From the NCBI RefSeq assembly GCF_000427965.1, contig NZ_ATZA01000006.1, positions 10,360 through 74,359 on the forward strand: a stretch of DNA of 64,000 bases. The letters run 5' to 3'. This document shows positions 1 through 64,000 of this stretch, piece after piece. This DNA is from Olivibacter sitiensis DSM 17696. GTDB lineage: Bacteria > Bacteroidota > Bacteroidia > Sphingobacteriales > Sphingobacteriaceae. The translations under genes were made by a program, and so were the position numbers. Numbering within the stretch: position 1 is the stretch's first letter; every line of letters starts with the position of its first letter. The notes under the pieces are model-generated. The model was not told the DNA's origin. It was given only the letters and a program-made list of their open reading frames with translations, and searched no databases.

Positions 1-3000
1 GTGTCAGCGTAATGGCTAAGGGAACGAGAATAGGAACCAGAACCAACAACGAAGGCAGCTTTAGCATAGCCGTTCCTCAAAATACGACCACTATACTGAC
101 TTTTTCAATGATTGGTTATGTTTTTCAGGAGATTTCGGTAGAGGATCAACTTACCCTTACAGTGACGATGAAGGAAGATGAGCAGGCATTAGGAGAAGTG
201 GTGGTGACAGCATTTGGCGTCAGAAAAGAAAGAAAAGGATTGGTGTATTCGGCTCCAGAAGTTAAGGGAGAAGAATTTATACAAGCCCGCGATAATAATA
301 TTGCCAGTGCTTTGACAGGAAAGATAGCTGGTGTGGATGCAACCCAAATCAATGCCGGGCCAGGAAGTTCGAGCAGGGTCATCATTAGGGGAAACAACTC
401 GCTGAGTGGTTCTAATCCTAATCAACAACCTTTATATGTAGTGAATGGTTTACCGATCAATAATTCAAATAGTGGTGCCAGCCAGAATACCACAGGTTTG
501 AACGTAGATCGAGGCGATGGGATATCCATGATCAATCCGGATGACATTGAGACCATTTCTGTTTTAAAAGGAGGTGCTGCCGCCGCACTTTATGGAAGTC
601 AGGCAGCAAATGGGGTTGTTTTGATTACTACCAAATCGGGCAAAGCGCAAGAGAACATAGGGATTGAGTTTAATTCGGTAGCCACTGTTGGTAGACCTAC
701 CGCCTATCCCAATTATCAATACGAATATGGACAGGGGCAAAATGGCACTTTCCCTACTACTGCTGCACAGGCCCAGGCCTCAGGTCGTTTGTCTTACGGA
801 GCTAGGGTTGATCCTTCCATACAATATATGCAGGTTGATGGGCAACTGCATCCTTACGCGCCCGTAAATGTAAAAGACAACATAAATGAATTCTATAGGT
901 CGAGTTCTGATTTTACAAACAATATTGCTTTTAATGCAGGATCTGAGAAACTTAATGGAAGGTTGTCATTATCTGATCTACGATCTAACAGTATGCAGCC
1001 CAATTCAACTTATGATAGGCAAACTGCAAATCTTTCTTTAATGACGAAGCTCGGAAAGAATGATCTTTTAGTGATCAAATCAGATGTACAATATAACATT
1101 GTTAATGGAAAGAACAGGCCCACTGTCGGTTATGCCGAAATGAATGCCGCATGGCCTGTTTATCTAATAGCCAATACGGTAGATATCAAAAATCTGGCGC
1201 CAGGGTATAATCCAGATACGGGAGTAGAATTGCCGTGGAATCCGGTGCCAGAAGCGCCAAACCCCTATTTTATTGTAAACAGGATGGGAAATGACGATCA
1301 AACCAAACGTTATATTGCCTCTACTAGTATCCAGCTGAATCTTTCTGATAATTTATTTCTTATGGGAAGGGCACAGCGTGACTATCAGTACTATGAGCGT
1401 TCTGATTTTGCGCCCATCGGAAAAAATTCGCAACCTTTTGGTGCGTTGAATACCAGTAATGGAAACGAGGAGATAACCAATATCCAAGGAACTGTTAATT
1501 ATAACAATACATTTTCCCAAGATTGGGGTATCAGTGCCATGGCAGGTGTAAATCGGGAAAGAGCGTCTTTTGTAGTCAACAACCTGAATGGAATTAATTT
1601 TGTAGTTCCAGATTTCATTAGTTTGACCAACTTAAGCACCATTACAACGACAGCAACCAGTGATCCGCCTTATCACCGTGAAATCCGTACCGGAACCAAC
1701 TCCGTGTTTGCATCTGCCGATTTTGATTATAAAAGGGCGATATTTCTTTCCTTTACAGGTAGAAATGATTGGTTTTCCACGCTAAATCCGGGAAGCAACT
1801 CTATATTTTATCCTTCCATAGGAACGGCAGTGGTGCTTTCTGATCTTATGAAAATGCCTGAGAAAATAGATTTTTTTAAGCTTCGCGGATCGTGGGCACA
1901 AGTGGGAAGCGCTACAGTCAATGCTGGCCAGGTCAACCAGATTTATACTATTTCCACGACTAATGCATATAACATTCCGTCCCAAATTGTTTCTGAAGCT
2001 TTGCCGTCACCTGATCTGAGGCCATTAACCGTAACCACTTCGGAAGGTGGGTTTGAAGCACAATTTTTTAAGAACCGACTTGGACTGGATTTTACCTATT
2101 ATAGTAAAGTAACTTCGAATGATATCGTTAGTGTAAATATTTCTTCAGCTAGTGGTTTTACCGGTGGCAATGTGAATATCGGTAAAGTAACCAACAAGGG
2201 GATTGAAACCTTGATAACTGGTAATCCGATTCAGTCAAATGGATTTAGATGGGATGTTACTTTCAATTATGCCTATAATAAAAGTAGAATAGTTGAATTG
2301 GCACCAACAGTCGCCGAGATTTCCTTGGGTAGTGGGATTGGGGGCATTCGCGTTGTAAATAGGCCTGGCCTCCCTTATGGTACGTTAATGGTTATGCAGG
2401 CAATGACTACGGCCGATGGAACACCCGTGTATAACTCCACGAGCAATCTTCCTGTACAAGAAGAGGTAGCATACGGAGTGGGGGTACCTCCTCATACCAT
2501 GGGCTTAGGCAACAACTTCCGCTATAAGGATCTATCATTGGATATATTGTTGGACGGGAAATTTGGTGCTGTAGGTTACAACAATCTAATGCAATATGCT
2601 ACTCGCTTTGGATTGACGCCGATGACACTGGAAGGACGTGACACTGGATTGCAACTTGAAGGGGTTGATCAGAATGGGAATCCTTATAACTACTTGTGGA
2701 CACCCGATAATATACAGTCCTATTACAATCAAATTGGAATTCAATCAACGGCACTCTTTACTTACAAAACAGACTTCGTGAAACTACGTCGGCTTGTATT
2801 AAGCTATCATATTCCTGTGCATAAACTCAATTTTATGAAAGTGCAAGCAGCCTCCCTGTCTTTAGTAGGGAATAATCTTTTAATTCTATATCGCGATAAA
2901 CAGGTGAAAGAAGCGGGGCTAGACCCTGAGTTTCAGGAGTCGGTATCTAATGCTCAAGGAACCGGAGGAGTAAACATGCCACGGGCGAGAACCTTTGGTC

Positions 3001-3023
3001 TTAACTTAATGGTGAAATTTTAA
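1..3023 (+). CDS. SusC/RagA-type TonB-dependent outer-membrane receptor, 5' end missing
   Basis: Outer-membrane TonB-dependent transporter that imports a ligand captured by the SusD-like lipoprotein encoded next. The reading frame is open to the left edge (codons for V-S-V precede the first ATG at 12), so the N-terminus with signal peptide lies outside the window. What is left starts inside a carboxypeptidase-regulatory-like beta-sandwich (GTRIGTRTNNEGSFSI), followed by the SusC hallmark LGEVVVTAFG, a plug domain (SALTGKIAGV, RVIIRGNNSLSG, VLKGGAAAALYGSQAANGVVLITTK) and a C-terminal beta-barrel ending in aromatic F at the very end (NLMVKF). More than 1003 residues, as usual for the family. 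It lies 20 bases ahead of the SusD gene, so the two form an operon. The substrate cannot be read from the sequence; the downstream exported enzymes hint at a sugar or amino-sugar derivative (inference). Confidence 0.95.
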   Translation, partial: VSVMAKGTRIGTRTNNEGSFSIAVPQNTTTILTFSMIGYVFQEISVEDQLTLTVTMKEDEQALGEVVVTAFGVRKERKGLVYSAPEVKGEEFIQARDNNIASALTGKIAGVDATQINAGPGSSSRVIIRGNNSLSGSNPNQQPLYVVNGLPINNSNSGASQNTTGLNVDRGDGISMINPDDIETISVLKGGAAAALYGSQAANGVVLITTKSGKAQENIGIEFNSVATVGRPTAYPNYQYEYGQGQNGTFPTTAAQAQASGRLSYGARVDPSIQYMQVDGQLHPYAPVNVKDNINEFYRSSSDFTNNIAFNAGSEKLNGRLSLSDLRSNSMQPNSTYDRQTANLSLMTKLGKNDLLVIKSDVQYNIVNGKNRPTVGYAEMNAAWPVYLIANTVDIKNLAPGYNPDTGVELPWNPVPEAPNPYFIVNRMGNDDQTKRYIASTSIQLNLSDNLFLMGRAQRDYQYYERSDFAPIGKNSQPFGALNTSNGNEEITNIQGTVNYNNTFSQDWGISAMAGVNRERASFVVNNLNGINFVVPDFISLTNLSTITTTATSDPPYHREIRTGTNSVFASADFDYKRAIFLSFTGRNDWFSTLNPGSNSIFYPSIGTAVVLSDLMKMPEKIDFFKLRGSWAQVGSATVNAGQVNQIYTISTTNAYNIPSQIVSEALPSPDLRPLTVTTSEGGFEAQFFKNRLGLDFTYYSKVTSNDIVSVNISSASGFTGGNVNIGKVTNKGIETLITGNPIQSNGFRWDVTFNYAYNKSRIVELAPTVAEISLGSGIGGIRVVNRPGLPYGTLMVMQAMTTADGTPVYNSTSNLPVQEEVAYGVGVPPHTMGLGNNFRYKDLSLDILLDGKFGAVGYNNLMQYATRFGLTPMTLEGRDTGLQLEGVDQNGNPYNYLWTPDNIQSYYNQIGIQSTALFTYKTDFVKLRRLVLSYHIPVHKLNFMKVQAASLSLVGNNLLILYRDKQVKEAGLDPEFQESVSNAQGTGGVNMPRARTFGLNLMVKF

Positions 3024-3043
3024 TTATTTATGTAGAAAGAGCT

Positions 3044-4612
3044 ATGGAAAAGAGAATTTTAAAAATAATATATACGGTTGCTGCAATATTGGCACTATCG
3101 GCATGCAATACTGATGAGTTGACCGGATTGAATGAAGATCCAAACACGATTGACTATGTCATACCTGAATATCTTTTTACGCAGATAGAACTGGATATGC
3201 CTCGTCAGAATACCGGACTTCACCAAGGGATGCAATACACTGCTACTTATAAAGATGTACCAGACATAGGAGGGAAGCAGTATAATTATATTCTAGGATT
3301 CGGATTTGGTATTTATTCGACCCAATTTAATTCAATCAAGCAATGTATGGAAGCGCTTACCACCCCTGAGGACGGGAATAAAATAGCGCTCTTACGTATT
3401 GTTCGGGCCTACGGTTACCATATTCTTACCGACGCCACAGGAGATGTTCCTTATTTTGAAGCATCCGCAGCACTTGAAGGCATACTGGAGCCAAGATATG
3501 ATACACAGGAGGAAATCTACAAAGATATGTTGAATGAGCTTGATGAGGCAGCTGCATCGCTTTCCGAATCTTTACCGACTTTTGGTGCAGCAGATGTGCT
3601 TTACAATGGAGATGTTGTAAGATGGAGAAAATTTGCTTATACGTTAATGCTGCGTTTGGCTATGCGTTTGTCCAATGCGGATGAGGAGACTGCAAGAACA
3701 TATGCCCTTAAGGCAATAAGCGGTGGTGTCATGACGGAAATTGCAGACATTGCTTATTTAAGGTATAATGCCACTAGTCCAAATCCTAGGGCACCTCACA
3801 ATGAATATCAGGCTACCCAAGACCCGGACAATGCACAGGGAGACAAATTGTCTACAACTTTGATCGACCAATTTGTGGCAACACGCGATCCACGTATCTA
3901 CGTGCTCTCAGTGGTTTGGCGTCCACAGGGATCAACATACGTTCCAGACACTACATTGGCTGCTCAAAGGGGAATGGTGCCAGGATCCATATTGGGTTAT
4001 CCAGCTGATTTCTCTACTTACTCTGAGTATTCGCCCATTTGGTGGGATAGGGAAACATCTCCTTTGGTGATTCTTGGCCCAGCGGAAGCACAATTGCTTA
4101 TTGCAGAAGCTGTATTAAGAGGTTGGTATAATGGCGTAACTGAAAAAGAGGCTTATGACCTTGCCGTCACCAGGGCTATGCAACAATGGGCTTTGTGGCC
4201 TAATGTACCGGCTTTATCGCCAAATAACAGCACGATTCCGCAAGAACGTATTACTGCCTATCTTACCTCTGGATACCCTTATAATATAAGTGGTACTTTC
4301 GATGAGCGGCTTGAACAGATATCCATTCAAAAATGGTTGTGCTTATTGGGAGATGACTATGAAGTCTGGTCTAATTGGCGTCGTACCGGATATCCAGCAT
4401 TTAATTACAAGAATTGGCAGGGTAACCAGCCTTATCCAGGTTCTGTTACCGGAGGTGAAATGTTTAGGAGACTCCCTTATCCTGATGAACGAGCTACTAA
4501 TAATGAAAATCAACAAGAAGCTTTGGCAAGACAGGGATTTCCTTTGGACCCAAGTGTCAGGGCTCAAAGTGATGCTTTACTTGGTAGAGTGTGGTGGGAT
4601 AAGGATAACTAG
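3044..4612 (+). CDS. SusD/RagB-family outer-membrane nutrient-binding lipoprotein
   Basis: Surface lipoprotein that lids the neighbouring SusC barrel and binds the ligand. A lipoprotein signal is visible: basic start MEKR, hydrophobic stretch, and lipobox LSAC with the acylated Cys near residue 21. The body shows SusD-like helical-repeat features (RIVRAYGYHILTDATGDVPYFEA, then a long central part and a C-terminal RRLPYPDERATN segment), most like the SusD-like_2 branch. Length 522 residues is normal for the family. Starts 20 bases after the SusC stop. The C-terminal region contains a typical PYP(D/E)-type loop. Substrate unknown. Confidence 0.93.
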   Translation: MEKRILKIIYTVAAILALSACNTDELTGLNEDPNTIDYVIPEYLFTQIELDMPRQNTGLHQGMQYTATYKDVPDIGGKQYNYILGFGFGIYSTQFNSIKQCMEALTTPEDGNKIALLRIVRAYGYHILTDATGDVPYFEASAALEGILEPRYDTQEEIYKDMLNELDEAAASLSESLPTFGAADVLYNGDVVRWRKFAYTLMLRLAMRLSNADEETARTYALKAISGGVMTEIADIAYLRYNATSPNPRAPHNEYQATQDPDNAQGDKLSTTLIDQFVATRDPRIYVLSVVWRPQGSTYVPDTTLAAQRGMVPGSILGYPADFSTYSEYSPIWWDRETSPLVILGPAEAQLLIAEAVLRGWYNGVTEKEAYDLAVTRAMQQWALWPNVPALSPNNSTIPQERITAYLTSGYPYNISGTFDERLEQISIQKWLCLLGDDYEVWSNWRRTGYPAFNYKNWQGNQPYPGSVTGGEMFRRLPYPDERATNNENQQEALARQGFPLDPSVRAQSDALLGRVWWDKDN

Positions 4613-4924
4613 TCTTCATTGAGCCAGATTGAGTGAATAAGTGCACTATCTGTGCACTTATGAAGCTGTTCTTAGTTTATATTATTTATGTATAAGGATA
4701 CATATGTGGTTTGTCGTAGATAATAACGTGACTTTTTTTGGTTATAGCATGAAACTTTACTTATATACGATAACATTATTCCATTATCTGTTAAATTTTG
4801 TCAATAAATTCCTTCTGAAGATAGATTGTTTTGTTTTAGAAAGCGTATTGTTTATGGAAATGATATTCCAAGGGGTGTTAGGCCGAAATGATACCATAAA
4901 AATTGAACAGAATAATAAATTACT
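4613..4924. other. Intergenic spacer of about 310 bases
   Basis: AT-rich non-coding stretch between the SusD gene and the dehydrogenase-cytochrome gene. It contains the hairpin listed separately near its left end. An open frame with a GTG start crosses it, but its product is low-complexity, rich in aromatic residues and overlaps the next gene, so I do not call it. No convincing promoter was identified, though a promoter for the next gene may lie here. Confidence 0.5.
4637..4661 (+). terminator. Perfect 10-bp inverted repeat after the SusD gene
   Basis: Arms ATAAGTGCAC and GTGCACTTAT are exact reverse complements with a 5-base loop, 24 bases past the SusD stop codon. There is no clear T-run after the stem, so it may be a weak terminator, an mRNA 3'-end stabiliser, or a protein-binding palindrome. 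Confidence 0.4.
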
Positions 4925-6826
4925 ATGTCGGAAGAAGTTAAAAATGTGTTTCGAAAACCTTTAATTGGCCTTTTTTGTCTCTTTATGATCAGTTTTTTTG
5001 CTTCTACTAGCTGTCAGAGCTCATCTAATTTGCCTTTGGGAGACAAAGACAATGGTGGTCTTTTTTTGCCAGATGGTTTTGAGGCCTTAGTTGTGATAGA
5101 TAGCATCGGGGGTGGGGCGATGCTGGAGAATAGTTCTCCTCGTCCGCGTCCTCGGCGTGTTGTGGCACCCAATCAACCCCCTCGTATTCGGAGCAATCAG
5201 GGAAATTCAACCACGCCTCAAGGCAATTATTTTGGTACAAGGCACCTAGCCATTAACGACAATGGAGATATCTATGCCAAATTAAGGGTTAGCACGCCCG
5301 ATGGCAAGGCAAATGTGGCCTTGCGTGATATAGATGGAGATGGTAAAATCGACAGTATCATATATTGGGGCGAATATGAGAGCGGGCAGTATGGGACAGA
5401 CATGCGTATACACAATGGATACCTTTATTACAGTTCGGAATTACTTGTTTTACGGAGTAAGCTAATACCAGGTACATTGATCCCCGAAGATAAGATTGAT
5501 ACAATTGTGATAGACGATGGCCCCCCACATGAACACATTACAAAACCTTTGGCTTTTGATGGCAAAGGTAACATGTTTGTAGGTTGGGGTGCAGGGTCAA
5601 ACGGTTGCCAGGTGTACAATAGGGTGGCAAATTCACCGGGTATGGGGAAAGCCGATGACCCCGACGATGGATGCCCACTCCTGGTCGATCATGGAGGCAT
5701 CTGGATGTTTGATGAAAATAAACTGAATCAGCATCAAGAAGATGGTGTGAAATATGCCACTGGACTACGGAGTATTGTTGCATTGGCATGGGATAATGCA
5801 TCGAATTCATTGTATACCGCGGTACATGGTAAGGATGATCTCGTGTTGCTTTGGCCAGATTATTACAACTATTGGCAAAGTGCAGTACTTCCATCCGAGG
5901 AGTTTTTCAAGGTTCCACAAGGGTTTGATGGTGGCTGGCCTTATTATTATTATGATCAATTAGAGGGAAAGAAGAAGCTGAATCCTGAATATGGAGGTGA
6001 CGGTAAAAAAGAAGGCAATGGAGGTAAGCTTAGCCCTCCATTAGTAGGGTTTCCAGGTCATTTCGCTCCAAACGATTTATTATTCTATAAAGGCGATCAG
6101 TTTCCTGCACGTTACAAAGACGGAGCCTTCATTGCCTTCCATGGCTCTACCAATCGCCCCCCTTATCCTCAGGCAGGCTATATCATTGCCTTTGTTCCCA
6201 TGAAAAACGGAGCAGTTACGGGGCCATGGGAAGTGTTTGCTGATGGTTTTGGCGTATTGGATACTATCCCCACTGCACCGGATGCCGGTTATCGACCGAT
6301 AGGCCTTTCGGAGGGAGCTGATGGTTCTTTGTATGTGAGTGATAGCAAAAAGGGTAAAATATGGCGGATTATGTTTAAAGGAAATAAGGCTGGATTTGGT
6401 GATGCACAATTAGCTGCCATGGCAGAACGTAAACTTACTGCTCCAAATATCAAAACCCCAGATCCAGTAGGTGATGATCTCGATAGGATCATGGCAGCAA
6501 ATGCTTCTGTTGTTTATAATACCTTTTGCAGATCATGTCACCAGTCTAATGGGCTGGGAGACGGAAGTCGTTTCCCTCCAATAGCAGGGTCAGAATGGGT
6601 CAGTGGTGACAAAAAGAAGCTGATCGAGCTTGTTTTAAATGGGCTTACAGGTCCTATTGAGGTGAAGGGAGTACCTTATAATGAAGCGATGCCGGCACAT
6701 GGCAGTTTCTTGACTGATAAGCAGATTGCTGAAGTGTTAACCTATATAAGGGAGAATTTTGATAATAACGCTAGTGCCATCACTTTAGCAGAAGTTGCCG
6801 AAGTAAGACAGAAATCTTTGAGATGA
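4925..6826 (+). CDS. Sorbosone/aldose-dehydrogenase-like beta-propeller lipoprotein with C-terminal cytochrome c domain
   Basis: Predicted exported oxidoreductase: a quinoprotein-type six-bladed propeller of the sorbosone dehydrogenase group passes electrons to a fused c-type cytochrome. The N-terminus has a basic/hydrophobic signal ending in STSC (Cys30), suggesting a lipoprotein. Propeller motifs include GNMFVGWGAGSNG, YATGLRSIVALAWD, and the characteristic ADGSLYVSDSKKGKIWRI near residues 465-480. The cytochrome domain carries the haem-attachment motif C535-R-S-C538-H539 and a candidate distal Met in NEAMPAHG. The 633-residue length fits a propeller plus one cytochrome domain. The ATG at 4925 is chosen because it opens directly into the signal peptide. 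It begins a run of four same-strand genes whose products all carry export signals. Substrate is unknown; oxidation of a sugar or sugar alcohol is the family expectation. Confidence 0.85.
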   Translation: MSEEVKNVFRKPLIGLFCLFMISFFASTSCQSSSNLPLGDKDNGGLFLPDGFEALVVIDSIGGGAMLENSSPRPRPRRVVAPNQPPRIRSNQGNSTTPQGNYFGTRHLAINDNGDIYAKLRVSTPDGKANVALRDIDGDGKIDSIIYWGEYESGQYGTDMRIHNGYLYYSSELLVLRSKLIPGTLIPEDKIDTIVIDDGPPHEHITKPLAFDGKGNMFVGWGAGSNGCQVYNRVANSPGMGKADDPDDGCPLLVDHGGIWMFDENKLNQHQEDGVKYATGLRSIVALAWDNASNSLYTAVHGKDDLVLLWPDYYNYWQSAVLPSEEFFKVPQGFDGGWPYYYYDQLEGKKKLNPEYGGDGKKEGNGGKLSPPLVGFPGHFAPNDLLFYKGDQFPARYKDGAFIAFHGSTNRPPYPQAGYIIAFVPMKNGAVTGPWEVFADGFGVLDTIPTAPDAGYRPIGLSEGADGSLYVSDSKKGKIWRIMFKGNKAGFGDAQLAAMAERKLTAPNIKTPDPVGDDLDRIMAANASVVYNTFCRSCHQSNGLGDGSRFPPIAGSEWVSGDKKKLIELVLNGLTGPIEVKGVPYNEAMPAHGSFLTDKQIAEVLTYIRENFDNNASAITLAEVAEVRQKSLR

Positions 6827-6938
6827 AAGTGTTGAATGGTCCCATGGGCGGGTTTTGATGATATTTATCAAAAAGAACTTTATCAAAAGAATATTTTAAA
6901 GAAAATTATTATTGTTTAATATAAAACTAAAATCAAAA

Positions 6939-7484
6939 ATGCGTAAAATCAAACATATCATTCTATCAATTCTCTTTCTGGTTATTTTGAAAAAATTTTC
7001 TTTGGCTCAAATTCCCACTACCTCAATCATTGAAAATCGCCTGAAAACGTTAGGGGTAATACTGCCTGAATCTACTCCTTCATCTGGAAACGTCATTGGC
7101 GCAGTAACCGTCGGGAATTTAGTTTTTCTTTCTGGACATGGTCCCGACAAGCCTGAAGGAGGGCAAGTAATTGGTAAAGTTGGCGACAACTTGACAATAG
7201 AAGAAGGTAGGGAGGCTGCCCGCTTAGCCGGTATAGCCCTACTAAAGACGCTAAAATCTGAAATTGGGAATTTAGATAGGGTAAAGCGCATTGTGAAAGT
7301 CTTAGGTATGGTAAACGCAACACCGGATCTGACTGAGCAACCAAAGGTAATCAATGGTTTTAGTGAGTTCATTGTTGAAGTTTTTGGCAAAGAAAAAGGG
7401 CCGCATGCGCGCTCTGCAGTAGGTTTAAATTCTTTGCCTTCGGGCATTGCAGTAGAGATTGAAATGATTGTGGAAATTGAATAA
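6939..7484 (+). CDS. Exported RidA/YjgF/YER057c-family protein
   Basis: RidA-family proteins hydrolyse reactive enamine/imine intermediates (for example 2-aminoacrylate) released by PLP enzymes. Residues 1-24 form a Sec-type signal (MRKIK, then a hydrophobic stretch, then SLAQ), so this copy is predicted to leave the cytoplasm, which is unusual because classical RidA is cytosolic. The RidA core follows, ending ARSAVGLNSLPSGIAVEIE: Arg158 and Glu173 match the Arg and Glu used for catalysis in active RidA. I chose ATG 6939 over the upstream TTG at 6912 because the signal peptide starts there. 181 residues. It lies 21 bases before the amidohydrolase and 1.3 kb before a PLP-dependent lyase-like enzyme, a context that matches a role in clearing that enzyme's products (inference). 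Confidence 0.85.
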   Translation: MRKIKHIILSILFLVILKKFSLAQIPTTSIIENRLKTLGVILPESTPSSGNVIGAVTVGNLVFLSGHGPDKPEGGQVIGKVGDNLTIEEGREAARLAGIALLKTLKSEIGNLDRVKRIVKVLGMVNATPDLTEQPKVINGFSEFIVEVFGKEKGPHARSAVGLNSLPSGIAVEIEMIVEIE

Positions 7485-7505
7485 ATCAAATAAAATGATG
7501 ACAAT

Positions 7506-8753
7506 ATGAAAGTAAAATCTATTATAGCCCTATGTCTGTTTTTTTGTCTTGGTAACAGCGCATTTGCACAGGAAAGGTATAGCATCCTGATTAAAGGTGG
7601 GCATGTTATCGATCCCAAAAATCAAATTGATCAAGTGATGGATATTGCCATTGCAGAAGGAAAGATTGTAAAGGTTGATAAGCATATCGAAGGTGAGGCT
7701 GTACAGGTTGTAAATGCCGAAGGACTATATGTTACACCCGGGTTGATTGATATACACGGGCACCATTTTTTTGGTACAGAACCAAACAGCTATCTAAGGA
7801 ATAGTTTTACAGCCCTGCCACCAGATGGCTTTACTTTTAGAACTGGCGTGACTACTGTTGTTGATGCGGGTAGTCCAGGTTGGAGGAGCTTTGAAACCTA
7901 TAAAAACCAAACCATAGCACATTCTAAGACAAGAGTTCTAGTTTTTCTGAACATTATTGGAGAGGGTATGAGAGGGGGAGCATATGAACAAAATATGAAT
8001 GATGCCGATCCCAAAATGGCCGCTCTGGTCGCAAGGCAAAACAAAGAATACATAGTAGGTTTCAAAGTAGCTCATTTTGAGGGTTATGACTGGACTGCTG
8101 TAGATCGAACGGTAGAAGCGGGTAACCTTGCTAATTTGCCCGTTATGGTAGATTTTGGTGGTGCCGAGCCCCCCTTACCTCTAAGTGAATTGCTGTTGAA
8201 TCATTTACGCAAAGGGGATATTTTTACCCATTGTTACACCCAGCTTCCCGGTAGAGAGTTTATAGTCGATACACTGACCAAAAAGGTGAAGCCTTTTGCA
8301 TGGGAAGCAAAGAAGCAAGGACGTTATTTTGATGTAGGATATGGTGGGGCGAGTTTCGCCTTTTCTCAGGCAATTCCTGCCATAAAAGAAGGGTTCTATC
8401 CAGATGGTATAAGTACCGATCTACATACAGGAAGTATGAACGCTGCCATGAAAGACATGCTTAATGTAATGTCCAAATTTTTGGTAATGGGCATGGACCT
8501 TTCTAAGGTAATAGCGGTCAGTACTTGGCAACCCGCACAGGTAATTAAAAGGGAGGAACTGGGGAATCTCAGTGTAGGAACAGAAGCCGATATAGCAATT
8601 CTAGCATTAAAAAAGGGGGATTTCGGCTTTTTTGACCGTGTAGGGTACAAAATAACTGGCAAAGAAAAGTTGGAGTGTGAAATGACTATCAGAGCAGGAG
8701 AGATTGTCTATGACCTAAACGGTATTGCCTATCCTATAGTTGTAACCAAATAA
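7506..8753 (+). CDS. Exported amidohydrolase/deacetylase-family metallohydrolase
   Basis: TIM-barrel amidohydrolase expected to cleave an amide (deacetylation or ring opening) with one or two metal ions. A Sec signal ending SAFAQ occupies residues 1-22, so the enzyme is predicted periplasmic. Metal-site signature is intact: H84-x-H86 (IDIHGHH), candidate carbamylated Lys187 (VGFKVAHFEG), His242 (IFTHCYT), and an Asp at 305 in STDLHTG. The C-terminal NLSVGTEADIAILAL is the usual amidohydrolase end. Length 415 fits the family. From memory this subfamily (EF_0837/AHA_3915 type) is commonly encoded beside SelA-like PLP enzymes, as here: the PLP enzyme starts 57 bases later. A plausible order is deacylation of an amino sugar or amino acid derivative followed by PLP-dependent ammonia release (inference). 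Substrate not identifiable. Confidence 0.87.
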   Translation: MKVKSIIALCLFFCLGNSAFAQERYSILIKGGHVIDPKNQIDQVMDIAIAEGKIVKVDKHIEGEAVQVVNAEGLYVTPGLIDIHGHHFFGTEPNSYLRNSFTALPPDGFTFRTGVTTVVDAGSPGWRSFETYKNQTIAHSKTRVLVFLNIIGEGMRGGAYEQNMNDADPKMAALVARQNKEYIVGFKVAHFEGYDWTAVDRTVEAGNLANLPVMVDFGGAEPPLPLSELLLNHLRKGDIFTHCYTQLPGREFIVDTLTKKVKPFAWEAKKQGRYFDVGYGGASFAFSQAIPAIKEGFYPDGISTDLHTGSMNAAMKDMLNVMSKFLVMGMDLSKVIAVSTWQPAQVIKREELGNLSVGTEADIAILALKKGDFGFFDRVGYKITGKEKLECEMTIRAGEIVYDLNGIAYPIVVTK

Positions 8754-8810
8754 TTGAATTGAGATTTTTTACCATTGTCATAAATTGTTTCACTGTTAAA
8801 GATATGTAAA

Positions 8811-10031
8811 ATGAGAAGAAGAGAACTATTGAAATATTTATCGGTCGTGCCTGTTGGCGGAGCGATGAGCCAATATGTTGATTTTGGCAACGAAGACCAT
8901 CGTGTTTTGTCAAAGGCGCCTCGCAATCTGTTTGAGGAGTTAGGTGTGCGGACCTTTATCAATGCCGCAGGAACTTATACTGCAATGACTGGTTCACTGA
9001 TGCGTGAAGAGACGCTGGAAGCCATTAATTATAGCGCACAGGATTTTTGTATGTTGGACGACTTGCAGGATAAGGTGGGCGAACGGATCGCTAAAATGGT
9101 ACATGCAGAGTCCGCCGTTATTACCTCGGGCTGTTTTTCTGCCTTGACATTAGGCCTTGCGGGTATATTGACAGGTAACGATCCGGATAAGGTATCTCTA
9201 TTGCCACATATTGATGGTACCGATATCAAATCAGAGGTGATTTGCCAAAAAGGACATAATATCGGCTATGGGCGGGCGCTAAAAAACACGGGCTGTAAAA
9301 TTGTTTTGGTAGAAACTGCGGAAGAAGCAAAGAATGCTATCAATGAGCGGACAGCGATGATGTTTTTTGTACACATCATGTCAGACCAAGGTCAGATACA
9401 ACATCAAGAATGGTTAGATATAGCAAAAAAGTACGATATCCCGACAATGATTGATATGGCTGCCGACGTTCCGCCTGTCTCCAATCTTTGGAGATTCAAC
9501 GACATGGGTTTTGACTTGGTATGCGTCTCTGGAGGGAAAGCAATGAGAGGCCCTCAAAGTGCGGGCATACTTATGGGAAAGAAAGCCCTCATCGATGCAA
9601 CGCGTTTAAACATGTTTCCCAGGGGAGATACCATAGGAAGAGGAATGAAGGTAAACAAGGAAGAAATATTGGGGATGTATGTTGCGTTGGAGAAGTTCAT
9701 GAATTTGGACCACGAGAAAGAATGGAAAGCCCAAGAAGCAAGTGTAAACCATATTATCAAAGCAGTAAAATCGGTATCGGATAATATTTTTACAGAAATT
9801 GTCGTGCCTCCTTTGGGCAATGTAACACCTACTTTGCACATGAACTGGGATGCAGATAAAATCAAAATCAACGGCAAAGAATTGCAACGACGACTTCGGG
9901 AAGGAAATCCTTCTATAGAAATAGCGAGTAGTGAAGATAATAAACTGGTGCTTACCGTATGGATGCTAAAGCCCGGCCAAGAGAAGATAGTTGCTGTCCG
10001 ATTAAAAGAGGAAATGCTAAAAATGGTTTAA
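8811..10031 (+). CDS. SelA-like/DgaE-type PLP-dependent enzyme with Tat-like signal
   Basis: Fold-type I PLP enzyme related to selenocysteine synthase SelA and to D-glucosaminate-6-phosphate ammonia lyase (DgaE). Diagnostic sequence: LGVRTFINAAGTYTAMTGSLM near the N-terminus, the cofactor-ring Asp candidate D215 in MIDMAAD, and the Schiff-base Lys243 in VSGGKAMRGPQ. The N-terminus MRRRELLKYLSV is a twin-arginine-like signal with a short hydrophobic stretch, although a classical AxA cleavage site is not obvious, so export is probable rather than certain. Length 406 is standard. It is the last gene of a compact same-strand group with exported RidA and exported amidohydrolase; a Tat route would fit a cofactor-loaded enzyme exported folded. 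The likely reaction is beta-elimination with release of ammonia; the substrate is unknown. Confidence 0.85.
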   Translation: MRRRELLKYLSVVPVGGAMSQYVDFGNEDHRVLSKAPRNLFEELGVRTFINAAGTYTAMTGSLMREETLEAINYSAQDFCMLDDLQDKVGERIAKMVHAESAVITSGCFSALTLGLAGILTGNDPDKVSLLPHIDGTDIKSEVICQKGHNIGYGRALKNTGCKIVLVETAEEAKNAINERTAMMFFVHIMSDQGQIQHQEWLDIAKKYDIPTMIDMAADVPPVSNLWRFNDMGFDLVCVSGGKAMRGPQSAGILMGKKALIDATRLNMFPRGDTIGRGMKVNKEEILGMYVALEKFMNLDHEKEWKAQEASVNHIIKAVKSVSDNIFTEIVVPPLGNVTPTLHMNWDADKIKINGKELQRRLREGNPSIEIASSEDNKLVLTVWMLKPGQEKIVAVRLKEEMLKMV

Positions 10032-10090
10032 GATATATGAGCTCATAAGCCCGCTTCTGTGAGTCAAACTAACTCCGTGTATGTTTTTTT

Positions 10091-10112
10091 GAGTAGCCTT
10101 TCTAGGCTACTC
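10091..10112 (+). terminator. Hairpin after the PLP-enzyme gene
   Basis: Perfect 8-bp stem (GAGTAGCC / GGCTACTC) with a 6-base loop, 59 bases past the stop, followed by an AT-rich tail (attattcc). A run of seven T lies before the stem rather than after it, so termination strength is uncertain. It separates the exported-enzyme group from the next oxidoreductase. Confidence 0.55.
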
Positions 10113-10217
10113 ATTATTCCATTTAATGTTATGCAAGCGCCGTAACACGGCATATTGAAACCATACCGTGCCCTACTTGTTGTAATTTGAACTTTGTAAC
10201 ACTTAAAGCATTACACA

Positions 10218-11336
10218 ATGGATTCACGTCGCGATTTCTTGCAAAAGGTTGCCTTGACGGCTATTAGTATTCCCTTTTTTTCGTTCAGTAGGCTGTCTGC
10301 AGAACAACAAATCAGCCAGGCTCGCTACGACGGCCCAGTGCTTCGCGTGGCCATCATGGGCTTGGGCGGCTATGGCACTCGCGTAGCAGAAGCTATGCAG
10401 TCTTGCCAGCGGGCCAAACTGGTTGGCGTCATTAGTGGTACACCGGCCAAGATAAAGGCTTGGCAATCAAAATATGGCATTCCGGCCGAGAATTGTTACA
10501 ACTATGAGAATTTTGACAGTATCAAGGACAATCCCAATATCGATGCTGTATACGTGATTACCCCCAATGCCTTGCACCATGGACAGTCGCTCAGAGTGGC
10601 CGCTGCTGGTAAGCATGTGATATGTGAAAAGCCCATGGCCTTGAATGCGCGTGAGGGGCAGGAAATGATAGATGCCTGTAAAATGGCGGACGTAAAATTG
10701 CTGGTAGGGTATCGTCTGCATTTTGAACCGAAAACCTTGGAGATCATCCGGATGCGAAATGACGGTGAACTAGGGAACATCAGATTTTTTCAAGGTCTGT
10801 CTGGCTTTAGGGCGGGCGATCCCAATCAGTGGCGATTAGACAAGAAACTTGCAGGTGGCGGGGCGTTGATGGATATTGGCATATATGCCGTGAATGGTGC
10901 TCGCTATATGGTAGGAGAGGAGCCTATTTGGATCACGGCACAAGAAACCAAGACTGATACGGTTAAATTCAAGGAAGGGGTGGATGAGACGATACAGTTT
11001 CAATTGGGCTTTCCAAGCGGTGCGGTAGCATCCTGTCTGTCAACCTATAATATGGACAACCTAGATCGCTTTTTTCTCAACGGAGAAAAGGGATTTGCAG
11101 AGCTGCAGCCGTCAACTGGTTATGGACCTCTGAAAGGAAGAACGCATAAGGGAGAGCTGACACAACCGCATTACACCCATCAAACCGTTCAGATGGATGC
11201 GATGGCTGGCATCATTTTGAATGGTGATAAGCCAGTGGTGCCTGTTGACGGTGAAGAAGGGCTGAAAGATTTGAAAATCATAGATGCTATATATAGGTCT
11301 TGTAAAACGGGCGAAAGGCAAGTATTGGAGCTGTAA
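10218..11336 (+). CDS. Tat-exported Gfo/Idh/MocA-family oxidoreductase
   Basis: NAD(P)-dependent sugar-type oxidoreductase. The N-terminus holds a textbook twin-arginine motif (S3-R-R-D-F-L-Q9) followed by a hydrophobic stretch, as in the periplasmic glucose-fructose oxidoreductases, which carry a tightly bound nucleotide through Tat. Rossmann motif GLGGYG at 48-53; the family's catalytic E-K-P signature at 137-139 (ICEKPMAL); later GGGALMDIGIYAVNGARYM, the usual second-domain motif. Length 372 is normal. No own operon partner: a hairpin and 186 bases lie upstream, 165 bases downstream. It belongs functionally with the other exported redox enzymes around it. Exact substrate unknown. Confidence 0.9.
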   Translation: MDSRRDFLQKVALTAISIPFFSFSRLSAEQQISQARYDGPVLRVAIMGLGGYGTRVAEAMQSCQRAKLVGVISGTPAKIKAWQSKYGIPAENCYNYENFDSIKDNPNIDAVYVITPNALHHGQSLRVAAAGKHVICEKPMALNAREGQEMIDACKMADVKLLVGYRLHFEPKTLEIIRMRNDGELGNIRFFQGLSGFRAGDPNQWRLDKKLAGGGALMDIGIYAVNGARYMVGEEPIWITAQETKTDTVKFKEGVDETIQFQLGFPSGAVASCLSTYNMDNLDRFFLNGEKGFAELQPSTGYGPLKGRTHKGELTQPHYTHQTVQMDAMAGIILNGDKPVVPVDGEEGLKDLKIIDAIYRSCKTGERQVLEL

Positions 11337-11501
11337 AATAGTGAGTCGTTTGAGAAGACAATTGATGGTTTTCTCATAAACTAACCCTGGCATTTGATAA
11401 ACCGATTGCAAAATTTAATCTGTAATTCTGTAACTTGCATGAAGATAAGTTGTCTAAAATATGCGAAAGACGATGGAAGCTCGATAATTATCAAATCCAA
11501 A

Positions 11502-14156
11502 ATGAAGAAAAATCTATTTTTATGTTCCCTAGCGCTGTTGTTGTGCCTGGGGTTGCAAGCACAAGAGAAGGAAACGGCGAAAAATGCTGCTGATACAACT
11601 AAGAAAGCAGCCGCTGATACGACAAAAAAGGATCCACCGACGCCACCAAAACCTACTATAGCCGACAAAACAAAATCAAGTGAAAAGATTGAGGGGCTCT
11701 TTACCGTGTATAGAGATACAGTGACAGGAAACCTGCAGTTGTATGTTGCTAAAGATCAGCTAGGTAAGGGTTATATTTATCAAAGTTTTTCCATGGGCGG
11801 CCCCACCAGTTTGTTCCTCAATCAAAATATGATCAGAACAACGTGGCTTTTTGATATTCAAAAAAGTGATGACAAGGTGGAGTTTTTGCAAAAGAATACG
11901 AATTTCTATTATGACAAGGACAATGCGGTTAGCAAAGCCGCCAACGTGGATGTGGCAGATGCCGTGTTCTACTCTGAAAAAATTAGTGCCGAGGACAAGG
12001 ATGGCTATTTGATTTCCGTGGACGGACTTTTCCTTGGAGATAAACTAGATCCCGTGAAGCCCGTGTTTCCTCCGGGCATCCCTCCAGGACTGGTGTTCAA
12101 TTTGGGAAATCTCAATACTGCCAAGTCTAAGTACGAGAAAGTTCGTTCGTTCAAGAAAAATACAGATGTGGTGGTCAACTTAGCCTACGACAATCCAGCT
12201 CCGTTGAACGGTGGAGGAAAAGACATTACAGATGCACGCTACGTACGCGTGAAGATGCAGCATTCATTCCTGGAAGTGCCCGATAACGACTTTCGTCCCA
12301 GGAGGGATGATCCACGTGTAGGCTATTTTGGTGCACAAGTAGACAATCTCACATCCATTTCGCCTACCCCCTATAAGGATTTCATCAGTCGCTGGTACTT
12401 AAAGAAAAAGGACCCTACGGCAAAATTGAGTGAACCCGTAGAACCTATCGTATTTTGGATAGAAAATACTACTCCCGTAGAATACCGGGCCATTATCAAG
12501 GAAGCTGGCGAAAAATGGAACGAGGCCTTTGAGGCAGCTGGTTTCAAAAACGCCGTTGTGATGAAGCAAATGCCCGATACGGCCACGTGGGACCCGGCAG
12601 ATATTTCTTATAACGTCATCCGATGGGTGTCTTCGGCCAATCCGTCATATGGTGCCATTGGGCCAAGCTTCTATAATCCGCTCACAGGACAGATATTGGG
12701 TGCCGATATAACCGTGGAGTGGAAATCGGGCGCAGGAACTCCCGTGATGGACGATCTCTTCAACGGTGGAAATGCTGCCATGTCCCTCCCTTGGGAAAAT
12801 CCCGTTGAAGCTTCCAAGTCCATGCACGGAAACGGAATGCAGCACAACCATATGGCCTACTGTGATTTAGCACAAGGATTAAGTATGCAGTTTCAATCGG
12901 GACTGACTGCTATTGAAGCCTTGGACGCCGATTTGTCCGAAGAGCGTAGGGCAGAGCAGGTAAGGGAGATGCACAAGCAGTTTTTGTACTACCTCATCAT
13001 GCACGAAATGGGACATACTTTGGGGCTCAATCACAACATGAAGGCTACTCAGATGCTCAGCCCAAAGCAAATGAACGATGTGGCACTTACGCGTAAAATC
13101 GGCTTGCAGGGATCGGTGATGGATTACCCTCTGGTCAACGTAAGCCGCGATCGTAAAAAACAGGGCGACTATTATACGACGAAGGCAGGCCCTTACGATC
13201 TTTGGGCCATTGAATATGGCTATGCCCCATTTAGCGAGGCAGAGGAAGAGGCCCAGCTGAACAAGATATTAAGTCGCAGTACCGATCCGCAATTGGCTTT
13301 TGGCAACGATGCGGACGATATGCGTAGCCCTGGCAACGGCATAGACCCGAGAGTAAACATCTACGACCAGACCAATGACATGATGGCCTATGGTGAGGAA
13401 CGGTTCCTATTGGTCAATGACATGTTGCCCAAGCTGAAAGAGCGTTTCAGCAAGCCCAATCAAAGCTATCAGGAACTTCGGCAGCGATATTTGCAGCTCA
13501 ACGGACAACGGGCAAGCGTAGCTGCGGCGCTCAGCAGGTATATCGGTGGTGTATACGTGGATAGAAGTTTCGTGGGACAGAAGACCAGCGCCGCCCCTTT
13601 TACCCCCGTGCCCGTGGCTGAACAAAAAAAGGCATTAGAGCTACTCAATCAGTATGTGTTTGCGCCGGATGCTTTTGACGCCGATGCGCCACTCTTCCCA
13701 TACTTGCAGATACAACGTCGTGGATTCGGCTTCTTTGGCAATACGGAAGATTACAAGCCGCAAAGCAGCTTTATATCCTTGCAGTTGAGCGTATTGGCGC
13801 ATATACTTCATCCTACTACCCTGACCAGAATAAATAATAGCGGTCTATATGGCAATACCTACTCGGTAGCCGAGGTGATGAAAGATTTGACAGATGATAT
13901 CTTCGATGCCGATTTGAAGTCAGATGTCAGCCTGATACGCCAAAACTTACAGACAGAGTTTGTGAAGGCTGCCAGTGGCATCGTGGCTGCGCCGGCAGGT
14001 TATGACAACGCCAGCAAGGCAGCTGCACTTGCTACCTTGGTCAAGGTAAAGAATAAGCTGTCTGGATCGCTTTCTGGCTATGATGAGCAAACAAACGCCC
14101 ATAGGGCCAATCTGGTTTTCTTGATAGATAAAGCGACTTCCGTGAATATCAAATAG
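11502..14156 (+). CDS. Exported zinc-dependent metalloprotease (DUF5117/DUF5118 type)
   Basis: Large Bacteroidota metzincin-like peptidase. A Sec signal MKKNLFLCSLALLLCLGLQAQ starts at ATG 11502; the frame stays open to 11394 but that extra 36-residue extension lacks signal character, so the later ATG is chosen. After a Lys/Thr/Pro-rich linker come the N-terminal domain (IEGLFTVYRDTVTGNLQLYV) and the catalytic motif H501-E-M-G-H505-T-L-G-L-N-H511, the extended HExxHxxGxxH zinc signature. A Met-turn candidate is GSVMDYP about 35 residues later. 884 residues matches the family. Substrate unknown; likely processes proteins in the periplasm or outside. It converges on the GMC oxidoreductase gene with a shared terminator. 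Confidence 0.9.
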   Translation: MKKNLFLCSLALLLCLGLQAQEKETAKNAADTTKKAAADTTKKDPPTPPKPTIADKTKSSEKIEGLFTVYRDTVTGNLQLYVAKDQLGKGYIYQSFSMGGPTSLFLNQNMIRTTWLFDIQKSDDKVEFLQKNTNFYYDKDNAVSKAANVDVADAVFYSEKISAEDKDGYLISVDGLFLGDKLDPVKPVFPPGIPPGLVFNLGNLNTAKSKYEKVRSFKKNTDVVVNLAYDNPAPLNGGGKDITDARYVRVKMQHSFLEVPDNDFRPRRDDPRVGYFGAQVDNLTSISPTPYKDFISRWYLKKKDPTAKLSEPVEPIVFWIENTTPVEYRAIIKEAGEKWNEAFEAAGFKNAVVMKQMPDTATWDPADISYNVIRWVSSANPSYGAIGPSFYNPLTGQILGADITVEWKSGAGTPVMDDLFNGGNAAMSLPWENPVEASKSMHGNGMQHNHMAYCDLAQGLSMQFQSGLTAIEALDADLSEERRAEQVREMHKQFLYYLIMHEMGHTLGLNHNMKATQMLSPKQMNDVALTRKIGLQGSVMDYPLVNVSRDRKKQGDYYTTKAGPYDLWAIEYGYAPFSEAEEEAQLNKILSRSTDPQLAFGNDADDMRSPGNGIDPRVNIYDQTNDMMAYGEERFLLVNDMLPKLKERFSKPNQSYQELRQRYLQLNGQRASVAAALSRYIGGVYVDRSFVGQKTSAAPFTPVPVAEQKKALELLNQYVFAPDAFDADAPLFPYLQIQRRGFGFFGNTEDYKPQSSFISLQLSVLAHILHPTTLTRINNSGLYGNTYSVAEVMKDLTDDIFDADLKSDVSLIRQNLQTEFVKAASGIVAAPAGYDNASKAAALATLVKVKNKLSGSLSGYDEQTNAHRANLVFLIDKATSVNIK

Positions 14157-14169
14157 CTATTAATATAAC

Positions 14170-14198
14170 AAGAAAAAGGGGGCATTCCTCTTTTTCTT
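14170..14198. terminator. Bidirectional intrinsic terminator between convergent genes
   Basis: 12-bp stem (AAGAAAAAGGGG with CCTCTTTTTCTT, one G-T pair) and a 5-base loop. The arms supply A- and T-runs on both strands, so it can end transcription of the metalloprotease (plus) and the GMC oxidoreductase (minus); its right arm touches the GMC stop codon. Confidence 0.75.
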
Positions 14199-15918
14199 AA
14201 CCTTTCAACCCATTCTTTTTCATCTCTTTCACCGCATAATCTACCGCCCTTGCTGCCAGTGCCATGTAGGTGAGCGTAGGGTTTTGCGTGCCCGTGGAAG
14301 TCATGCAAGCACCGTCGGTTATAAAAACATTCTTACAGAGGTGCAGTTGGTTCCATTTGTTAAGTAGGGAAGTTTTCGGGTCGTGCCCCATACGCACGCC
14401 CCCCATCTCGTGGATGTCGTTCCCTGGTCTACGGTTGTCGTCATGTGTTTTAATATTCGTGAATCCGGCATTTTGAAACATTTCGCTCATCTGTTCATAA
14501 TAATCCTGCCTTAGTTTCCTGTCGTTCTCATCATAATCTATCGAGATACGGAGTAAAGGAACCCCCCAATCGTCTTTCTGTTGAGTGTCTAATCTAATAT
14601 GGTTGCTTTCTTTAGGGATGGTTTCTCCCATCATGTGCGAGTTTACCCGCCAAGGGCCCAGTTGGGGATTCAATAGGTTTTCGATCAATGCCTCGCCCGT
14701 AGCAGAAGTGTCCCGTACTTCGGCACGGGACGCACCAAATCCGGCGGCGTAGCCCCTTAGAAAATCTGTTTCCTGTTTGTAAACATTCCTAAATCGGGGA
14801 ATATAGCCACCTCCGGCCGGGTTTCTCCCATCCGTTTTGTACTGCAATAAACCGTCATATTCAGCAGTGATCACAGCCGTATAATTATGGAAAGCAATAT
14901 ACTTGCCCAATAACCCATTGTCATTGCCCAATCCTTGGGGGAATCGCGATGAAATGGAATTGAGTAAGATCAGGTTGGTATTCAATGCGGAGGCATTGAT
15001 AAAAATAACAGGGGCAAAAAAATCGATCTCTTCTTTGCTATTGGTATCAATGACTTTCACTCCGGTGGCACGTCCCTTGGCCTCATCATAAAGGATGGAA
15101 TGGACCACCGAAAATGGACGTAAGGTCATGTTGCCCGTTTTTTGTGCCCAAGGCAATGTGGATGAGTTACTGCTGAAATAACCCCCAAAAGGACAACCGC
15201 GTTGACAGAGTATCCGGTTCTGGCATTGTACCCTACCCTGGTCTATATGGGTTTGATTGGGTTTGGAGAGATGGGCACATCGCGCACTGATGATATGCCT
15301 ACCTTGGTATTTTTCTTTTACGGTTTTCCTGAAATGGTCTTCAACGGCATTGAGTGGAAAAGCAGGCAAGAAATCGCCATCGGGCAATTCTGCTAAGCCG
15401 TCTCTGTTTCCCGAAATTCCTGCAAAGCGCTCCACATGGCTATACCAAGGGGCAATATCGGCATAACGGATGGGCCAATCTACCGCAAAGCCATCGCGTG
15501 CAGGGCCTTCGAAGTCAAAATCACTCCAGCGTTGCGTTTGTCTGGCCCACATAAGGGATTTTCCCCCTACCTGATAGCCCCTGATCCAATCAAAGGGCTT
15601 CTCCTGTACATAAGGATGTTCTTTGTCCTTGACGAAGAAATGCTTGGCATCCTCCCGATAGGCATAACAACTAGCAGCAATGGGGTTTTCTTCTTGTTCT
15701 TTGAAGGTGAGTTGGTTGCGATGCTCAAACTCGTAAGGGTACATATTGGTGGTGGGGTAGTCTTTCACGTGCTCCACTGGTCGGCCACGTTCCAGCACCA
15801 AGGTTTTCAGCCCTTTTTCGGCTAGTTCTTTGGCCGCCCATCCGCCACTGGCACCCGAACCGATGACAATGGCATCGAATGTTCTGGCCTTTTCGCTATC
15901 TATATTGATGTTAGACAT
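14197..15918 (-). CDS. GMC-family FAD oxidoreductase (gluconate/alcohol dehydrogenase-like large subunit)
   Basis: Flavoprotein that oxidises a sugar, sugar acid or alcohol. The FAD-binding G20-S-G22-A-S-G25-G motif sits near the N-terminus, preceded by TFDAIVI and followed by an ELAEKGLKTLVLERGRP strand. The C-terminus has the GMC_oxred_C signature: HEMGGVRMGHDP, then VFITDGACMTSTGTQNPTLTYMALAARA. Cysteines CQNRILCQRGC around residue 235 resemble those of membrane-bound gluconate dehydrogenase large subunits. 573 residues is normal. It has no signal of its own; the gene just upstream (16 bases) encodes the small subunit with a Tat signal, so the complex is probably exported by hitch-hiking on that subunit, as known for gluconate 2-dehydrogenase. 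Confidence 0.92.
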   Translation of the reverse strand: MSNINIDSEKARTFDAIVIGSGASGGWAAKELAEKGLKTLVLERGRPVEHVKDYPTTNMYPYEFEHRNQLTFKEQEENPIAASCYAYREDAKHFFVKDKEHPYVQEKPFDWIRGYQVGGKSLMWARQTQRWSDFDFEGPARDGFAVDWPIRYADIAPWYSHVERFAGISGNRDGLAELPDGDFLPAFPLNAVEDHFRKTVKEKYQGRHIISARCAHLSKPNQTHIDQGRVQCQNRILCQRGCPFGGYFSSNSSTLPWAQKTGNMTLRPFSVVHSILYDEAKGRATGVKVIDTNSKEEIDFFAPVIFINASALNTNLILLNSISSRFPQGLGNDNGLLGKYIAFHNYTAVITAEYDGLLQYKTDGRNPAGGGYIPRFRNVYKQETDFLRGYAAGFGASRAEVRDTSATGEALIENLLNPQLGPWRVNSHMMGETIPKESNHIRLDTQQKDDWGVPLLRISIDYDENDRKLRQDYYEQMSEMFQNAGFTNIKTHDDNRRPGNDIHEMGGVRMGHDPKTSLLNKWNQLHLCKNVFITDGACMTSTGTQNPTLTYMALAARAVDYAVKEMKKNGLKG

Positions 15919-15934
15919 TTGTATCGTTGTTTGT

Positions 15935-16474
15935 TTAGCTTGCTACCGGCGCGTAGCCATTGTATCTTCCTGGAACCAGTTCGTATTTTTTGAGGTCTTT
16001 CATTACATATTCCGAATAGAGGAAACCCTGTATGGTATGTGATTTGACCATTTTATAAAATTCCTCCAACTTATCGGCCTTCATATTGCCTGCGTTTACT
16101 TCCTGAACAAATGCTGCCTGCTCATCAGCAGAGCCTTTTGCGAACGACTTGCCCAAGTGTTGACGCGCTTGCTTTTCAAACGACCTTATACCTTCCATAA
16201 AGTCGTGCTGGTCTTGTTCGTTATGGCAATCATCTACCATTTTCAGCACAAAAAGATGGAGATTAAACGATTTAGCCTTTGGCAGATTTTTAGTAGGCAA
16301 TATGTTTTCTACTAAGGTCGCCAATAACGTTTCAAGGTCACCGCTTATATTCAAATTAATGAGCTGTATGGATGCTTTTTTCGACGGCTCATAACATGCG
16401 GGAATCAATAGGGCTGCACCGGCCACAGTCAATAAGTGCTGAATGGCTATTCTACGGTTTATAATATTATTCAT
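15935..16474 (-). CDS. Gluconate 2-dehydrogenase subunit 3-family protein, Tat/lipoprotein signal
   Basis: Small subunit that accompanies a GMC oxidoreductase and carries its export signal. The N-terminus has twin arginines (INRRIAIQHLL, Arg7-Arg8), a hydrophobic stretch and a lipobox IPAC at residues 24-27, so it is probably Tat-exported and lipidated. The rest (LETLLATLVENILPTKNLPKAK, later GFLYSEYVMKDLKKYELVPGRYNGYAP) matches the subunit-3 family, including its closing W/Y-rich PGRYNGYAP-like end. 179 residues, typical. Transcribed ahead of the GMC gene with 16 bases between them. Confidence 0.9.
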   Translation of the reverse strand: MNNIINRRIAIQHLLTVAGAALLIPACYEPSKKASIQLINLNISGDLETLLATLVENILPTKNLPKAKSFNLHLFVLKMVDDCHNEQDQHDFMEGIRSFEKQARQHLGKSFAKGSADEQAAFVQEVNAGNMKADKLEEFYKMVKSHTIQGFLYSEYVMKDLKKYELVPGRYNGYAPVAS

Positions 16475-16514
16475 GCTGTTTTTTATCGATACAAAAACAA
16501 GTTCTAAAGTAAGA

Positions 16515-16539
16515 ATTTATTGGTAATAAACCAATAAAT
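16515..16539 (-). terminator. Hairpin at the 3' end of the polysaccharide-locus operon
   Basis: 9-bp perfect stem (ATTTATTGG / CCAATAAAT) with a 7-base loop, six bases past the stop of the GC-rich gene at 16545. The tail on the minus strand is only moderately T-rich, so this may be a weak terminator that also lets some reading into the oxidoreductase genes. Confidence 0.45.
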
Positions 16540-16544
16540 AAAAT

Positions 16545-18353
16545 TCATTCCAGTTTTTTCCTGAAGTAGTCGATGGTTTTGCCTATGCCAATATCCTCCC
16601 TTCCGTATGGATAGGAAGTAAGGTAGGCGGAGGCCACGGTCGGGTTTCCGTCTGCAAATGCCGTCCACTCGGATAGGGTCCTGTCGTAGTACTCGAGGTT
16701 TTCCCTCAGTTTGGCCAGGTCGATTTTCCCCGTTTTCTCCCCGGCGTAGGCGTTTAGCATGACCTTCCACGCGGCATCGAACAGCTGGAACTTCATCCTG
16801 CCGTAGGTGGACGACAGCCGCACGAAGCGCGAGGTCTCCCCGTCGGGAAAGTGGAGCTTTTCGGAAAGGCGCTCGATCTCTTTCCATATCTCGAGCGCCT
16901 CGGTTTTTTCGTCCAGGTAGGCCTGTGCCGTATTGCGTGCAATTATGCTGTCGAAGTAGGGCCTCAGGAGGTGGAGCCCGGAGATGTTGTCGTCCCTTGT
17001 CCAGTTGACGTACACGCCCCCCATCATGCTGTAGTGGCCCCTCATGACCCCCTGTGCGGACATCAGGCACAGCCTGCGGAACAGGGGTATTTCCGCTTCG
17101 GGCAGGCCCCTCGACAGGGCAAAATCGCGGAATACCTCTTCCTCGCTCCTGTCGGGGTCCCTGGCCCATTGGGTGACCACGTGGGCGTTCAGCTCGGGCC
17201 AGAACTCGTTTGCGGCATAGGGTCCCCGCCACCCGCCGCCTCGCGACCATGTCCATACGCCCCTTATCAGCGGATTGTCCTTCACCTGATCGAGTGAATA
17301 GGGCCTGATACCTGCAGTTTTCAGTTCCTCGAAGCCGTTGATGACCCCGTCGGCGATGTAGTTGGCATGTGCCGCTTTTCCCTCGTACTCGCGCTGTGCC
17401 TGCACCTCTATGACCTGTTGGTGCCGGCCGATGCCGATGCAGGGGTTGAAGGGTACGCCGTGCCGGCTTGCCTCGTCCAGCCAGTATGCGTCAAACCCGG
17501 AATAATCCATGGAGCTATCGGTAATTGCCGAGCGCCAGAAGTCGACGATGGTGTGCTTTATGGAGAAATAGAGCCTTGGGTGGGGCTCTACCTGCTCGGT
17601 CACCTCGAGGTAGTATTTGGGCAGGGCGTGGAACTTGCCGAAGTCCCAGGTACGGTAGAAGAGGTCCTTGTCCCTGTTCTGGCAGACCTCTTCGCGGAGT
17701 ATGTTGATGAGCGCCACGTGGTCCCCGTAGCCGTGTACCAGTGGGCTTCCCCCGGTGTGGTATGGGGCGTCCTGCAGGTAGGTCTCCCCGGTTCGGATGA
17801 CCAGGCCGTCGAGTTGGGGGTAGCGCTGGAACATCTGCCCGATGAGCGACCGGATGCACTGCTGGGTGAAGGGCAGGCTTATGTCTATTTTCCCATCGCC
17901 ATTGCACATGCCTTCCCTGTTCTTCTCCACCAGTTTTTTTGGGAAGACGAGCATGTCGAGCATGCAGTAGACCTTCAGCCCGGCCTGTTTTGCCGCCGAG
18001 TACTTGAGCTGGAGGGTGTCGTTCTTTTGCTCCACCCATTTCCTTGCCGGGCCACCGTGTGGAAAGATTTCTCCGTCAAAATCCTGCCAATCTATCCCGA
18101 ACTGGGCTGCCTCGAAGAGGAAGAACACCTTGGCATCGTATCCGGTGGCCTTCAGGAAGGCGGGGTCCAGGAACCTGGAATCGGTCTGTGCCTCGCCGGG
18201 GTTGTGGTGCACCATGTCCATGGTGAGCATCTTTCTAGTCTCATCTTGCCTTTGTGCAAAAATATCGTCCATGCCATATAGCCACAAAAAAAGGTATAAA
18301 AGGCTGAAATAACGTGATCTGACCTTCTCTGTTGTGATGGAGAAAATGTTCAT
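16545..18353 (-). CDS. Exported protein of unrecognised family, TIM-barrel glycoside-hydrolase-like, GC-rich
   Basis: Not recognised by family. Signal peptide: KVRSR, then YFSLLYLFLWLYG, cleavage region DDIFAQ, so exported. The body (602 residues) has alternating strands and helices with patches such as AAKQAGLKVYCMLDMLVF, YPQLDGLVIRTGETYL, YSGFDAYWLDEASRHG and RGVWTWSRGGGWRGPY that read like a (beta/alpha)8 barrel with acidic residues at strand ends; a glycoside hydrolase is a fair guess because it ends a polysaccharide-utilisation operon. The C-terminal third looks helical (LDEKTEALEIWKEIERL). Base composition is clearly higher in G+C, with G/C at most third positions, than the genes on both sides, which also creates long spurious frames on the other strand. 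This suggests recent transfer from a GC-richer relative. Function unproven. Confidence 0.7.
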   Translation of the reverse strand: MNIFSITTEKVRSRYFSLLYLFLWLYGMDDIFAQRQDETRKMLTMDMVHHNPGEAQTDSRFLDPAFLKATGYDAKVFFLFEAAQFGIDWQDFDGEIFPHGGPARKWVEQKNDTLQLKYSAAKQAGLKVYCMLDMLVFPKKLVEKNREGMCNGDGKIDISLPFTQQCIRSLIGQMFQRYPQLDGLVIRTGETYLQDAPYHTGGSPLVHGYGDHVALINILREEVCQNRDKDLFYRTWDFGKFHALPKYYLEVTEQVEPHPRLYFSIKHTIVDFWRSAITDSSMDYSGFDAYWLDEASRHGVPFNPCIGIGRHQQVIEVQAQREYEGKAAHANYIADGVINGFEELKTAGIRPYSLDQVKDNPLIRGVWTWSRGGGWRGPYAANEFWPELNAHVVTQWARDPDRSEEEVFRDFALSRGLPEAEIPLFRRLCLMSAQGVMRGHYSMMGGVYVNWTRDDNISGLHLLRPYFDSIIARNTAQAYLDEKTEALEIWKEIERLSEKLHFPDGETSRFVRLSSTYGRMKFQLFDAAWKVMLNAYAGEKTGKIDLAKLRENLEYYDRTLSEWTAFADGNPTVASAYLTSYPYGREDIGIGKTIDYFRKKLE

Positions 18354-18415
18354 AATATTGGTTTTTGTGCTTTATATTCTCTTAACTGGCCTGTAAAAAA
18401 CAAAGAAATGGTTAT

Positions 18416-19837
18416 TTATTGTAAAACCATCACCTCCGATTCTTTTTTTATGACAGATTCTTGCGTATTGTTGGACAAGTCCCTTACATGCCTTACGGTC
18501 ACTTTGTACGCATTGTCAAACCACATTACTGGACGCGCGTCCGGTGCTTGGGTTTCTATCTGAAAATTGTCGATCAATATGTTCTTAGCTCGTCTTACAT
18601 ACAAACCCGATCCCGGTAGACTGTGTCCCATCATGCGGTTTTCCGGATACTCTTCCAGACCCTCGGTCACAGGTCTGCTCAATATGCCTTTGTCCGATTC
18701 CGAAACGGTGTTAACTACTCTTATATCCCTTAAGGTGATATTTTCTACCTGTAAGCCGGGTGCCGCGGTGATGGTACTCGGTATTTTGCTACATGCATAA
18801 GCTATCACATTGCTGATGGTTACATTTTTCAGGGAGCCGCTCATGCCCTTGGGATGCCTCTTGCCTCCCAGTCGAATAAAGATGGGGGTCTGCACACCGC
18901 GCATGCTCATGTTGGAAATGGCCACTTGATCAATGAACCCTCCATTAACCACTTCTAGGGCAATACCCGAGGTACCACTTATACTATCTTTTACACCCTC
19001 TATTCGCTCATTCCATTTTCTTAGATGCGATACACTGGCAGGTTTCAATACGCAATTGCTGATAGCTATATTCCTGAAGCCACCATGTGAAGCGGTGCCA
19101 AATTTAATGTAGTTGCAATTGGATGCCAGTACGCAGTTGGTGACGGTTATGTTTTCACATATTTGATTGGCTCTGTCGCTTTTTAGGCAAATGGCGTCAT
19201 CGTCTACATCGATGAAGCAATTGGATACGATGACGTCCTTGCTGTCTATATCTATGCCATCGTTATTCCAATTGGCATGTCCTAAAATATTTACCCCGTC
19301 TATGCGTACACCTTCATTACCCAATAGTCGTAAGGTCCAAAAAGCGGCATTTTTAAGAGTTATGCCCTTTATGTCGATTTTCCTGCTGTCACGGACATGA
19401 ATAAGATATGGTCTTGTCATACCATTGTTGCCCTTCTGAAAGGCTTCTTCATCGCCGCTACCGTCAACAGTACCTTCTCCCGTGATAGAAACATTGTATA
19501 CACTGTCCAAACGGATGAAACCGCTTTCGGAAAAATGGCGACCCAAGTACAGGGTTTCATTTGAAATGGCCTTTAATATGGACATTTTATGTAAAGAAAG
19601 GGAAACATTGTCCTTTAGGAAAATACCCCCAGAGCGGAAAATGCCAGAGGGGAAATATATTGTGCCACCCCCATCATCATGGCATTCATTGATGGCTTCC
19701 TGAATGATCGAGGTATTGTCAAAGATACCGTCTGGTTTGGCGCCACGGTCGAGGATATTAATATCCTTGCCATAACTAATTATAAAAGCAAACAGGCAAA
19801 AGAATAGCATGTAAGTTTTTTTAAGGTATTCGGTCAT
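18416..19837 (-). CDS. Glycoside hydrolase family 28-like (polygalacturonase-type) protein
   Basis: Right-handed beta-helix enzyme of the GH28 group, which hydrolyses galacturonic-acid-containing chains. The ATG at 19837 is chosen because a signal peptide starts there (MTEYLKKTYMLFFCLFAFIISYG) and because longer starts would run into the upstream esterase gene. The pectin-lyase-fold opening GAKPDGIFDNTSIIQEAINE is clear. Catalytic-region motifs: NNDGIDID and DVDDDAICLKSD supply the three Asp of the family. The canonical G-H-G is replaced by N-C-N (NCNYIKFGTASHGGF) and the canonical R-I-K reads I-R-L (PIFIRLGGK), so this is a divergent branch. 473 residues. Fourth enzyme gene of the polysaccharide locus. 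Confidence 0.85.
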   Translation of the reverse strand: MTEYLKKTYMLFFCLFAFIISYGKDINILDRGAKPDGIFDNTSIIQEAINECHDDGGGTIYFPSGIFRSGGIFLKDNVSLSLHKMSILKAISNETLYLGRHFSESGFIRLDSVYNVSITGEGTVDGSGDEEAFQKGNNGMTRPYLIHVRDSRKIDIKGITLKNAAFWTLRLLGNEGVRIDGVNILGHANWNNDGIDIDSKDVIVSNCFIDVDDDAICLKSDRANQICENITVTNCVLASNCNYIKFGTASHGGFRNIAISNCVLKPASVSHLRKWNERIEGVKDSISGTSGIALEVVNGGFIDQVAISNMSMRGVQTPIFIRLGGKRHPKGMSGSLKNVTISNVIAYACSKIPSTITAAPGLQVENITLRDIRVVNTVSESDKGILSRPVTEGLEEYPENRMMGHSLPGSGLYVRRAKNILIDNFQIETQAPDARPVMWFDNAYKVTVRHVRDLSNNTQESVIKKESEVMVLQ

Positions 19838-19883
19838 ATTATTATTTTGAAGTATCATGAGATTTATATCTATTAATGGTTCA

Positions 19884-21827
19884 TTAGGGTCGATCCGTTC
19901 TGAAAGGCGAAGCAGGTAGGCCTTCTGCATTAAAGAGATTGGCGCCGTCGGGATTGTCTGCCCATGCATATCGCACATGTACTGGATGGCTGATCTGGTC
20001 GTTCCATACGATTACTTTATCCCCCTCGATGCGTGCATGGGCCCATACGAATTTTCCGTCCTTGTCAGCAACGGAGAAATACCCTAGGGTGTCGCCGTTC
20101 CTTGCTACCAATCCGCTTCCGATATTGGTGAAGGAGAGGACGACTTGGTTCCCTTTGATTTTCTTTTTCTGGTACAATGGACCAGAATAAATCGATTTTT
20201 TTTCTTTATAGGCCACTTTCTGGGCTACAAGGGATAGTCTTTTGCCTACATCTTCCTTATTGGCGGGGTGGACATCGTTCCATTCGCCTATGTCGATGGC
20301 GACGGCCATTCCAGTTTTGGGTACGGACAAGGTCATGGCCTGTGCTTCCCGGAGTTCTGCCCATTGGCTCTCGGCAGGTTCTTTTACCGCAGGCAAATAG
20401 GAGGCAAGCTGCACATAGAGAAAAGGAAAGTTCCCCTGATGCCATTGCCTGCGCCAGTCGGCAATTAAAGCGGGGAAAAGGGTGCGGTATTCGGCCGCTC
20501 GGTTGGTATTGGCCTCTCCTTGATACCAGATGACTCCTTTTATCCCATAGGCTGTCAAAGGCGCAATCATGGCATTGTACAAACCCAGTGGTTTGTAAGG
20601 AAAGGCAGTGGTTTTGGGTTGCGGGGGTACTATTGCCCCCGCTTTGAATTTCCATATCCCCTCCAAGAAGATAGATTTGCCATTGGCGACAAATTGATAT
20701 GGTTTATCCTTGATGAATCCGCCAGGACCACTTTTGTTCACCACACGGACGGCAATGGTGTTTTTCCCTACATGTAGCAGTGGGTGAGGTATCTGGTATT
20801 CCCTCAGGAAGTAGCGGCTATTGGTGGAGCCAACCTTCACGCCATTAAAGTAGGTGCTGTCATCATCGGCCATATGGCCCAGATAAAGAAGGGCATCACG
20901 TGTGACCATATCACTGGACAATTCTATTTCTTTCCGGAACCAGATTACTCCGTCGGTGTCCTCCATATCGGCTTTTTCCCAATAATTAGGCATATCCATG
21001 GTATCCCAACTGGAATCGTCGTGGTTTTGGGCCGACCATGGAATAGTACCATGGGCAAGACCACGATCTTCTGCCTTAATGCGATCGTTCCAGACTTTTA
21101 GGACTTGTTGGTCATGTGTAATTATACTGTTTACAAGTGAACTGTCTTTTAGACGAACAGCTTCTTGGTAGTAATGTGGAAATGCTTTCAGCGCTTCTTC
21201 GCTCAGCCAAGACTCTGCTGGGGTACCACCCTTGCTCGAAAGGATAAGGCCAATAGGTACATGATATTGCTCATATAGCGATCTGGCAAAAAAATAACCG
21301 ACAGCAGTGAATTGTAGTACGTTTTCGGGATTGGCTTCTTTCCATCCATCGGATTCCACATCATCCGCTGGCGATTGGAAATCGTATGTCTGCTTTACCA
21401 AGAACTGTCGAATAGCGTTGTTGGCAGAGCTCGCTATGGCTTGCGCGTACTTTGCTTTCACCCGATCCATCCAAAATTCCATATTGGATTGCCCGGAGCA
21501 AACCCATACGTCACCTATGAGGATATCTGTGATTTGGATGTGATTTTCTCCTTCTATTTCCATGGTATAGGGACCGCCGGCTTTCATGGGATGTAGGGGT
21601 AGTGACCACTTTCCGTCGGATCCCGTCAAGGTGGTATACTTTTGTCCATTGAAAAGCACTTCTATTTTTTCACCCGGTGCTGCCCATCCCCAGATGGGAA
21701 TCCTCACTTCACGTTGTAATACCATCCCATCACTTATTAGGCGTGGGAGCTTCACTTTTGCCTGCGCTATGCCAATGGATAATTTAAGTAACAAGATGTA
21801 AGGCAAGAATCTGATGATGTGTCTCAT
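19884..21827 (-). CDS. Sialate O-acetylesterase-type SGNH esterase with jelly-roll insert
   Basis: Exported carbohydrate O-acetylesterase. Signal peptide residues 1-22 (ending IGIAQA). Block I GQSNM with the nucleophile Ser114; a second block VIWYQGEANTNR; catalytic Asp-His pair in WNDVHPANKEDVGKRL. Between about residues 245 and 385 there is a beta-galactosidase-like jelly-roll insert (NTIAVRVVNKSGPGG), common in this family. 647 residues is the usual size. In this operon, flanked by GH2 and GH28 enzymes, it probably strips acetyl groups from a plant-type glycan rather than from sialic acid (inference). Confidence 0.9.
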   Translation of the reverse strand: MRHIIRFLPYILLLKLSIGIAQAKVKLPRLISDGMVLQREVRIPIWGWAAPGEKIEVLFNGQKYTTLTGSDGKWSLPLHPMKAGGPYTMEIEGENHIQITDILIGDVWVCSGQSNMEFWMDRVKAKYAQAIASSANNAIRQFLVKQTYDFQSPADDVESDGWKEANPENVLQFTAVGYFFARSLYEQYHVPIGLILSSKGGTPAESWLSEEALKAFPHYYQEAVRLKDSSLVNSIITHDQQVLKVWNDRIKAEDRGLAHGTIPWSAQNHDDSSWDTMDMPNYWEKADMEDTDGVIWFRKEIELSSDMVTRDALLYLGHMADDDSTYFNGVKVGSTNSRYFLREYQIPHPLLHVGKNTIAVRVVNKSGPGGFIKDKPYQFVANGKSIFLEGIWKFKAGAIVPPQPKTTAFPYKPLGLYNAMIAPLTAYGIKGVIWYQGEANTNRAAEYRTLFPALIADWRRQWHQGNFPFLYVQLASYLPAVKEPAESQWAELREAQAMTLSVPKTGMAVAIDIGEWNDVHPANKEDVGKRLSLVAQKVAYKEKKSIYSGPLYQKKKIKGNQVVLSFTNIGSGLVARNGDTLGYFSVADKDGKFVWAHARIEGDKVIVWNDQISHPVHVRYAWADNPDGANLFNAEGLPASPFRTDRP

Positions 21828-21849
21828 GTTTTCAAGGATAAAAATTCAT

Positions 21850-24555
21850 TTAATTGAGCGTCAATGTCTGGGCTTGTTCAACGGCATTGAATCCATCTGT
21901 TATGATTTTTATTACTTTATTAGGTACATCAGCTGTTGTAAACTGAATGGTCACTGTCTTTGACTCGCCGGGCAGGAGACAGAAGAAGTTATCCGAATAA
22001 AATGCAGGTCTTATACTTTTCCCTTTTTCATCCTGCAATTTCAATTGGGTAAAAAAGGATAGGGTTTTTGACGGATTCTTTACCTCTACGGTTACGACTT
22101 CGCCATCCAGCCGGATAGCAGAATTCAATCGTACCTTTTCCAATTTGTTCATTTCCTCAAAACCCGAGACCGCAGGTCCCGTCATGGTCCAGGCGCCATG
22201 ATAGTCATCTTTGGATTGCCAATAGAACGATTCCGATACCAGCTTTCCGTCGGTATCCTTTAGTGCTAGTTTGATGAAGTGTACCTGGGACAAATCGTTC
22301 GGAAATTCCAGGAACAAAGCGTCCTTTACCAGACCGTCTGAAGGGATATCGATGACCGCCGCTTTCTCGGATACTTTCTCGGAGTGTATATTATATAGGG
22401 TAGCCGTGACCGAGTAATTGCGGAAACTCTTTCTATAATCATTATAGACCGAAACGCTTTTCTTTAAATAGTCATATTGGGGATGTAATGGCTGCAATCC
22501 ATTTTGCGAATAGTATAAAGCGGCAGTGGGCTCCAGGCTCCAATCGTACATGCGTCCACCTGTTTGCCGCATAGGACTGTTGTGGTACCAGAATAAAAAT
22601 CCGGAAGCGAAGCGGTCGCCATAAGCAAATTTATTGTAATTCCATACTTCCCATATAGCCCTGTAATTCAAGGCACCCACGAACTGTGCCTTTTTGGCAA
22701 ATTCCGTTATGGAGTTCGATTTTCCAAACATATCCACTGCTTCGCGGTATTTGGTAGTAATCTGATGGAAACCACCGCCATCCAAATAATTCCATACGCT
22801 ATCGTTAATGGGCCATAAGTCTTTTTCGTCCATCATCTCCCTGAGCGACTCGATAGTAGGCAAGCACGGCGTACCGTATTCGGGATTGAAACCATCCACG
22901 CGACTACCTCTTTGGGAAGCCGTATTTTCAAAATACTGCATCGGATTTTCATATTTGTACGGACTACCATCGTGTACGCCGCAACATTCGGATTGCATCT
23001 GATATCCTCTCGTTGGGTCGAGTTTGGCGATCAGTTCCCTTGCCCCGGGCATTTCGGTCGATTCGTTGGATGAAACGTGATAGGCCAAGGATGCATGGTT
23101 TCTGATTCTTTTTACGGTCGACTCGATGTTCTTAAGGTAAAGGGCGGTGTCGGTCGGATAGCGGGTATCACCCGTCATCCAATATTCATTCCAAACCAAG
23201 AAACCCATTTCATCGCATAGCTCAAAGAAATAGTCCGACTCGGCTATGCCGCCACCCCAAAAACGGATGAAGTTTAACCCCGCTTGTTTGGTATATGTCA
23301 GTTCTGCATGTGTCCTTTTTAAGGAGTTGCGAAGCATGGCATCGGGAATCCAGTTCGTTCCTCTGACGAATATGGGATATCCATTGACGAGGAATCTTCT
23401 GGAGCTGTCGGGCGTATGCTGATCTGATGTAATTTCACGGATTCCGAAACGGGTAGATATGCTATGGCCTACTTTTTTGTCCTGTATGAATGACAGATCA
23501 AGCTGATATAGGTTTTGTTCTCCCTTGTTGATGGGCCACCACAGTTTTGGATCTTGTATGATCAATTGTTTGTACTCTTCTGGATCAAAAGTTATCGTTT
23601 TTGCTTCATGGGGAAGCAAGGAAATGGTTTTCTCAAAAATGGTATTACCAGGGGATATCGTTCCTTTTAATGTTCCGTTTTGCCTGCTGTTCGAATGATT
23701 GGTTACTTCTACAGAAACAGTTTGCCGTGAGGAGGACGTGTCCGGCAGTGGTATTTTGCTGATGACAAAAGGATGTTCCAAAATTACTTCATCCGTGGCG
23801 AACAGCTCTACCTCTCGCCATATACCGGTATTCCGATCGCGCACGCCGTCCGGAAAGGTGAAGTCCCAGCCTGCGCTCATCAGCATGGTGACGTTTTCCC
23901 CGATCAAGCCATCTCCACCGTTGTGGTTTTCGCCCTGTGCGCCCGTGCGTCGTTCTGTTTTCAATCCGCTCTGCCCAGGCACATCTATGGGCAGTACATT
24001 GACAGCCAATGTGTTTTTGCCTTTTCTATCAGCAATGGATGTAATATCGAATTGTGCGCTATTGAACATCCCTGCCATATCGCCCAGTTTTCTTCCGTTC
24101 ATCCAAATTTCGGCTCTATAATTTATCCCATGCAGTTTCAGCCAAAGGCGTTTTCCGGTAAAGGATTCGGGAACAGTGAAAGTAGTCCTAAACCAGTAAT
24201 GATAAAACTCCTTGCCCACATCGGCCATGTCTGGAATGATTTTTTTGCTTCGTTTGTTCAGATCTCCAAAATAAGGGTCTGGATAGGCCTTATTGGCCAC
24301 TAGGGAGGTCAAGACAGTACCGGGAATGACCGCATCCATCCAATCTTTATCTTGATAACTAAGGGATGAGATTTCTGTTCCGTCTGCCCCAACATCTGCT
24401 GCTTTTTGGAGTCGCCACGCCTGGGTTTCTCCATAGGCTGGATTGGAGTTAAGAAATACGGATTGCGTGGAAGAGGGTTTGCTCAAGCTGTGGGTTTGAG
24501 CATAATCCACGATATGCGTCGCGACCAAAAGTATAAAAAGAATAATACGCTTCAT
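21850..24555 (-). CDS. Glycoside hydrolase family 2 enzyme (beta-mannosidase/exo-glucosaminidase-like)
   Basis: Exported exo-acting glycosidase with signal peptide MKRIILFILLVATHIVDYAQ. Domains in order: N-terminal sugar-binding jelly roll (WFRTTFTVPESFTGKRLWLKLHGINYRAEIWMNG), Ig-like domains, then the GH2 TIM barrel (FVRGTNWIPDAM, FIRFWGGGIAESDYFFELCDEMGFLVWNEYW). Candidate acid/base Glu498 in VSSNEST and candidate nucleophile Glu559 in FNPEYGTPCLPTIESL, a pattern like the mannosidase/exo-glucosaminidase branch rather than classic LacZ. 901 residues. Exact sugar specificity cannot be fixed from sequence alone. Sits 22 bases upstream of the esterase gene, in the same operon. Confidence 0.88.
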   Translation of the reverse strand: MKRIILFILLVATHIVDYAQTHSLSKPSSTQSVFLNSNPAYGETQAWRLQKAADVGADGTEISSLSYQDKDWMDAVIPGTVLTSLVANKAYPDPYFGDLNKRSKKIIPDMADVGKEFYHYWFRTTFTVPESFTGKRLWLKLHGINYRAEIWMNGRKLGDMAGMFNSAQFDITSIADRKGKNTLAVNVLPIDVPGQSGLKTERRTGAQGENHNGGDGLIGENVTMLMSAGWDFTFPDGVRDRNTGIWREVELFATDEVILEHPFVISKIPLPDTSSSRQTVSVEVTNHSNSRQNGTLKGTISPGNTIFEKTISLLPHEAKTITFDPEEYKQLIIQDPKLWWPINKGEQNLYQLDLSFIQDKKVGHSISTRFGIREITSDQHTPDSSRRFLVNGYPIFVRGTNWIPDAMLRNSLKRTHAELTYTKQAGLNFIRFWGGGIAESDYFFELCDEMGFLVWNEYWMTGDTRYPTDTALYLKNIESTVKRIRNHASLAYHVSSNESTEMPGARELIAKLDPTRGYQMQSECCGVHDGSPYKYENPMQYFENTASQRGSRVDGFNPEYGTPCLPTIESLREMMDEKDLWPINDSVWNYLDGGGFHQITTKYREAVDMFGKSNSITEFAKKAQFVGALNYRAIWEVWNYNKFAYGDRFASGFLFWYHNSPMRQTGGRMYDWSLEPTAALYYSQNGLQPLHPQYDYLKKSVSVYNDYRKSFRNYSVTATLYNIHSEKVSEKAAVIDIPSDGLVKDALFLEFPNDLSQVHFIKLALKDTDGKLVSESFYWQSKDDYHGAWTMTGPAVSGFEEMNKLEKVRLNSAIRLDGEVVTVEVKNPSKTLSFFTQLKLQDEKGKSIRPAFYSDNFFCLLPGESKTVTIQFTTADVPNKVIKIITDGFNAVEQAQTLTLN

Positions 24556-24588
24556 TGAAATTAATTGTTTATGGTTCCTGAAAGAGGG

Positions 24589-26034
24589 TTAATCTGTGAC
24601 ATAACCGGTCACATTCTCAAATTTATACTTTGGTCTATCATCATGTTGCAAAGTGTTGACGGTTACGTTCTCAAAAGCAATGTTTCTGGCATGGCGTACG
24701 TAGAATCCATATGCGGGCAATACTACACCGAACATTCTGTTTTCAGGGTAGGCGTCTATTACCTCTGGCACTGCAGCATTGGCATCTGCTAGGGTACCTC
24801 CGCCCGGAACGGTAATCTGTACATCCTTTATTAGCACATGCTCTACTATACCCTCGGGCACTCCAGTAATGGAAGAAGCGATTTTACTCTCTGCTGTTGC
24901 GGTAATGTTGGAAATGGTCACGTTTTTAATGGAGCTGATGTTTTCGGAATAGATTCTGTCCCTGTCTCCAAGGCGAATGAATATCGGCGTCTGTACATCG
25001 GTCATTTCTATATTGGAAATCTGTACATCTTCCAAATAACCTCCATCCACTGATTCTACGGCAATACCTGCCAAAACGGTGTACTCTTGCGTTATGCCCG
25101 CCCAGGGATAAATGCTTTGCCAATTTCGAAAATTGTCTTCGGAAGCTTTGCTGACCGTACAATTGCTGACGGTGACGTTCTTGAACCCACGTCTGGACGC
25201 CGTACCAAATTTGATGGCGTTGCAGTTTGTCTTTAGGATACAATTGGTTGCGGTTATATTCTCACAAGGGACATATCGATCGCTCTTGAAGCAAAGTGCA
25301 TCGTCATCTACATCGATAAGGCAATCCGCTATCTCCACGTTTTGTGCGTCAATATCCAGCCCGTCGTTATTCCAATTACTATGGGAGTAGATACTGACAC
25401 CTTTAATCTTGACCGTATCGCAGGTAAGGAAATGAACCGTCCAAAATGCCGAATTGACCAGTTGTACATCTTCCAAGGTAATGTTGTTGCTGGCAATAAA
25501 ATGGATCAATTTCGGCCTGCCTGCTGCCCCGTTGCCCAATAAAAAGGACGGTGCTCCACCTTGTCCGTCTATTTTGCCTTTTCCTATTATCTTTACATTT
25601 TCTACTTCTCTACCGTAGATCAATGCGGATGTTTCAATCGCTCCGGCATTGGGAAAAACCTGGTCATAATCGACCTTATGTGGACTTCCAAGTATAATGG
25701 ATTCTTCTTCCAGTTCTAATGTCACATTCGATTTCATGAACAATGGCCTGGTAAAATAAGTGCCCTTTGGGAACACAACCGTAGCCGACTTTGCTGCACA
25801 TTCATTGATGGCTCGTTGCAGTAAGGTGGTATTGTCTGTGAATCCGTCCCCAATCACTCCACAATCCAGTACGTTGAGGCGACCGTTAAGGGCTACTTCC
25901 GGGAAGTTGTCCAACGGAGGATCTACCGGGTCGGGTTCGTCCGTGTCAACTTTCTTGCAAGACCCCATAAAAATGAGCATTCCAATGCATATATAGGTAG
26001 TGAGCCTACAGAGCGTAATTGAGATATTTTTCAT
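24589..26034 (-). CDS. GH28-like lipoprotein (second polygalacturonase-type enzyme)
   Basis: Paralogue of the GH28-like protein at 18416. Lipoprotein signal with lipobox MGSC at residues 24-27, followed by an Asp/Pro-rich linker (TDEPDPVDPP) that would hold the enzyme off the outer membrane. The beta-helix opening VIGDGFTDNTTLLQRAINE and the Asp motifs NNDGLDID and DVDDDALCFKSD are present. Like its paralogue it lacks G-H-G (NCNAIKFGT) and has IRL in place of R-I-K, and in addition a His of the paralogue (TASHGGF) is Arg here (TASRRGF). 481 residues. Surface tethering suggests it makes the first cuts in the polymer, with the secreted paralogue acting on the fragments (inference). Confidence 0.85.
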   Translation of the reverse strand: MKNISITLCRLTTYICIGMLIFMGSCKKVDTDEPDPVDPPLDNFPEVALNGRLNVLDCGVIGDGFTDNTTLLQRAINECAAKSATVVFPKGTYFTRPLFMKSNVTLELEEESIILGSPHKVDYDQVFPNAGAIETSALIYGREVENVKIIGKGKIDGQGGAPSFLLGNGAAGRPKLIHFIASNNITLEDVQLVNSAFWTVHFLTCDTVKIKGVSIYSHSNWNNDGLDIDAQNVEIADCLIDVDDDALCFKSDRYVPCENITATNCILKTNCNAIKFGTASRRGFKNVTVSNCTVSKASEDNFRNWQSIYPWAGITQEYTVLAGIAVESVDGGYLEDVQISNIEMTDVQTPIFIRLGDRDRIYSENISSIKNVTISNITATAESKIASSITGVPEGIVEHVLIKDVQITVPGGGTLADANAAVPEVIDAYPENRMFGVVLPAYGFYVRHARNIAFENVTVNTLQHDDRPKYKFENVTGYVTD

Positions 26035-26117
26035 TTCTGTATGTTTTTTAAAGGTCTGCCACCTAGAGAACAGATGTGGCAGACCTGGTATTCATTATTT
26101 TATTTCCTTGCTACCGT

Positions 26118-26483
26118 TTACTGAACACTGATCGTCCATTGTTTGGTAACTGTACCATTGGGCGAGGTGATGGTGTATGTTTTGGGTTGGCTAAAATCTT
26201 GAAGCCCAGCGGACATTGAAGGGGATATGGTTACGCCCGTGGAGGCTGTGACAGCCATTTTGAGTCTGGTAATGTCTTCGCCTCCTCTCAGCACGATACT
26301 AATTGTACCCGCTTCGGAATTGATCGAAGCACTTTGATCTGCCCTGTTCAGATTTTGGTTGTATAGTTCCACACCGGTTATCTCCGCTCTTTCATAGACC
26401 GGGTCTATTTCAAAATCCACTTTAGCACATGCCATAAAGACACACCATAAGGAAGCAACGAGGATGAATATGTTCTTTTTCAT
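26118..26483 (-). CDS. Small lipoprotein, DUF5018-like
   Basis: 121-residue lipoprotein: basic start, hydrophobic stretch and lipobox MAC at Cys19. The rest is one Ig-like beta-sandwich (AEITGVELYNQNLNRA; TISIVLRGGEDITRLKMAVTAS; TYTITSPNGTVTKQWTISVQ) that resembles the DUF5018 domains found in SusE/SusF-position lipoproteins. Encoded between SusD and the first GH28 enzyme, so it is probably a surface glycan-binding or spacer protein of the locus. No catalytic residues are apparent. Confidence 0.75.
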   Translation of the reverse strand: MKKNIFILVASLWCVFMACAKVDFEIDPVYERAEITGVELYNQNLNRADQSASINSEAGTISIVLRGGEDITRLKMAVTASTGVTISPSMSAGLQDFSQPKTYTITSPNGTVTKQWTISVQ

Positions 26484-26570
26484 GATATTTAGATATGAGA
26501 CATTAGACGGAATCGTCTTGATACTTGAGTCTTATGTCTTGATACTATAATTAACAATTTATAATTAACC

Positions 26571-28295
26571 TTACCAATCGGGGTTTTGCACCAGGTTTGG
26601 ATTTCTGTTTATTGCGCTTTGTGGAATGGGCAAAAGATAGTTCTTGGGTGCATTGAAGCGCTTATTAAAGACATTGAAAGGTGTGTACGTGATGCTGATT
26701 TCCCCAGTGGAAGCATTTCTCACATACTTTGCGTTCATGCCCCTGATGGGTTGGTTGAGGTATTCTTCTCCAGCCCTCCATCTGACGATGTCAAAAAAGC
26801 GTTTGCTCTCAAAAGCCAGTTCCACCCGCCGTTCATTGCGGATGCGTTGGCGCATTTCCGTCTGCCCCAGCCCTGTGGGCAGATCGGGTTGGCCCGCCCT
26901 ACGCCTTATTTGGTTGACGGCATCATGTACACTGGCATCTGGCCCTGTCGCCTCGTTCTGTGCCTCGGCATAGGTGAGTAAAATCTCGGCATAACGAAGT
27001 ACGATGACATTGCCACCGTCACCTATGCCCGATCGATTATCGGGACCGCATATCACAGGCTCGTTCTGGTGTTTGCGGATATAGTATCCCGTTTTTGTCG
27101 CCTCCGATTTGGTGCTGAACAAGCCATTGGGTAAATTGTTGGTTACCTCTATGCCATTGTCAAAGCGATTGGAGCTCAGCGAGAGCGGTGCGCCTTTCCA
27201 GTTAACACCATGATACAATATGGTTCCATATAGGCGCTGGTCCCTATTGGCATATGGGTTGCTGGCCTGTGCGGGGTTGTTCCAGTCAAATTTGGAACCA
27301 TCCTGCATCTCGAAGGCATCCACGAGGTTTTGCGAAGGGGCAGAAAAACCCCAGCCATAAGCATGGCCAGGGCCTGGTACGCCGGGGGCGGCGATGGTTT
27401 GATATCCACCTTGAGTTCTGTATGGATAGGCGTACTGCACGTCAAAGATGACTTCTGCATTGCCTTCGTACGGTTCTAGAAACAAATTGATGAAGGCTTC
27501 CCGTTTTCTTTCGATAGTTGTTTCGTCTTTGCCAAACAGGCCGTACCTGCCCGCCAAATCGCCGTTTATCAATATATTGGCTGTTTCGGCCGCTGCTGCA
27601 TAGTAACTGGCATCTACCGTACCAGCTCCATGGAGGTAGGCCACTGCTTTCATCCCAATTGCAGCACCTTTGGTAGCACGTCCATATTCTTCGTTAACTA
27701 CTGTCAAGGGTAATTTATCTGCTGCGGTCTGAAAATCGCTAACGATAAAATCAAGCACCTCTTTTTCCGTATTGCGGCTATAGGCTATCTCATCTTCGTT
27801 CCTGTCCAGCGGCTTGGTAATGATGGGTACGCCTCCGTAGAAACGGAAAAGCTCAAAGTACAGCAAGCCACGCAGGAAATAGAGGTCGCCAAGATACCGC
27901 TCTTTCTCTGCCTCGGAGATAACGGTAGATTCGCTTAGCCGCTCGATTCCTAGATTTGCTTTTCGAATATTGGTATAACAAGGGTTCCACCGCCTGATTT
28001 GGGCATGTACGTTAGATGCCGTGAAGCTGAATTCGTTCCAGCCAGTATTGTTTATGGCACCGTCGTCCGTGAACATGTAATCAAATTGATAATTGTCTAT
28101 GGCGGTGTAGCGGTACAGGGGACCATCCAGTGTTTGTTGATAGACATCGTTGATAAATTGCTTGGTGCCTGCCCCTGATGACCATACGGCGTCGTCTGTG
28201 ACGGAAGACCGAGGATCGACATTGAGGAAGTCGTCACTACAAGAAACAAGTAATACAATGAAACAAATACTTATATTTAAAAATATTCTATACAT
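26571..28295 (-). CDS. SusD/RagB-family lipoprotein of the polysaccharide locus
   Basis: Surface glycan-binding partner of the SusC encoded just upstream. Starting at ATG 28295 gives a clean lipoprotein signal (MYRIFLNISICFIVLLVSC, Cys19); an in-frame ATG at 28319 would overlap the SusC stop and add eight residues without signal character. The SusD fold is clear: SCSDDFLNVDPRSS after the lipobox, a tetratricopeptide-like core (ERYLGDLYFLRGLLYFELFRFYGGVPI), and the C-terminal RIRNERRVELAFESKRFFDIVRW signature with PIPQSAINRNPNLVQNP at the end. 574 residues, normal. Confidence 0.95.
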   Translation of the reverse strand: MYRIFLNISICFIVLLVSCSDDFLNVDPRSSVTDDAVWSSGAGTKQFINDVYQQTLDGPLYRYTAIDNYQFDYMFTDDGAINNTGWNEFSFTASNVHAQIRRWNPCYTNIRKANLGIERLSESTVISEAEKERYLGDLYFLRGLLYFELFRFYGGVPIITKPLDRNEDEIAYSRNTEKEVLDFIVSDFQTAADKLPLTVVNEEYGRATKGAAIGMKAVAYLHGAGTVDASYYAAAAETANILINGDLAGRYGLFGKDETTIERKREAFINLFLEPYEGNAEVIFDVQYAYPYRTQGGYQTIAAPGVPGPGHAYGWGFSAPSQNLVDAFEMQDGSKFDWNNPAQASNPYANRDQRLYGTILYHGVNWKGAPLSLSSNRFDNGIEVTNNLPNGLFSTKSEATKTGYYIRKHQNEPVICGPDNRSGIGDGGNVIVLRYAEILLTYAEAQNEATGPDASVHDAVNQIRRRAGQPDLPTGLGQTEMRQRIRNERRVELAFESKRFFDIVRWRAGEEYLNQPIRGMNAKYVRNASTGEISITYTPFNVFNKRFNAPKNYLLPIPQSAINRNPNLVQNPDW

Positions 28296-28305
28296 GACGT
28301 TTTTT

Positions 28306-31300
28306 TTAAAAGGTTGCATTTAATCCGAATGATGTGATAAACTGTTGCGGATAGGAATTGTATCCCTGTGTCTCCACATCAAAATCGCGAGGTAACTTGG
28401 AATAAATGATCAACGGATTGTACAAATTGACATATAAGCGCAGATTCTTTATGAATGCTTTTTGGCTCAGCTCCGGATCAAAGGTATAGCCAAGTTGGAC
28501 GGACTTCAACCGCACAAAGGAAGAATTGACCACCCAAAAATCCGAAAGTTCATAGTTGTGCGTTCTTTTGGTATAGGACAACCGAGGGTATTGGGCATTG
28601 GGATCAGGATTGTCCAATGTCCAGGAATTGATATGGTCTGCACGTGGTTTGTCGTTATCAAACGGAAAGCGTACTCCACGATCGGCCGAGCCCTGATTGT
28701 CCTGTCCTAAATAGTAGGAACTATTTCCTGTGCCTTGGATGAAAACGTTCAGGTCAAAGCGTTTGTAATCCAGACCCAATGTATATCCCCACATAATCTC
28801 GGGAACCCGTGTTTTTCCGATGACCACCTGGTCTTCCGAGTTGATCTTGCCATCGCCGTTGATATCCACATATTTGATGTCGCCAGGTAGGGTCGAGGCA
28901 TTTTGAAAAGCCCAGTTGTCTATATCGTCCTGGTCTTGGAACAGACCTGCGGACTTGTATCCTCTCAACTGTCCGGTCGGCAAGCCAGTTTGGCGAAAAC
29001 GTGGTATGTTATAGGTTCCTGCTGCCTCCCTTATTTCTAGCCTTTTGTCCCTTGTGAAACTGAATATGGCCGTGTGTCTCATCTGCAGATTGCCAATAGC
29101 TCCTTGGCTACTCAATGTCGTTTCAAACCCATACCGTTCGTTCTTGCCCGCATTCTCGTCGGCCAGACCAATGCCATATTCTTCGGGAACGACGGCATCG
29201 GGTGCCAAGATCATATCTCCACGTAGGTCCCGGTAAGCATCAAGTTCTACATCAAGCCATCCTTTCCACATGGTGAGGTTAAGAGCGACGTTGGCTTTCC
29301 ATACCGTCTCCCAGGTCAGTCTGGTATTGGGTTCCACGCCCTCATAAACACCTTGTTCCTGGATGGGGTTGGTGCCCCATATTGCACTGTTTCGAATCAG
29401 GTACTGTTGGATGAATGCGAAATCACCACCCACGGGATTGCCCGATTTACCGTAAGATGCTCTTATTTTTAGGTCATCAATGGATGGTACCTGAAAGAAA
29501 GACTCTGCGGACGGACGCCAACCTATGGAAGCGGAAGGGAAAAGTGCCGACCTGCGGTCGGGCGCATATTTATAGCTCCTGTCGTACCTGCTGGCAAACT
29601 CGAATAGGTATTTTTGGTCGAAATCGTAATTTGCCCGAAAGATAAATCCATCTTGGGCCGTGCTGTATGACGTGCCACTATTGGCTTGAAATTCTTTGTT
29701 CGGACTGCCCATATCCAGTTCGGGGATCGTAAAATCGTACTCCCTTCGACTGGCCGTATATTCATTTCTTATTCCCCACCTACGTTCATAAACTGCTATC
29801 GCTGTCACATTGTGCTTATTGAAGTTTTTGGCATAGTTGATAAACCCTTGGGCGGTTTGATAGGTAAAGGTTCGGTTTCCTTGCGATAGGTTGGGTTTTG
29901 ACCTTAGCCAGGCATTGTCCTCTATATATTCGCCTGTGGCATCATTGTAATTATAAGAGATGACCGGCTCGGTCCAATATTTATTATCCCAAGCTTGACG
30001 GTCATAATTATAAAAACCCCTGACAGATAGTCCGGGAATGAACGGTATTTCCTGCTTCAAGCTTAGTACCAGGCTTTGGTTGTTGTTCTTGTCCGATTTA
30101 TCACCTCCTCCGTGCACCAGGTTCCACATACTTCCACCAATGGATGTCTGAAATGCAGGCAGTCCATTGCTGAATACATCGGGGTCTGTTGCCCGAAGAC
30201 GATATACATTGAGCATGATGTCGTTGGAGTTCAATAAATTGGATTTTTTTTCGTCACCAATCAAGCTGATATCTACTGATAATTGCGTCGTAGGTGTCGC
30301 ATTGATGTCCAGATTGGATCGCACGTTATAGCGATTCAAATCTTGATTGTCGCCGTACATGCTTCCCTGATAGAAATAGCCCATAGAAACAAAAGCCTTG
30401 ATGTTCTCGGAACCTCCATTGAGGGAGAGATTATGATTTTGCGTGCGTGATGAACGGAGATAAGCGGACACCCAGTCGGTGTTTGGATATCTGTCCGTAC
30501 CCTGTCTGTAAAGCTCCAGTACATCGTCTGCAATCACTTCATTGGGCCTGCCGTCCATGATAAGAGCCTGATTTCTCAGAGACAAGCCATCATAGGCATT
30601 CATAAATTCTGGTGTGTTTGTCGGTTCTTGTATCCCGTATTCTCCTGAATAATTGAGGACCATAGTGCCCGATTTACCTCTTTTTGTCGTGACCAGAATT
30701 ACCCCGTTTGCGCCTCTCAATCCATAGGGTGCCACAGCCGAAGCATCTTTGAGGATAGATATTGTTTCAATATCCTGCATATTGATACGATTCCAATTGC
30801 GCTCTACCCCATCTACTAGTACTAGAGGGGCGTTGCCACGAAGCAATACGGCAGATGCATCGGCTCCCGGTTCACCCGTGGTTTGCCGAGTGATAAGCCC
30901 GGAAACATTACCCCCGAGTGCATTGGATACATTGGCCACTGGCCCCACTTTCTTTAGCGTTTCCCCCGATACGGTACTTACTGCCGCAGTTACACTACTT
31001 TTCTTCTGGGTACCATAACCCACGACCACTACCTCATCTAATTTGGCTTCTTCTTCATTAAGGGTAATGATAACCTCCGACTCGTTGGTAAGGGGCAGTT
31101 CTTGTCTCGAAAAGCCAATAAAACTAATCGTTAGCGTAGCCACCGAGGGTACCATCAAGGAAAACTCTCCTCTTTCATTTGTTTTGGTTGCTCGTTGTGG
31201 GTTCTCTTTCAGCGTAATGGAGGCACCTCTTATGGGCTGGTTATTGACATCTTGTACAATGCCCTTCACTAAGCGGTCCTGTCTGGATACGATTTCACTG

Positions 31301-31662
31301 ATGACCTTTTTTATGATAACATTGTTTGATATGATCTCATAACTTAGATGCTGACCTTCGAGGCATTTGTTCAATGCTTCGGTTATGGAAGCATCTTTTA
31401 AGCTTAGGTCTACAGGACGTGTCGATTTGAGCAATTCCGCATTAATTAGGATATTAAAGCCACTTTGTTTGCGAATTTCCCGGAATGCCTCTTTCAGCGG
31501 TACCTGCCTTCGATCAAGATTGATCTTCTGGCCATAGCTTGTTGCAGTGGCCAAATGAATGCTCATTACGAGAAGGAGTAGGGTTAGCTTCATAATAAGG
31601 AATAATCTGACTACATCACGACGCAATGTCGCGAATGGCATTTCAATTATTTTTTTATACAT
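28306..31662 (-). CDS. SusC-type TonB-dependent receptor with STN signalling domain
   Basis: Outer-membrane glycan importer and signal transducer. After a long basic N-terminus and a signal segment (LTLLLLVMSIHLATATSYGQ) comes an STN domain (about residues 45-118: VPLKEAFREIRKQSGFNILIN, ITEALNKCLEGQHLSYEI), which contacts a FecR-type anti-sigma factor. Then a carboxypeptidase-regulatory-like domain, the LDEVVVVGYGTQKK motif, a plug domain (VLLRGNAPLVLVDGVERN, ISILKDASAVAPYGLRGANGVILVTTK) and a barrel ending in F (GLNATF). 1118 residues. The fecR and sigma genes lie directly upstream, so the locus is very likely induced by its own substrate through trans-envelope signalling. Confidence 0.96.
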   Translation of the reverse strand: MYKKIIEMPFATLRRDVVRLFLIMKLTLLLLVMSIHLATATSYGQKINLDRRQVPLKEAFREIRKQSGFNILINAELLKSTRPVDLSLKDASITEALNKCLEGQHLSYEIISNNVIIKKVISEIVSRQDRLVKGIVQDVNNQPIRGASITLKENPQRATKTNERGEFSLMVPSVATLTISFIGFSRQELPLTNESEVIITLNEEEAKLDEVVVVGYGTQKKSSVTAAVSTVSGETLKKVGPVANVSNALGGNVSGLITRQTTGEPGADASAVLLRGNAPLVLVDGVERNWNRINMQDIETISILKDASAVAPYGLRGANGVILVTTKRGKSGTMVLNYSGEYGIQEPTNTPEFMNAYDGLSLRNQALIMDGRPNEVIADDVLELYRQGTDRYPNTDWVSAYLRSSRTQNHNLSLNGGSENIKAFVSMGYFYQGSMYGDNQDLNRYNVRSNLDINATPTTQLSVDISLIGDEKKSNLLNSNDIMLNVYRLRATDPDVFSNGLPAFQTSIGGSMWNLVHGGGDKSDKNNNQSLVLSLKQEIPFIPGLSVRGFYNYDRQAWDNKYWTEPVISYNYNDATGEYIEDNAWLRSKPNLSQGNRTFTYQTAQGFINYAKNFNKHNVTAIAVYERRWGIRNEYTASRREYDFTIPELDMGSPNKEFQANSGTSYSTAQDGFIFRANYDFDQKYLFEFASRYDRSYKYAPDRRSALFPSASIGWRPSAESFFQVPSIDDLKIRASYGKSGNPVGGDFAFIQQYLIRNSAIWGTNPIQEQGVYEGVEPNTRLTWETVWKANVALNLTMWKGWLDVELDAYRDLRGDMILAPDAVVPEEYGIGLADENAGKNERYGFETTLSSQGAIGNLQMRHTAIFSFTRDKRLEIREAAGTYNIPRFRQTGLPTGQLRGYKSAGLFQDQDDIDNWAFQNASTLPGDIKYVDINGDGKINSEDQVVIGKTRVPEIMWGYTLGLDYKRFDLNVFIQGTGNSSYYLGQDNQGSADRGVRFPFDNDKPRADHINSWTLDNPDPNAQYPRLSYTKRTHNYELSDFWVVNSSFVRLKSVQLGYTFDPELSQKAFIKNLRLYVNLYNPLIIYSKLPRDFDVETQGYNSYPQQFITSFGLNATF

Positions 31663-31720
31663 TTGAAATTAGGTTTATTAAATATTGGTCCAAAAGATAA
31701 TTGATAAACTGAATAGCCGC

Positions 31721-31772
31721 AAAAAGGCCATGGTCATTGGGAGCGCACCACCGCTCCTAATGATTCCTTTTT
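31721..31772 (-). terminator. Strong two-part intrinsic terminator between fecR and susC
   Basis: On the minus strand an outer stem AAAAAGG/CCTTTTT and an inner 12-bp stem (TCATTAGGAGCG with CGCTCCCAATGA, one G-T pair) enclose a 6-base loop; a small asymmetric bulge separates them. The T-run follows on the minus strand. It would end sigma/fecR transcripts 38 bases after the fecR stop, so susC needs its own promoter in the roughly 58 bases up to its start. Confidence 0.8.
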
Positions 31773-31809
31773 GTATAGACTATTGATGATGAACGTTTAA
31801 TGAATTGTT

Positions 31810-33006
31810 TTACTCTTTTATCATGATCCTCCTTTCTTCTAATTCGAATTTTGCAGCTCCTGTAAGTTCCAGTGCCTTCAGCAATTGATGAATATCTTCC
31901 ATTTTTGAAATGGTTCCATCCAGTCCCTTGTTGGATAGGTCACTTTCATAGACGACATCGACATTGTACCATCTGCTTATTTTCTTCATGGCACTCACGA
32001 TATTTTCGTTGTTGAATAGGAAATAGCCATTTTTCCAAGCCAACACTTCTTCCATATCCACGTCATTGACCTTAATATTGTTCCAGCGATCAGATGTTTC
32101 TGCTTGTTGACCCGGTTTCAGTATCCTTGCCAGGTTGCCTTTCTCTACTTGCACACTGCCCTCTATTAGGGTTGTCTTTATACTAAAGTCATCCTTATAG
32201 GCACTAATGTTGAAATGAGTACCTAGCACTTTTATATGTGTATCTCCCGCTTTTACCACAAAGGCCTTATCCTTATTCTTTGCCACCTCAAAATATACTT
32301 CACCATTTATGGATACTTCTCTTACACCATCTTTAAATACGATAGGATAGGTGATGGAAGAAGCTGCATTGAGCCAAACTCTTGTTCCATCTGGCAAAGT
32401 GATTTCGTACTCTCCACCTTGTGGCGTACTGATGGTATTTGTGGCGGCATAGGCTCGCTTGTCGTCCACATCGTAAACCAGTTGGCCATTTTCTAAGCTA
32501 AGCCTTATGCCGTCTTGTGTAGTGATTGCTTGGTACTGTAGGCTGTCTACGGTGATAATACGGCCATCTGCTAGGGTTAATGTGGCCTGCTTTCTTCCCG
32601 GAACTACCTGATGCTTTTTATTTGACTGCTCGACATATGTTTTTTCACCTTGGATGTCTATTGCTGCTTGCTTAGAAGGATAGAAATAGAAGAGCATCAA
32701 TAAGGCAATTGAGGCTGCAATTGCGGTAGGCAATAGGAATTTTTTCAATGCCCTAGGTTTTATTGATCTTGGAATAGTACTTTCTCTGTAGCGAACATCA
32801 CGAATGATATTGTCATACATGGCTTGTGTGGGTACTTCCTCAGTTTGCAATGATTCGGTCAGTTCCGCTACTTCCTTCATGACCTCTTCCAGTTCCTTGT
32901 CGTCGTGATGTTGCTGGAGATATTGTACCAGTTCCTCAAACGTTTTGAGGGAGATACTACCATCCCAATAAGAGATAAGCAGATTGCGAAGCCGTTCCTT
33001 TGTCAT
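31810..33006 (-). CDS. FecR-family anti-sigma factor
   Basis: Inner-membrane anti-sigma regulator. The cytoplasmic N-terminus (RLRNLLISYWDGSISLKTFEELVQYL) would bind the ECF sigma factor; one membrane segment spans about residues 90-109 (LLPTAIAASIALLMLFYFY); the periplasmic FecR domain follows (ISTPQGGEYEITLPDGTRVWLNAASSITYP, REVSINGEVYFEVAKN) and a C-terminal DUF4974 domain (WYNVDVVYESDLSNKGLDGTI), itself STN-like. 398 residues, typical. Encoded 89 bases after the sigma gene. Confidence 0.96.
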   Translation of the reverse strand: MTKERLRNLLISYWDGSISLKTFEELVQYLQQHHDDKELEEVMKEVAELTESLQTEEVPTQAMYDNIIRDVRYRESTIPRSIKPRALKKFLLPTAIAASIALLMLFYFYPSKQAAIDIQGEKTYVEQSNKKHQVVPGRKQATLTLADGRIITVDSLQYQAITTQDGIRLSLENGQLVYDVDDKRAYAATNTISTPQGGEYEITLPDGTRVWLNAASSITYPIVFKDGVREVSINGEVYFEVAKNKDKAFVVKAGDTHIKVLGTHFNISAYKDDFSIKTTLIEGSVQVEKGNLARILKPGQQAETSDRWNNIKVNDVDMEEVLAWKNGYFLFNNENIVSAMKKISRWYNVDVVYESDLSNKGLDGTISKMEDIHQLLKALELTGAAKFELEERRIMIKE

Positions 33007-33095
33007 TACAGAAAAATATTAATACGAACTTAATTCGGTTTATATATGCTGTAAACGAATTAAAAGCAAGGATGGGTAGGAAGAAATAAAAAAAA

Positions 33096-33683
33096 TTAAG
33101 ACAATAAAGCAAGTAAGAGCAAAAGATACATGATATCATGCTTGACAAAGTGCGATTTTAACGTTTTCAAGGCACACATTAAATGGTATTTAACCGTGTT
33201 TTTTGAGATATGGAGTTCTTTGGCTATCTCTTCGTATGAAAGTCCCTGCATTCTGCTCATCCTAAAAACAACTTGTTGTTGCTTAGGTAAGCTGCTTACC
33301 GCGTCTTCGGTAATTCGATTTAGCTCATTGCAAAATACAGTGTTTTCGGTGTCATTGGATAAGTGATCTATACGGGCAACTAAGTCATGCCTGAACTTCC
33401 TCACTACGGCGTCTTTTCTGAACATGTCAATGGTGAGCCTTCTGGCATGGGTAAAAAGATAGGGATATAATGGTAGGTCTTCTGAGAGCTTATCTCTGCT
33501 AAGCCACAGTTGTAGGAAAACTTCTTGCGTAATCTCCTTGCTTAGTTCTTCGTCTTTCACAAAAGTAAAGGCAAAGCGATAGATCTTTTCATGGAGTAAT
33601 AAGTATATCTCCCGAAAAGCGCGCTCGTCTCCTGCACAGAGTCTTCTGATTAGTAAAGGGTCTATAGCACGAATTGCTGCCAT
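33096..33683 (-). CDS. ECF RNA polymerase sigma factor (sigma-70 family)
   Basis: Extracytoplasmic-function sigma factor of the Bacteroidota FecI-like type. Region 2: DERAFREIYLLLHEKIYRFAFTFVKDEELSKEITQEVFLQLW near residues 18-60. Region 4: LPKQQQVVFRMSRMQGLSYEEIAKELHISKNTVKYHL, a helix-turn-helix near residues 140-180. 195 residues. It heads the polysaccharide locus and pairs with the following FecR and the STN-containing SusC, so it should activate the susC operon when substrate is sensed. Confidence 0.95.
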   Translation of the reverse strand: MAAIRAIDPLLIRRLCAGDERAFREIYLLLHEKIYRFAFTFVKDEELSKEITQEVFLQLWLSRDKLSEDLPLYPYLFTHARRLTIDMFRKDAVVRKFRHDLVARIDHLSNDTENTVFCNELNRITEDAVSSLPKQQQVVFRMSRMQGLSYEEIAKELHISKNTVKYHLMCALKTLKSHFVKHDIMYLLLLLALLS

Positions 33684-33732
33684 GTTAAGCAGGTTATAAT
33701 TGTTCGTAGCAAATAGAATGATAATTTTTTAT

Positions 33733-33771
33733 ATTTCAAAATACCGATGTACGATATCGATATTTTGAAAT
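33733..33771. repeat. 11-bp perfect inverted repeat upstream of the sigma gene
   Basis: Arms ATTTCAAAATA and TATTTTGAAAT with a 17-base spacer that is itself partly palindromic. It lies between the macroglobulin-like gene and the sigma-factor gene, 50 bases upstream of the sigma start on the minus strand. It could be a terminator of the upstream gene, although the minus-strand tail is A-rich rather than T-rich, or a regulator-binding site. Confidence 0.4.
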
Positions 33772-33851
33772 CGTTTTGATTACTGGGAGTCATATGGGAT
33801 TATTGGCGACGGTGAGCGTATGAGTTTGGACTGGGCATCTATTCTTGGCGT

Positions 33852-36278
33852 TTACCTAACGGCAAATCCCGACCGTCCGTACAACGGCTTCAACGAATGG
33901 ATTTCTACTCCTTGAATGATTAGGATAAAATCGCCTTTTAGTGCCGATGTGAAGAATTCGAAAGCAGCGTCTCCTTGTTTATTGGTGTTGAGGTTTGGAT
34001 TCCAGTACAGCGTAGAAAGCATTTCAGGTGTTGTAGTGGAGTCCGCTTGAGGGAACTCTTCGGGTATGCTGATGTTTTTTAAGGCAATACTGTTGTCTTC
34101 TGCCGGCGGGGCAGTGAGACATTCGGTATAGCGGTGTGATCTTCCATTGTAGGTATATGTTGCACCTATTACCGGTCGAGAGCCAGTGCGGTGGTTGCGG
34201 CAATTCAAAATATTGTATTCGCACACGTAGTCCGCACAGTTGCGGGGGTACTGTCTTAGCAATTTTTGATAGGTGAGCGAGTCTAGGCCGGATACCTTTG
34301 CCGTAATCTCTACTGCTTTGAGATTTATCACACCCGTTATCAAAGGTAATCTTTCCGGAGGAGCGGTAGCTGTCATATAAGACAGGTGTTTGTCCGAGGA
34401 TAATATACCAATGACTTGATCGTCAAAGCCGTCCAAGGGTTCGATAAGTGTAACACCGTATTTTTCTCTAAACTTTTCATCGGTAAGCAAATGGTTTTCT
34501 TGTCCTTCCCTTGCCAGCAAATAGCTTGGGTGAATGCTGAAAAGGCCATTTTGCTCTATGGGTATGGCAACATACCCCGATGCTGCAAATAGATGCATTT
34601 CTTGAGGCATTGCTGTCTTCTTCCGTTTGGGTTTTACCATGCCCAAAACACCGCCAGTGTTTTTCATAAGCTTGAGAGCTCCCTTTGGTTCATACTTTAG
34701 AACGTCCTGCCAGTTTGCTAATCTCCATTGTGCGGCTAGAAGCAAGTCGTCAGGACTGTCTGATCGGCTATAGAGCTGTTTTGGCTCTTGATAAAGTAGG
34801 GAAATGAGCTTTTCTTCCGACTGGACGATGTTCGTGTGGATTTTGTCATCTATGGTTCTGGTAGATGCGACAGAAACTGAAAGATTGCATACCACAGGTC
34901 TGCCAGCGGCATCCGCGATATGAATATAGCTCTTTACTTTTTGGCCAGTTCCAAAGTCTTTTTTTTCAAAGCTTATCTCTACATGGTAGTTTTCCTTATC
35001 GCGGCTTAGGAACAGTTTTTCGATATGGAGACTATCACGATGGTCAAATAGCGATAGACCTAAGACTTGCTTTGCACTATCGATTTCAGGTAACGTCAAC
35101 AATATGGAATCTCCATTTTTTATGTTTATGGTACGGTCCCATAAGATATCCGTTGCTGATCTCAATACCAGTGTAGCTTTTTCGTGCATCCCTTTATTGT
35201 ACACGATAGCCTTCCTTTCATTTTCAAGGTTTTTCAGCTTCATTGTCCAGCCCTGTCTCTTTATCGGAAGGGGGAATTTCTCTGTTTTTCTATGCAAATC
35301 GTTCTGTATTTGGAAACTGTAACCGTCTATTTCCCGCGGTAAAAAATCAAAAGCAGCAAGTCCATTTTTGTCCGTTATGACACTACGAATGATTTTTGCT
35401 CTGGAGAGGAGTGCAATTTTGGTCGATATCGGGCTCCCGTTTTGGTCGGTAGTTTCCAGTACTAATTTGCATGGTGTATCTACAATGATATCTCCATTAC
35501 CTGCAAAAACGTTCAGCGAGATTTCTTTCTGTAAGGGAGGTAATAAAAGATTTACTTCTGCATCCGCGTTGCTCTTGTTAAAGATGGCCTCAAGCCGCAT
35601 GGTTTCCGTATTCGCTATCGGTGGATATTTGAAAGCTATTTCTGCATTTCCATCTGCATTTGTGGAGATTTTGTCTTCTTGGATTACCTCACTTCTGGTA
35701 GTGAGCAACCTGTAATTGCCTTTGACATTTTTTGCAGGAGCACCCCTGCTTTCTGCTCGAAAGCGAATCTTCACATCGCTTCCGGGTTTTAGGGCCGAGG
35801 TATCGACAACATGAGCGGATACGCGAAGCATATTGCCGGGATCTGCAGAGACTTTTATCTCTCGATGAAAAATATCCCTAGTGCCAAAATTGATCATCCT
35901 ATCGCTAAATGCGTATAAAGTGTATGTGCCAGGAAAGAGGTCGTTAGGTAGTGTTATTTCACCGTGCGATCGCACGTCGTAAATAGGGAGTTCCTTTTCT
36001 GCAACGATCTGTTTCCGTTCATTTAGCAATCTTATGAAAAGCACTTCGCTATCGATAATAGAAGTAGAGGGGAGATAGGCCTTGAACCACACGGTCTCGC
36101 CCGCCATATAGATGTCCTTGTCCAGATGGAGATAGAGATTGATGAATGGATGCTCCAATATATAGGCCCGCAACTGTTCCTTCAATCGTTCGATGTATGG
36201 ATCTATGCCAAAGGAGAGGAGACATAGTAATGCCGTTATTGCTGAAAATAAAGTTATGACAGGTTTTTTAATAGGCAT
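33852..36278 (-). CDS. Exported macroglobulin-like (MG2-domain) protein of unknown role
   Basis: 808-residue protein with an N-terminal signal or anchor (VITLFSAITALLCLLSFG). Residues about 40-140 match the MG1/MG2 beta-sandwich seen in alpha-2-macroglobulin-like and TonB-associated Bacteroidota proteins (LYLHLDKDIYMAGETVWFKAYL, LFPGTYTLYAFSDRMINFG). Several more Ig-like domains follow (GSDVKIRFRAESRGAPAKNVKG, GDIIVDTPCKLVLETTDQNGSPIST). The C-terminus ends YWNPNLNTNKQGDAAFEFFTSALKGDFILIIQG, typical of this family. No thioester motif was seen. Located upstream of the sigma gene on the same strand (168 bases), so a link to the polysaccharide locus is possible but unproven. Function unknown. 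Confidence 0.75.
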   Translation of the reverse strand: MPIKKPVITLFSAITALLCLLSFGIDPYIERLKEQLRAYILEHPFINLYLHLDKDIYMAGETVWFKAYLPSTSIIDSEVLFIRLLNERKQIVAEKELPIYDVRSHGEITLPNDLFPGTYTLYAFSDRMINFGTRDIFHREIKVSADPGNMLRVSAHVVDTSALKPGSDVKIRFRAESRGAPAKNVKGNYRLLTTRSEVIQEDKISTNADGNAEIAFKYPPIANTETMRLEAIFNKSNADAEVNLLLPPLQKEISLNVFAGNGDIIVDTPCKLVLETTDQNGSPISTKIALLSRAKIIRSVITDKNGLAAFDFLPREIDGYSFQIQNDLHRKTEKFPLPIKRQGWTMKLKNLENERKAIVYNKGMHEKATLVLRSATDILWDRTINIKNGDSILLTLPEIDSAKQVLGLSLFDHRDSLHIEKLFLSRDKENYHVEISFEKKDFGTGQKVKSYIHIADAAGRPVVCNLSVSVASTRTIDDKIHTNIVQSEEKLISLLYQEPKQLYSRSDSPDDLLLAAQWRLANWQDVLKYEPKGALKLMKNTGGVLGMVKPKRKKTAMPQEMHLFAASGYVAIPIEQNGLFSIHPSYLLAREGQENHLLTDEKFREKYGVTLIEPLDGFDDQVIGILSSDKHLSYMTATAPPERLPLITGVINLKAVEITAKVSGLDSLTYQKLLRQYPRNCADYVCEYNILNCRNHRTGSRPVIGATYTYNGRSHRYTECLTAPPAEDNSIALKNISIPEEFPQADSTTTPEMLSTLYWNPNLNTNKQGDAAFEFFTSALKGDFILIIQGVEIHSLKPLYGRSGFAVR

Positions 36279-36641
36279 TGTTGTCTCTCCCTTTCACGTG
36301 CAAGATACGTATAAAGCCTTTAGTTGGGAAAGATGCTTGGAGATAACGCTATATGTCAAGTATGATAAGTATGTGATTTGAGCCTTTCGGCAAGGTTGGA
36401 TGTAAACCCAATGTATATCTTGTCGTGTTTTTCGGAGTAGAGCGCGTATACGGTAAAAGTAGTGCTCATGGGCTTAGGTAAACTTAGTAGGGGCAATGCT
36501 ACAAGTGTCGACCTTTTTAGCCACTATAAAGCTGTTTTAAATGCAAAGAACCTCCTCGAATAGCCCGAAAATCTTTATTTCAAGGGGAATCAAACGGAAT
36601 ATTCTTGGAAATCATCATAATACTGGATTTCACGCGATTGG
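36279..36641. other. Intergenic region holding a GIY-YIG gene fragment
   Basis: 363 bases between the macroglobulin-like gene and the ATPase gene. It holds the truncated GIY-YIG copy described separately (36356-36469). In the remaining bases I see no gene, strong hairpin or clear promoter. Confidence 0.6.
36356..36469 (-). pseudogene. Truncated GIY-YIG endonuclease-like fragment (N-terminal 37 residues)
   Basis: Reads MSTTFTVYALYSEKHDKIYI and on through GFTSN to ERLKSH before a stop. It matches the first 34 or so residues of the intact GIY-YIG protein at 38182-38448 with a handful of changes, then diverges and stops. The diverged bases suggest an older copy than the one at 37883. It still starts with ATG, so a short peptide could be made, but the second half of the nuclease domain is missing. 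Confidence 0.75.
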
Positions 36642-37829
36642 TTAGCCTACGCTTTTTGTGTCCAATACTGACATGAGTTCCGTTAACGGAATAGCATCAA
36701 CATTCTTGGCGATAGGAAAACGTTCGTTGCCGGGATAGACGATAAACCGTTGCGTGGCTCCTATATCTTCGCAGCCCAGATAGAAGCCTTTTGATGGCGT
36801 AGGCGATAGTGAACGCTTGATTTCAATCGCTATCAACTGTTTCCTGTTTTTCTCGATCACAAGGTCTATCTCTGCTCCGGCGGCGGTGCGGTAAAACCAC
36901 GGTGTCATGCCTACGTGCAAGCAGGACAATAAATTCTCTATTGCAAAACCTTCCCAGCTTGCACCGACAATGGGATGGCCAAGTACGTCATCCAAGGTAG
37001 TCAGGCTCAACAGCGCATGTGTAATGCCGCTATCACGTATATAGACCTTAGGCGATTTGACCAAACGTTTCCCCACATTGCCTGACCACGGCCTCAATGT
37101 ACGGATAAGCAATAAATCTTCCAGCAATTCGATATAACGCTTGGCTGTTGGGGCAGCGACATCCAAATTTGCGCCAAGCTGTGCAATATTCAGTTGGCGG
37201 CCCTGGCTATGGGCAAGCATTGTCCATAACCTCCGCAAGGTGGTGGCAGGTATCCTTGGCCCGAATTGAGGCACGTCACGTTCCAAATAGGTGTTGATGA
37301 AGTTGGTGCGCCAACGAAGGCTCGCCGCGTCGTTTTTTGCCAAATAGCTGTCGGGGAAGCCGCCCCTTAGCCATAGCGAGTCTCTGGCACTTTGCGTTTT
37401 TTCGGGTATTTCAGTAACGGTAATCCCCGATAATTCCTTGTATGCGATACGTCCCGCCAAGGACTCCGAGGATTGTTTTAGCAAGTCAAGCGAAGCGGAG
37501 CCTAAAATCAGGAATTGCCCTGTGCGGTATCCCTGTCTGCGTCTGCGGTCGATGACCCCACGAAGCACGGCAAACAGTTCAGGAACGCGCTGGATTTCGT
37601 CAAGAACAATGAGTTTGCCCGTGTGCAACTCAAAATAATCCTCCGGCTCTTTCAGTTTGGCGTGGTCAGAAGGGCTTTCCAAATCGAGATAGATCGGTTT
37701 GGGATTGACGGATGCGGCAATCGTTTCCGCCAAGGTTGTCTTGCCTACTTGCCTTGGCCCCAATAACCCAACAGCTGGATATTCATCCAGCAACTCTAAG
37801 ATTTCTGCTTCTGCTTTACGTTTTACCAT
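36642..37829 (-). CDS. AAA_14/DUF4143-family ATP-binding protein
   Basis: Predicted P-loop ATPase of a widespread family in bacteria and archaea, commonly patchily distributed and repeated within genomes; its biological role is poorly defined. Walker A GPRQVGKTT is at residues 24-32 and Walker B LIVLDEIQ at about 73-80; a sensor-like ILGSAS lies near 110. The C-terminal DUF4143 part ends in a nuclease-like patch (GAEIDLVIEKNRKQLIAIEIKRSLSP) that resembles a PD-(D/E)xK fold: D, then E-I-K. 395 residues, full length. It sits between two truncated GIY-YIG fragments in the same orientation, suggesting it arrived as a mobile module. No toxin or antitoxin gene is evident beside it. Confidence 0.88.
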   Translation of the reverse strand: MVKRKAEAEILELLDEYPAVGLLGPRQVGKTTLAETIAASVNPKPIYLDLESPSDHAKLKEPEDYFELHTGKLIVLDEIQRVPELFAVLRGVIDRRRRQGYRTGQFLILGSASLDLLKQSSESLAGRIAYKELSGITVTEIPEKTQSARDSLWLRGGFPDSYLAKNDAASLRWRTNFINTYLERDVPQFGPRIPATTLRRLWTMLAHSQGRQLNIAQLGANLDVAAPTAKRYIELLEDLLLIRTLRPWSGNVGKRLVKSPKVYIRDSGITHALLSLTTLDDVLGHPIVGASWEGFAIENLLSCLHVGMTPWFYRTAAGAEIDLVIEKNRKQLIAIEIKRSLSPTPSKGFYLGCEDIGATQRFIVYPGNERFPIAKNVDAIPLTELMSVLDTKSVG

Positions 37830-37882
37830 CCTTGCAATTATAATACAAAATGTTTGATTTGCAAGGTAAAAGATTTAAAAAG

Positions 37883-37999
37883 TTAGCAAGCTAGCTCGTT
37901 GTGCGATCTGAGCCTTTCTGGGAGGTTGGAGGTGAAGCCGATATATATCTTGTCGTGTTTCTCGGAGTACAGGACGTATACGGTAAATGTCTTGTCCAT
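37883..37999 (-). pseudogene. Second truncated GIY-YIG fragment (38 residues), part of the 185-bp direct repeat
   Basis: Identical in DNA to the 5' part of the intact gene at 38182-38448 up to residue 36 (SHNEL), then ends after two extra residues at a TAA. It is the left copy of the 185-bp direct repeat, so it arose by duplication. The break point falls almost exactly where the other fragment at 36356 also diverges. Confidence 0.85.
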
Positions 38000-38077
38000 G
38001 GTGAAATCAGGTTGAAAAAAGAAAGGCCAGCGGAAACCCACCGGCCTTTAGTAGCGGGGACACGACTCGAACGTGTG
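37893..38077. repeat. 185-bp direct repeat, copy A
   Basis: Matches 38342-38526 with a constant offset of 449 bases and one difference (C at 38042 against T at 38491). Contains the 5' part of the GIY-YIG gene, the tRNA terminator and the last 26 bases of the tRNA-fMet gene. The single difference breaks a base pair of the terminator stem in this copy. Confidence 0.95.
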
Positions 38078-38130
38078 TCCGCCTTTGGCGGATATGGGCC
38101 CGACGAGCTGCCAGAGTTCCACTTGCACTG
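38052..38130 (-). pseudogene. Degenerate tRNA-fMet copy
   Basis: On the minus strand the last 26 bases are identical to the tRNA-fMet 3' end (T-arm and acceptor half). Going towards the tRNA 5' end, similarity continues only in patches (the D-arm-like CAGCTCGTCGGGC is kept) with an inserted small palindrome TCCGCC/GGCGGA, and no complementary 5' acceptor strand exists. It cannot fold into a functional tRNA. Confidence 0.7.
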
Positions 38131-38341
38131 GATATTTCAAACCCAACCGACTCGAACGTGCGGCCCAGCGGGCGTACCGGTCTATCCGTTATCGTTCCGG
38201 TTGACGATGTCCCTTATGAACCGCCGTCCGGCCCCGGACTTGAGTTGTTTCTCCCTTTTCATGGCCTCCTGTTTTGTTCTGAAGATCTCCATGTGTACGA
38301 CCTCCCACGGCCTGAACCTGACTGTCCATCCCTTTTTTCCG

Positions 38342-38573
<232 letters not shown>

Positions 38574-38661
38574 ATATATCTTTGATAATCTTATTGCTCT
38601 ATTTCAAATATTTAACCAATCTACACAAAATTTGTTTTTAAAAAATGCTTCTTAAAGCATG

Positions 38662-38679
38662 AAAACAAATATTTGTTTT
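38662..38679. repeat. 18-bp perfect AT-rich palindrome
   Basis: AAAACAAAT followed directly by ATTTGTTTT, in the 160-base divergent spacer between tRNA-fMet and era. It could be an operator or a by-product of AT richness; no matching second copy was seen. Confidence 0.4.
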
Positions 38680-38687
38680 TCGTTTGA

Positions 38688-38718
38688 TTGGAGTGCAAAG
38701 ATATATTTTGTTTCTTTG
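38688..38718 (+). promoter_or_regulatory. Candidate Bacteroidota-type promoter for era
   Basis: TTG (38688-38690), 20 bases, then TTTCTTTG (38711-38718), a 7 of 8 match to the TAnnTTTG -7 element. Transcription would begin near 38725, which leaves about 9 bases before ATG 38734 or about 18 before the in-frame ATG 38743. Confidence 0.4.
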
Positions 38719-38733
38719 CTGTGCAAATAAAAA

Positions 38734-39621
38734 ATGAAAAAAATGGAGCACAAAGCAGGATTCGTGAGTATAGTAGGGAAACCCAATGCGGGTAAGTCTA
38801 CTCTAATGAACTCATTAGTAGGGGAGAAGATGTCAATCGTGACGCCTAAGGCACAAACTACAAGACACCGTATTTTGGGTATCGTTAATGCCGAAGACTA
38901 CCAGATTATCTTTTCTGATACTCCAGGGGTAATAAAACCCGTCTATAGTCTCCAGGAATCCATGATGAGCTTTGTTAACGGATCGTTGGTAGATGCAGAT
39001 GTCATCTTGTTTGTGACCGATATTCATGAGCGGTATGATGAAGAAGACGTGCTCGAACGCTTGCGTAAGACCAATTCACCAATTGTAGTGCTTATCAATA
39101 AGATCGATAAATCCAATGAGCAAGAGGTGAAGGAAAAAATTGCCTACTGGCAGGAAAAGCTTCAGCCACAGGCCATATTTGCCATTTCGGCCCTCCATGG
39201 CCATAATATACATGGCATAATGGACTTCGTATTGGAAAATCTGCCTATTCACCCGCCATTCTATGCCAAGGATGAGTTGACCGATAAAACCGAACGTTTT
39301 TTTGTTTCGGAAATGATACGGGAAAAGATCTTCAAGCTTTATGAGAAGGAAATTCCATATAGTACGGAGGTCGTGGTGACTTCTTTTAAAGAGGAAGAGA
39401 ACATTATAAAGATCAGTGCTGAAATCATTGTTGAGCGCGACTCGCAAAAGAACATCATTATTGGTAAGGCTGGTGCCATGATCAAGAAAGTGGGGACCTA
39501 TGCCCGGCAGGATATGGAAGAGTTTCTCCAGAAAAAGGTATTCTTGGAACTGTTCGTAAAAGTGATTCCAGACTGGCGAAGCAAAAAGAATTACTTGAAG
39601 AGTTTTGGGTACGAGCAATAG
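38734..39621 (+). CDS. era: GTPase Era (ribosome assembly)
   Basis: Essential GTPase that binds 16S rRNA and helps 30S subunit maturation. N-terminal GTPase domain: G1 GKPNAGKST near residues 15-23, G2/switch I KAQTTRHRILGI (the Era signature), G3 DTPG, G4 NKID, G5 SALHG. C-terminal KH domain: IKISAEIIVERDSQKNIIIGKAGAMIKKVGTYAR and DWRSKKNYLKSFGY at the end. 295 residues, as expected. Two ATGs are possible (38734 or 38743); the candidate promoter slightly favours the second, which would drop three residues. Confidence 0.98.
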   Translation: MKKMEHKAGFVSIVGKPNAGKSTLMNSLVGEKMSIVTPKAQTTRHRILGIVNAEDYQIIFSDTPGVIKPVYSLQESMMSFVNGSLVDADVILFVTDIHERYDEEDVLERLRKTNSPIVVLINKIDKSNEQEVKEKIAYWQEKLQPQAIFAISALHGHNIHGIMDFVLENLPIHPPFYAKDELTDKTERFFVSEMIREKIFKLYEKEIPYSTEVVVTSFKEEENIIKISAEIIVERDSQKNIIIGKAGAMIKKVGTYARQDMEEFLQKKVFLELFVKVIPDWRSKKNYLKSFGYEQ

Positions 39622-39648
39622 TGTTGAACCTGCGTTCCGTTTTGGGCA

Positions 39649-39679
39649 TTGGAATTGAATTCATAAATCACTAAATTTG
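39649..39679 (+). promoter_or_regulatory. Candidate promoter for the Fur-family gene
   Basis: TTG at 39649-39651, 20-base spacer, perfect TAAATTTG at 39672-39679, matching the Bacteroidota consensus TTG-N17-23-TAnnTTTG. Predicted start near 39686, 19 bases before the ATG. An AGAGAGG stretch precedes the start codon and could act as a ribosome-binding site. Confidence 0.6.
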
Positions 39680-39704
39680 CTTATCTCCAAAAGAGAGGTG
39701 GGCC

Positions 39705-40124
39705 ATGCAAGACAATTTAGAGGAAATATTGCTTTCTAGAAAAATCCATCCAACGGCCATGCGCCTGTTGGTCTTGGATGAGCTGAGCAAGAGCGAGTCG
39801 GCATTGAGCTTGAATGACTTGGAAGGCCATTTTGAAAGAGCAGACCGCGTAACATTGTATCGCACCCTCAAAACCTTTGAGAAGCATAAATTGGTGCATC
39901 GCATTGAAGACGGAACGGGAGCACTTAAATATGCGCTCTGTGAGGCTAGTTGCGACTGTGCTCCACAAGATCTGCATGCACACTTTCACTGCAATAAATG
40001 TCAATCTACCTTTTGCCTCAAGGATTATCACCTAAGCCAAATGAAAACCCCGAACAATTTTCAGGTGGAAGAAATAAGCCTTGTCATTAAGGGGCTTTGC
40101 GAGCAATGTTCACATGTGAACTAA
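39705..40124 (+). CDS. Fur-family metalloregulator
   Basis: Fur/Zur-type repressor. N-terminal winged helix (SRKIHPTAMRLLVLDELSKSESALSLNDLEGHF, RVTLYRTLKTFEKHKLVHRI) and C-terminal dimer/metal domain with HFHCNKCQSTFCL and CEQC, the two CxxC pairs that hold a structural zinc, plus His residues HAHFH. 139 residues. The next gene, 63 bases downstream, is a Zn/Cd-type exporter, so this is plausibly the zinc-sensing (Zur-like) or a heavy-metal regulator of that pump; which metal it senses cannot be decided from sequence. Confidence 0.92.
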   Translation: MQDNLEEILLSRKIHPTAMRLLVLDELSKSESALSLNDLEGHFERADRVTLYRTLKTFEKHKLVHRIEDGTGALKYALCEASCDCAPQDLHAHFHCNKCQSTFCLKDYHLSQMKTPNNFQVEEISLVIKGLCEQCSHVN

Positions 40125-40155
40125 ACTTTGCAATCGCATTGCATCCTTATCTCCT

Positions 40156-40163
40156 TACCTTTG
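40156..40163 (+). promoter_or_regulatory. Candidate -7 element for the metal ATPase gene
   Basis: Perfect TACCTTTG match to TAnnTTTG, 24 bases before the ATG at 40188. TTG trinucleotides lie 14 and 25 bases upstream, neither at the ideal spacing, so the promoter may be regulated or the gene may be read through from the Fur-family gene. Confidence 0.4.
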
Positions 40164-40187
40164 TCAATATCAGCAATCGGGATCGAT

Positions 40188-42194
40188 ATGGAAAATCTAG
40201 TGCCTGCCAAAGTAAAGAAACCAACATGTGCTTGTTGCAGCGATGAAGTACATACACACGTTCACCAACATGGAGGAAGCCATAGTTCGATGGAAGGGCA
40301 CGACCACGACCATAATCACGATACCAGTGGTTTAGGGTGGAAAGCCTATTTGCCGGCAAGCATTAGTTTTGTTTTATTGGGTATAGGCCTATTGCTCGAT
40401 TATGTTGTCGAATTTCCGATATTCAGAGGCTACGTACGTTTTGTCTGGTATGCCCTTGCCTATATGCCCGTAGCTTGGCCAGTCGTTCGAGACGCTTGGG
40501 CAACGATCAGGCATTTGGATTTTTTCAATGAATTTACCCTAATGGTATTGGCGACGTTTGGAGCGTTCTATATTGGCGAATATCCGGAAGGGGTCGCGGT
40601 TATGCTCTTTTACGCATTGGGCGAACTTTTTCAATCAGCGGCAGTTACACGTGCCAGAAGCAACATAAAGGCGTTATTGGATATACGCCCCAAACGTGCC
40701 ACGGTAAAGAGGGGAGCAGGCTTCATACAAGTAAATCCCGAAGAAGTACAGGTGGGCGAATTGCTACAGGTAAAAGTAGGAGAACGTGTGCCATTGGATG
40801 GCATCATCCTATCAGAGCAAGCTCAGCTCGATACGGCGGCCATAACGGGTGAAGGTAGGCCCAAGGTTTATAGGCGGGGAGAGGGGGTGCTTGCTGGAAT
40901 GGTTGTATTGGATAGGGTTATAGAACTTAAAACTGAAAAGCTTTACGCTGACAGCTCCATAGCGCGTATCTTGGATATGGTGCAGCATGCTTCAAGTCGC
41001 AAAGCAAAAACCGAGCTGCTTATTCGTCGCTTTGCCAAAATCTACACCCCAATCGTGTTTTTTTTGGCGCTATTGGTAGTTTGTATACCCTATTTTTTTG
41101 TTGCCAGCTATAATTTCCATGATTGGCTATACAGGGGCCTGGTTTTTCTGGTCATATCGTGTCCATGTGCATTAGTGATATCCATTCCCCTCGGATTTTT
41201 CGGGGGCATAGGTGCGGCCTCTAGAAATGGCATTCTTTTCAAGGGAGCCAATTTTCTGGAGAGCCTGACCAAAGTAAACACCGTGGTGATGGATAAAACT
41301 GGAACTATCACAAAGGGAACATTTGCCGTAAACTATATGGAAACGGTACTTGATAAAGTGGAGTTTATGGCTTATCTCCAACATTTGGAAAGGCAATCAA
41401 ATCATCCAATAGCAAAGGCGATACTAAATTACACTGGATCGGCAGAGCATGTTTTTGAGGTAGAGGAAGTGAAGGAGATAGCAGGGCATGGCATAGAGGC
41501 ATTGGTGAATGGGAGGTGGGCGCTTGCTGGCAATGCCAAACTGCTAGAGCGATACGGTATTGCCTATCCAGAACAATTGAATATGGAGGTTGATACAGTA
41601 GTATTGCTTGCCTTGGACAAGGAATATGTTGGTTTCGTGCGTTTGGCCGATGAGCTCAAGGAAGATATAGTGGGTGGATTGCTGGCCTTGCGCAAAGAGG
41701 GCGTGAAAGAGTTGGTTCTATTGAGCGGAGATAGCGACGGCATTGTGCAAAAAACAGCCCTTTATTTAAAGCTAGACCGTGCATTTGGGAATTTGCTGCC
41801 CGAACAAAAAGTGGAAAACATAGAGGCGCTGAAAAAAGACAAACATAGGGTGATTGCTTTTGTGGGCGATGGTATCAACGATGCACCTGTCTTGGCCATC
41901 AGCGATGTTGGGATAGCCATGGGGGCCATGGGGAGCGATGTGGCCATAGAAACGGCCGATGTGGTTATTCAGGATGATCGGTTTGAAAAAGTGGCGACTT
42001 CCATCAAAATTGGAAAAGCTACAAAGGCCATCGTTTATCAAAATATAGTATTGGCTTTTGGCGTAAAGTTGTTGGTATTGCTTCTGGGTGCTAGTGGAAT
42101 GGCCACCATGTGGGGAGCGGTCTTTGCCGATGTGGGGGTTGCTTTATTAGCCATATTGAATGCCGTACGTATACAGAATATGAAATTCGACTAA
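40188..42194 (+). CDS. Heavy-metal (Zn/Cd-type) P1B ATPase
   Basis: Inner-membrane metal exporter of the ZntA/CadA group. The usual N-terminal HMA domain is missing; instead residues about 11-45 hold a CACC motif and a His/Asp-rich tract (HTHVHQHGGSHSS, HDHDHNHD) that could bind zinc. Then the transmembrane core with the C325-P-C327 ion motif, phosphorylation site D369-K-T-G-T, and hinge GDGINDAP with the following DVGIAMGAMGSDVAIETADVV. 668 residues from ATG 40188; the frame continues to a TTG at 40128, but that extension would overlap the promoter element. Likely controlled by the adjacent Fur-family protein. Confidence 0.95.
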   Translation: MENLVPAKVKKPTCACCSDEVHTHVHQHGGSHSSMEGHDHDHNHDTSGLGWKAYLPASISFVLLGIGLLLDYVVEFPIFRGYVRFVWYALAYMPVAWPVVRDAWATIRHLDFFNEFTLMVLATFGAFYIGEYPEGVAVMLFYALGELFQSAAVTRARSNIKALLDIRPKRATVKRGAGFIQVNPEEVQVGELLQVKVGERVPLDGIILSEQAQLDTAAITGEGRPKVYRRGEGVLAGMVVLDRVIELKTEKLYADSSIARILDMVQHASSRKAKTELLIRRFAKIYTPIVFFLALLVVCIPYFFVASYNFHDWLYRGLVFLVISCPCALVISIPLGFFGGIGAASRNGILFKGANFLESLTKVNTVVMDKTGTITKGTFAVNYMETVLDKVEFMAYLQHLERQSNHPIAKAILNYTGSAEHVFEVEEVKEIAGHGIEALVNGRWALAGNAKLLERYGIAYPEQLNMEVDTVVLLALDKEYVGFVRLADELKEDIVGGLLALRKEGVKELVLLSGDSDGIVQKTALYLKLDRAFGNLLPEQKVENIEALKKDKHRVIAFVGDGINDAPVLAISDVGIAMGAMGSDVAIETADVVIQDDRFEKVATSIKIGKATKAIVYQNIVLAFGVKLLVLLLGASGMATMWGAVFADVGVALLAILNAVRIQNMKFD

Positions 42195-42208
42195 CGACAT
42201 TTACCCAG

Positions 42209-42379
42209 GTATATAAGGTACATCGCGATGGTACGAAAGAACCATCAGTGACAATTGCCTCATCATCGGAAACTAGAAAAAGCGGTTTCCCCCAAGTAAC
42301 CAAATCGGGCAATAGGCTAATCTTCGCTTGGTCTGACGATAAGGAGAAAACCATCAAGATGGCCAGCCTATCCCTTTAG
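42209..42379 (+). pseudogene. 3' remnant of a sialidase-like (BNR-repeat) gene
   Basis: A 56-codon in-frame piece right after the ATPase stop reads VYKVHRDGTKEPSVTIASSS, then SGFPQVTKSGNRLIFAWSD, and ends KMASLSL. This looks like the C-terminal propeller blade of the exo-sialidase-like proteins, whose signature includes a GFP(R/Q)(M/V) step and F-A-W-(T/S)-D. There is no start codon or upstream part; the frame upstream runs inside the ATPase gene in another frame. I read it as the tail left by a deletion. Confidence 0.55.
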
Positions 42380-42406
42380 TCATTAATACTTGCGAATTGC
42401 TTAGCA

Positions 42407-44068
42407 TTAATTGCCTTGTTTTTCGCTGTCCAACAGCATGTTGGCCAGACGTTCGTCGCGTTTGTAGATGTCTTTCCTGAAATTGAGGCGACCGTTTTTG
42501 TCAATAAAGGCCGTGAAATAGGCAATAAAAACAGGCAGGGTAGGGTTCAAAGTGACATATTTTTCCTTTCCGGCGTGCATGGTGGCACGGATGGCTTCCG
42601 GTGTCCATGTCGAGTCCCTTCTCAGCAAGAAATTGGCCAGCTTCTCCGGCTCGCTCACGCGTATGCAGCCATGACTGAATGCCCTACTATCCTGGCTGAA
42701 TAACGACTTGGCGGGCGTATCGTGCAGATAGATGTTGTAGCTATTGGGAAATAAAAACTTGACCAATCCGAGGGAATTGTTGGGGCCGGGCTTTTGCCTT
42801 ACTACAGGTAGGCCACCGCTGTTGCCCGTTATTTCCATATTATGGCGCGCGATGTAATTGCTGTTTTTCTTCATCCCGGGAACCACCTCGTTCCGCACGA
42901 TACTGGGAGGCACATTCCAATAGGGGCTAAAGACCACATATTTCACCTGATTGGAGAAGATGACGGTTTTGTGCACTGCCTGTCCTACCACCACATTGCA
43001 GTCCCAATCGAGCTGGCCATCTCTGTATACGTGAAGTTTGAATTCAGGGATATTCACTGCGAGGTAATCCGTAGAAAGATCAACGGGTAGCCAACGGCAG
43101 CGTTCCATATTGACCATGATTTGCCTGAGACGAGCCTTTGGAGAGATATTCAGTTCAGTCAATGTACCAGGACCTATGCTGCCATCATCAGCCAAACCAT
43201 GCCGTTGTTGAAAGAGATGTACAGCCTTTACGAAGATACTGTCGTAGTAGGTGCTTTGGCGGACAGTATCCTTATAATCGCCCAACAGGAATAGTCTTTC
43301 CCGTAGTTGGGGCAGTAGTGTGGACGAATCTCTAGGCTTAATGGATTTTTTGTCTAAGGCCAATTGCGGCCACTCCCTGTTTTCCAGTTTGCGGTACTGC
43401 AAGAGGTAGTGCCGCAATTTTTCATATTGCCGATAGACGGGTTCTATGGCCATGTCGTCACTATCGAGCGGTTTTTGCAATAAGCTATCCAGATAGTCTT
43501 CATAAGAAACCTTTTTTCTGGTCACGAACCATTCGTTCTTTTTGCTGGCATCGGCATCCATGCCTTCCCAGGCCATATGGGCAAATACGAAATACTGTGC
43601 CGTCAGCATCAGTTCGAGATCCGTAAGCGTATCATCTCCCAGATGTCCATAATTGTGCAGGAGCGAATCGAGCGCCTCGCGGTAAGGTATATCCTTTTCC
43701 AGTCCTTCATCTCTTAGATGGAGCATCCTATCGGCAAGGTTGTCCGCTTGCTCAATCAATCCTTCTTGGTCGTACCAGGCATAGGTATATTGCCTCTTGC
43801 TGTAGAATTGCTTCATGGAAGAGCTGTAGCTGCTAAACAGGGGGTAGGTAGAAAGGAATTGATCTAACGCCAGACTGTCAAATTTAAGTGTTTTTTGGTT
43901 GCTAAAGCTTCCAGGTATGGTCTTATCCCACTCCAGCAGGGAACTTTGCTTTAGGGAGTCGGCCTTTTCCTTTCTGCTTTTCCGTTTCTCTACATTGGTA
44001 CAGGTAATAACCAGAAATAGCAAAGTGACTATATAGATGGTATTATTGACTACGTATTTCCTTTTCAT
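42407..44068 (-). CDS. L,D-transpeptidase lipoprotein (YcbB/LdtD-like)
   Basis: Cell-wall enzyme that makes 3-3 peptide cross-links or anchors proteins to peptidoglycan. Lipoprotein-type N-terminus with lipobox VITC (Cys23). Order of parts: scaffold domain (about 60-245, FYSKRQYTYAWYDQEGLIEQADNL), peptidoglycan-binding domain (FQQRHGLADDGSIGPGTLTELN, about 285-310), and the YkuD catalytic domain with HDTPAKSLFS and the active-site S-H-G-C468-I-R-V. 553 residues, normal for the YcbB type. Monocistronic or read with the methyltransferase gene 32 bases upstream. Confidence 0.95.
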   Translation of the reverse strand: MKRKYVVNNTIYIVTLLFLVITCTNVEKRKSRKEKADSLKQSSLLEWDKTIPGSFSNQKTLKFDSLALDQFLSTYPLFSSYSSSMKQFYSKRQYTYAWYDQEGLIEQADNLADRMLHLRDEGLEKDIPYREALDSLLHNYGHLGDDTLTDLELMLTAQYFVFAHMAWEGMDADASKKNEWFVTRKKVSYEDYLDSLLQKPLDSDDMAIEPVYRQYEKLRHYLLQYRKLENREWPQLALDKKSIKPRDSSTLLPQLRERLFLLGDYKDTVRQSTYYDSIFVKAVHLFQQRHGLADDGSIGPGTLTELNISPKARLRQIMVNMERCRWLPVDLSTDYLAVNIPEFKLHVYRDGQLDWDCNVVVGQAVHKTVIFSNQVKYVVFSPYWNVPPSIVRNEVVPGMKKNSNYIARHNMEITGNSGGLPVVRQKPGPNNSLGLVKFLFPNSYNIYLHDTPAKSLFSQDSRAFSHGCIRVSEPEKLANFLLRRDSTWTPEAIRATMHAGKEKYVTLNPTLPVFIAYFTAFIDKNGRLNFRKDIYKRDERLANMLLDSEKQGN

Positions 44069-44100
44069 GAACTCCTATTTGAATGGTTGTTGGTTCTTTT

Positions 44101-44775
44101 TTACTTTTTCATTCCTATCATCACCACGAAATTGTGGTAACGATAAATACAGTCCACTTCGGTGAAGCCCACCTTTTGCAGTTCATTGAGTTGCCAGGTG
44201 AGCGGAGCAAAGCGATCTAGTTCAGTCCTTTTGAAAGCATTCCTAATAGCCTCTTGATCGAGACCCGACTCAATGACCGCTTTTTTCCAAGACTCTTTGT
44301 AGAAATTGTCCAATGCATCGGTACGGCCTTTCACCTGGTCGGCATTGATGAACAATCCGTCAGGGTTAAGCGCTTCGTATATCCGCTCATATAGCTTGGC
44401 TTTCTCGTCGTTTTCCAAGTGATGGATGGAAAGGGCAGATACGATAATGTCGTATTTTCCAGGTAATTTTTTATTGCTGTAATCCGTTTCCAGGTATTGA
44501 AAATTACCTAGTCCAGCGAAGCGTTCTTTTGCCACTTCCAACATCTCCGGCGAGATGTCCAGCAGAGTGAAACGCAATTTTGGATTGGCCTGGTAAATAT
44601 GGTAAGAAAACAAACCGGTACCTGCTCCGATATCCAGTAGGCTTTCGCCAGCTTTTCGCTCTTTGAGGAGGGGCAATGCTATGCTATAAAAATCGTTATA
44701 GCAAGGTATTAGGTAAGCCCGCTGCTGGTCATACTTCTGTGATATTTCGCTGAAACGCCTTCGTATTTCATCCAT
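44101..44775 (-). CDS. Class I SAM-dependent methyltransferase
   Basis: Motif I LLDIGAGTGLFSYHI (about residues 44-58), motif II LRFTLLDISPEMLEVAKERF, and motif post-I KYDIIVSALSIHHLENDEKAKLYERIYEALNPDGLFINAD make this a Rossmann-fold methyltransferase of the UbiE/CmoA-like group. 224 residues. The methyl acceptor cannot be told from sequence. 32 bases separate it from the L,D-transpeptidase gene downstream. Confidence 0.9.
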   Translation of the reverse strand: MDEIRRRFSEISQKYDQQRAYLIPCYNDFYSIALPLLKERKAGESLLDIGAGTGLFSYHIYQANPKLRFTLLDISPEMLEVAKERFAGLGNFQYLETDYSNKKLPGKYDIIVSALSIHHLENDEKAKLYERIYEALNPDGLFINADQVKGRTDALDNFYKESWKKAVIESGLDQEAIRNAFKRTELDRFAPLTWQLNELQKVGFTEVDCIYRYHNFVVMIGMKK

Positions 44776-44940
44776 ATGCTTGTCAAGGACTGATTAGAAA
44801 ACTAAGGTAATGAAATATTTTGTGCAATGACAAATCTAAGAAGAATGGTTTTATCGCACTGTATTATTCCTGTTTCTGTGCGTTTCCATCATCGCCATGT
44901 CTTTTTCCTTTTTTTGCCAACTATTTTCAAGCTGTGGGGT

Positions 44941-44948
44941 TATCTTTA
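44941..44948 (+). promoter_or_regulatory. Candidate -7 element for the aldolase gene
   Basis: TATCTTTA, 7 of 8 to TAnnTTTG, with TTG 24 bases upstream (44914-44916); predicted start near 44955, about 21 bases before the ATG at 44976. Confidence 0.35.
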
Positions 44949-44975
44949 TATCATTCCAAATCAAAATAACAAAAT

Positions 44976-46034
44976 ATGAGCTATCAACATATTCGCGAAT
45001 TGCTGGGAGCAAAGGCAGATGAGCTTTTGCAGCATGAATGTAAGACTATTGACAAGTCAGCACTGCACTTGCCATCGCCCGATTTTATCGATCAAGTATT
45101 TGCGCAGTCCAACAGGAATGCCCATGTACTACGTTCATTGGAATCTATTCGTAATCATGGCCGTTTGGCAGGCACGGGCTATATTTCCATCTTGCCGGTT
45201 GATCAGGGAATAGAGCATACCGCTGGTGCTTCTTTTGCTGCTAACCCCGCCTATTTCGACCCTGAAAACATCATCAAATTGGCTATAGAAGGAGGCTGCA
45301 ATGCCGTAGCAACTACGTTTGGCAACTTAGCCATGATGTCCAGAAAGTATGCTCATAAGATTCCTTTTGTCGTCAAGATAAATCACAACGAATTGCTTAC
45401 CTATCCTACGAAATACAACCAGATCATGTTTGGATCCGTCGAGGATGCCTGGAATCTAGGGGCCGTAGCGGTGGGAGCTACCATCTATTTTGGATCCGAG
45501 GAATCCAGCAGGCAGATCGTAGAGGTGGCAGAAGCCTTCGAGAGGGCGCATGAATTGGGTATGGTAACCATATTGTGGTGCTATACGCGGAACAATGCCT
45601 TTAAGAAAGACGGGGTGAACTATGAGACAGCGGCCGATGTGACTGCACAGGCCAACCACATAGGGGCAACCATACAGGCCGATATCCTGAAACAGAAACT
45701 TCCTGAGAGCAACGGTGGATTTACGGCGATCAATTTTGCCAAGAGCGATCCTAGGATGTACAGTGAGCTGAGCAGTGACCACCCGATCGACCTCTGTCGT
45801 TATCAGGTAGCCAATGGCTATATGGGACGTGCTGGGTTGATCAATTCTGGGGGTGAATCAAAAGGAGCTACGGATCTGGCCGATGCGGTGCGCAGTGCCG
45901 TCATTAACAAAAGGGCCGGTGGCACGGGACTGATTTTGGGACGTAAGGCTTTTCAGCGGCCTATGCAAGAGGGTATAGCACTTTTGAATGCCGTGCAGGA
46001 TGTATACCTTGCGTCAGAGGTGACCATCGCCTAG
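44976..46034 (+). CDS. fbaB: Class I fructose-bisphosphate aldolase (DhnA/FbaB type)
   Basis: Schiff-base aldolase of glycolysis and gluconeogenesis, cleaving fructose 1,6-bisphosphate to two triose phosphates. Family motifs: [49 protein letters not shown], and [14 protein letters not shown] with the candidate Schiff-base Lys256; phosphate-binding end [18 protein letters not shown] and [14 protein letters not shown]. 352 residues, the usual size for bacterial FbaB. Cytoplasmic. Confidence 0.93.
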
Positions 46035-46101
46035 CGTTGCATGAAGAGGGCTGCTGTATCGGTTTTAGTTTTCACTTTTGAATTTTTACTTTTACGCCCT
46101 C

Positions 46102-47940
46102 ATGGGATATAAAAGCTTGGCCGAATGCGTGGCCGATTTGGAAAAACATGGGCATTTGGTGCGCGTGAAGGAAGAGGTAGATCCTTATTTGGAAATGGCA
46201 GCTATTCATCTTCGGGTGTATGCTCAACAAGGACCTGCACTGCTGTTCGAAAATATCAAAGGGAGTAAGTTTCCCGCTGTTTCCAACCTTTTCGGTACCT
46301 TGGATCGGGCTAAATTCATGTTTCGCGATTCGCTCGATCAGGTAAAGATGCTGGTCGACGTGAAGATGGATCCCATGCAGGCGCTTAAAAACCCCTTTAA
46401 GTATGCCGGCGCTTCCATGCAAGCCTTATCGGCGCTTCCCATGAAGGTAGGAAAATCTGCGCCTATCCATTTCGGCAGAGCCAAAATCAGTGATTTACCC
46501 CAGATCGTCAATTGGCCCATGGATGGAGGGCCATTTGTCACCATGCCTCAGGTGTACACCGAAGATGTGACCAAGCCCGGTATCATGAACGCTAATTTGG
46601 GTATGTATCGCATTCAGCTCTCGGGAAATGAATATGCGCAAGACAAGGAGGTGGGGCTTCATTATCAATTACACCGGGGGATAGGCATACATCAGGGCAA
46701 AGCCAATGCCTTGGGAAAGCCGCTCAAGGTGAGTATTTTCGTTGGTGGCCCACCTTCGCATCCACTTTCTGCCGTGATGCCCTTGCCCGAAGGGCTTTCG
46801 GAGATGACCTTTGCCGGCGCGTTGGGCAATAGGCGCTTCCGCTATTTTTATGACGATGAGGGATTTGCCGTTTCTGCGGACGCCGATTTTGTGATAACAG
46901 GCACGGTGTACCCCGAAGATAACAAACCCGAGGGACCCTTCGGCGATCACATTGGCTACTACAGCCTGGTGCATCCATTTCCCTTGATGAAGGTCCATCG
47001 GGTATATCATCGCAAAAACCCTATTTGGTCGTTCACCGTAGTGGGCAGGCCACCGCAAGAGGATACCAGTTTTGGCGCTTTGATTCACGAGATAACGGGC
47101 AAGGCCATGCCCAAGGAAATCAATGGCGTGCATGCCGTACATGCCGTGGATGCCGCGGGGGTACATCCCTTGCTCTTTGCCATTGGATCGGAAAGGTACA
47201 CACCTTATCTGAAGACACAGAGACCACAGGAAATACTAACTATAGCCAATCAGATCTTGGGTAAGAACCAGCTCAGTCTTGCCAAATACCTCTTTATATC
47301 GGCCTATGAGGATAATCCGAGTTTGGATATCCATGATATTCCTGCCTTTTTCAGGCACATTTTCGAGCGTTTCGACCCTACTAGGGATTTGCATTTCCAT
47401 ACCAAGACGACTATTGATACCCTGGACTACAGTGGCGATGGACTCAATGCGGGTTCTAAGGTTGTCTTTGCTGCTGCAGGAGATAAGGTGCGCGATCTGT
47501 GGACGGAATTGCCAGCTGGTTTTGCCTTGCCACGGCCTTTTGATCGTTTCAAATTGGCCATGCCGGGCATATTGGTCGTGGAGGGTAGCGCTTTTGTCGA
47601 TTATGTTACGGAGCAGGCGCATATGGAGGCGTTTTCAAAGGCCGCTGCCGGTGTAGATTTTTTTGGCATAGGGCTCATCATCGTGGCTGATGATGCCGCA
47701 TTTGCTGCGGAAAACGAGAACAACTTGGTTTGGGTTGCCTTTACCAGGAGCAATCCCTCGCATGACATCTATGGCATAGATAGCTTTACGGAGTTCAAGC
47801 ATTGGGGCTGTCGTGGCCCTGTTATTATTGATGCCAGAATAAAGCCCCACCATGCGCCCCCTTTGGAGATGCCTATCGAGGTAGAGCGCAAAGTAGATCT
47901 TCTGGGGACAAAAGGAAAATCACTTTACGGTCTTGTCTGA
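46102..47940 (+). CDS. UbiD-family prenylated-flavin decarboxylase (menaquinone-type)
   Basis: Reversible decarboxylase using prenylated FMN. ATG 46102 (MGYKSLAECVADLEKHG) is chosen; a TTG start at 46078 would add eight non-conserved residues. UbiD signatures: GKADALGKPLKVSIFVGGPPSHPLSA-like stretch, the catalytic-loop PEGPFGDHIGYYS, and the C-terminal WGCRGPVIIDARIKPHHAPPLEM. 612 residues, the length of the menaquinone-biosynthesis decarboxylase branch in Bacteroidota. No ubiX-like gene is in the window. Its 3' end overlaps the convergent DUF1456 gene by 21 bases. Confidence 0.88.
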   Translation: MGYKSLAECVADLEKHGHLVRVKEEVDPYLEMAAIHLRVYAQQGPALLFENIKGSKFPAVSNLFGTLDRAKFMFRDSLDQVKMLVDVKMDPMQALKNPFKYAGASMQALSALPMKVGKSAPIHFGRAKISDLPQIVNWPMDGGPFVTMPQVYTEDVTKPGIMNANLGMYRIQLSGNEYAQDKEVGLHYQLHRGIGIHQGKANALGKPLKVSIFVGGPPSHPLSAVMPLPEGLSEMTFAGALGNRRFRYFYDDEGFAVSADADFVITGTVYPEDNKPEGPFGDHIGYYSLVHPFPLMKVHRVYHRKNPIWSFTVVGRPPQEDTSFGALIHEITGKAMPKEINGVHAVHAVDAAGVHPLLFAIGSERYTPYLKTQRPQEILTIANQILGKNQLSLAKYLFISAYEDNPSLDIHDIPAFFRHIFERFDPTRDLHFHTKTTIDTLDYSGDGLNAGSKVVFAAAGDKVRDLWTELPAGFALPRPFDRFKLAMPGILVVEGSAFVDYVTEQAHMEAFSKAAAGVDFFGIGLIIVADDAAFAAENENNLVWVAFTRSNPSHDIYGIDSFTEFKHWGCRGPVIIDARIKPHHAPPLEMPIEVERKVDLLGTKGKSLYGLV

Positions 47941-48156
47941 TTTTGGTCCCCTCTTGTAAATGATCAATCCGTTCAGGAAATTGCGGAGTATCTGGTCGCC
48001 ACAGGGTTTGAAGTTGGGGTGGTCTTCTTTGCGGAAGATGGCGCTCAGTTCCGTTTTAGTTACCCGAAAATCAACTAATGCCAATATCTTTACGATATCG
48101 TCATCCGTTAACTTTAAAGCTACCCGTAGCTTTTTCATGATATCATTATTGCTCAT
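47920..48156 (-). CDS. DUF1456 family protein, single-repeat version
   Basis: 78 residues matching one copy of the DUF1456 repeat (MSNNDIMKKLRVALKLTDDDIVKILAL, then TELSAIFRKEDHPNFKPCGDQILRNFLNGL). E. coli YehS carries two such repeats in about 156 residues, so this is half-size. The end overlaps the UbiD gene tail on the other strand. It starts 14 bases after the helicase stop on the same strand, so it is likely the second gene of that operon. Function unknown; a nucleic-acid link is suggested only by its neighbour. Confidence 0.85.
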   Translation of the reverse strand: MSNNDIMKKLRVALKLTDDDIVKILALVDFRVTKTELSAIFRKEDHPNFKPCGDQILRNFLNGLIIYKRGPKSDKTVK

Positions 48157-48170
48157 GGTATGGTGTTTTG

Positions 48171-49481
48171 TTATCTGGAAACTTCAATTTTGATTTTCTT
48201 GCCCTTTATTTTTTCGTTCTTCAATGCATGCAGGATTGATTCCACCTTATCGCGTTGAACGGCTGCATAGGATGAGTGATCCAAGACCTCTATAAGCCCC
48301 AACTCTTCCTTGGCCAATCCGCCCTTTTTCAGCAATAGCCCCACAATGTCCACCTTGTTTATTTTTTCTTTTTTACCTGCCGCAATATAAAGGGTAGTCC
48401 ACGGCGACGGTGCAGGCAAAGTAGGCCTTTCTGTTAGCTCCTCTATTTCCGGTAGTTCGTTCAGGTATTCTGGTTTCTTGTCCGGTTCCAGAAATAGGTA
48501 AGAGGTGCCCTCGGCGTGCATCCTCGCGGTACGCCCATTGCGATGCAAGAAGGCCTCTTCGGTATGGGGGAGCTGGTAGTGCACGACATGCTCGATTTCC
48601 GGGATGTCCAGGCCGCGAGAAGCTAGGTCGGTCGTAATCAGTATCCTGTGGCTGCCGTTTCGGAACTTAAGCAATGCCCGTTCGCGATCGTCCTGCTCCA
48701 TACCCCCGTGAAAAATATCATGTGCCAGGTTTCTGTCCCACAGGAGGTCACTGATGCGTTCTACTGCTTCGCGGTGATTGCAAAAAACCAGTGTAGGCTT
48801 GTCGCTTATTTTGCAGATCAGGGCAAACAGCGCATCCAGTTTATCGGCAGCCCTAGCGATTACCGCCTTTTGTTTCAGGTTGGGTATCGATGCGGTATGC
48901 GTCAAATAATCCAGTATTATGGGCTTGGAGATGCCTGTAAAGGCAGGGATCTCATCCATTTGGGTGGCCGATGTGAGCATGCGTTTTTTGATGTGGGGCA
49001 GCTGCCTGATGATATAGGCCATGTCCTCCTGAAAACCAAATTCGAGCGCCTTGTCAAATTCGTCCAATATTAAGATGTTGATCGTAGACGTGTCAAAGCT
49101 TCCGCGACGTAGGTGGTGAGCAATGCGGCCCGGTGTACCGATCAGGACCGCTGGCGGCTGCGATAGGTTGTTCATCTCAATCTTCAACGGATGGCCTCCA
49201 TAGCAACAATTGACCTTGAAACCACTGCCCATGCTTCTGAATACCTGCTCTATTTGAAGGGCAAGCTCTCTCGAAGGTACCAGTATCATGGCCTGAACGG
49301 TCGGTACGCTTGGATCAAGCAAGTGCAGCAGTGGCAGAAGGAAACCCAATGTTTTGCCAGAGCCCGTTGGCGAAAGCAGGATGATGTCGTTTTTTTCGGC
49401 AGCATCGATAGCCGACTGCTGCATGTCGTTAAGGGCATTGATTTTCAGATTTTCAAGAGCTTGCTTTATCATGTGCTGCAT
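48171..49481 (-). CDS. DEAD-box RNA helicase with DbpA-type C-terminal domain
   Basis: ATP-dependent RNA helicase. Walker A SPTGSGKT at residues 37-44; the DEAD box reads DEFD (ILDEFDKAL); motif III SAT; motif V TDLASRGLDI; motif VI HRNGRTARMHAEG. The C-terminus (TLYIAAGKKEKINKVDIVGLLLKKGG to KGKKIKIEVSR) is the DbpA/YxiN RNA-binding domain, which in E. coli docks on 23S rRNA helix 92, so a 50S assembly role is likely. 436 residues. Start could be the first Met or Met4. Confidence 0.93.
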   Translation of the reverse strand: MQHMIKQALENLKINALNDMQQSAIDAAEKNDIILLSPTGSGKTLGFLLPLLHLLDPSVPTVQAMILVPSRELALQIEQVFRSMGSGFKVNCCYGGHPLKIEMNNLSQPPAVLIGTPGRIAHHLRRGSFDTSTINILILDEFDKALEFGFQEDMAYIIRQLPHIKKRMLTSATQMDEIPAFTGISKPIILDYLTHTASIPNLKQKAVIARAADKLDALFALICKISDKPTLVFCNHREAVERISDLLWDRNLAHDIFHGGMEQDDRERALLKFRNGSHRILITTDLASRGLDIPEIEHVVHYQLPHTEEAFLHRNGRTARMHAEGTSYLFLEPDKKPEYLNELPEIEELTERPTLPAPSPWTTLYIAAGKKEKINKVDIVGLLLKKGGLAKEELGLIEVLDHSSYAAVQRDKVESILHALKNEKIKGKKIKIEVSR

Positions 49482-49676
49482 ATGGATTAAGCGTCAAAGA
49501 TAAGGTAAAACGATGGGGCTGGATAATTTTTAGATTATTTATCTGTTATTGAAAGTCATTTTTAGAGGCTGGCAATTTAATTGCGTCGAAAGACCAAGAA
49601 CACCATTGTGCCATTGAGATAGCCTGTGTGATGTATGGATTTTGGTGGCTTATGATAGGAGTTTTGCACTTATGTT

Positions 49677-49684
49677 TATATTTG
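49677..49684 (+). promoter_or_regulatory. Candidate -7 element for the PAP2 phosphatase gene
   Basis: Perfect TATATTTG (TAnnTTTG) 27 bases before the ATG at 49711; no TTG at the ideal upstream distance, so confidence is limited. Confidence 0.4.
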
Positions 49685-49710
49685 CGACAATTTGAATTTA
49701 CCGACCCGTG

Positions 49711-50568
49711 ATGAAATACTATATAATACCCTTGTTTGTGTTCTTCTTGTTGTTCAATATTCCCCATTCATGGTCGCAATCTTCCGACACCTTGCAAACT
49801 GATAGCAACAAGGTCTATCCACAGGGTGGTTTGGTTGATGCGGCTCGGTTCGTAGACGGCGTGGCGCATACCGTTATATCTCCTGTGCATTGGAAGGGTA
49901 AAGATTGGGTGAACGTAGGCGGCGTGGTGGCCGGCACGGCATTGTCTACCCTGTTGGATAAACCTGTTCGCTCCCTGATGCGGGATCAGGAGGGCAGGGT
50001 ATGGAACGGTATAGAGCGTGTTGGATTCCATTATGGCAAGCCGTATGCTGCATTTATCATGACGGGTGGCTTCTACCTCACTGGGGTAATCTTCAAGAAC
50101 GAGTGGGCAAAGGAAACAGGGCTGATATTGGGTGCTGCCTATCTGACCAGCGGTGCCCTACAGACCTTGATGAAAACAGCCGTGGGTAGGGCAAGGCCCG
50201 GTACGGAAGTAGGACCTTGGGCGTTTGATCCTTTTTCCGAGTCTCCAGCTTACCACTCTTTCCCTTCCGGGCACATACAGATAGCCATGGTGAGTGCCTT
50301 GGTGCTTGGCCATCGTGCCCACAATCCTTGGCTGAAAGGCTTATTGTATGCAACAGGAGCCACCACCTTTGTAGGCAGATTGCATACGGATGCGCACTGG
50401 ATGTCTGATATGGTTTTTGGTACGGCTATTTCCTATTTTTGTACGAGAGCTGTTATCAATAGGATGGATTCAAACCATCAAGATCACATCTTTGGTAAAA
50501 AGAAAAACCCGATTACCTGGCAGTTGAGCCCAGCCTTGCAAGGAATTGCCTTGAGGGGAACATTTTAA
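49711..50568 (+). CDS. PAP2-family membrane/lipid phosphatase
   Basis: Phosphatase of the type 2 phosphatidic acid family, acting at the periplasmic face on lipid phosphates or undecaprenyl pyrophosphate. Signal MKYYIIPLFVFFLLFNIPHSWSQ. Three-part active site: KTAVGRARP, YHSFPSGH, and GRLHTDAHWMSDMVFG (C-terminal His-x3-Asp). 285 residues from ATG 49711; a GTG one codon earlier is less likely. Converges on the GAF gene with 9 bases between stops. Confidence 0.93.
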   Translation: MKYYIIPLFVFFLLFNIPHSWSQSSDTLQTDSNKVYPQGGLVDAARFVDGVAHTVISPVHWKGKDWVNVGGVVAGTALSTLLDKPVRSLMRDQEGRVWNGIERVGFHYGKPYAAFIMTGGFYLTGVIFKNEWAKETGLILGAAYLTSGALQTLMKTAVGRARPGTEVGPWAFDPFSESPAYHSFPSGHIQIAMVSALVLGHRAHNPWLKGLLYATGATTFVGRLHTDAHWMSDMVFGTAISYFCTRAVINRMDSNHQDHIFGKKKNPITWQLSPALQGIALRGTF

Positions 50569-50577
50569 CGGACGTGT

Positions 50578-52908
50578 CTACAACTCCACGCCAACCCTTA
50601 AGGCCTTGAGTCCGCTTATTCCTTGTAACTCTTCGAGTTCTACTTTTTCGAGATCATCTTTCAGTATCTTTTTCCCTTGAAGATAGGATATATATGATCC
50701 GTATTCGTTCATGTCCTCTTCGTTTAGGAATACGATGGCGATTTTATCAGGTTGCGTCAGTCTTTCTTCCGAATCTTTCAGTCGGATTTTGTCAATCCGC
50801 TTTTTCACAATTTGATACCGTATGTTGTACGCCCCCTCTACATCAAAGCGCCTTTCGTCCATACGGAAACTGATATCTATGGCTGACGAGTTGACAAAGA
50901 TCAGTTGGGTGGTTTCCAATGCACGAGGCATATTCGGGACGATCTTGCTAGTCAGTTTGGTTATGGCAGCCATAGCGCTCAATTGCCATAGCCTGATGTT
51001 TTTTAGGTAGAGGTGATCGAAATGCTTATTGGGGCATATGGACTGGCCTATGTAAATATCGTATTCAACACCATCTGTCCTGAACTTTTCAAAATAGCAA
51101 GGATAGGATTGCTGCACCTCGTTGTTGAAGAGATCCAGATAGCCATTGATGGCGGCATTGACCATTTCTATGGATGACTCCAATGCCCGCCTTTGTGCAA
51201 AGCAAGCCCCCGTTTCAGGGTGTGTCTCTTTTTCGTAATGGGCTATGATTTCTCCTGCCTTTGGAATGATGGTTTTGAATACATCCAGACTTCGCTGGGT
51301 CTCCACCTCGATGAAGTGCTTCAGCCTATGCCTGATGTTGTCTATCGGCTCTGTGGCCAATTGTTGCAACCAAATCTCACAGTTGTATGTTATCTCATCA
51401 ATGATGGCAATATTTAACAAGTCGTTTAGCTTGTGAAGCGTCTCTATGAGCAGTTCCAATTGAAGCCTGAGGTCGTTAATATAGGCGGCATTGCGTTCTA
51501 TGGTAGAGTTGCGGATATCAATGGCGCCATATAAAGGGTAGACATCCTTGAAAAGGATAGGGCGAATGGTGGGTTTGGCTCCTTCTATTCTAGATTGTTT
51601 GAGGTAGTTCCATGCTTCCTCCATGAATTTCCATTCTACTGCGGGTTTTAGGGACGTGAATTTTTCCTTGATGATGCTTTCTATCTGATTGTTGAAAAGC
51701 TGTGTCTTGTCATATAGGAATTGCGCCAATAGCGATAAAACAGGTCTGAATCGAGCAAGTTGGGAACGGTCTATATAGTCGTCCATACTGTATATTTCCA
51801 GCAATCCCACTACTTGCTTGTAATGGTAGAGAGGGACACAAACGTATGATTTGATATCCAAGTTGGGCAAGTTGACCTTTAGTAAAGGCATTGGCTCGGT
51901 ATTTAAGCCCTCAACTTCATGTAAGATATTGACAGGCGTCTGTAGATACCTGTTGATTAATTCATGCCCCTGTTGTGCTCCCAAGCCGAGAGGAAGCTTG
52001 TCGAAGATGACGCTGCCTGCTACAAGTTCTTGGTCGTAAATGGGACTTCCATTGATTTTTAACAATGGCAAAAGCTTGATGTGTAGTTCTTTTCGCCCAC
52101 TGAGGATGTGCAGAGCGTTTTCCATCTCATGGTAGTCTCGCGTATCCGTAGACGAATGGCTGTCCAGGATGAGATCCTTGATGGTCTCCACGGTATGCTC
52201 AACACCTACGTCGACCAGACTGATGATGGAAAAGCCCTCAAACCTGAACTTTTCTATGGGTAGCAATTCTTGCAGCTGCCGCCAATCCACTTCTTGAAGA
52301 TTGTTCTGCCTGATTTGTTTGAAATTCAAGGGTGGCAAGTCTCCATTTGGGGAAACTTCGACAAATGTGTTATCTATCTTTACTTCAAAAAATAAGGGCA
52401 ATGATGTGCAGTCGTCGGGACACGAATAGATAAAGTTCTCAAATTCGATGGCTGGAATCCCATAGAGCCGTTCCAATATCAGGGAGTACATTTGAGGCAA
52501 TACCTTGGCTTCTTTCTTTTTGAGATAGTCTGTTCCCTCCTGATTGGTCAGTTCGGTATTGATGCGAGCGTAAAAGGTTTCCGTGCCAAAGAATATATTG
52601 GGATAAATAGGGAATGCCAAAGCCCAAAAAGTTTTGCTTTCGTCTTGCAGTGGAGAAATAAAAAGATTGGAAGCATAGGAAAACTCTTCCTTGAACTTGT
52701 CAACATTATCTATGCTCAATGGCCCAAATCGCTCTTCGGCCTTTCGGAATCTATCGAGTATAAAATCGAATATTTTTTGTTTGCTTGCTGAGCTGCTTGA
52801 ACGCAACTCCTCCAGCCTTTTCAAAAAGGGGCGAATGGAAAGGCGTATTTCAGGCCCGTTTTCCAAACCATTCTCCTGAGGGAATAGCTGTAACAGTTTC
52901 GTCTCCAT
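50578..52908 (-). CDS. GAF-domain protein of unknown function, last gene of a four-gene operon
   Basis: 776-residue cytoplasmic-looking protein without signal peptide or membrane segment. A GAF-like segment lies near residues 320-400 (NRYLQTPVNILHEVEGLN, YVCVPLYHYKQVVGLLEIYSMDDYIDRSQLARFRPVLSLLAQFLYD), a fold that binds small molecules or cyclic nucleotides. A second, C-terminal half (KQSRIEGAKPTIRPILFKDVYPLYGAIDIRNSTIERNAAYINDL and later a helical stretch) contains the phrase LYGAIDIRNST, reminiscent of the class III nucleotidyl cyclase opening (x-D-I-x-x-S/F-T), but no full cyclase core was recognised. No histidine-kinase motifs. It follows the barrel fusion gene by 11 bases. Function unknown. 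Confidence 0.7.
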   Translation of the reverse strand: METKLLQLFPQENGLENGPEIRLSIRPFLKRLEELRSSSSASKQKIFDFILDRFRKAEERFGPLSIDNVDKFKEEFSYASNLFISPLQDESKTFWALAFPIYPNIFFGTETFYARINTELTNQEGTDYLKKKEAKVLPQMYSLILERLYGIPAIEFENFIYSCPDDCTSLPLFFEVKIDNTFVEVSPNGDLPPLNFKQIRQNNLQEVDWRQLQELLPIEKFRFEGFSIISLVDVGVEHTVETIKDLILDSHSSTDTRDYHEMENALHILSGRKELHIKLLPLLKINGSPIYDQELVAGSVIFDKLPLGLGAQQGHELINRYLQTPVNILHEVEGLNTEPMPLLKVNLPNLDIKSYVCVPLYHYKQVVGLLEIYSMDDYIDRSQLARFRPVLSLLAQFLYDKTQLFNNQIESIIKEKFTSLKPAVEWKFMEEAWNYLKQSRIEGAKPTIRPILFKDVYPLYGAIDIRNSTIERNAAYINDLRLQLELLIETLHKLNDLLNIAIIDEITYNCEIWLQQLATEPIDNIRHRLKHFIEVETQRSLDVFKTIIPKAGEIIAHYEKETHPETGACFAQRRALESSIEMVNAAINGYLDLFNNEVQQSYPCYFEKFRTDGVEYDIYIGQSICPNKHFDHLYLKNIRLWQLSAMAAITKLTSKIVPNMPRALETTQLIFVNSSAIDISFRMDERRFDVEGAYNIRYQIVKKRIDKIRLKDSEERLTQPDKIAIVFLNEEDMNEYGSYISYLQGKKILKDDLEKVELEELQGISGLKALRVGVEL

Positions 52909-52919
52909 AGTTCAAATTC

Positions 52920-55900
52920 TTAGAAGCGGAATCCCATGGTTAGGTAGGGATACCACCCTTCTTGCGAACGGCCCGCCACCACTTGTATCACGGCAATCTT
53001 TGCAGGAGCATAATACAGGCCGCCACCTAAGGCATGCTTCATTTTTTCGTCATCGCGATCGCTGCTCCACACCTTGCCCACGTCGTAAAAGGCCGTGATG
53101 CCCAGTTGTCCCGGCAGTAAATAACTGCCTATATCTGCCAATCTCATCCTTGCCTCCGCATTGTTGTAAAACAATTGCTCTCCAGCAAATCGAAATTGCC
53201 TATAGCCCCAGAGGTTGCCATGGCCACCTAGGAAAAGGGATTGATAGAAGGTTTCCTTGCCAAGGATAGCCGCCCCGCCTATACGATTGGCAAAAGTAAT
53301 AGAATTTCTTAGAATGGGCACAAAGAGTGCGAGGTCGGCGCTAATCTTGACATAAGATTTAGAATACGCGTTCAATCCGGTATAGGCACTTACGTTGGTG
53401 TGTATATATCCCCCTGAGGTGGGGATGAGTGTGTTGTCCCTTTTGTCTTTCACGAAATCGGCCACAAGGCCGGCAAAGGCCTTGTTCTTGCTCACCGTAA
53501 GGCTATCGTACGTATAGAGTGCCTGCGGCTGCGTGATCAGCCTACCGGCGTTTTGGCTGGGTGAAAAATGATAATATTGTAGGGTAGGGCCCAGTGTCAA
53601 GCTGGTTTTATCCCGCATCTCCCAAAGGAAGGATGGCGTCAAATCGTATAGATGGAAACGGGCACGGTAATAGCTCATGGGAAAATCCTTGTTGTATTCG
53701 GAAGCGCTTCCCAAACCGAAAAAGTTCTGCGTGTTGGGGGCTAGTGCGCTAGCTTTAAGCAAGAAGTCCGCTCGCCCGATGGCGTCTTTCCAATGGCCAA
53801 GGTAATTGATCCGGAAAGCACCATTTCTGAGGGAACCTGCCACGGTGAGCTGTTGCGTGTGTGTAAAAGGTATCTTCCTAAACCCTTTTTGCTGGCTGTA
53901 TCTAAATCCACCACCTATGAGGAGGCCATCGTCTGCATTGTAGCCCAATGTGGCTAATGGATACCATACATTGTAGAGATTAGTTTCTACATAGCGTGTG
54001 TTCAAGGTGTCAGAAGAACTTCGGATTTTCAGTTTTTCTGTTCGCCCAATGTAGCTGGTTGTGTTCGGCTTGTCGTAAACCCTGATTGGTTTGTTTGCGT
54101 TTTCCACTTGAAACTGCTTATTTCCTGTGCCACCGACAATTCTGATCTTGATGGGAGAATGCTTGATATCTACGAAAACACTATCGTCACCGTTGGACAG
54201 ATAGATGCGTATTTCCTTGGTCAAGGTGGGTGAATAAGTAGCGTCCATCAACTTTCTCTTTACTTCATCGGCCTTGTTTATTTTTCGGACTACTAACTTT
54301 ACTGAACCACTGTCGCCATCCGTGATATGAACTAGTTCATGTTTGTTGCTCAAGCGGATATCGACTATTTCGTGGATGAATCGATAGTAGTTGTCCATGG
54401 CCTGTGGGATATTGTCCCGTCTTTCCTTTAGTTTTTGGAACAGTTCCTCGTACCTCAATTCGTAGATGGCTTTTGGCAGTCTCATCACGCTTTCGTGGAG
54501 CACGCTGTCTGTCATATCGGATACAAATTCCCGAGCTAAGTCCATCCACTCTTGGTGCGAAAATTGACTTTTGTAGTGTGCGTTTAGGAAATCGGATTTG
54601 ATGAGCGAGTATTTGGGACTTTTGATTTGGGAGTCAAATGCTTGCATGGTAGGCAATATCCAAGGCTGGGATACTATTTTTGGGAAAAAGCCGTCAGTCA
54701 TGCGGAAGGCTTGGTCTCGGTCTCTTGGTACACCTAGATAATCTTTGTCGCCTTTCTCATTGGTGTCTTTCCACCTCCATTGATCCTCGTGCCTATCCCA
54801 GTCGCCAATTAATAGGTCGAGCATCCTTGCGCGGAGGAAATTCTTCGCTTTATAGACGTCGTCGTTATCATTGTGAAGCTTCTTGAGCATTTTTACGGTA
54901 TTGTCCGACTTGCCCAGAGGCTCTCGTTCTTCCACCAGGCAGAGCATATTGGAAAAAACAGCATTATAGCCGCCAAGGGCAGGATCTGGCGCCACTATAC
55001 CAATGATGGGGTTGGTATGCGGCACTTCTACGGCATCGGCCAAAGGCGGCACCATGAGTGCTGCGTAGGGATGCTGGGCACTGTTGGCATCATCTAAAAA
55101 GTTTTGGGCAAAGGTGTGCAGGAGCTCATCTGGGAGCAACGCGTCTGTACTTTTGTTGACGCTCCGCATCACCCATTGCTTGCCCGTTTTGTCTTCCAAT
55201 CGCAAGGATTTGGTTTGCATGCCCCCTCCTCTTTTAATGGGGCTGAGACCACCGGCAAATTGCGATGCCCGAATGATGGGGACCGTGGTAGCTTGTGCCC
55301 ATTCTTTCCGATAGTTTTCTCCGAACAATTTCCGGTGCGTTTTGCCAACTTTATCGTACGCTTCATTGGCGACGGTTAGTACGCTATCCACATCGGCATA
55401 AAGATTTTGGATGGTATCTTGAATGGTGTCTGGCGTATAAGGATTGTGATAGGCATAGCTTTTTACGAATTCGTTTTCTTTGGAGAGAAAGGAGTAGAAC
55501 GTGATCCGTGTGCTTTGGTCCTCTAGGTAGTCATAAACGACGAAACCTGGCCGCCCCGAACTATAGACGGCGCGCTTTCCGCGCAGCAAATTGGCAGATT
55601 TGTTTGCTCCTGTGATGCTTTGGATATTGCCGTCTTCTGTTTGTATGAGTTGTTGTCCCTTTTCGTGACTGGAGAAAAGGTAGATGTTGTGCTGTTGATC
55701 CATGATGTCTTCCATGGCATCAATCCATCTGCTATATTGGGGTTGGCGCAAATCTTGTTCGCTGGAAAATAGGGTGGATCGACCAAGGGGATATAAAGAG
55801 CCAATAATTGGGAGCGGAATATAGAGGTTTTTATTGAGGTTGGTCAGTGGAAAAAGATGATCTTTCCATGTGTAATAGCCGCCACGGTGCCCATACGAGG

Positions 55901-56522
55901 CAACGGGATGGTGAGTGACCAACAAGATGGTCTTCTTTCTGTTGAGATAGAGCAGTTCCTCGATTTTGTCCAAGACGTCCTGCTTGGTGTCGCAGTCGCA
56001 ATCGTCGTCGTCATTGTTCATATCCGTCGGTTGGATAAGCCAATTGCTATCGAACGACAGGGCCACCAAGTTGCTATCAAGCTGGAAAAGTTGTGGGTCT
56101 GGACAGCCATTCTTTGGAATCAAGTGTACCCATGTGCTATCTGCATTGGCTTTTAGATAATCTTCCAGCGTTTGCAATTCGTGCCAACTGGGTTGGTTTC
56201 CCCAATCTCTCTCGCCGCTTAGCATGAAGACGGATGTCTCTTTGTTCTCAAATGGTTTGAAAAGCCGACTTAATGCCTGATATCCTTGTTTTTTTTCTGT
56301 TACCTTTTGGCTGCCTAAATAAAAAACAGTGCTGCTTTTGGCTATGAGCATATCTTCGACTTTCGATATGATCTTCTCTTGCAATGCCGTATCACCTCCC
56401 GTTGGCCCGATGAAAATTGCTCGGTGCTTGATAGCCGTTTGGGCCAATAAGATGGCTGGGCAGCTAAAAATGCCAATGAACAAAAGTGTTACGTAAAACC
56501 ATATGGGACGACATTGCTTCAT
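52920..56522 (-). CDS. Metallophosphatase-like / atypical-kinase-like / BamA-type barrel fusion protein
   Basis: 1200 residues, start at ATG 56522 (signal MKQCRPIWFYVTLLFIGIFS...LLAQ); the neighbour's stop lies one base upstream. Three parts: (1) residues about 33-400, a calcineurin-like phosphatase fold with weakened metal motifs (GERDW at 103-107 where GNHDW is usual, VTHHP at 203-206, SHEK at 285-288 where GHxH is usual) and an Asp-rich insert NNDDDDCDCD; (2) about 410-800, with KQWVMRSVNKS, LGGYNAVF, and a segment LIGDWDRHEDQWRW (Asp576) followed by VPRDRDQAF (Asp601, Asp603), like the catalytic and metal loops of FAM20/HipA-type kinases; (3) about 840-1200, a surface-antigen/BamA barrel with GGHGNLWGYRQFRFAGEQLFYNNAEARM and terminal F. 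Family relatives in Bacteroidota are usually annotated only by the barrel or phosphatase. Confidence 0.8.
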   Translation of the reverse strand: MKQCRPIWFYVTLLFIGIFSCPAILLAQTAIKHRAIFIGPTGGDTALQEKIISKVEDMLIAKSSTVFYLGSQKVTEKKQGYQALSRLFKPFENKETSVFMLSGERDWGNQPSWHELQTLEDYLKANADSTWVHLIPKNGCPDPQLFQLDSNLVALSFDSNWLIQPTDMNNDDDDCDCDTKQDVLDKIEELLYLNRKKTILLVTHHPVASYGHRGGYYTWKDHLFPLTNLNKNLYIPLPIIGSLYPLGRSTLFSSEQDLRQPQYSRWIDAMEDIMDQQHNIYLFSSHEKGQQLIQTEDGNIQSITGANKSANLLRGKRAVYSSGRPGFVVYDYLEDQSTRITFYSFLSKENEFVKSYAYHNPYTPDTIQDTIQNLYADVDSVLTVANEAYDKVGKTHRKLFGENYRKEWAQATTVPIIRASQFAGGLSPIKRGGGMQTKSLRLEDKTGKQWVMRSVNKSTDALLPDELLHTFAQNFLDDANSAQHPYAALMVPPLADAVEVPHTNPIIGIVAPDPALGGYNAVFSNMLCLVEEREPLGKSDNTVKMLKKLHNDNDDVYKAKNFLRARMLDLLIGDWDRHEDQWRWKDTNEKGDKDYLGVPRDRDQAFRMTDGFFPKIVSQPWILPTMQAFDSQIKSPKYSLIKSDFLNAHYKSQFSHQEWMDLAREFVSDMTDSVLHESVMRLPKAIYELRYEELFQKLKERRDNIPQAMDNYYRFIHEIVDIRLSNKHELVHITDGDSGSVKLVVRKINKADEVKRKLMDATYSPTLTKEIRIYLSNGDDSVFVDIKHSPIKIRIVGGTGNKQFQVENANKPIRVYDKPNTTSYIGRTEKLKIRSSSDTLNTRYVETNLYNVWYPLATLGYNADDGLLIGGGFRYSQQKGFRKIPFTHTQQLTVAGSLRNGAFRINYLGHWKDAIGRADFLLKASALAPNTQNFFGLGSASEYNKDFPMSYYRARFHLYDLTPSFLWEMRDKTSLTLGPTLQYYHFSPSQNAGRLITQPQALYTYDSLTVSKNKAFAGLVADFVKDKRDNTLIPTSGGYIHTNVSAYTGLNAYSKSYVKISADLALFVPILRNSITFANRIGGAAILGKETFYQSLFLGGHGNLWGYRQFRFAGEQLFYNNAEARMRLADIGSYLLPGQLGITAFYDVGKVWSSDRDDEKMKHALGGGLYYAPAKIAVIQVVAGRSQEGWYPYLTMGFRF

Positions 56523-56523
56523 G

Positions 56524-57417
56524 CTACCGTAAGTCAAATTTTAAAATGGTACCCGTCTTGTTCTTTCCATAAGCTTCATTGCTGATGTAGAGGTTGCCTT
56601 TACTGTCGAAGGCAATGCCTTCTGGTTGCGGGAAGAGATTGGAATCTAATTTGTAGAGGGCCTTTATATTCCAGTTTTTGTCGGTAACTACCAGCAGTTT
56701 GTCTATGGATGAAAGGATGTACCATTCATTGGTATGGCTGTTTTTTGCCAAGGCTGAGGGTCTTAGCACTTTGCCTTTCAAGGCATTTTTTAGCATAGGG
56801 TGATCATTGTCGACAGCAAAACTGCCTGAGGATACGAGCTGATTGTCGTCTGTCATCTGAAAGATATGCCCCGATGTCTGTTTTGCCTTCCTATCGGCGC
56901 TGCAGGTTTTGCAAAGGGTGTATATCAGATGAGTTGCTGGATCGGTTGCGATACTTTCATACTCACCTTTGGGCAATAGGTTCTTCCATGTCTTTACCTC
57001 GGTGATTTCCTGGGAATTCTTTGATGCAAAGGGAAAAGAGAATAGGGTGCCGTCGCTGCGAAGCACTATAAAATTGTCCTTGCAAATAGTAAGGTCTTCG
57101 TAATCGCCCTTTTTTCCGAATTTGGCTTCCCGAGTTCCCTTGCTTATCGGGTCAATAGAAAAGAGAATGCCGTCTTCATCCTGTTGGGCATATAAAGTGT
57201 CGTCTTTTTGAGGGTAGAAGCATATGCCCGATACCTCCCTTAGCTTTTTGTGAAGCTGTATCGAAGTAGTTGGCCGGTTTAGATCAAATACCTCCGGGCT
57301 GTCGTATGGCTCGTGTTTCTTTTGTGCGCAAGCCTCCATGCCTGTTAAAAGGCATACAGCTAAGCCGTATCTACTTATGAATATGCCTGTTTCTCTAAAA
57401 AAGGAGCGTAAGGTCAT
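56524..57417 (-). CDS. SdiA-regulated-type beta-propeller lipoprotein
   Basis: 297-residue exported protein; signal ends in a lipobox MEAC, so probably a lipoprotein. Repeating blades (REVSGICFYPQKDDTLYAQQDEDG, GEYESIATDPATHLIYTLCKTCS, LFPQPEGIAFDSKGNLYISNEAYGKNKTGTILKF) match the SdiA-regulated/YjiK-like propeller family. Cysteines CKTCS are unusual for it. It ends one base before the start of the barrel fusion gene and starts 13 bases after the HD/Pycsar-type gene, so these are translated together. Ligand unknown. Confidence 0.82.
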   Translation of the reverse strand: MTLRSFFRETGIFISRYGLAVCLLTGMEACAQKKHEPYDSPEVFDLNRPTTSIQLHKKLREVSGICFYPQKDDTLYAQQDEDGILFSIDPISKGTREAKFGKKGDYEDLTICKDNFIVLRSDGTLFSFPFASKNSQEITEVKTWKNLLPKGEYESIATDPATHLIYTLCKTCSADRKAKQTSGHIFQMTDDNQLVSSGSFAVDNDHPMLKNALKGKVLRPSALAKNSHTNEWYILSSIDKLLVVTDKNWNIKALYKLDSNLFPQPEGIAFDSKGNLYISNEAYGKNKTGTILKFDLR

Positions 57418-57430
57418 CGTCTGTTAAGAG

Positions 57431-58606
57431 TTAATCGTTCATGATAATGGCTACAACATAAGCTAAAATCGCCGCGATGAGGCCAAACATGAATATGCTA
57501 TAGGCCAGACGCAGCAAGCGGTATTTTCTACCCAATACTACTCCCTGGGAGTAAACGTCCTTGGTAAGTGTGCCGTATAGGAATTCGCGGTCTTCCATCA
57601 CTTGTTGCATACCTGCTGTGTACTTGTCAAAAGGCATTTTGTAGAAATTGCCAAAAAAAAGCAGGTTGACACTTTTGTTTTTCACTTCTTCTGCGGTAAA
57701 TTCCCCAGATGGGATTTTGGGCCTAGTGGCCAATATGGCAATGACTATAGTAGTAAGGCAAATGCCCAAAAGCAAAAAGGTAGGGATGGTCAGGTTGTCG
57801 CTGTCGTCCAAATGACGGAGCAACAAGGAGATAACGGCAGAAAGGATGATGGAATTGACCGTGATGAGTATATTGGCCTTGTTGTCTGCCATATCACTCA
57901 AGCGCTGATTGTTTGTCGACGTGGTCCTGAACATGGTCTCTATGCCCCTGTCTGGTCTTTTCAGATCTTCGTTTTTCTTTTTCTTCTCCTCGTCTAGGGA
58001 CTCTATAAGGGCTTTTTTCTTTAGGTTGGCTAGGTTTTGCGCTTTCTTTTCATTCAACAAATGTTGGCAATAGTCTGTATGGTAGTGATGTGTTTCCAAC
58101 AAAGCAATAGTATGCTTTCTCCATTGGGATTTGTCCAGTGCGCCATCGAGGTTGAGTTCTGCCTCCTTGCGCATAAGCTTGTTCTTACTTGGGAAATCAT
58201 CACAGCCCAAGTGAAATAGGTCTGCGTCGCAGACGATCTCTTCTAAGAGATTTCTGGGGCTCTGGGGCATTTTTGTGGAGAGGATGCATCCTTTTACCGC
58301 TTCTGTTAATTCATTGTCGTCGGTATGTTGCTTTAAAAAATCTTCCGCAAGCTGCGCGCTCCTCAGTTCGTGGTTTTCCTTATAGCCATTGAAGTAACCA
58401 ATATCATGGAATTGTGCGGCAAGAGTTACAATGGCCAATTCCCGCTCGTTGAGTGGGTAGTGAGCGGCAATTTGTTGAACGGTTTTTACTACATCCAAGG
58501 TATGCTCTTGGTTGTGGTAAACCAAGGTCGGCGATGGGTGGTTCTGCACAAAATCCTTAACCCAGGCGGATGCCTGATCAATGAGCTGACTGTATTCTAC
58601 TATCAT
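57431..58606 (-). CDS. HD-domain protein fused to a Pycsar-type (DUF5706) membrane effector
   Basis: 391 residues. N-terminal HD phosphohydrolase domain (1-185): His31 and His35 in YHNQEHT, His67-Asp68 in AAQFHDIGYF, and Asp128 in VCDAD, the H...HD...D metal set, so nucleotide hydrolysis is plausible. A charged coiled-coil-like linker (190-220, ESLDEEKKKKNEDLKRPDR) joins it to the DUF5706 region (MFRTTSTNNQRLSDMADNKANIL), the domain now called PycTM in Pycsar antiphage systems, with membrane segments at about 246-264, 273-294 and 366-389. No pyrimidine cyclase gene is in the window. First gene of the four-gene operon. Confidence 0.85.
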   Translation of the reverse strand: MIVEYSQLIDQASAWVKDFVQNHPSPTLVYHNQEHTLDVVKTVQQIAAHYPLNERELAIVTLAAQFHDIGYFNGYKENHELRSAQLAEDFLKQHTDDNELTEAVKGCILSTKMPQSPRNLLEEIVCDADLFHLGCDDFPSKNKLMRKEAELNLDGALDKSQWRKHTIALLETHHYHTDYCQHLLNEKKAQNLANLKKKALIESLDEEKKKKNEDLKRPDRGIETMFRTTSTNNQRLSDMADNKANILITVNSIILSAVISLLLRHLDDSDNLTIPTFLLLGICLTTIVIAILATRPKIPSGEFTAEEVKNKSVNLLFFGNFYKMPFDKYTAGMQQVMEDREFLYGTLTKDVYSQGVVLGRKYRLLRLAYSIFMFGLIAAILAYVVAIIMND

Positions 58607-58623
58607 GTTGATGCTGCAAATAA

Positions 58624-58631
58624 CAAAGATA
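58624..58631 (-). promoter_or_regulatory. Candidate -7 element of the four-gene operon
   Basis: Reads TATCTTTG on the minus strand, a perfect TAnnTTTG, ending 17 bases before the ATG at 58606. No TTG at the right distance further upstream, so it may need an activator or be weak. Confidence 0.4.
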
Positions 58632-58685
58632 GAGAATATCTATGCTAGTAGTTGCAGGGGACGCCCCAGAAAAGGAAGAAAAGAC

Positions 58686-58742
58686 AAAAAAAGGCATACA
58701 AAACAAACGTTGTTCGTTCTATATGCCTTTTTCATTGCTAAA
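58686..58742 (-). terminator. Intrinsic terminator of kbl/tdh
   Basis: 11-bp perfect stem on the minus strand (AAAAAGGCATA / TATGCCTTTTT, with two more T after it) enclosing a nearly palindromic loop region; it starts six bases past the kbl stop. It isolates the threonine genes from the HD/Pycsar operon. Confidence 0.85.
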
Positions 58743-58748
58743 GCGGTA

Positions 58749-59936
58749 CTATTGAATGGCACCTAGTTCGCGGCCTACTTTGGTAAAGGCGGCAATCGCC
58801 TTGTCGAGGTGCTGGCGCTCGTGCCCAGCAGAAATCTGCACTCGGATGCGGGCCTTGTCCTTGGGTACTACGGGATAGAAGAAACCGATAACGTAAATGC
58901 CCTCATCCAATAACTTGGCTGCAAATTCCTGTGCCAATTTGGCATCATAGAGCATGATGGGTACTATGGGGTGCACACCTGGGACGATGTCAAATCCTGC
59001 GGCCGTCATTTGCTCGCGGAAATAGGTGGTGTTTTCTTCCAGTTTGTCGCGCAGGGCGGTGGAACTACTCAGCAGATCCAAGACCCTGATGGAAGCTCCC
59101 ACGATGGCCGGTGCCACGGTGTTGGAAAACAGGTAAGGCCTTGAACGCTGGCGCAATATTTCCACGATTTCCTTTTTGGCTGCCGTGAAGCCACCAGAAG
59201 CGCCACCCAATGCCTTGCCATAGGTGCCAGTAATGATATCTATACGGCCTATGACATTGCAATACTCCTGTGAGCCGCGTCCGGTCCTGCCGACGAAGCC
59301 CGTGGCATGGCTTTCATCCACCATCACCAGGGCACCATATTGCTCGGCCAAATCACATATTTTGTCCAGCTGGGCAATGGTGCCGTCCATGGAAAACACA
59401 CCGTCTGTGACGATAATCACTCTGCGGCTACCTTTGGCTGCCTTCAATTGCTCTTCCAGGTCGGCCATGTCGTTGTTTTTGTAACGAAAGCGCTTGGCCT
59501 TACATAGGCGCACGCCATCTATGATGGAGGCGTGATTGAGCTCATCGGATATGATAGCATCGTCGGCACCAAACAGGGGTTCGAAAACACCGCCATTGGC
59601 ATCAAATGCAGCGGCGTATAAAATGCAGTCTTCCATGCCGAGAAATTCGGCGGTTTTTCTCTCCAGCTCTTTGTGAATGTCTTGGGTGCCGCAGATGAAG
59701 CGTACCGACGACATGCCAAATCCGTGTGTTTCTATGGCTTCAATGCCGGCCTTGATGACCTCTGGATGGGAAGATAGTCCAAGGTAATTATTTGCGCAGA
59801 AATTAAGGACTTCCTTGCCAGCCGTGGTATTGATGGTGGCAGCTTGGGGCGTAGTGATAATACGTTCGCTTTTATAAAGCCCTGCTTCTTTTATTTCTTC
59901 CAGTTCTTGTTGAAGTTGTTCTTTGATATTGTACAT
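58749..59936 (-). CDS. kbl: Glycine C-acetyltransferase (2-amino-3-ketobutyrate CoA ligase)
   Basis: PLP enzyme of the alpha-oxoamine synthase family: converts 2-amino-3-ketobutyrate and CoA to glycine and acetyl-CoA, the second step of threonine breakdown. Sequence marks: [56 protein letters not shown], and [13 protein letters not shown] with the PLP Lys241. 395 residues, standard length. Cytoplasmic. Lies downstream of tdh in the same direction, separated by a 76-base gap that contains the heptamer repeat. Confidence 0.96.
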
Positions 59937-59955
59937 GGTTGAAAATTAATTATAA

Positions 59956-59997
59956 GATATGCGATATGCGATATGCGATATGCGATATGCGATATGC
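59956..59997. repeat. Six tandem copies of a heptamer (GATATGC)
   Basis: Perfect 7-base tandem repeat, six units, in the short gap between tdh and kbl, about 20 bases upstream of the kbl start codon on the minus strand. Copy number could change by slippage, altering kbl leader length without touching any reading frame. Confidence 0.95.
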
Positions 59998-60012
59998 ATT
60001 TTAATCTAAGGT

Positions 60013-60975
60013 CTATATTTCTAAAATACTCCTGCGGTATTTCTCGCCTAGCTTCTCCAGCATTTCTTTAGTCATGGCATCTATGTCAAATCGTGGTTGC
60101 CAACCCCAATCTTGTTTTGCTGTGCTGCCGTCAATAGCCTTGGGCCAAGAATCCGCAATCGACTGCCTGAAATCGGGTTGGTAGATGATTTCAAAATCTG
60201 GATGCCATTTCCTGATAGAGGCTGTGAGCTCGGAAGGGGAGAAGCTGATGCCGGAAAGATTGTACGAAGTGCGTATGCTTAGGTTATCGGCAGGTGCTTC
60301 CATGAGCTCCACGGTTCCCCGCAAGGCATCATCCATGTAAATCATGGGCAGATAGGTGTCTTCTGACAAGAAGCAGGTAAACGTTTCGCCCTTAACCGCC
60401 TTGTGGAAAATATCTACCGCATAATCCGTAGTGCCGCCTCCTGGCAAACTTTGGTAACTGATGATGCCCGGGTAGCGAACGGAGCGGATATCCATGCCGT
60501 AGCGTTTGTAATAGTAATTGCTCCAGTTCTCTGACGCGGCCTTGCTGATACCGTATACGGTGGTGGGATAGAGCACTGCATGTTGGGGTGCTAAATTCCT
60601 GTCTACATGATCGCCAAATACGGCAATGGAGCTTGGAAAAAAAATCTTTTTGATACCGTTGGCGCGCGCTACTTCCAATACATTGAAATAGGTTTGCGTG
60701 TTGAGTTGCCAAGTGTTCAATGGATCGGCCTCCCCTCTGGCAGATAGAATGGCAGCCAGGTGATATATCTGGGTGACATGGTGTTTTTTTACGAGTTCAT
60801 CCAGCCTTTTGGCATCCGTGACGTCCAGTACTTCAAAAACGCCGTCGTGATTTTCTTTTGGTCTAAGATCGGAGGCGATGATATGGTCTGCTCCGTAGAT
60901 ATTGGAAAGATATCCTGTTAGGGCAGATCCGATTTGCCCGTTGGCACCGATAACCAAAATATTTTCTGTTCTCAT
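60013..60975 (-). CDS. tdh: L-threonine 3-dehydrogenase, SDR (NAD-epimerase-like) type
   Basis: Oxidises L-threonine with NAD to 2-amino-3-ketobutyrate, the substrate of Kbl encoded next. The extended short-chain dehydrogenase fold is visible: ILVIGANGQIG at the start, IYHLAAILSARGE, active-site Tyr-x3-Lys in TTVYGISKAASENW, then SVRYPGIISY. ATG 60975 is used because it directly opens the nucleotide-binding strand; the earlier frame to 61032 adds 19 unrelated residues. 320 residues, the size of the Flavobacterium-type epimerase-like TDH (not the zinc-dependent E. coli type). Confidence 0.94.
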   Translation of the reverse strand: MRTENILVIGANGQIGSALTGYLSNIYGADHIIASDLRPKENHDGVFEVLDVTDAKRLDELVKKHHVTQIYHLAAILSARGEADPLNTWQLNTQTYFNVLEVARANGIKKIFFPSSIAVFGDHVDRNLAPQHAVLYPTTVYGISKAASENWSNYYYKRYGMDIRSVRYPGIISYQSLPGGGTTDYAVDIFHKAVKGETFTCFLSEDTYLPMIYMDDALRGTVELMEAPADNLSIRTSYNLSGISFSPSELTASIRKWHPDFEIIYQPDFRQSIADSWPKAIDGSTAKQDWGWQPRFDIDAMTKEMLEKLGEKYRRSILEI

Positions 60976-61029
60976 GGTGAGTATATTGTGTTTTTTTATT
61001 GTATTGTTGTCTGAAGTTTTTATTTCGAT

Positions 61030-61037
61030 CAAAAATA
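61030..61037 (-). promoter_or_regulatory. Candidate -7 element for tdh in the divergent spacer
   Basis: Minus-strand TATTTTTG, a perfect TAnnTTTG, 54 bases before the tdh ATG. The spacer (60976-61158) is very AT-rich and divergent, suiting control of tdh/kbl by the Lrp-type protein, but no clear Lrp box was recognised. Confidence 0.35.
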
Positions 61038-61158
61038 ATTAATAAAGATTTATTGATTTATAATATTTGCTTAATCAGTAAAAATTATGCTTATTTGATT
61101 TTTTTAAGATTTTATTTTCTTTTTGTGTTGTGCCAATTTTAGTGTTACAAAAAATTTT

Positions 61159-61629
61159 ATGGAAAATTTAAATGCGCTGGATGAAACCGATCGTGCCATA
61201 TTGCGCGTCCTGCAGCAAGATGCGAAAAAAACGACCAAAGAAATTGCCTCCCAACTGAATCTTTCCATTTCACCGGTCTATGAACGTATACGTAAGCTAG
61301 AGCAACAGGGCTATATCAAGAAGTATGTGGCCATACTCGATCAAAAACTATTGAAGAGACCCATTACCACTTTTTGCCAGGTTTCCATGCGGTACCACAA
61401 TGAGGCATTTATTGAGAATTTTGAACGGGAGATCCAGCAATTTGAGGAAGTGCAGGAATGTTGCCATATGGCGGGACAGGTTGATTTCCTTTTGAAGATC
61501 AATGTGGAAAGCCTAGAGGCCTATCACGATTTCGTACGGCACAAGCTTTCCAAGATCGAAAATATCGGCGTGAGCAACAGTACCTTTGTGCTCAAGGAAA
61601 TCAAGCGTACCTCGGCCCTGTATTTTTAA
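61159..61629 (+). CDS. Lrp/AsnC-family transcriptional regulator
   Basis: 156 residues. N-terminal helix-turn-helix: LDETDRAILRVLQQDAKKTTKEIASQLNLSISPVYERIRKLEQQGYIKKY, the Lrp signature; C-terminal RAM ligand domain (FEEVQECCHMAGQVDFLLKINVESLEAYHDFVRHKLSKIENIGVSNSTFVL). Start at ATG 61159; an upstream TTG at 61123 would add a hydrophobic stretch foreign to the family. Divergent from tdh/kbl, so it likely responds to an amino acid (threonine or glycine are candidates) to control them (inference). It ends tail-to-tail with the next gene, overlapping its stop codon. Confidence 0.95.
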   Translation: MENLNALDETDRAILRVLQQDAKKTTKEIASQLNLSISPVYERIRKLEQQGYIKKYVAILDQKLLKRPITTFCQVSMRYHNEAFIENFEREIQQFEEVQECCHMAGQVDFLLKINVESLEAYHDFVRHKLSKIENIGVSNSTFVLKEIKRTSALYF

Positions 61630-64000
61630 AACCGATAGGCAGATAGGGTGCGTTCGTTCGTGGCGCAAAGGAGGTAGCGACCGCCGTCGTTCTTCAACCT
61701 GCCAAAGTAAAAATTGGGCAGCCCATTGACGGGAAACCCTTTTACCGGGCTACCGTCTTCCTCAAAAAGATACAGCAATCTCTCACTGCCGGAGGCAATG
61801 CCTACGAGTTGGCGTTTATTGTTCTGAGCAAAAAACTGTGGCCTGTCCGTTATGTCCTGGTTGAAGCTATGGTCGTATATCAGAGAGCTGTCGGCATTGT
61901 TGTACACGTAGAGATGTCGCCGGTCTAGTACCACAAATTCAGGAATGCTGTCGCCAGCAATGTTCTGAGCATCGAAGAAATGGGTGCTGCCCCAAGAGGC
62001 GATGCGTTTGCGCAATTGTTTGTTGTCAAAAAAGAAACTTTTGATGTTCCCTGAGGTGTCGCTGGTAATGACACGTGACCGCGAAGGATCATTGTCCACC
62101 AATTCCAGGCCGAAGCGATTGTTGAAGTGTGCCCCGGTAGCGTCCTCGTTTAAACCTACTAGGCCTCCATTGAAGTTAAAGAAATAGGCCTTGCCAATAT
62201 CGGTCATTGCAATGACGTATTTGACATCGGCGAGCGTTGCCGTTTTGAGGTCGAAAAGTATATTTCCGCTAACGGTTTTGTCGCGCCAACCATCCAAGGT
62301 TTGCCCTTTTCCATCGTATGCCAGTATATGTTCTCCCGCAGGAATATAGATCCTTAGTTCCTCGCCCTGTTCCACAATAGTGGCTCCATAGCTGGCTGCT
62401 GGCTTAAGTTCTACGGGGAACCCGGGCAATGGCTTCCCGTCTGCCCAAAAACGGTATAGTTTTTCCTTGGTGGTCAATACGATGGAGCGGTCTGCCAATT
62501 GTTGGATTTGGCCAAGGGCGGGACCACTCAGGGTGGCTCTCCAGAGCTGTTTTCCATTGTTATTCAGGGCGTATAGTTGTCCGTTGTCCGTTTGTGCGAG
62601 TATGAACTTGCTTGTGTCATTGTATTGCAGTACGGCAGGCGGTACGCTTAGTGGACCATTGACGTTGAAGTCCCATACTGTTTTTTTTGCTTGTTGATCG
62701 GATGGGATATACTTGGCATACAGATTTGTGAAAAAGGCGCCATTATAGCCTGATAGTTGTATGGACAGGCCGTAGAAACGCTTGAATCCGTAGTCATCTT
62801 CGTTATCATAACGCTTGAAAACGTTGGATTTGAGGTTGCGTCGGAGGTTGTTGCCGGCATTGGCATTGTGAAGGAAAAACGATATATTGGCCTTATGCGC
62901 CTGCATGTTGTCAAACTCGATGTACTCTGCCATGGTGCCCAGCAGCTTATGCTGCCTATAATTTTGACGGTAGTGTTGAAGTGTACTCTGGGTATTGGCG
63001 CAGATATAATAGTCGTCCAAAACGATAAAATAAGGCCTTTGAAAATCTACCAAAGGATCGCCGAAGCTGTAGTAGAGCAAGTTGGAATTATCCATTCGGT
63101 AGATGCTATCCTGTAGCGATGTGCTAAGGTGAGGTATAATGGAATCGAATGTAGCTCTGTCCTTGATCTTCAAGATGCCTATTTGCTCTCGGGTATTTAG
63201 CTCAAGGTAGGCAAATTCATTATCCCAGAGCGGGATGAACGTGGAGTCGATATCCACCTTTTGGTTGGTACGGATATGCGCAAACTGCTGGTTCATGCCG
63301 TCCAATTGTTTTCTGTTTTTTAGTAGTTGCACCAGCCCAGCATGAAAAAGTGTGTAGTCCGAAAGTGCAAAGGAAACAAATGAAGCGGTGTTTTCAGGGG
63401 CTGCCCGCTTAATGGTTTGTGGCACCGCTTGCTGCTGGGCAAACAAGCCCAAATACATGTTCCTGGCACTATCCAGATCGCTGGGGCCACTGAACATGAT
63501 GGCATCACTCTTGTAGTTCAGGTTCAGGCTGGTCATGCCCTTCCACCCTTTTAGGATATTGAGTACATTGCCTGTTTTGCGGCTCATCATCTGCTGTATA
63601 GTTGGCAACAATTGCCCTTGATTGAGGTATAAGGTCAAGAGATTGCTTGCGGCCTTTTGTCGGTTGGTCTGTATCTTTTCGACTAGGTGCGGAGAAAGGT
63701 GCGCCGCATTTTCATCCAGCGATGCAACAACCAACTCTTTAGAAAAACTAAGTACAGCGGCATCTTGCCTAAAACCGATGTACAGATCACCGCCGAAATT
63801 TTTCAACGTAACATTAAAACAATTAGGAATACTATCTACGTCCGATAGGCTTATGTTTTCTATCTTCGTCAAAAGGCTGGTGGCCTCTTTTGTGCTGGTT
63901 TTTTGAGCAAAGGGGATGCTGATAAGCCAGTCAAGGCTATCTCCACTCTGGGGGTGGAAGGAGAGGTAAATGCGTTGCCTTGCCAGTAGCTCCCCGAAGG
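61626..64000 (-). CDS. Large protein with DUF3352-like and C-terminal beta-propeller-like parts, N-terminus outside the window
   Basis: The frame stays open to the right edge without a credible start codon (it reads ...RQRIYLSFHPQSGDSLDW before residue L-TKIEN), so the gene is partial. The first half resembles DUF3352-type lipoproteins (AVLSFSKELVVASLDENAA, LNILKGWKGMTSLNLNYKSDAIMFSG). The second half has repeated propeller-type strands (ILAQTDNGQLYALNNNGKQLWRATL, YVIAMTDIGKAYFFNFNGGLVG, VFVVLDRRHLYVYNN-like, LLYLFEEDGSPVKGFPVNGLP) as in PQQ/WD-like folds. No catalytic motif was identified. More than 790 residues are in view. Function unknown. The stop overlaps the Lrp gene stop on the other strand. 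Confidence 0.65.
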   Translation of the reverse strand, partial: FGELLARQRIYLSFHPQSGDSLDWLISIPFAQKTSTKEATSLLTKIENISLSDVDSIPNCFNVTLKNFGGDLYIGFRQDAAVLSFSKELVVASLDENAAHLSPHLVEKIQTNRQKAASNLLTLYLNQGQLLPTIQQMMSRKTGNVLNILKGWKGMTSLNLNYKSDAIMFSGPSDLDSARNMYLGLFAQQQAVPQTIKRAAPENTASFVSFALSDYTLFHAGLVQLLKNRKQLDGMNQQFAHIRTNQKVDIDSTFIPLWDNEFAYLELNTREQIGILKIKDRATFDSIIPHLSTSLQDSIYRMDNSNLLYYSFGDPLVDFQRPYFIVLDDYYICANTQSTLQHYRQNYRQHKLLGTMAEYIEFDNMQAHKANISFFLHNANAGNNLRRNLKSNVFKRYDNEDDYGFKRFYGLSIQLSGYNGAFFTNLYAKYIPSDQQAKKTVWDFNVNGPLSVPPAVLQYNDTSKFILAQTDNGQLYALNNNGKQLWRATLSGPALGQIQQLADRSIVLTTKEKLYRFWADGKPLPGFPVELKPAASYGATIVEQGEELRIYIPAGEHILAYDGKGQTLDGWRDKTVSGNILFDLKTATLADVKYVIAMTDIGKAYFFNFNGGLVGLNEDATGAHFNNRFGLELVDNDPSRSRVITSDTSGNIKSFFFDNKQLRKRIASWGSTHFFDAQNIAGDSIPEFVVLDRRHLYVYNNADSSLIYDHSFNQDITDRPQFFAQNNKRQLVGIASGSERLLYLFEEDGSPVKGFPVNGLPNFYFGRLKNDGGRYLLCATNERTLSAYRF

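Follow-up and report, generated by a model that had tools for sequence, protein, structure and literature searches.

Can a protein that is anchored in the bacterial outer membrane by a barrel carry a kinase? This question is raised by a gene of Olivibacter sitiensis DSM 17696, present as a single copy in its genome and located within a stretch of 64,000 nucleotides that is referred to here as the window. The initial annotation had described kinase-like motifs of the FAM20/HipA type between a degenerate calcineurin-like phosphatase and a BamA-type barrel, and had remarked that a kinase or related transferase displayed outside the inner membrane would be notable. From the evidence assembled below, we regard it as solid that this exported protein with a barrel anchor contains a domain of the kinase fold whose catalytic core is conserved. 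We further consider it likely that the protein is a periplasmic, outer membrane-anchored atypical kinase or phosphotransferase that was once paired with a phosphatase, its activity, phosphate donor, and substrate all being unproven.

The gene begins with the ATG at 56520-56522, in agreement with the gene limits of the initial annotation, and all residue numbers are counted from this codon; an in-frame TTG located 15 bases upstream would extend the open reading frame to 52920-56537 on the minus strand. From the N- to the C-terminus, the protein comprises a signal peptide, a metallophosphoesterase (MPE) domain, a central domain, a beta-rich linker, and a barrel (Table 1). The linker also accompanies the kinase domain in some homologs that have no barrel. 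The nearest sequenced relatives are encoded by Olivibacter species, with 52-55% identity.

Table 1. Positions of the gene, its domains and motifs, and its operon partners within the window
Feature	Position	Strand	Basis or remark
Whole gene	52920..56522	-	1200 aa from ATG start
Predicted signal peptide MKQCRPIWFYVTLLFIGIFSCPAILLAQ	56439..56522	-	judged from sequence
Decayed calcineurin-like phosphoesterase (MPE), residues 33-345	55488..56426	-	
Kinase-fold (central) domain, residues 378-717 (~340 residues)	54372..55391	-	homolog alignment, AF2 model, fold matches, hhalign
Glycine-rich loop GGGMQTKSLRL, residues 432-442	55197..55229	-	first two Gly invariant, 127 sequences
K457, candidate beta-3 ATP-contacting Lys	55152..55154	-	99% conserved
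Catalytic-loop motif DWDRHEDQW, residues 574-582	54777..54803	-	D576 pairs with CotH D228
Metal-binding motif PRDRDQAF, residues 599-606	54705..54728	-	D601 pairs with CotH D251
Beta-rich linker domain with GGTGNK turn, residues 719-835	54018..54368	-	
Omp85-type barrel, 16 strands, residues 852-1200, ending GFRF	52923..53969	-	
SdiA-regulated/NHL-type beta-propeller, conserved operon partner	56524..57417	-	
HD domain fused to PycTM membrane domain, conserved operon partner	57431..58606	-	
776-aa protein with weak GAF match, conserved operon partner	50578..52908	-	

The barrel matches the PF01103 profile (E 5.5e-13), ends in an aromatic residue, and has BamA and TamA as its top fold matches; a PF01103 barrel with 16 strands is also what we required of an Omp85 protein. 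The earlier BamA-type label fits the barrel itself, but Pfam scans found none of the POTRA domains of BamA, and Omp85 members without POTRA domains have been described (PMC4104836). Among homologs consisting of a stand-alone kinase domain, the N-termini carry a signal peptide, a lipobox-like Cys, or a membrane helix, as judged by eye. An even strand number places both ends of a barrel on the same side of the membrane, which is the periplasm in Omp85 proteins. Together, the 16-strand barrel, the apparent export signals of the stand-alone homologs, and the precedent of PlpD argue for a kinase domain that is periplasmic rather than exposed at the surface, which we regard as the best inference available, resting in part upon analogy. 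The proposed location outside the inner membrane is thus upheld as a prediction for the periplasm and not for the cell surface, while the activity of the domain has yet to be demonstrated.

The MPE domain of the window protein is visibly ruined, much as had been suspected. Its motifs read SGERDW and SSHEK, with IGPTGG in place of IGDAG and YLGSQK in place of YLGDNIYP, which corresponds to the changes D40P, N104E, H105R, and H288K plus a deletion at the GDN motif. Its metal-binding motifs are not intact, and the PF00149 profile goes undetected in this copy; the same profile is detected in the homolog L058 as well as in a free-standing MPE gene (L160). In general, the motifs are intact, as the metal residues are kept in 95-100% of 91-94 homologs. 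They are lost in three full-length sequences (window, L108, and L022), all of which retain every kinase residue that was checked. Across 84 full-length proteins, MPE identity tracks kinase identity closely, and the window MPE is the largest outlier of the 84 relative to the kinase domain (mean z -2.8), unlike the window barrel (-0.5). A FastTree phylogeny of the kinase domain requires at least ten gains or losses of an intact MPE, and decay arose at least twice. Repeated loss and decay of the MPE alongside retained kinase residues imply that the phosphatase is dispensable, the kinase-like domain being the part that persists. Other arrangements also occur: in G011 a separate MPE gene (L160) lies directly upstream of a kinase-barrel gene, L164 has the kinase, MPE, and barrel as separate pieces, and L161-L163 and L165 have the kinase domain alone. 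Such fission and fusion suggest that these parts act together.

The two central motifs noted initially are real and unaltered in the window copy. Homologs were gathered among relatives, in 148 Bacteroidota genomes, and by means of a GTDB-wide scan, in which the best 80 loci were all from Bacteroidota (the search outside the phylum was not exhaustive); matches on plasmids came only from Hymenobacter, Persicobacter, and Parabacteroides. Among 126-129 aligned homologs, E531, D569, D601, and D603 are conserved in 100%, K457 and R577 in 99%, and D574, D576, H578, and D580 each in 98%. The invariant or nearly invariant positions are G432, G433, R453, K457, D478, E531, and D569 ahead of the catalytic loop; D574, W575, D576, R577, H578, D580, Q581, and W582 in the catalytic loop; and P599, R600, D601, R602, and D603 in the metal motif. 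Conservation of this breadth rules out a chance origin of DWDRH and PRDRD, and the order of glycine loop, Lys, acidic helix residue, DxDRH, and DxD is that of atypical kinases. Key residues are altered in just a few per cent of sequences, so catalytic activity is inferred to be probable, if undemonstrated. The exceptions, namely L122 (R453S, R577Q, H578Q), L023 (D576G), and the second copy of L132 (K457T), are among the reasons to consider that the domain could instead be a pseudokinase or ligand sensor, one that binds a nucleotide, polyphosphate, or a lipid head group and regulates the barrel or the phosphatase without any phosphotransfer. Several kinase-fold families are indeed pseudokinases or move other groups, and we know of no ATP pool in the periplasm. 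However, the catalytic Asp, the metal Asp, and the Lys remain 98-100% conserved despite strong sequence divergence, and the kinase core outlasts the phosphatase, both of which render a purely sensory role unlikely. The L122 protein (L122:6007-9597) is a full-length homolog from Mucilaginibacter straminoryzae in which the MPE is nonetheless intact, and this organism has a nearby second kinase-barrel gene with intact kinase residues.

The assignment of the central domain to the kinase superfamily rests upon its predicted structure. Modeled by AF2 from a 50-sequence alignment, it reached a pLDDT of 92.7 and a pTM of 0.90, and all 13 Foldseek matches at E < 0.001 were kinase-superfamily chains, including CtkA (3.8e-6), PI4KIIa (1.7e-5), HipT (1.3e-4), the FAM20 Golgi casein kinase 4kqa (3.5e-4), YihE, and Rio2. 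Of the two outcomes named beforehand as refuting the proposal, namely the lack of a kinase-like fold and Asp residues that vary among homologs, neither was encountered. When the Foldseek list was re-examined using VIA-align, PI4KII ranked first (Z 13-14.6, the best being PI4KIIb with Z 14.6 over 257 residues), followed by CotH (Z 12.8) and CtkA (Z 12.6), with the PI3K family, HipA, and FAM20 at Z about 10-11.5 (FAM20A Z 10.2). Middling Z values can arise from common arrangements; the top rows all belong to one clan, in accord with the sequence motifs. The model has the bilobal fold of the protein kinase-like (PKL) superfamily, and the conserved beta-3 Lys, catalytic Asp, and metal Asp expected of that superfamily are present as judged from conservation, the pocket geometry not having been inspected. 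The FAM20/HipA designation survives at the level of the clan only, given that FAM20 has the same clan fold and that the nearest folds are those of PI4KII, CotH, and CtkA.

Profile searches contribute less. Neither Pfam nor NCBIfam has a significant match to the central domain of the window protein or to its stand-alone homologs, Pfam alone has none in 50 aligned homologs, the SL4P and NIF matches in these scans were attributable to chance only, and phmmer and hmmsearch against PDB sequences found no kinase. Among 50 members, there was likewise no match to PF08757 (CotH, E<=1), PF00454 (PI3/PI4 kinases), or PF07804 (HipA_C). PF00454 was also empty above its cut-off in 198 Bacteroidota genomes, for which reason no PI4K alignment was made, and the hhalign comparison to HipA did not rise above shuffles. 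Against a profile of 30 Bacteroidota CotH proteins, hhalign gave the central domain a score of 35.2 (single-comparison E 0.0024), higher than all 100 column shuffles (maximum 31.0); reversing the alignment gave 19.8, and the scores of four unrelated families were 16.6-19.7. Since the program's own probability is just 12%, this marginal similarity is supporting and not decisive. In the alignment, D576 is paired with the invariant Asp of the CotH "WD", and D601 is matched to the first Asp of "DYD", likewise invariant, thereby meeting the WD...D(Y)D pattern by which we recognized CotH-like catalytic pairs; the aligned Asp pair lies 23 residues apart in a solved CotH chain, as do D228 and D251. 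Mutants of either residue in B. subtilis CotH are inactive (PMC7821199).

A fold match alone does not demonstrate the function of the central domain and is silent on which group would be moved, so it is necessary to consider a kinase-fold transferase of another type, transferring AMP, a phospholipid group, or some other moiety, as does SelO, an AMP-transferase with a kinase fold. An extracytoplasmic site without ATP would favor this, as would the general occurrence of non-kinase transferases having the same fold, whereas the alignment of the motifs, in canonical order, with the phosphotransferring CotH makes it quite improbable. That the middle region is no kinase at all, merely a structural periplasmic domain in place of POTRA with coincidental DWDRH and PRDRD motifs, is supported by the complete absence of Pfam/NCBIfam matches and is already disfavored, to the point of being very hard to sustain, by the high-confidence model, its kinase-superfamily top matches, and the conserved catalytic pattern.

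The gene begins one base after the beta-propeller gene and ends 11 bases before the GAF gene, so it is probably co-transcribed with both. Among 46 full-length loci with sufficient upstream sequence, the same-strand run includes the GAF gene in 40, HD-PycTM in 38, the beta-propeller in 38, and the polyphosphate kinase PPK1 in 35, and the corresponding numbers among 28 barrel-kinase forms without the MPE are 11, 17, 16, and 17. Most of these loci come from Sphingobacteriaceae and Chitinophagaceae, so they do not count as independent. A strong association with PPK1 is confined to these two families; among more distant homologs, HD-PycTM frequently remains nearby and PPK1 rarely does. The window operon has no PPK1 between its HD-PycTM and beta-propeller genes (56524-57431), each of its four congeners carries a PPK1 gene no more than about 3 kb from the respective homolog, and the window genome encodes two PPK1 genes elsewhere (C14, C19; L139, L138), each ~40% identical to the operonic ones. 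A coupling between loss of the operonic PPK1 and decay of the phosphatase was considered but found no support: PPK1 is missing from the window operon and from the vicinity of L022, yet L108 has it, and it is also missing at L061, L066, and L127, where the phosphatase is intact. A gene for a PAP2-superfamily phosphatase (49708-50568) faces the end of the operon and adjoins it in the Olivibacter relatives as well. HD-PycTM (57431-58606), which contains a Pycsar effector domain, belongs to an operon conserved across Bacteroidota; a match to PycTM alone should not be taken as an anti-phage system.

Based upon these features, several inferences can be made regarding the presumed periplasmic kinase. 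The barrel would serve as an outer-membrane anchor from which the N-terminal part projects into the periplasm, presenting a PKL domain of the PI4KII/CotH/HipA/FAM20 clan that probably functions as a phosphotransferase. K457 and E531 would lie in the nucleotide pocket, D576 would be catalytic, and D601 and D603 would bind metal. In most relatives, this domain is fused to a metallophosphoesterase, so that a kinase and a phosphatase would sit side by side on the inner face of the outer membrane; the window strain has retained the kinase half, whereas the metal site of the phosphatase half has been lost. The likeliest substrate may be an envelope component, either an outer-membrane lipid or a protein: in favor of a lipid, the fold is matched best by PI4KII and the site is expected near the inner leaflet, and a protein is attractive by analogy to CotH and FAM20. 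The donor could be polyphosphate or an imported nucleotide. Operons with a polyphosphate kinase suggest, and no more than suggest, that the protein is connected with the metabolism of polyphosphate or phosphate, gene context being the only support for a polyphosphate role. It is conceivable, but at present doubtful, that Bacteroidota as a phylum possess outer membrane-anchored extracytoplasmic kinases that, with a phosphatase, reversibly phosphorylate an envelope lipid or protein from a donor other than cytoplasmic ATP, for example polyphosphate made by the operonic PPK1. Phosphorylation is viewed as cytoplasmic because ATP is. If correct, a conserved kinase-fold domain on an outer-membrane barrel, usually accompanied by a phosphatase and widespread in the sampled Bacteroidota, would imply a periplasmic phosphorylation cycle and would raise the question of its phosphate donor directly. 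As phosphorylation at an outer-membrane site is so far unknown, the domain poses an experimentally accessible question, namely how phosphate chemistry might proceed away from the cellular ATP pool.

Our literature search, which did not extend to most subscription papers or to any preprints, found no outer-membrane or Omp85 protein reported to contain a kinase domain. The central domain represents a new family, unusual in its location, of a superfamily that is already known, and ~340 residues not covered by any Pfam or NCBIfam model now receive an annotation. PI4KII is its best structural match but comprises cytosolic eukaryotic lipid kinases, the DRGNDNW loop of which appears to resemble DRHEDQW. 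HipA, CtkA, and FAM20 have the clan fold in common with it, without a family-level sequence match. The spore-coat CotH kinases (PF08757; 5jd9, 5jda) have both the fold and the aligned catalytic Asp pair, but unlike the window protein, they have no barrel. CotH is present in 39 of 99 sampled Bacteroidota genomes, and the window genome itself encodes a CotH-family protein (C2:52458-53450; PF08757, E 2.9e-47). As an architecture, the class is already known, since the "Metallo" subfamily of Omp85 proteins, a PF00149 domain plus an Omp85 barrel, was catalogued in 2014 (Heinz and Lithgow 2014, PMC4104836). The same pairing is found in homologs of the window gene, whose membership in the subfamily was not checked. 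The word "kinase" is absent from the main text of that study, which terms PF00149 a metalloprotease; the Pfam name is calcineurin-like phosphoesterase, which suggests that the label be corrected. A further parallel in design is PlpD, in which an enzyme domain likewise lies N-terminal to an Omp85 barrel; experiments have placed this domain in the periplasm, and it affects membrane lipids, but where PlpD combines a patatin lipase with a POTRA domain (PMC11116518), the window family combines a kinase with a phosphatase.
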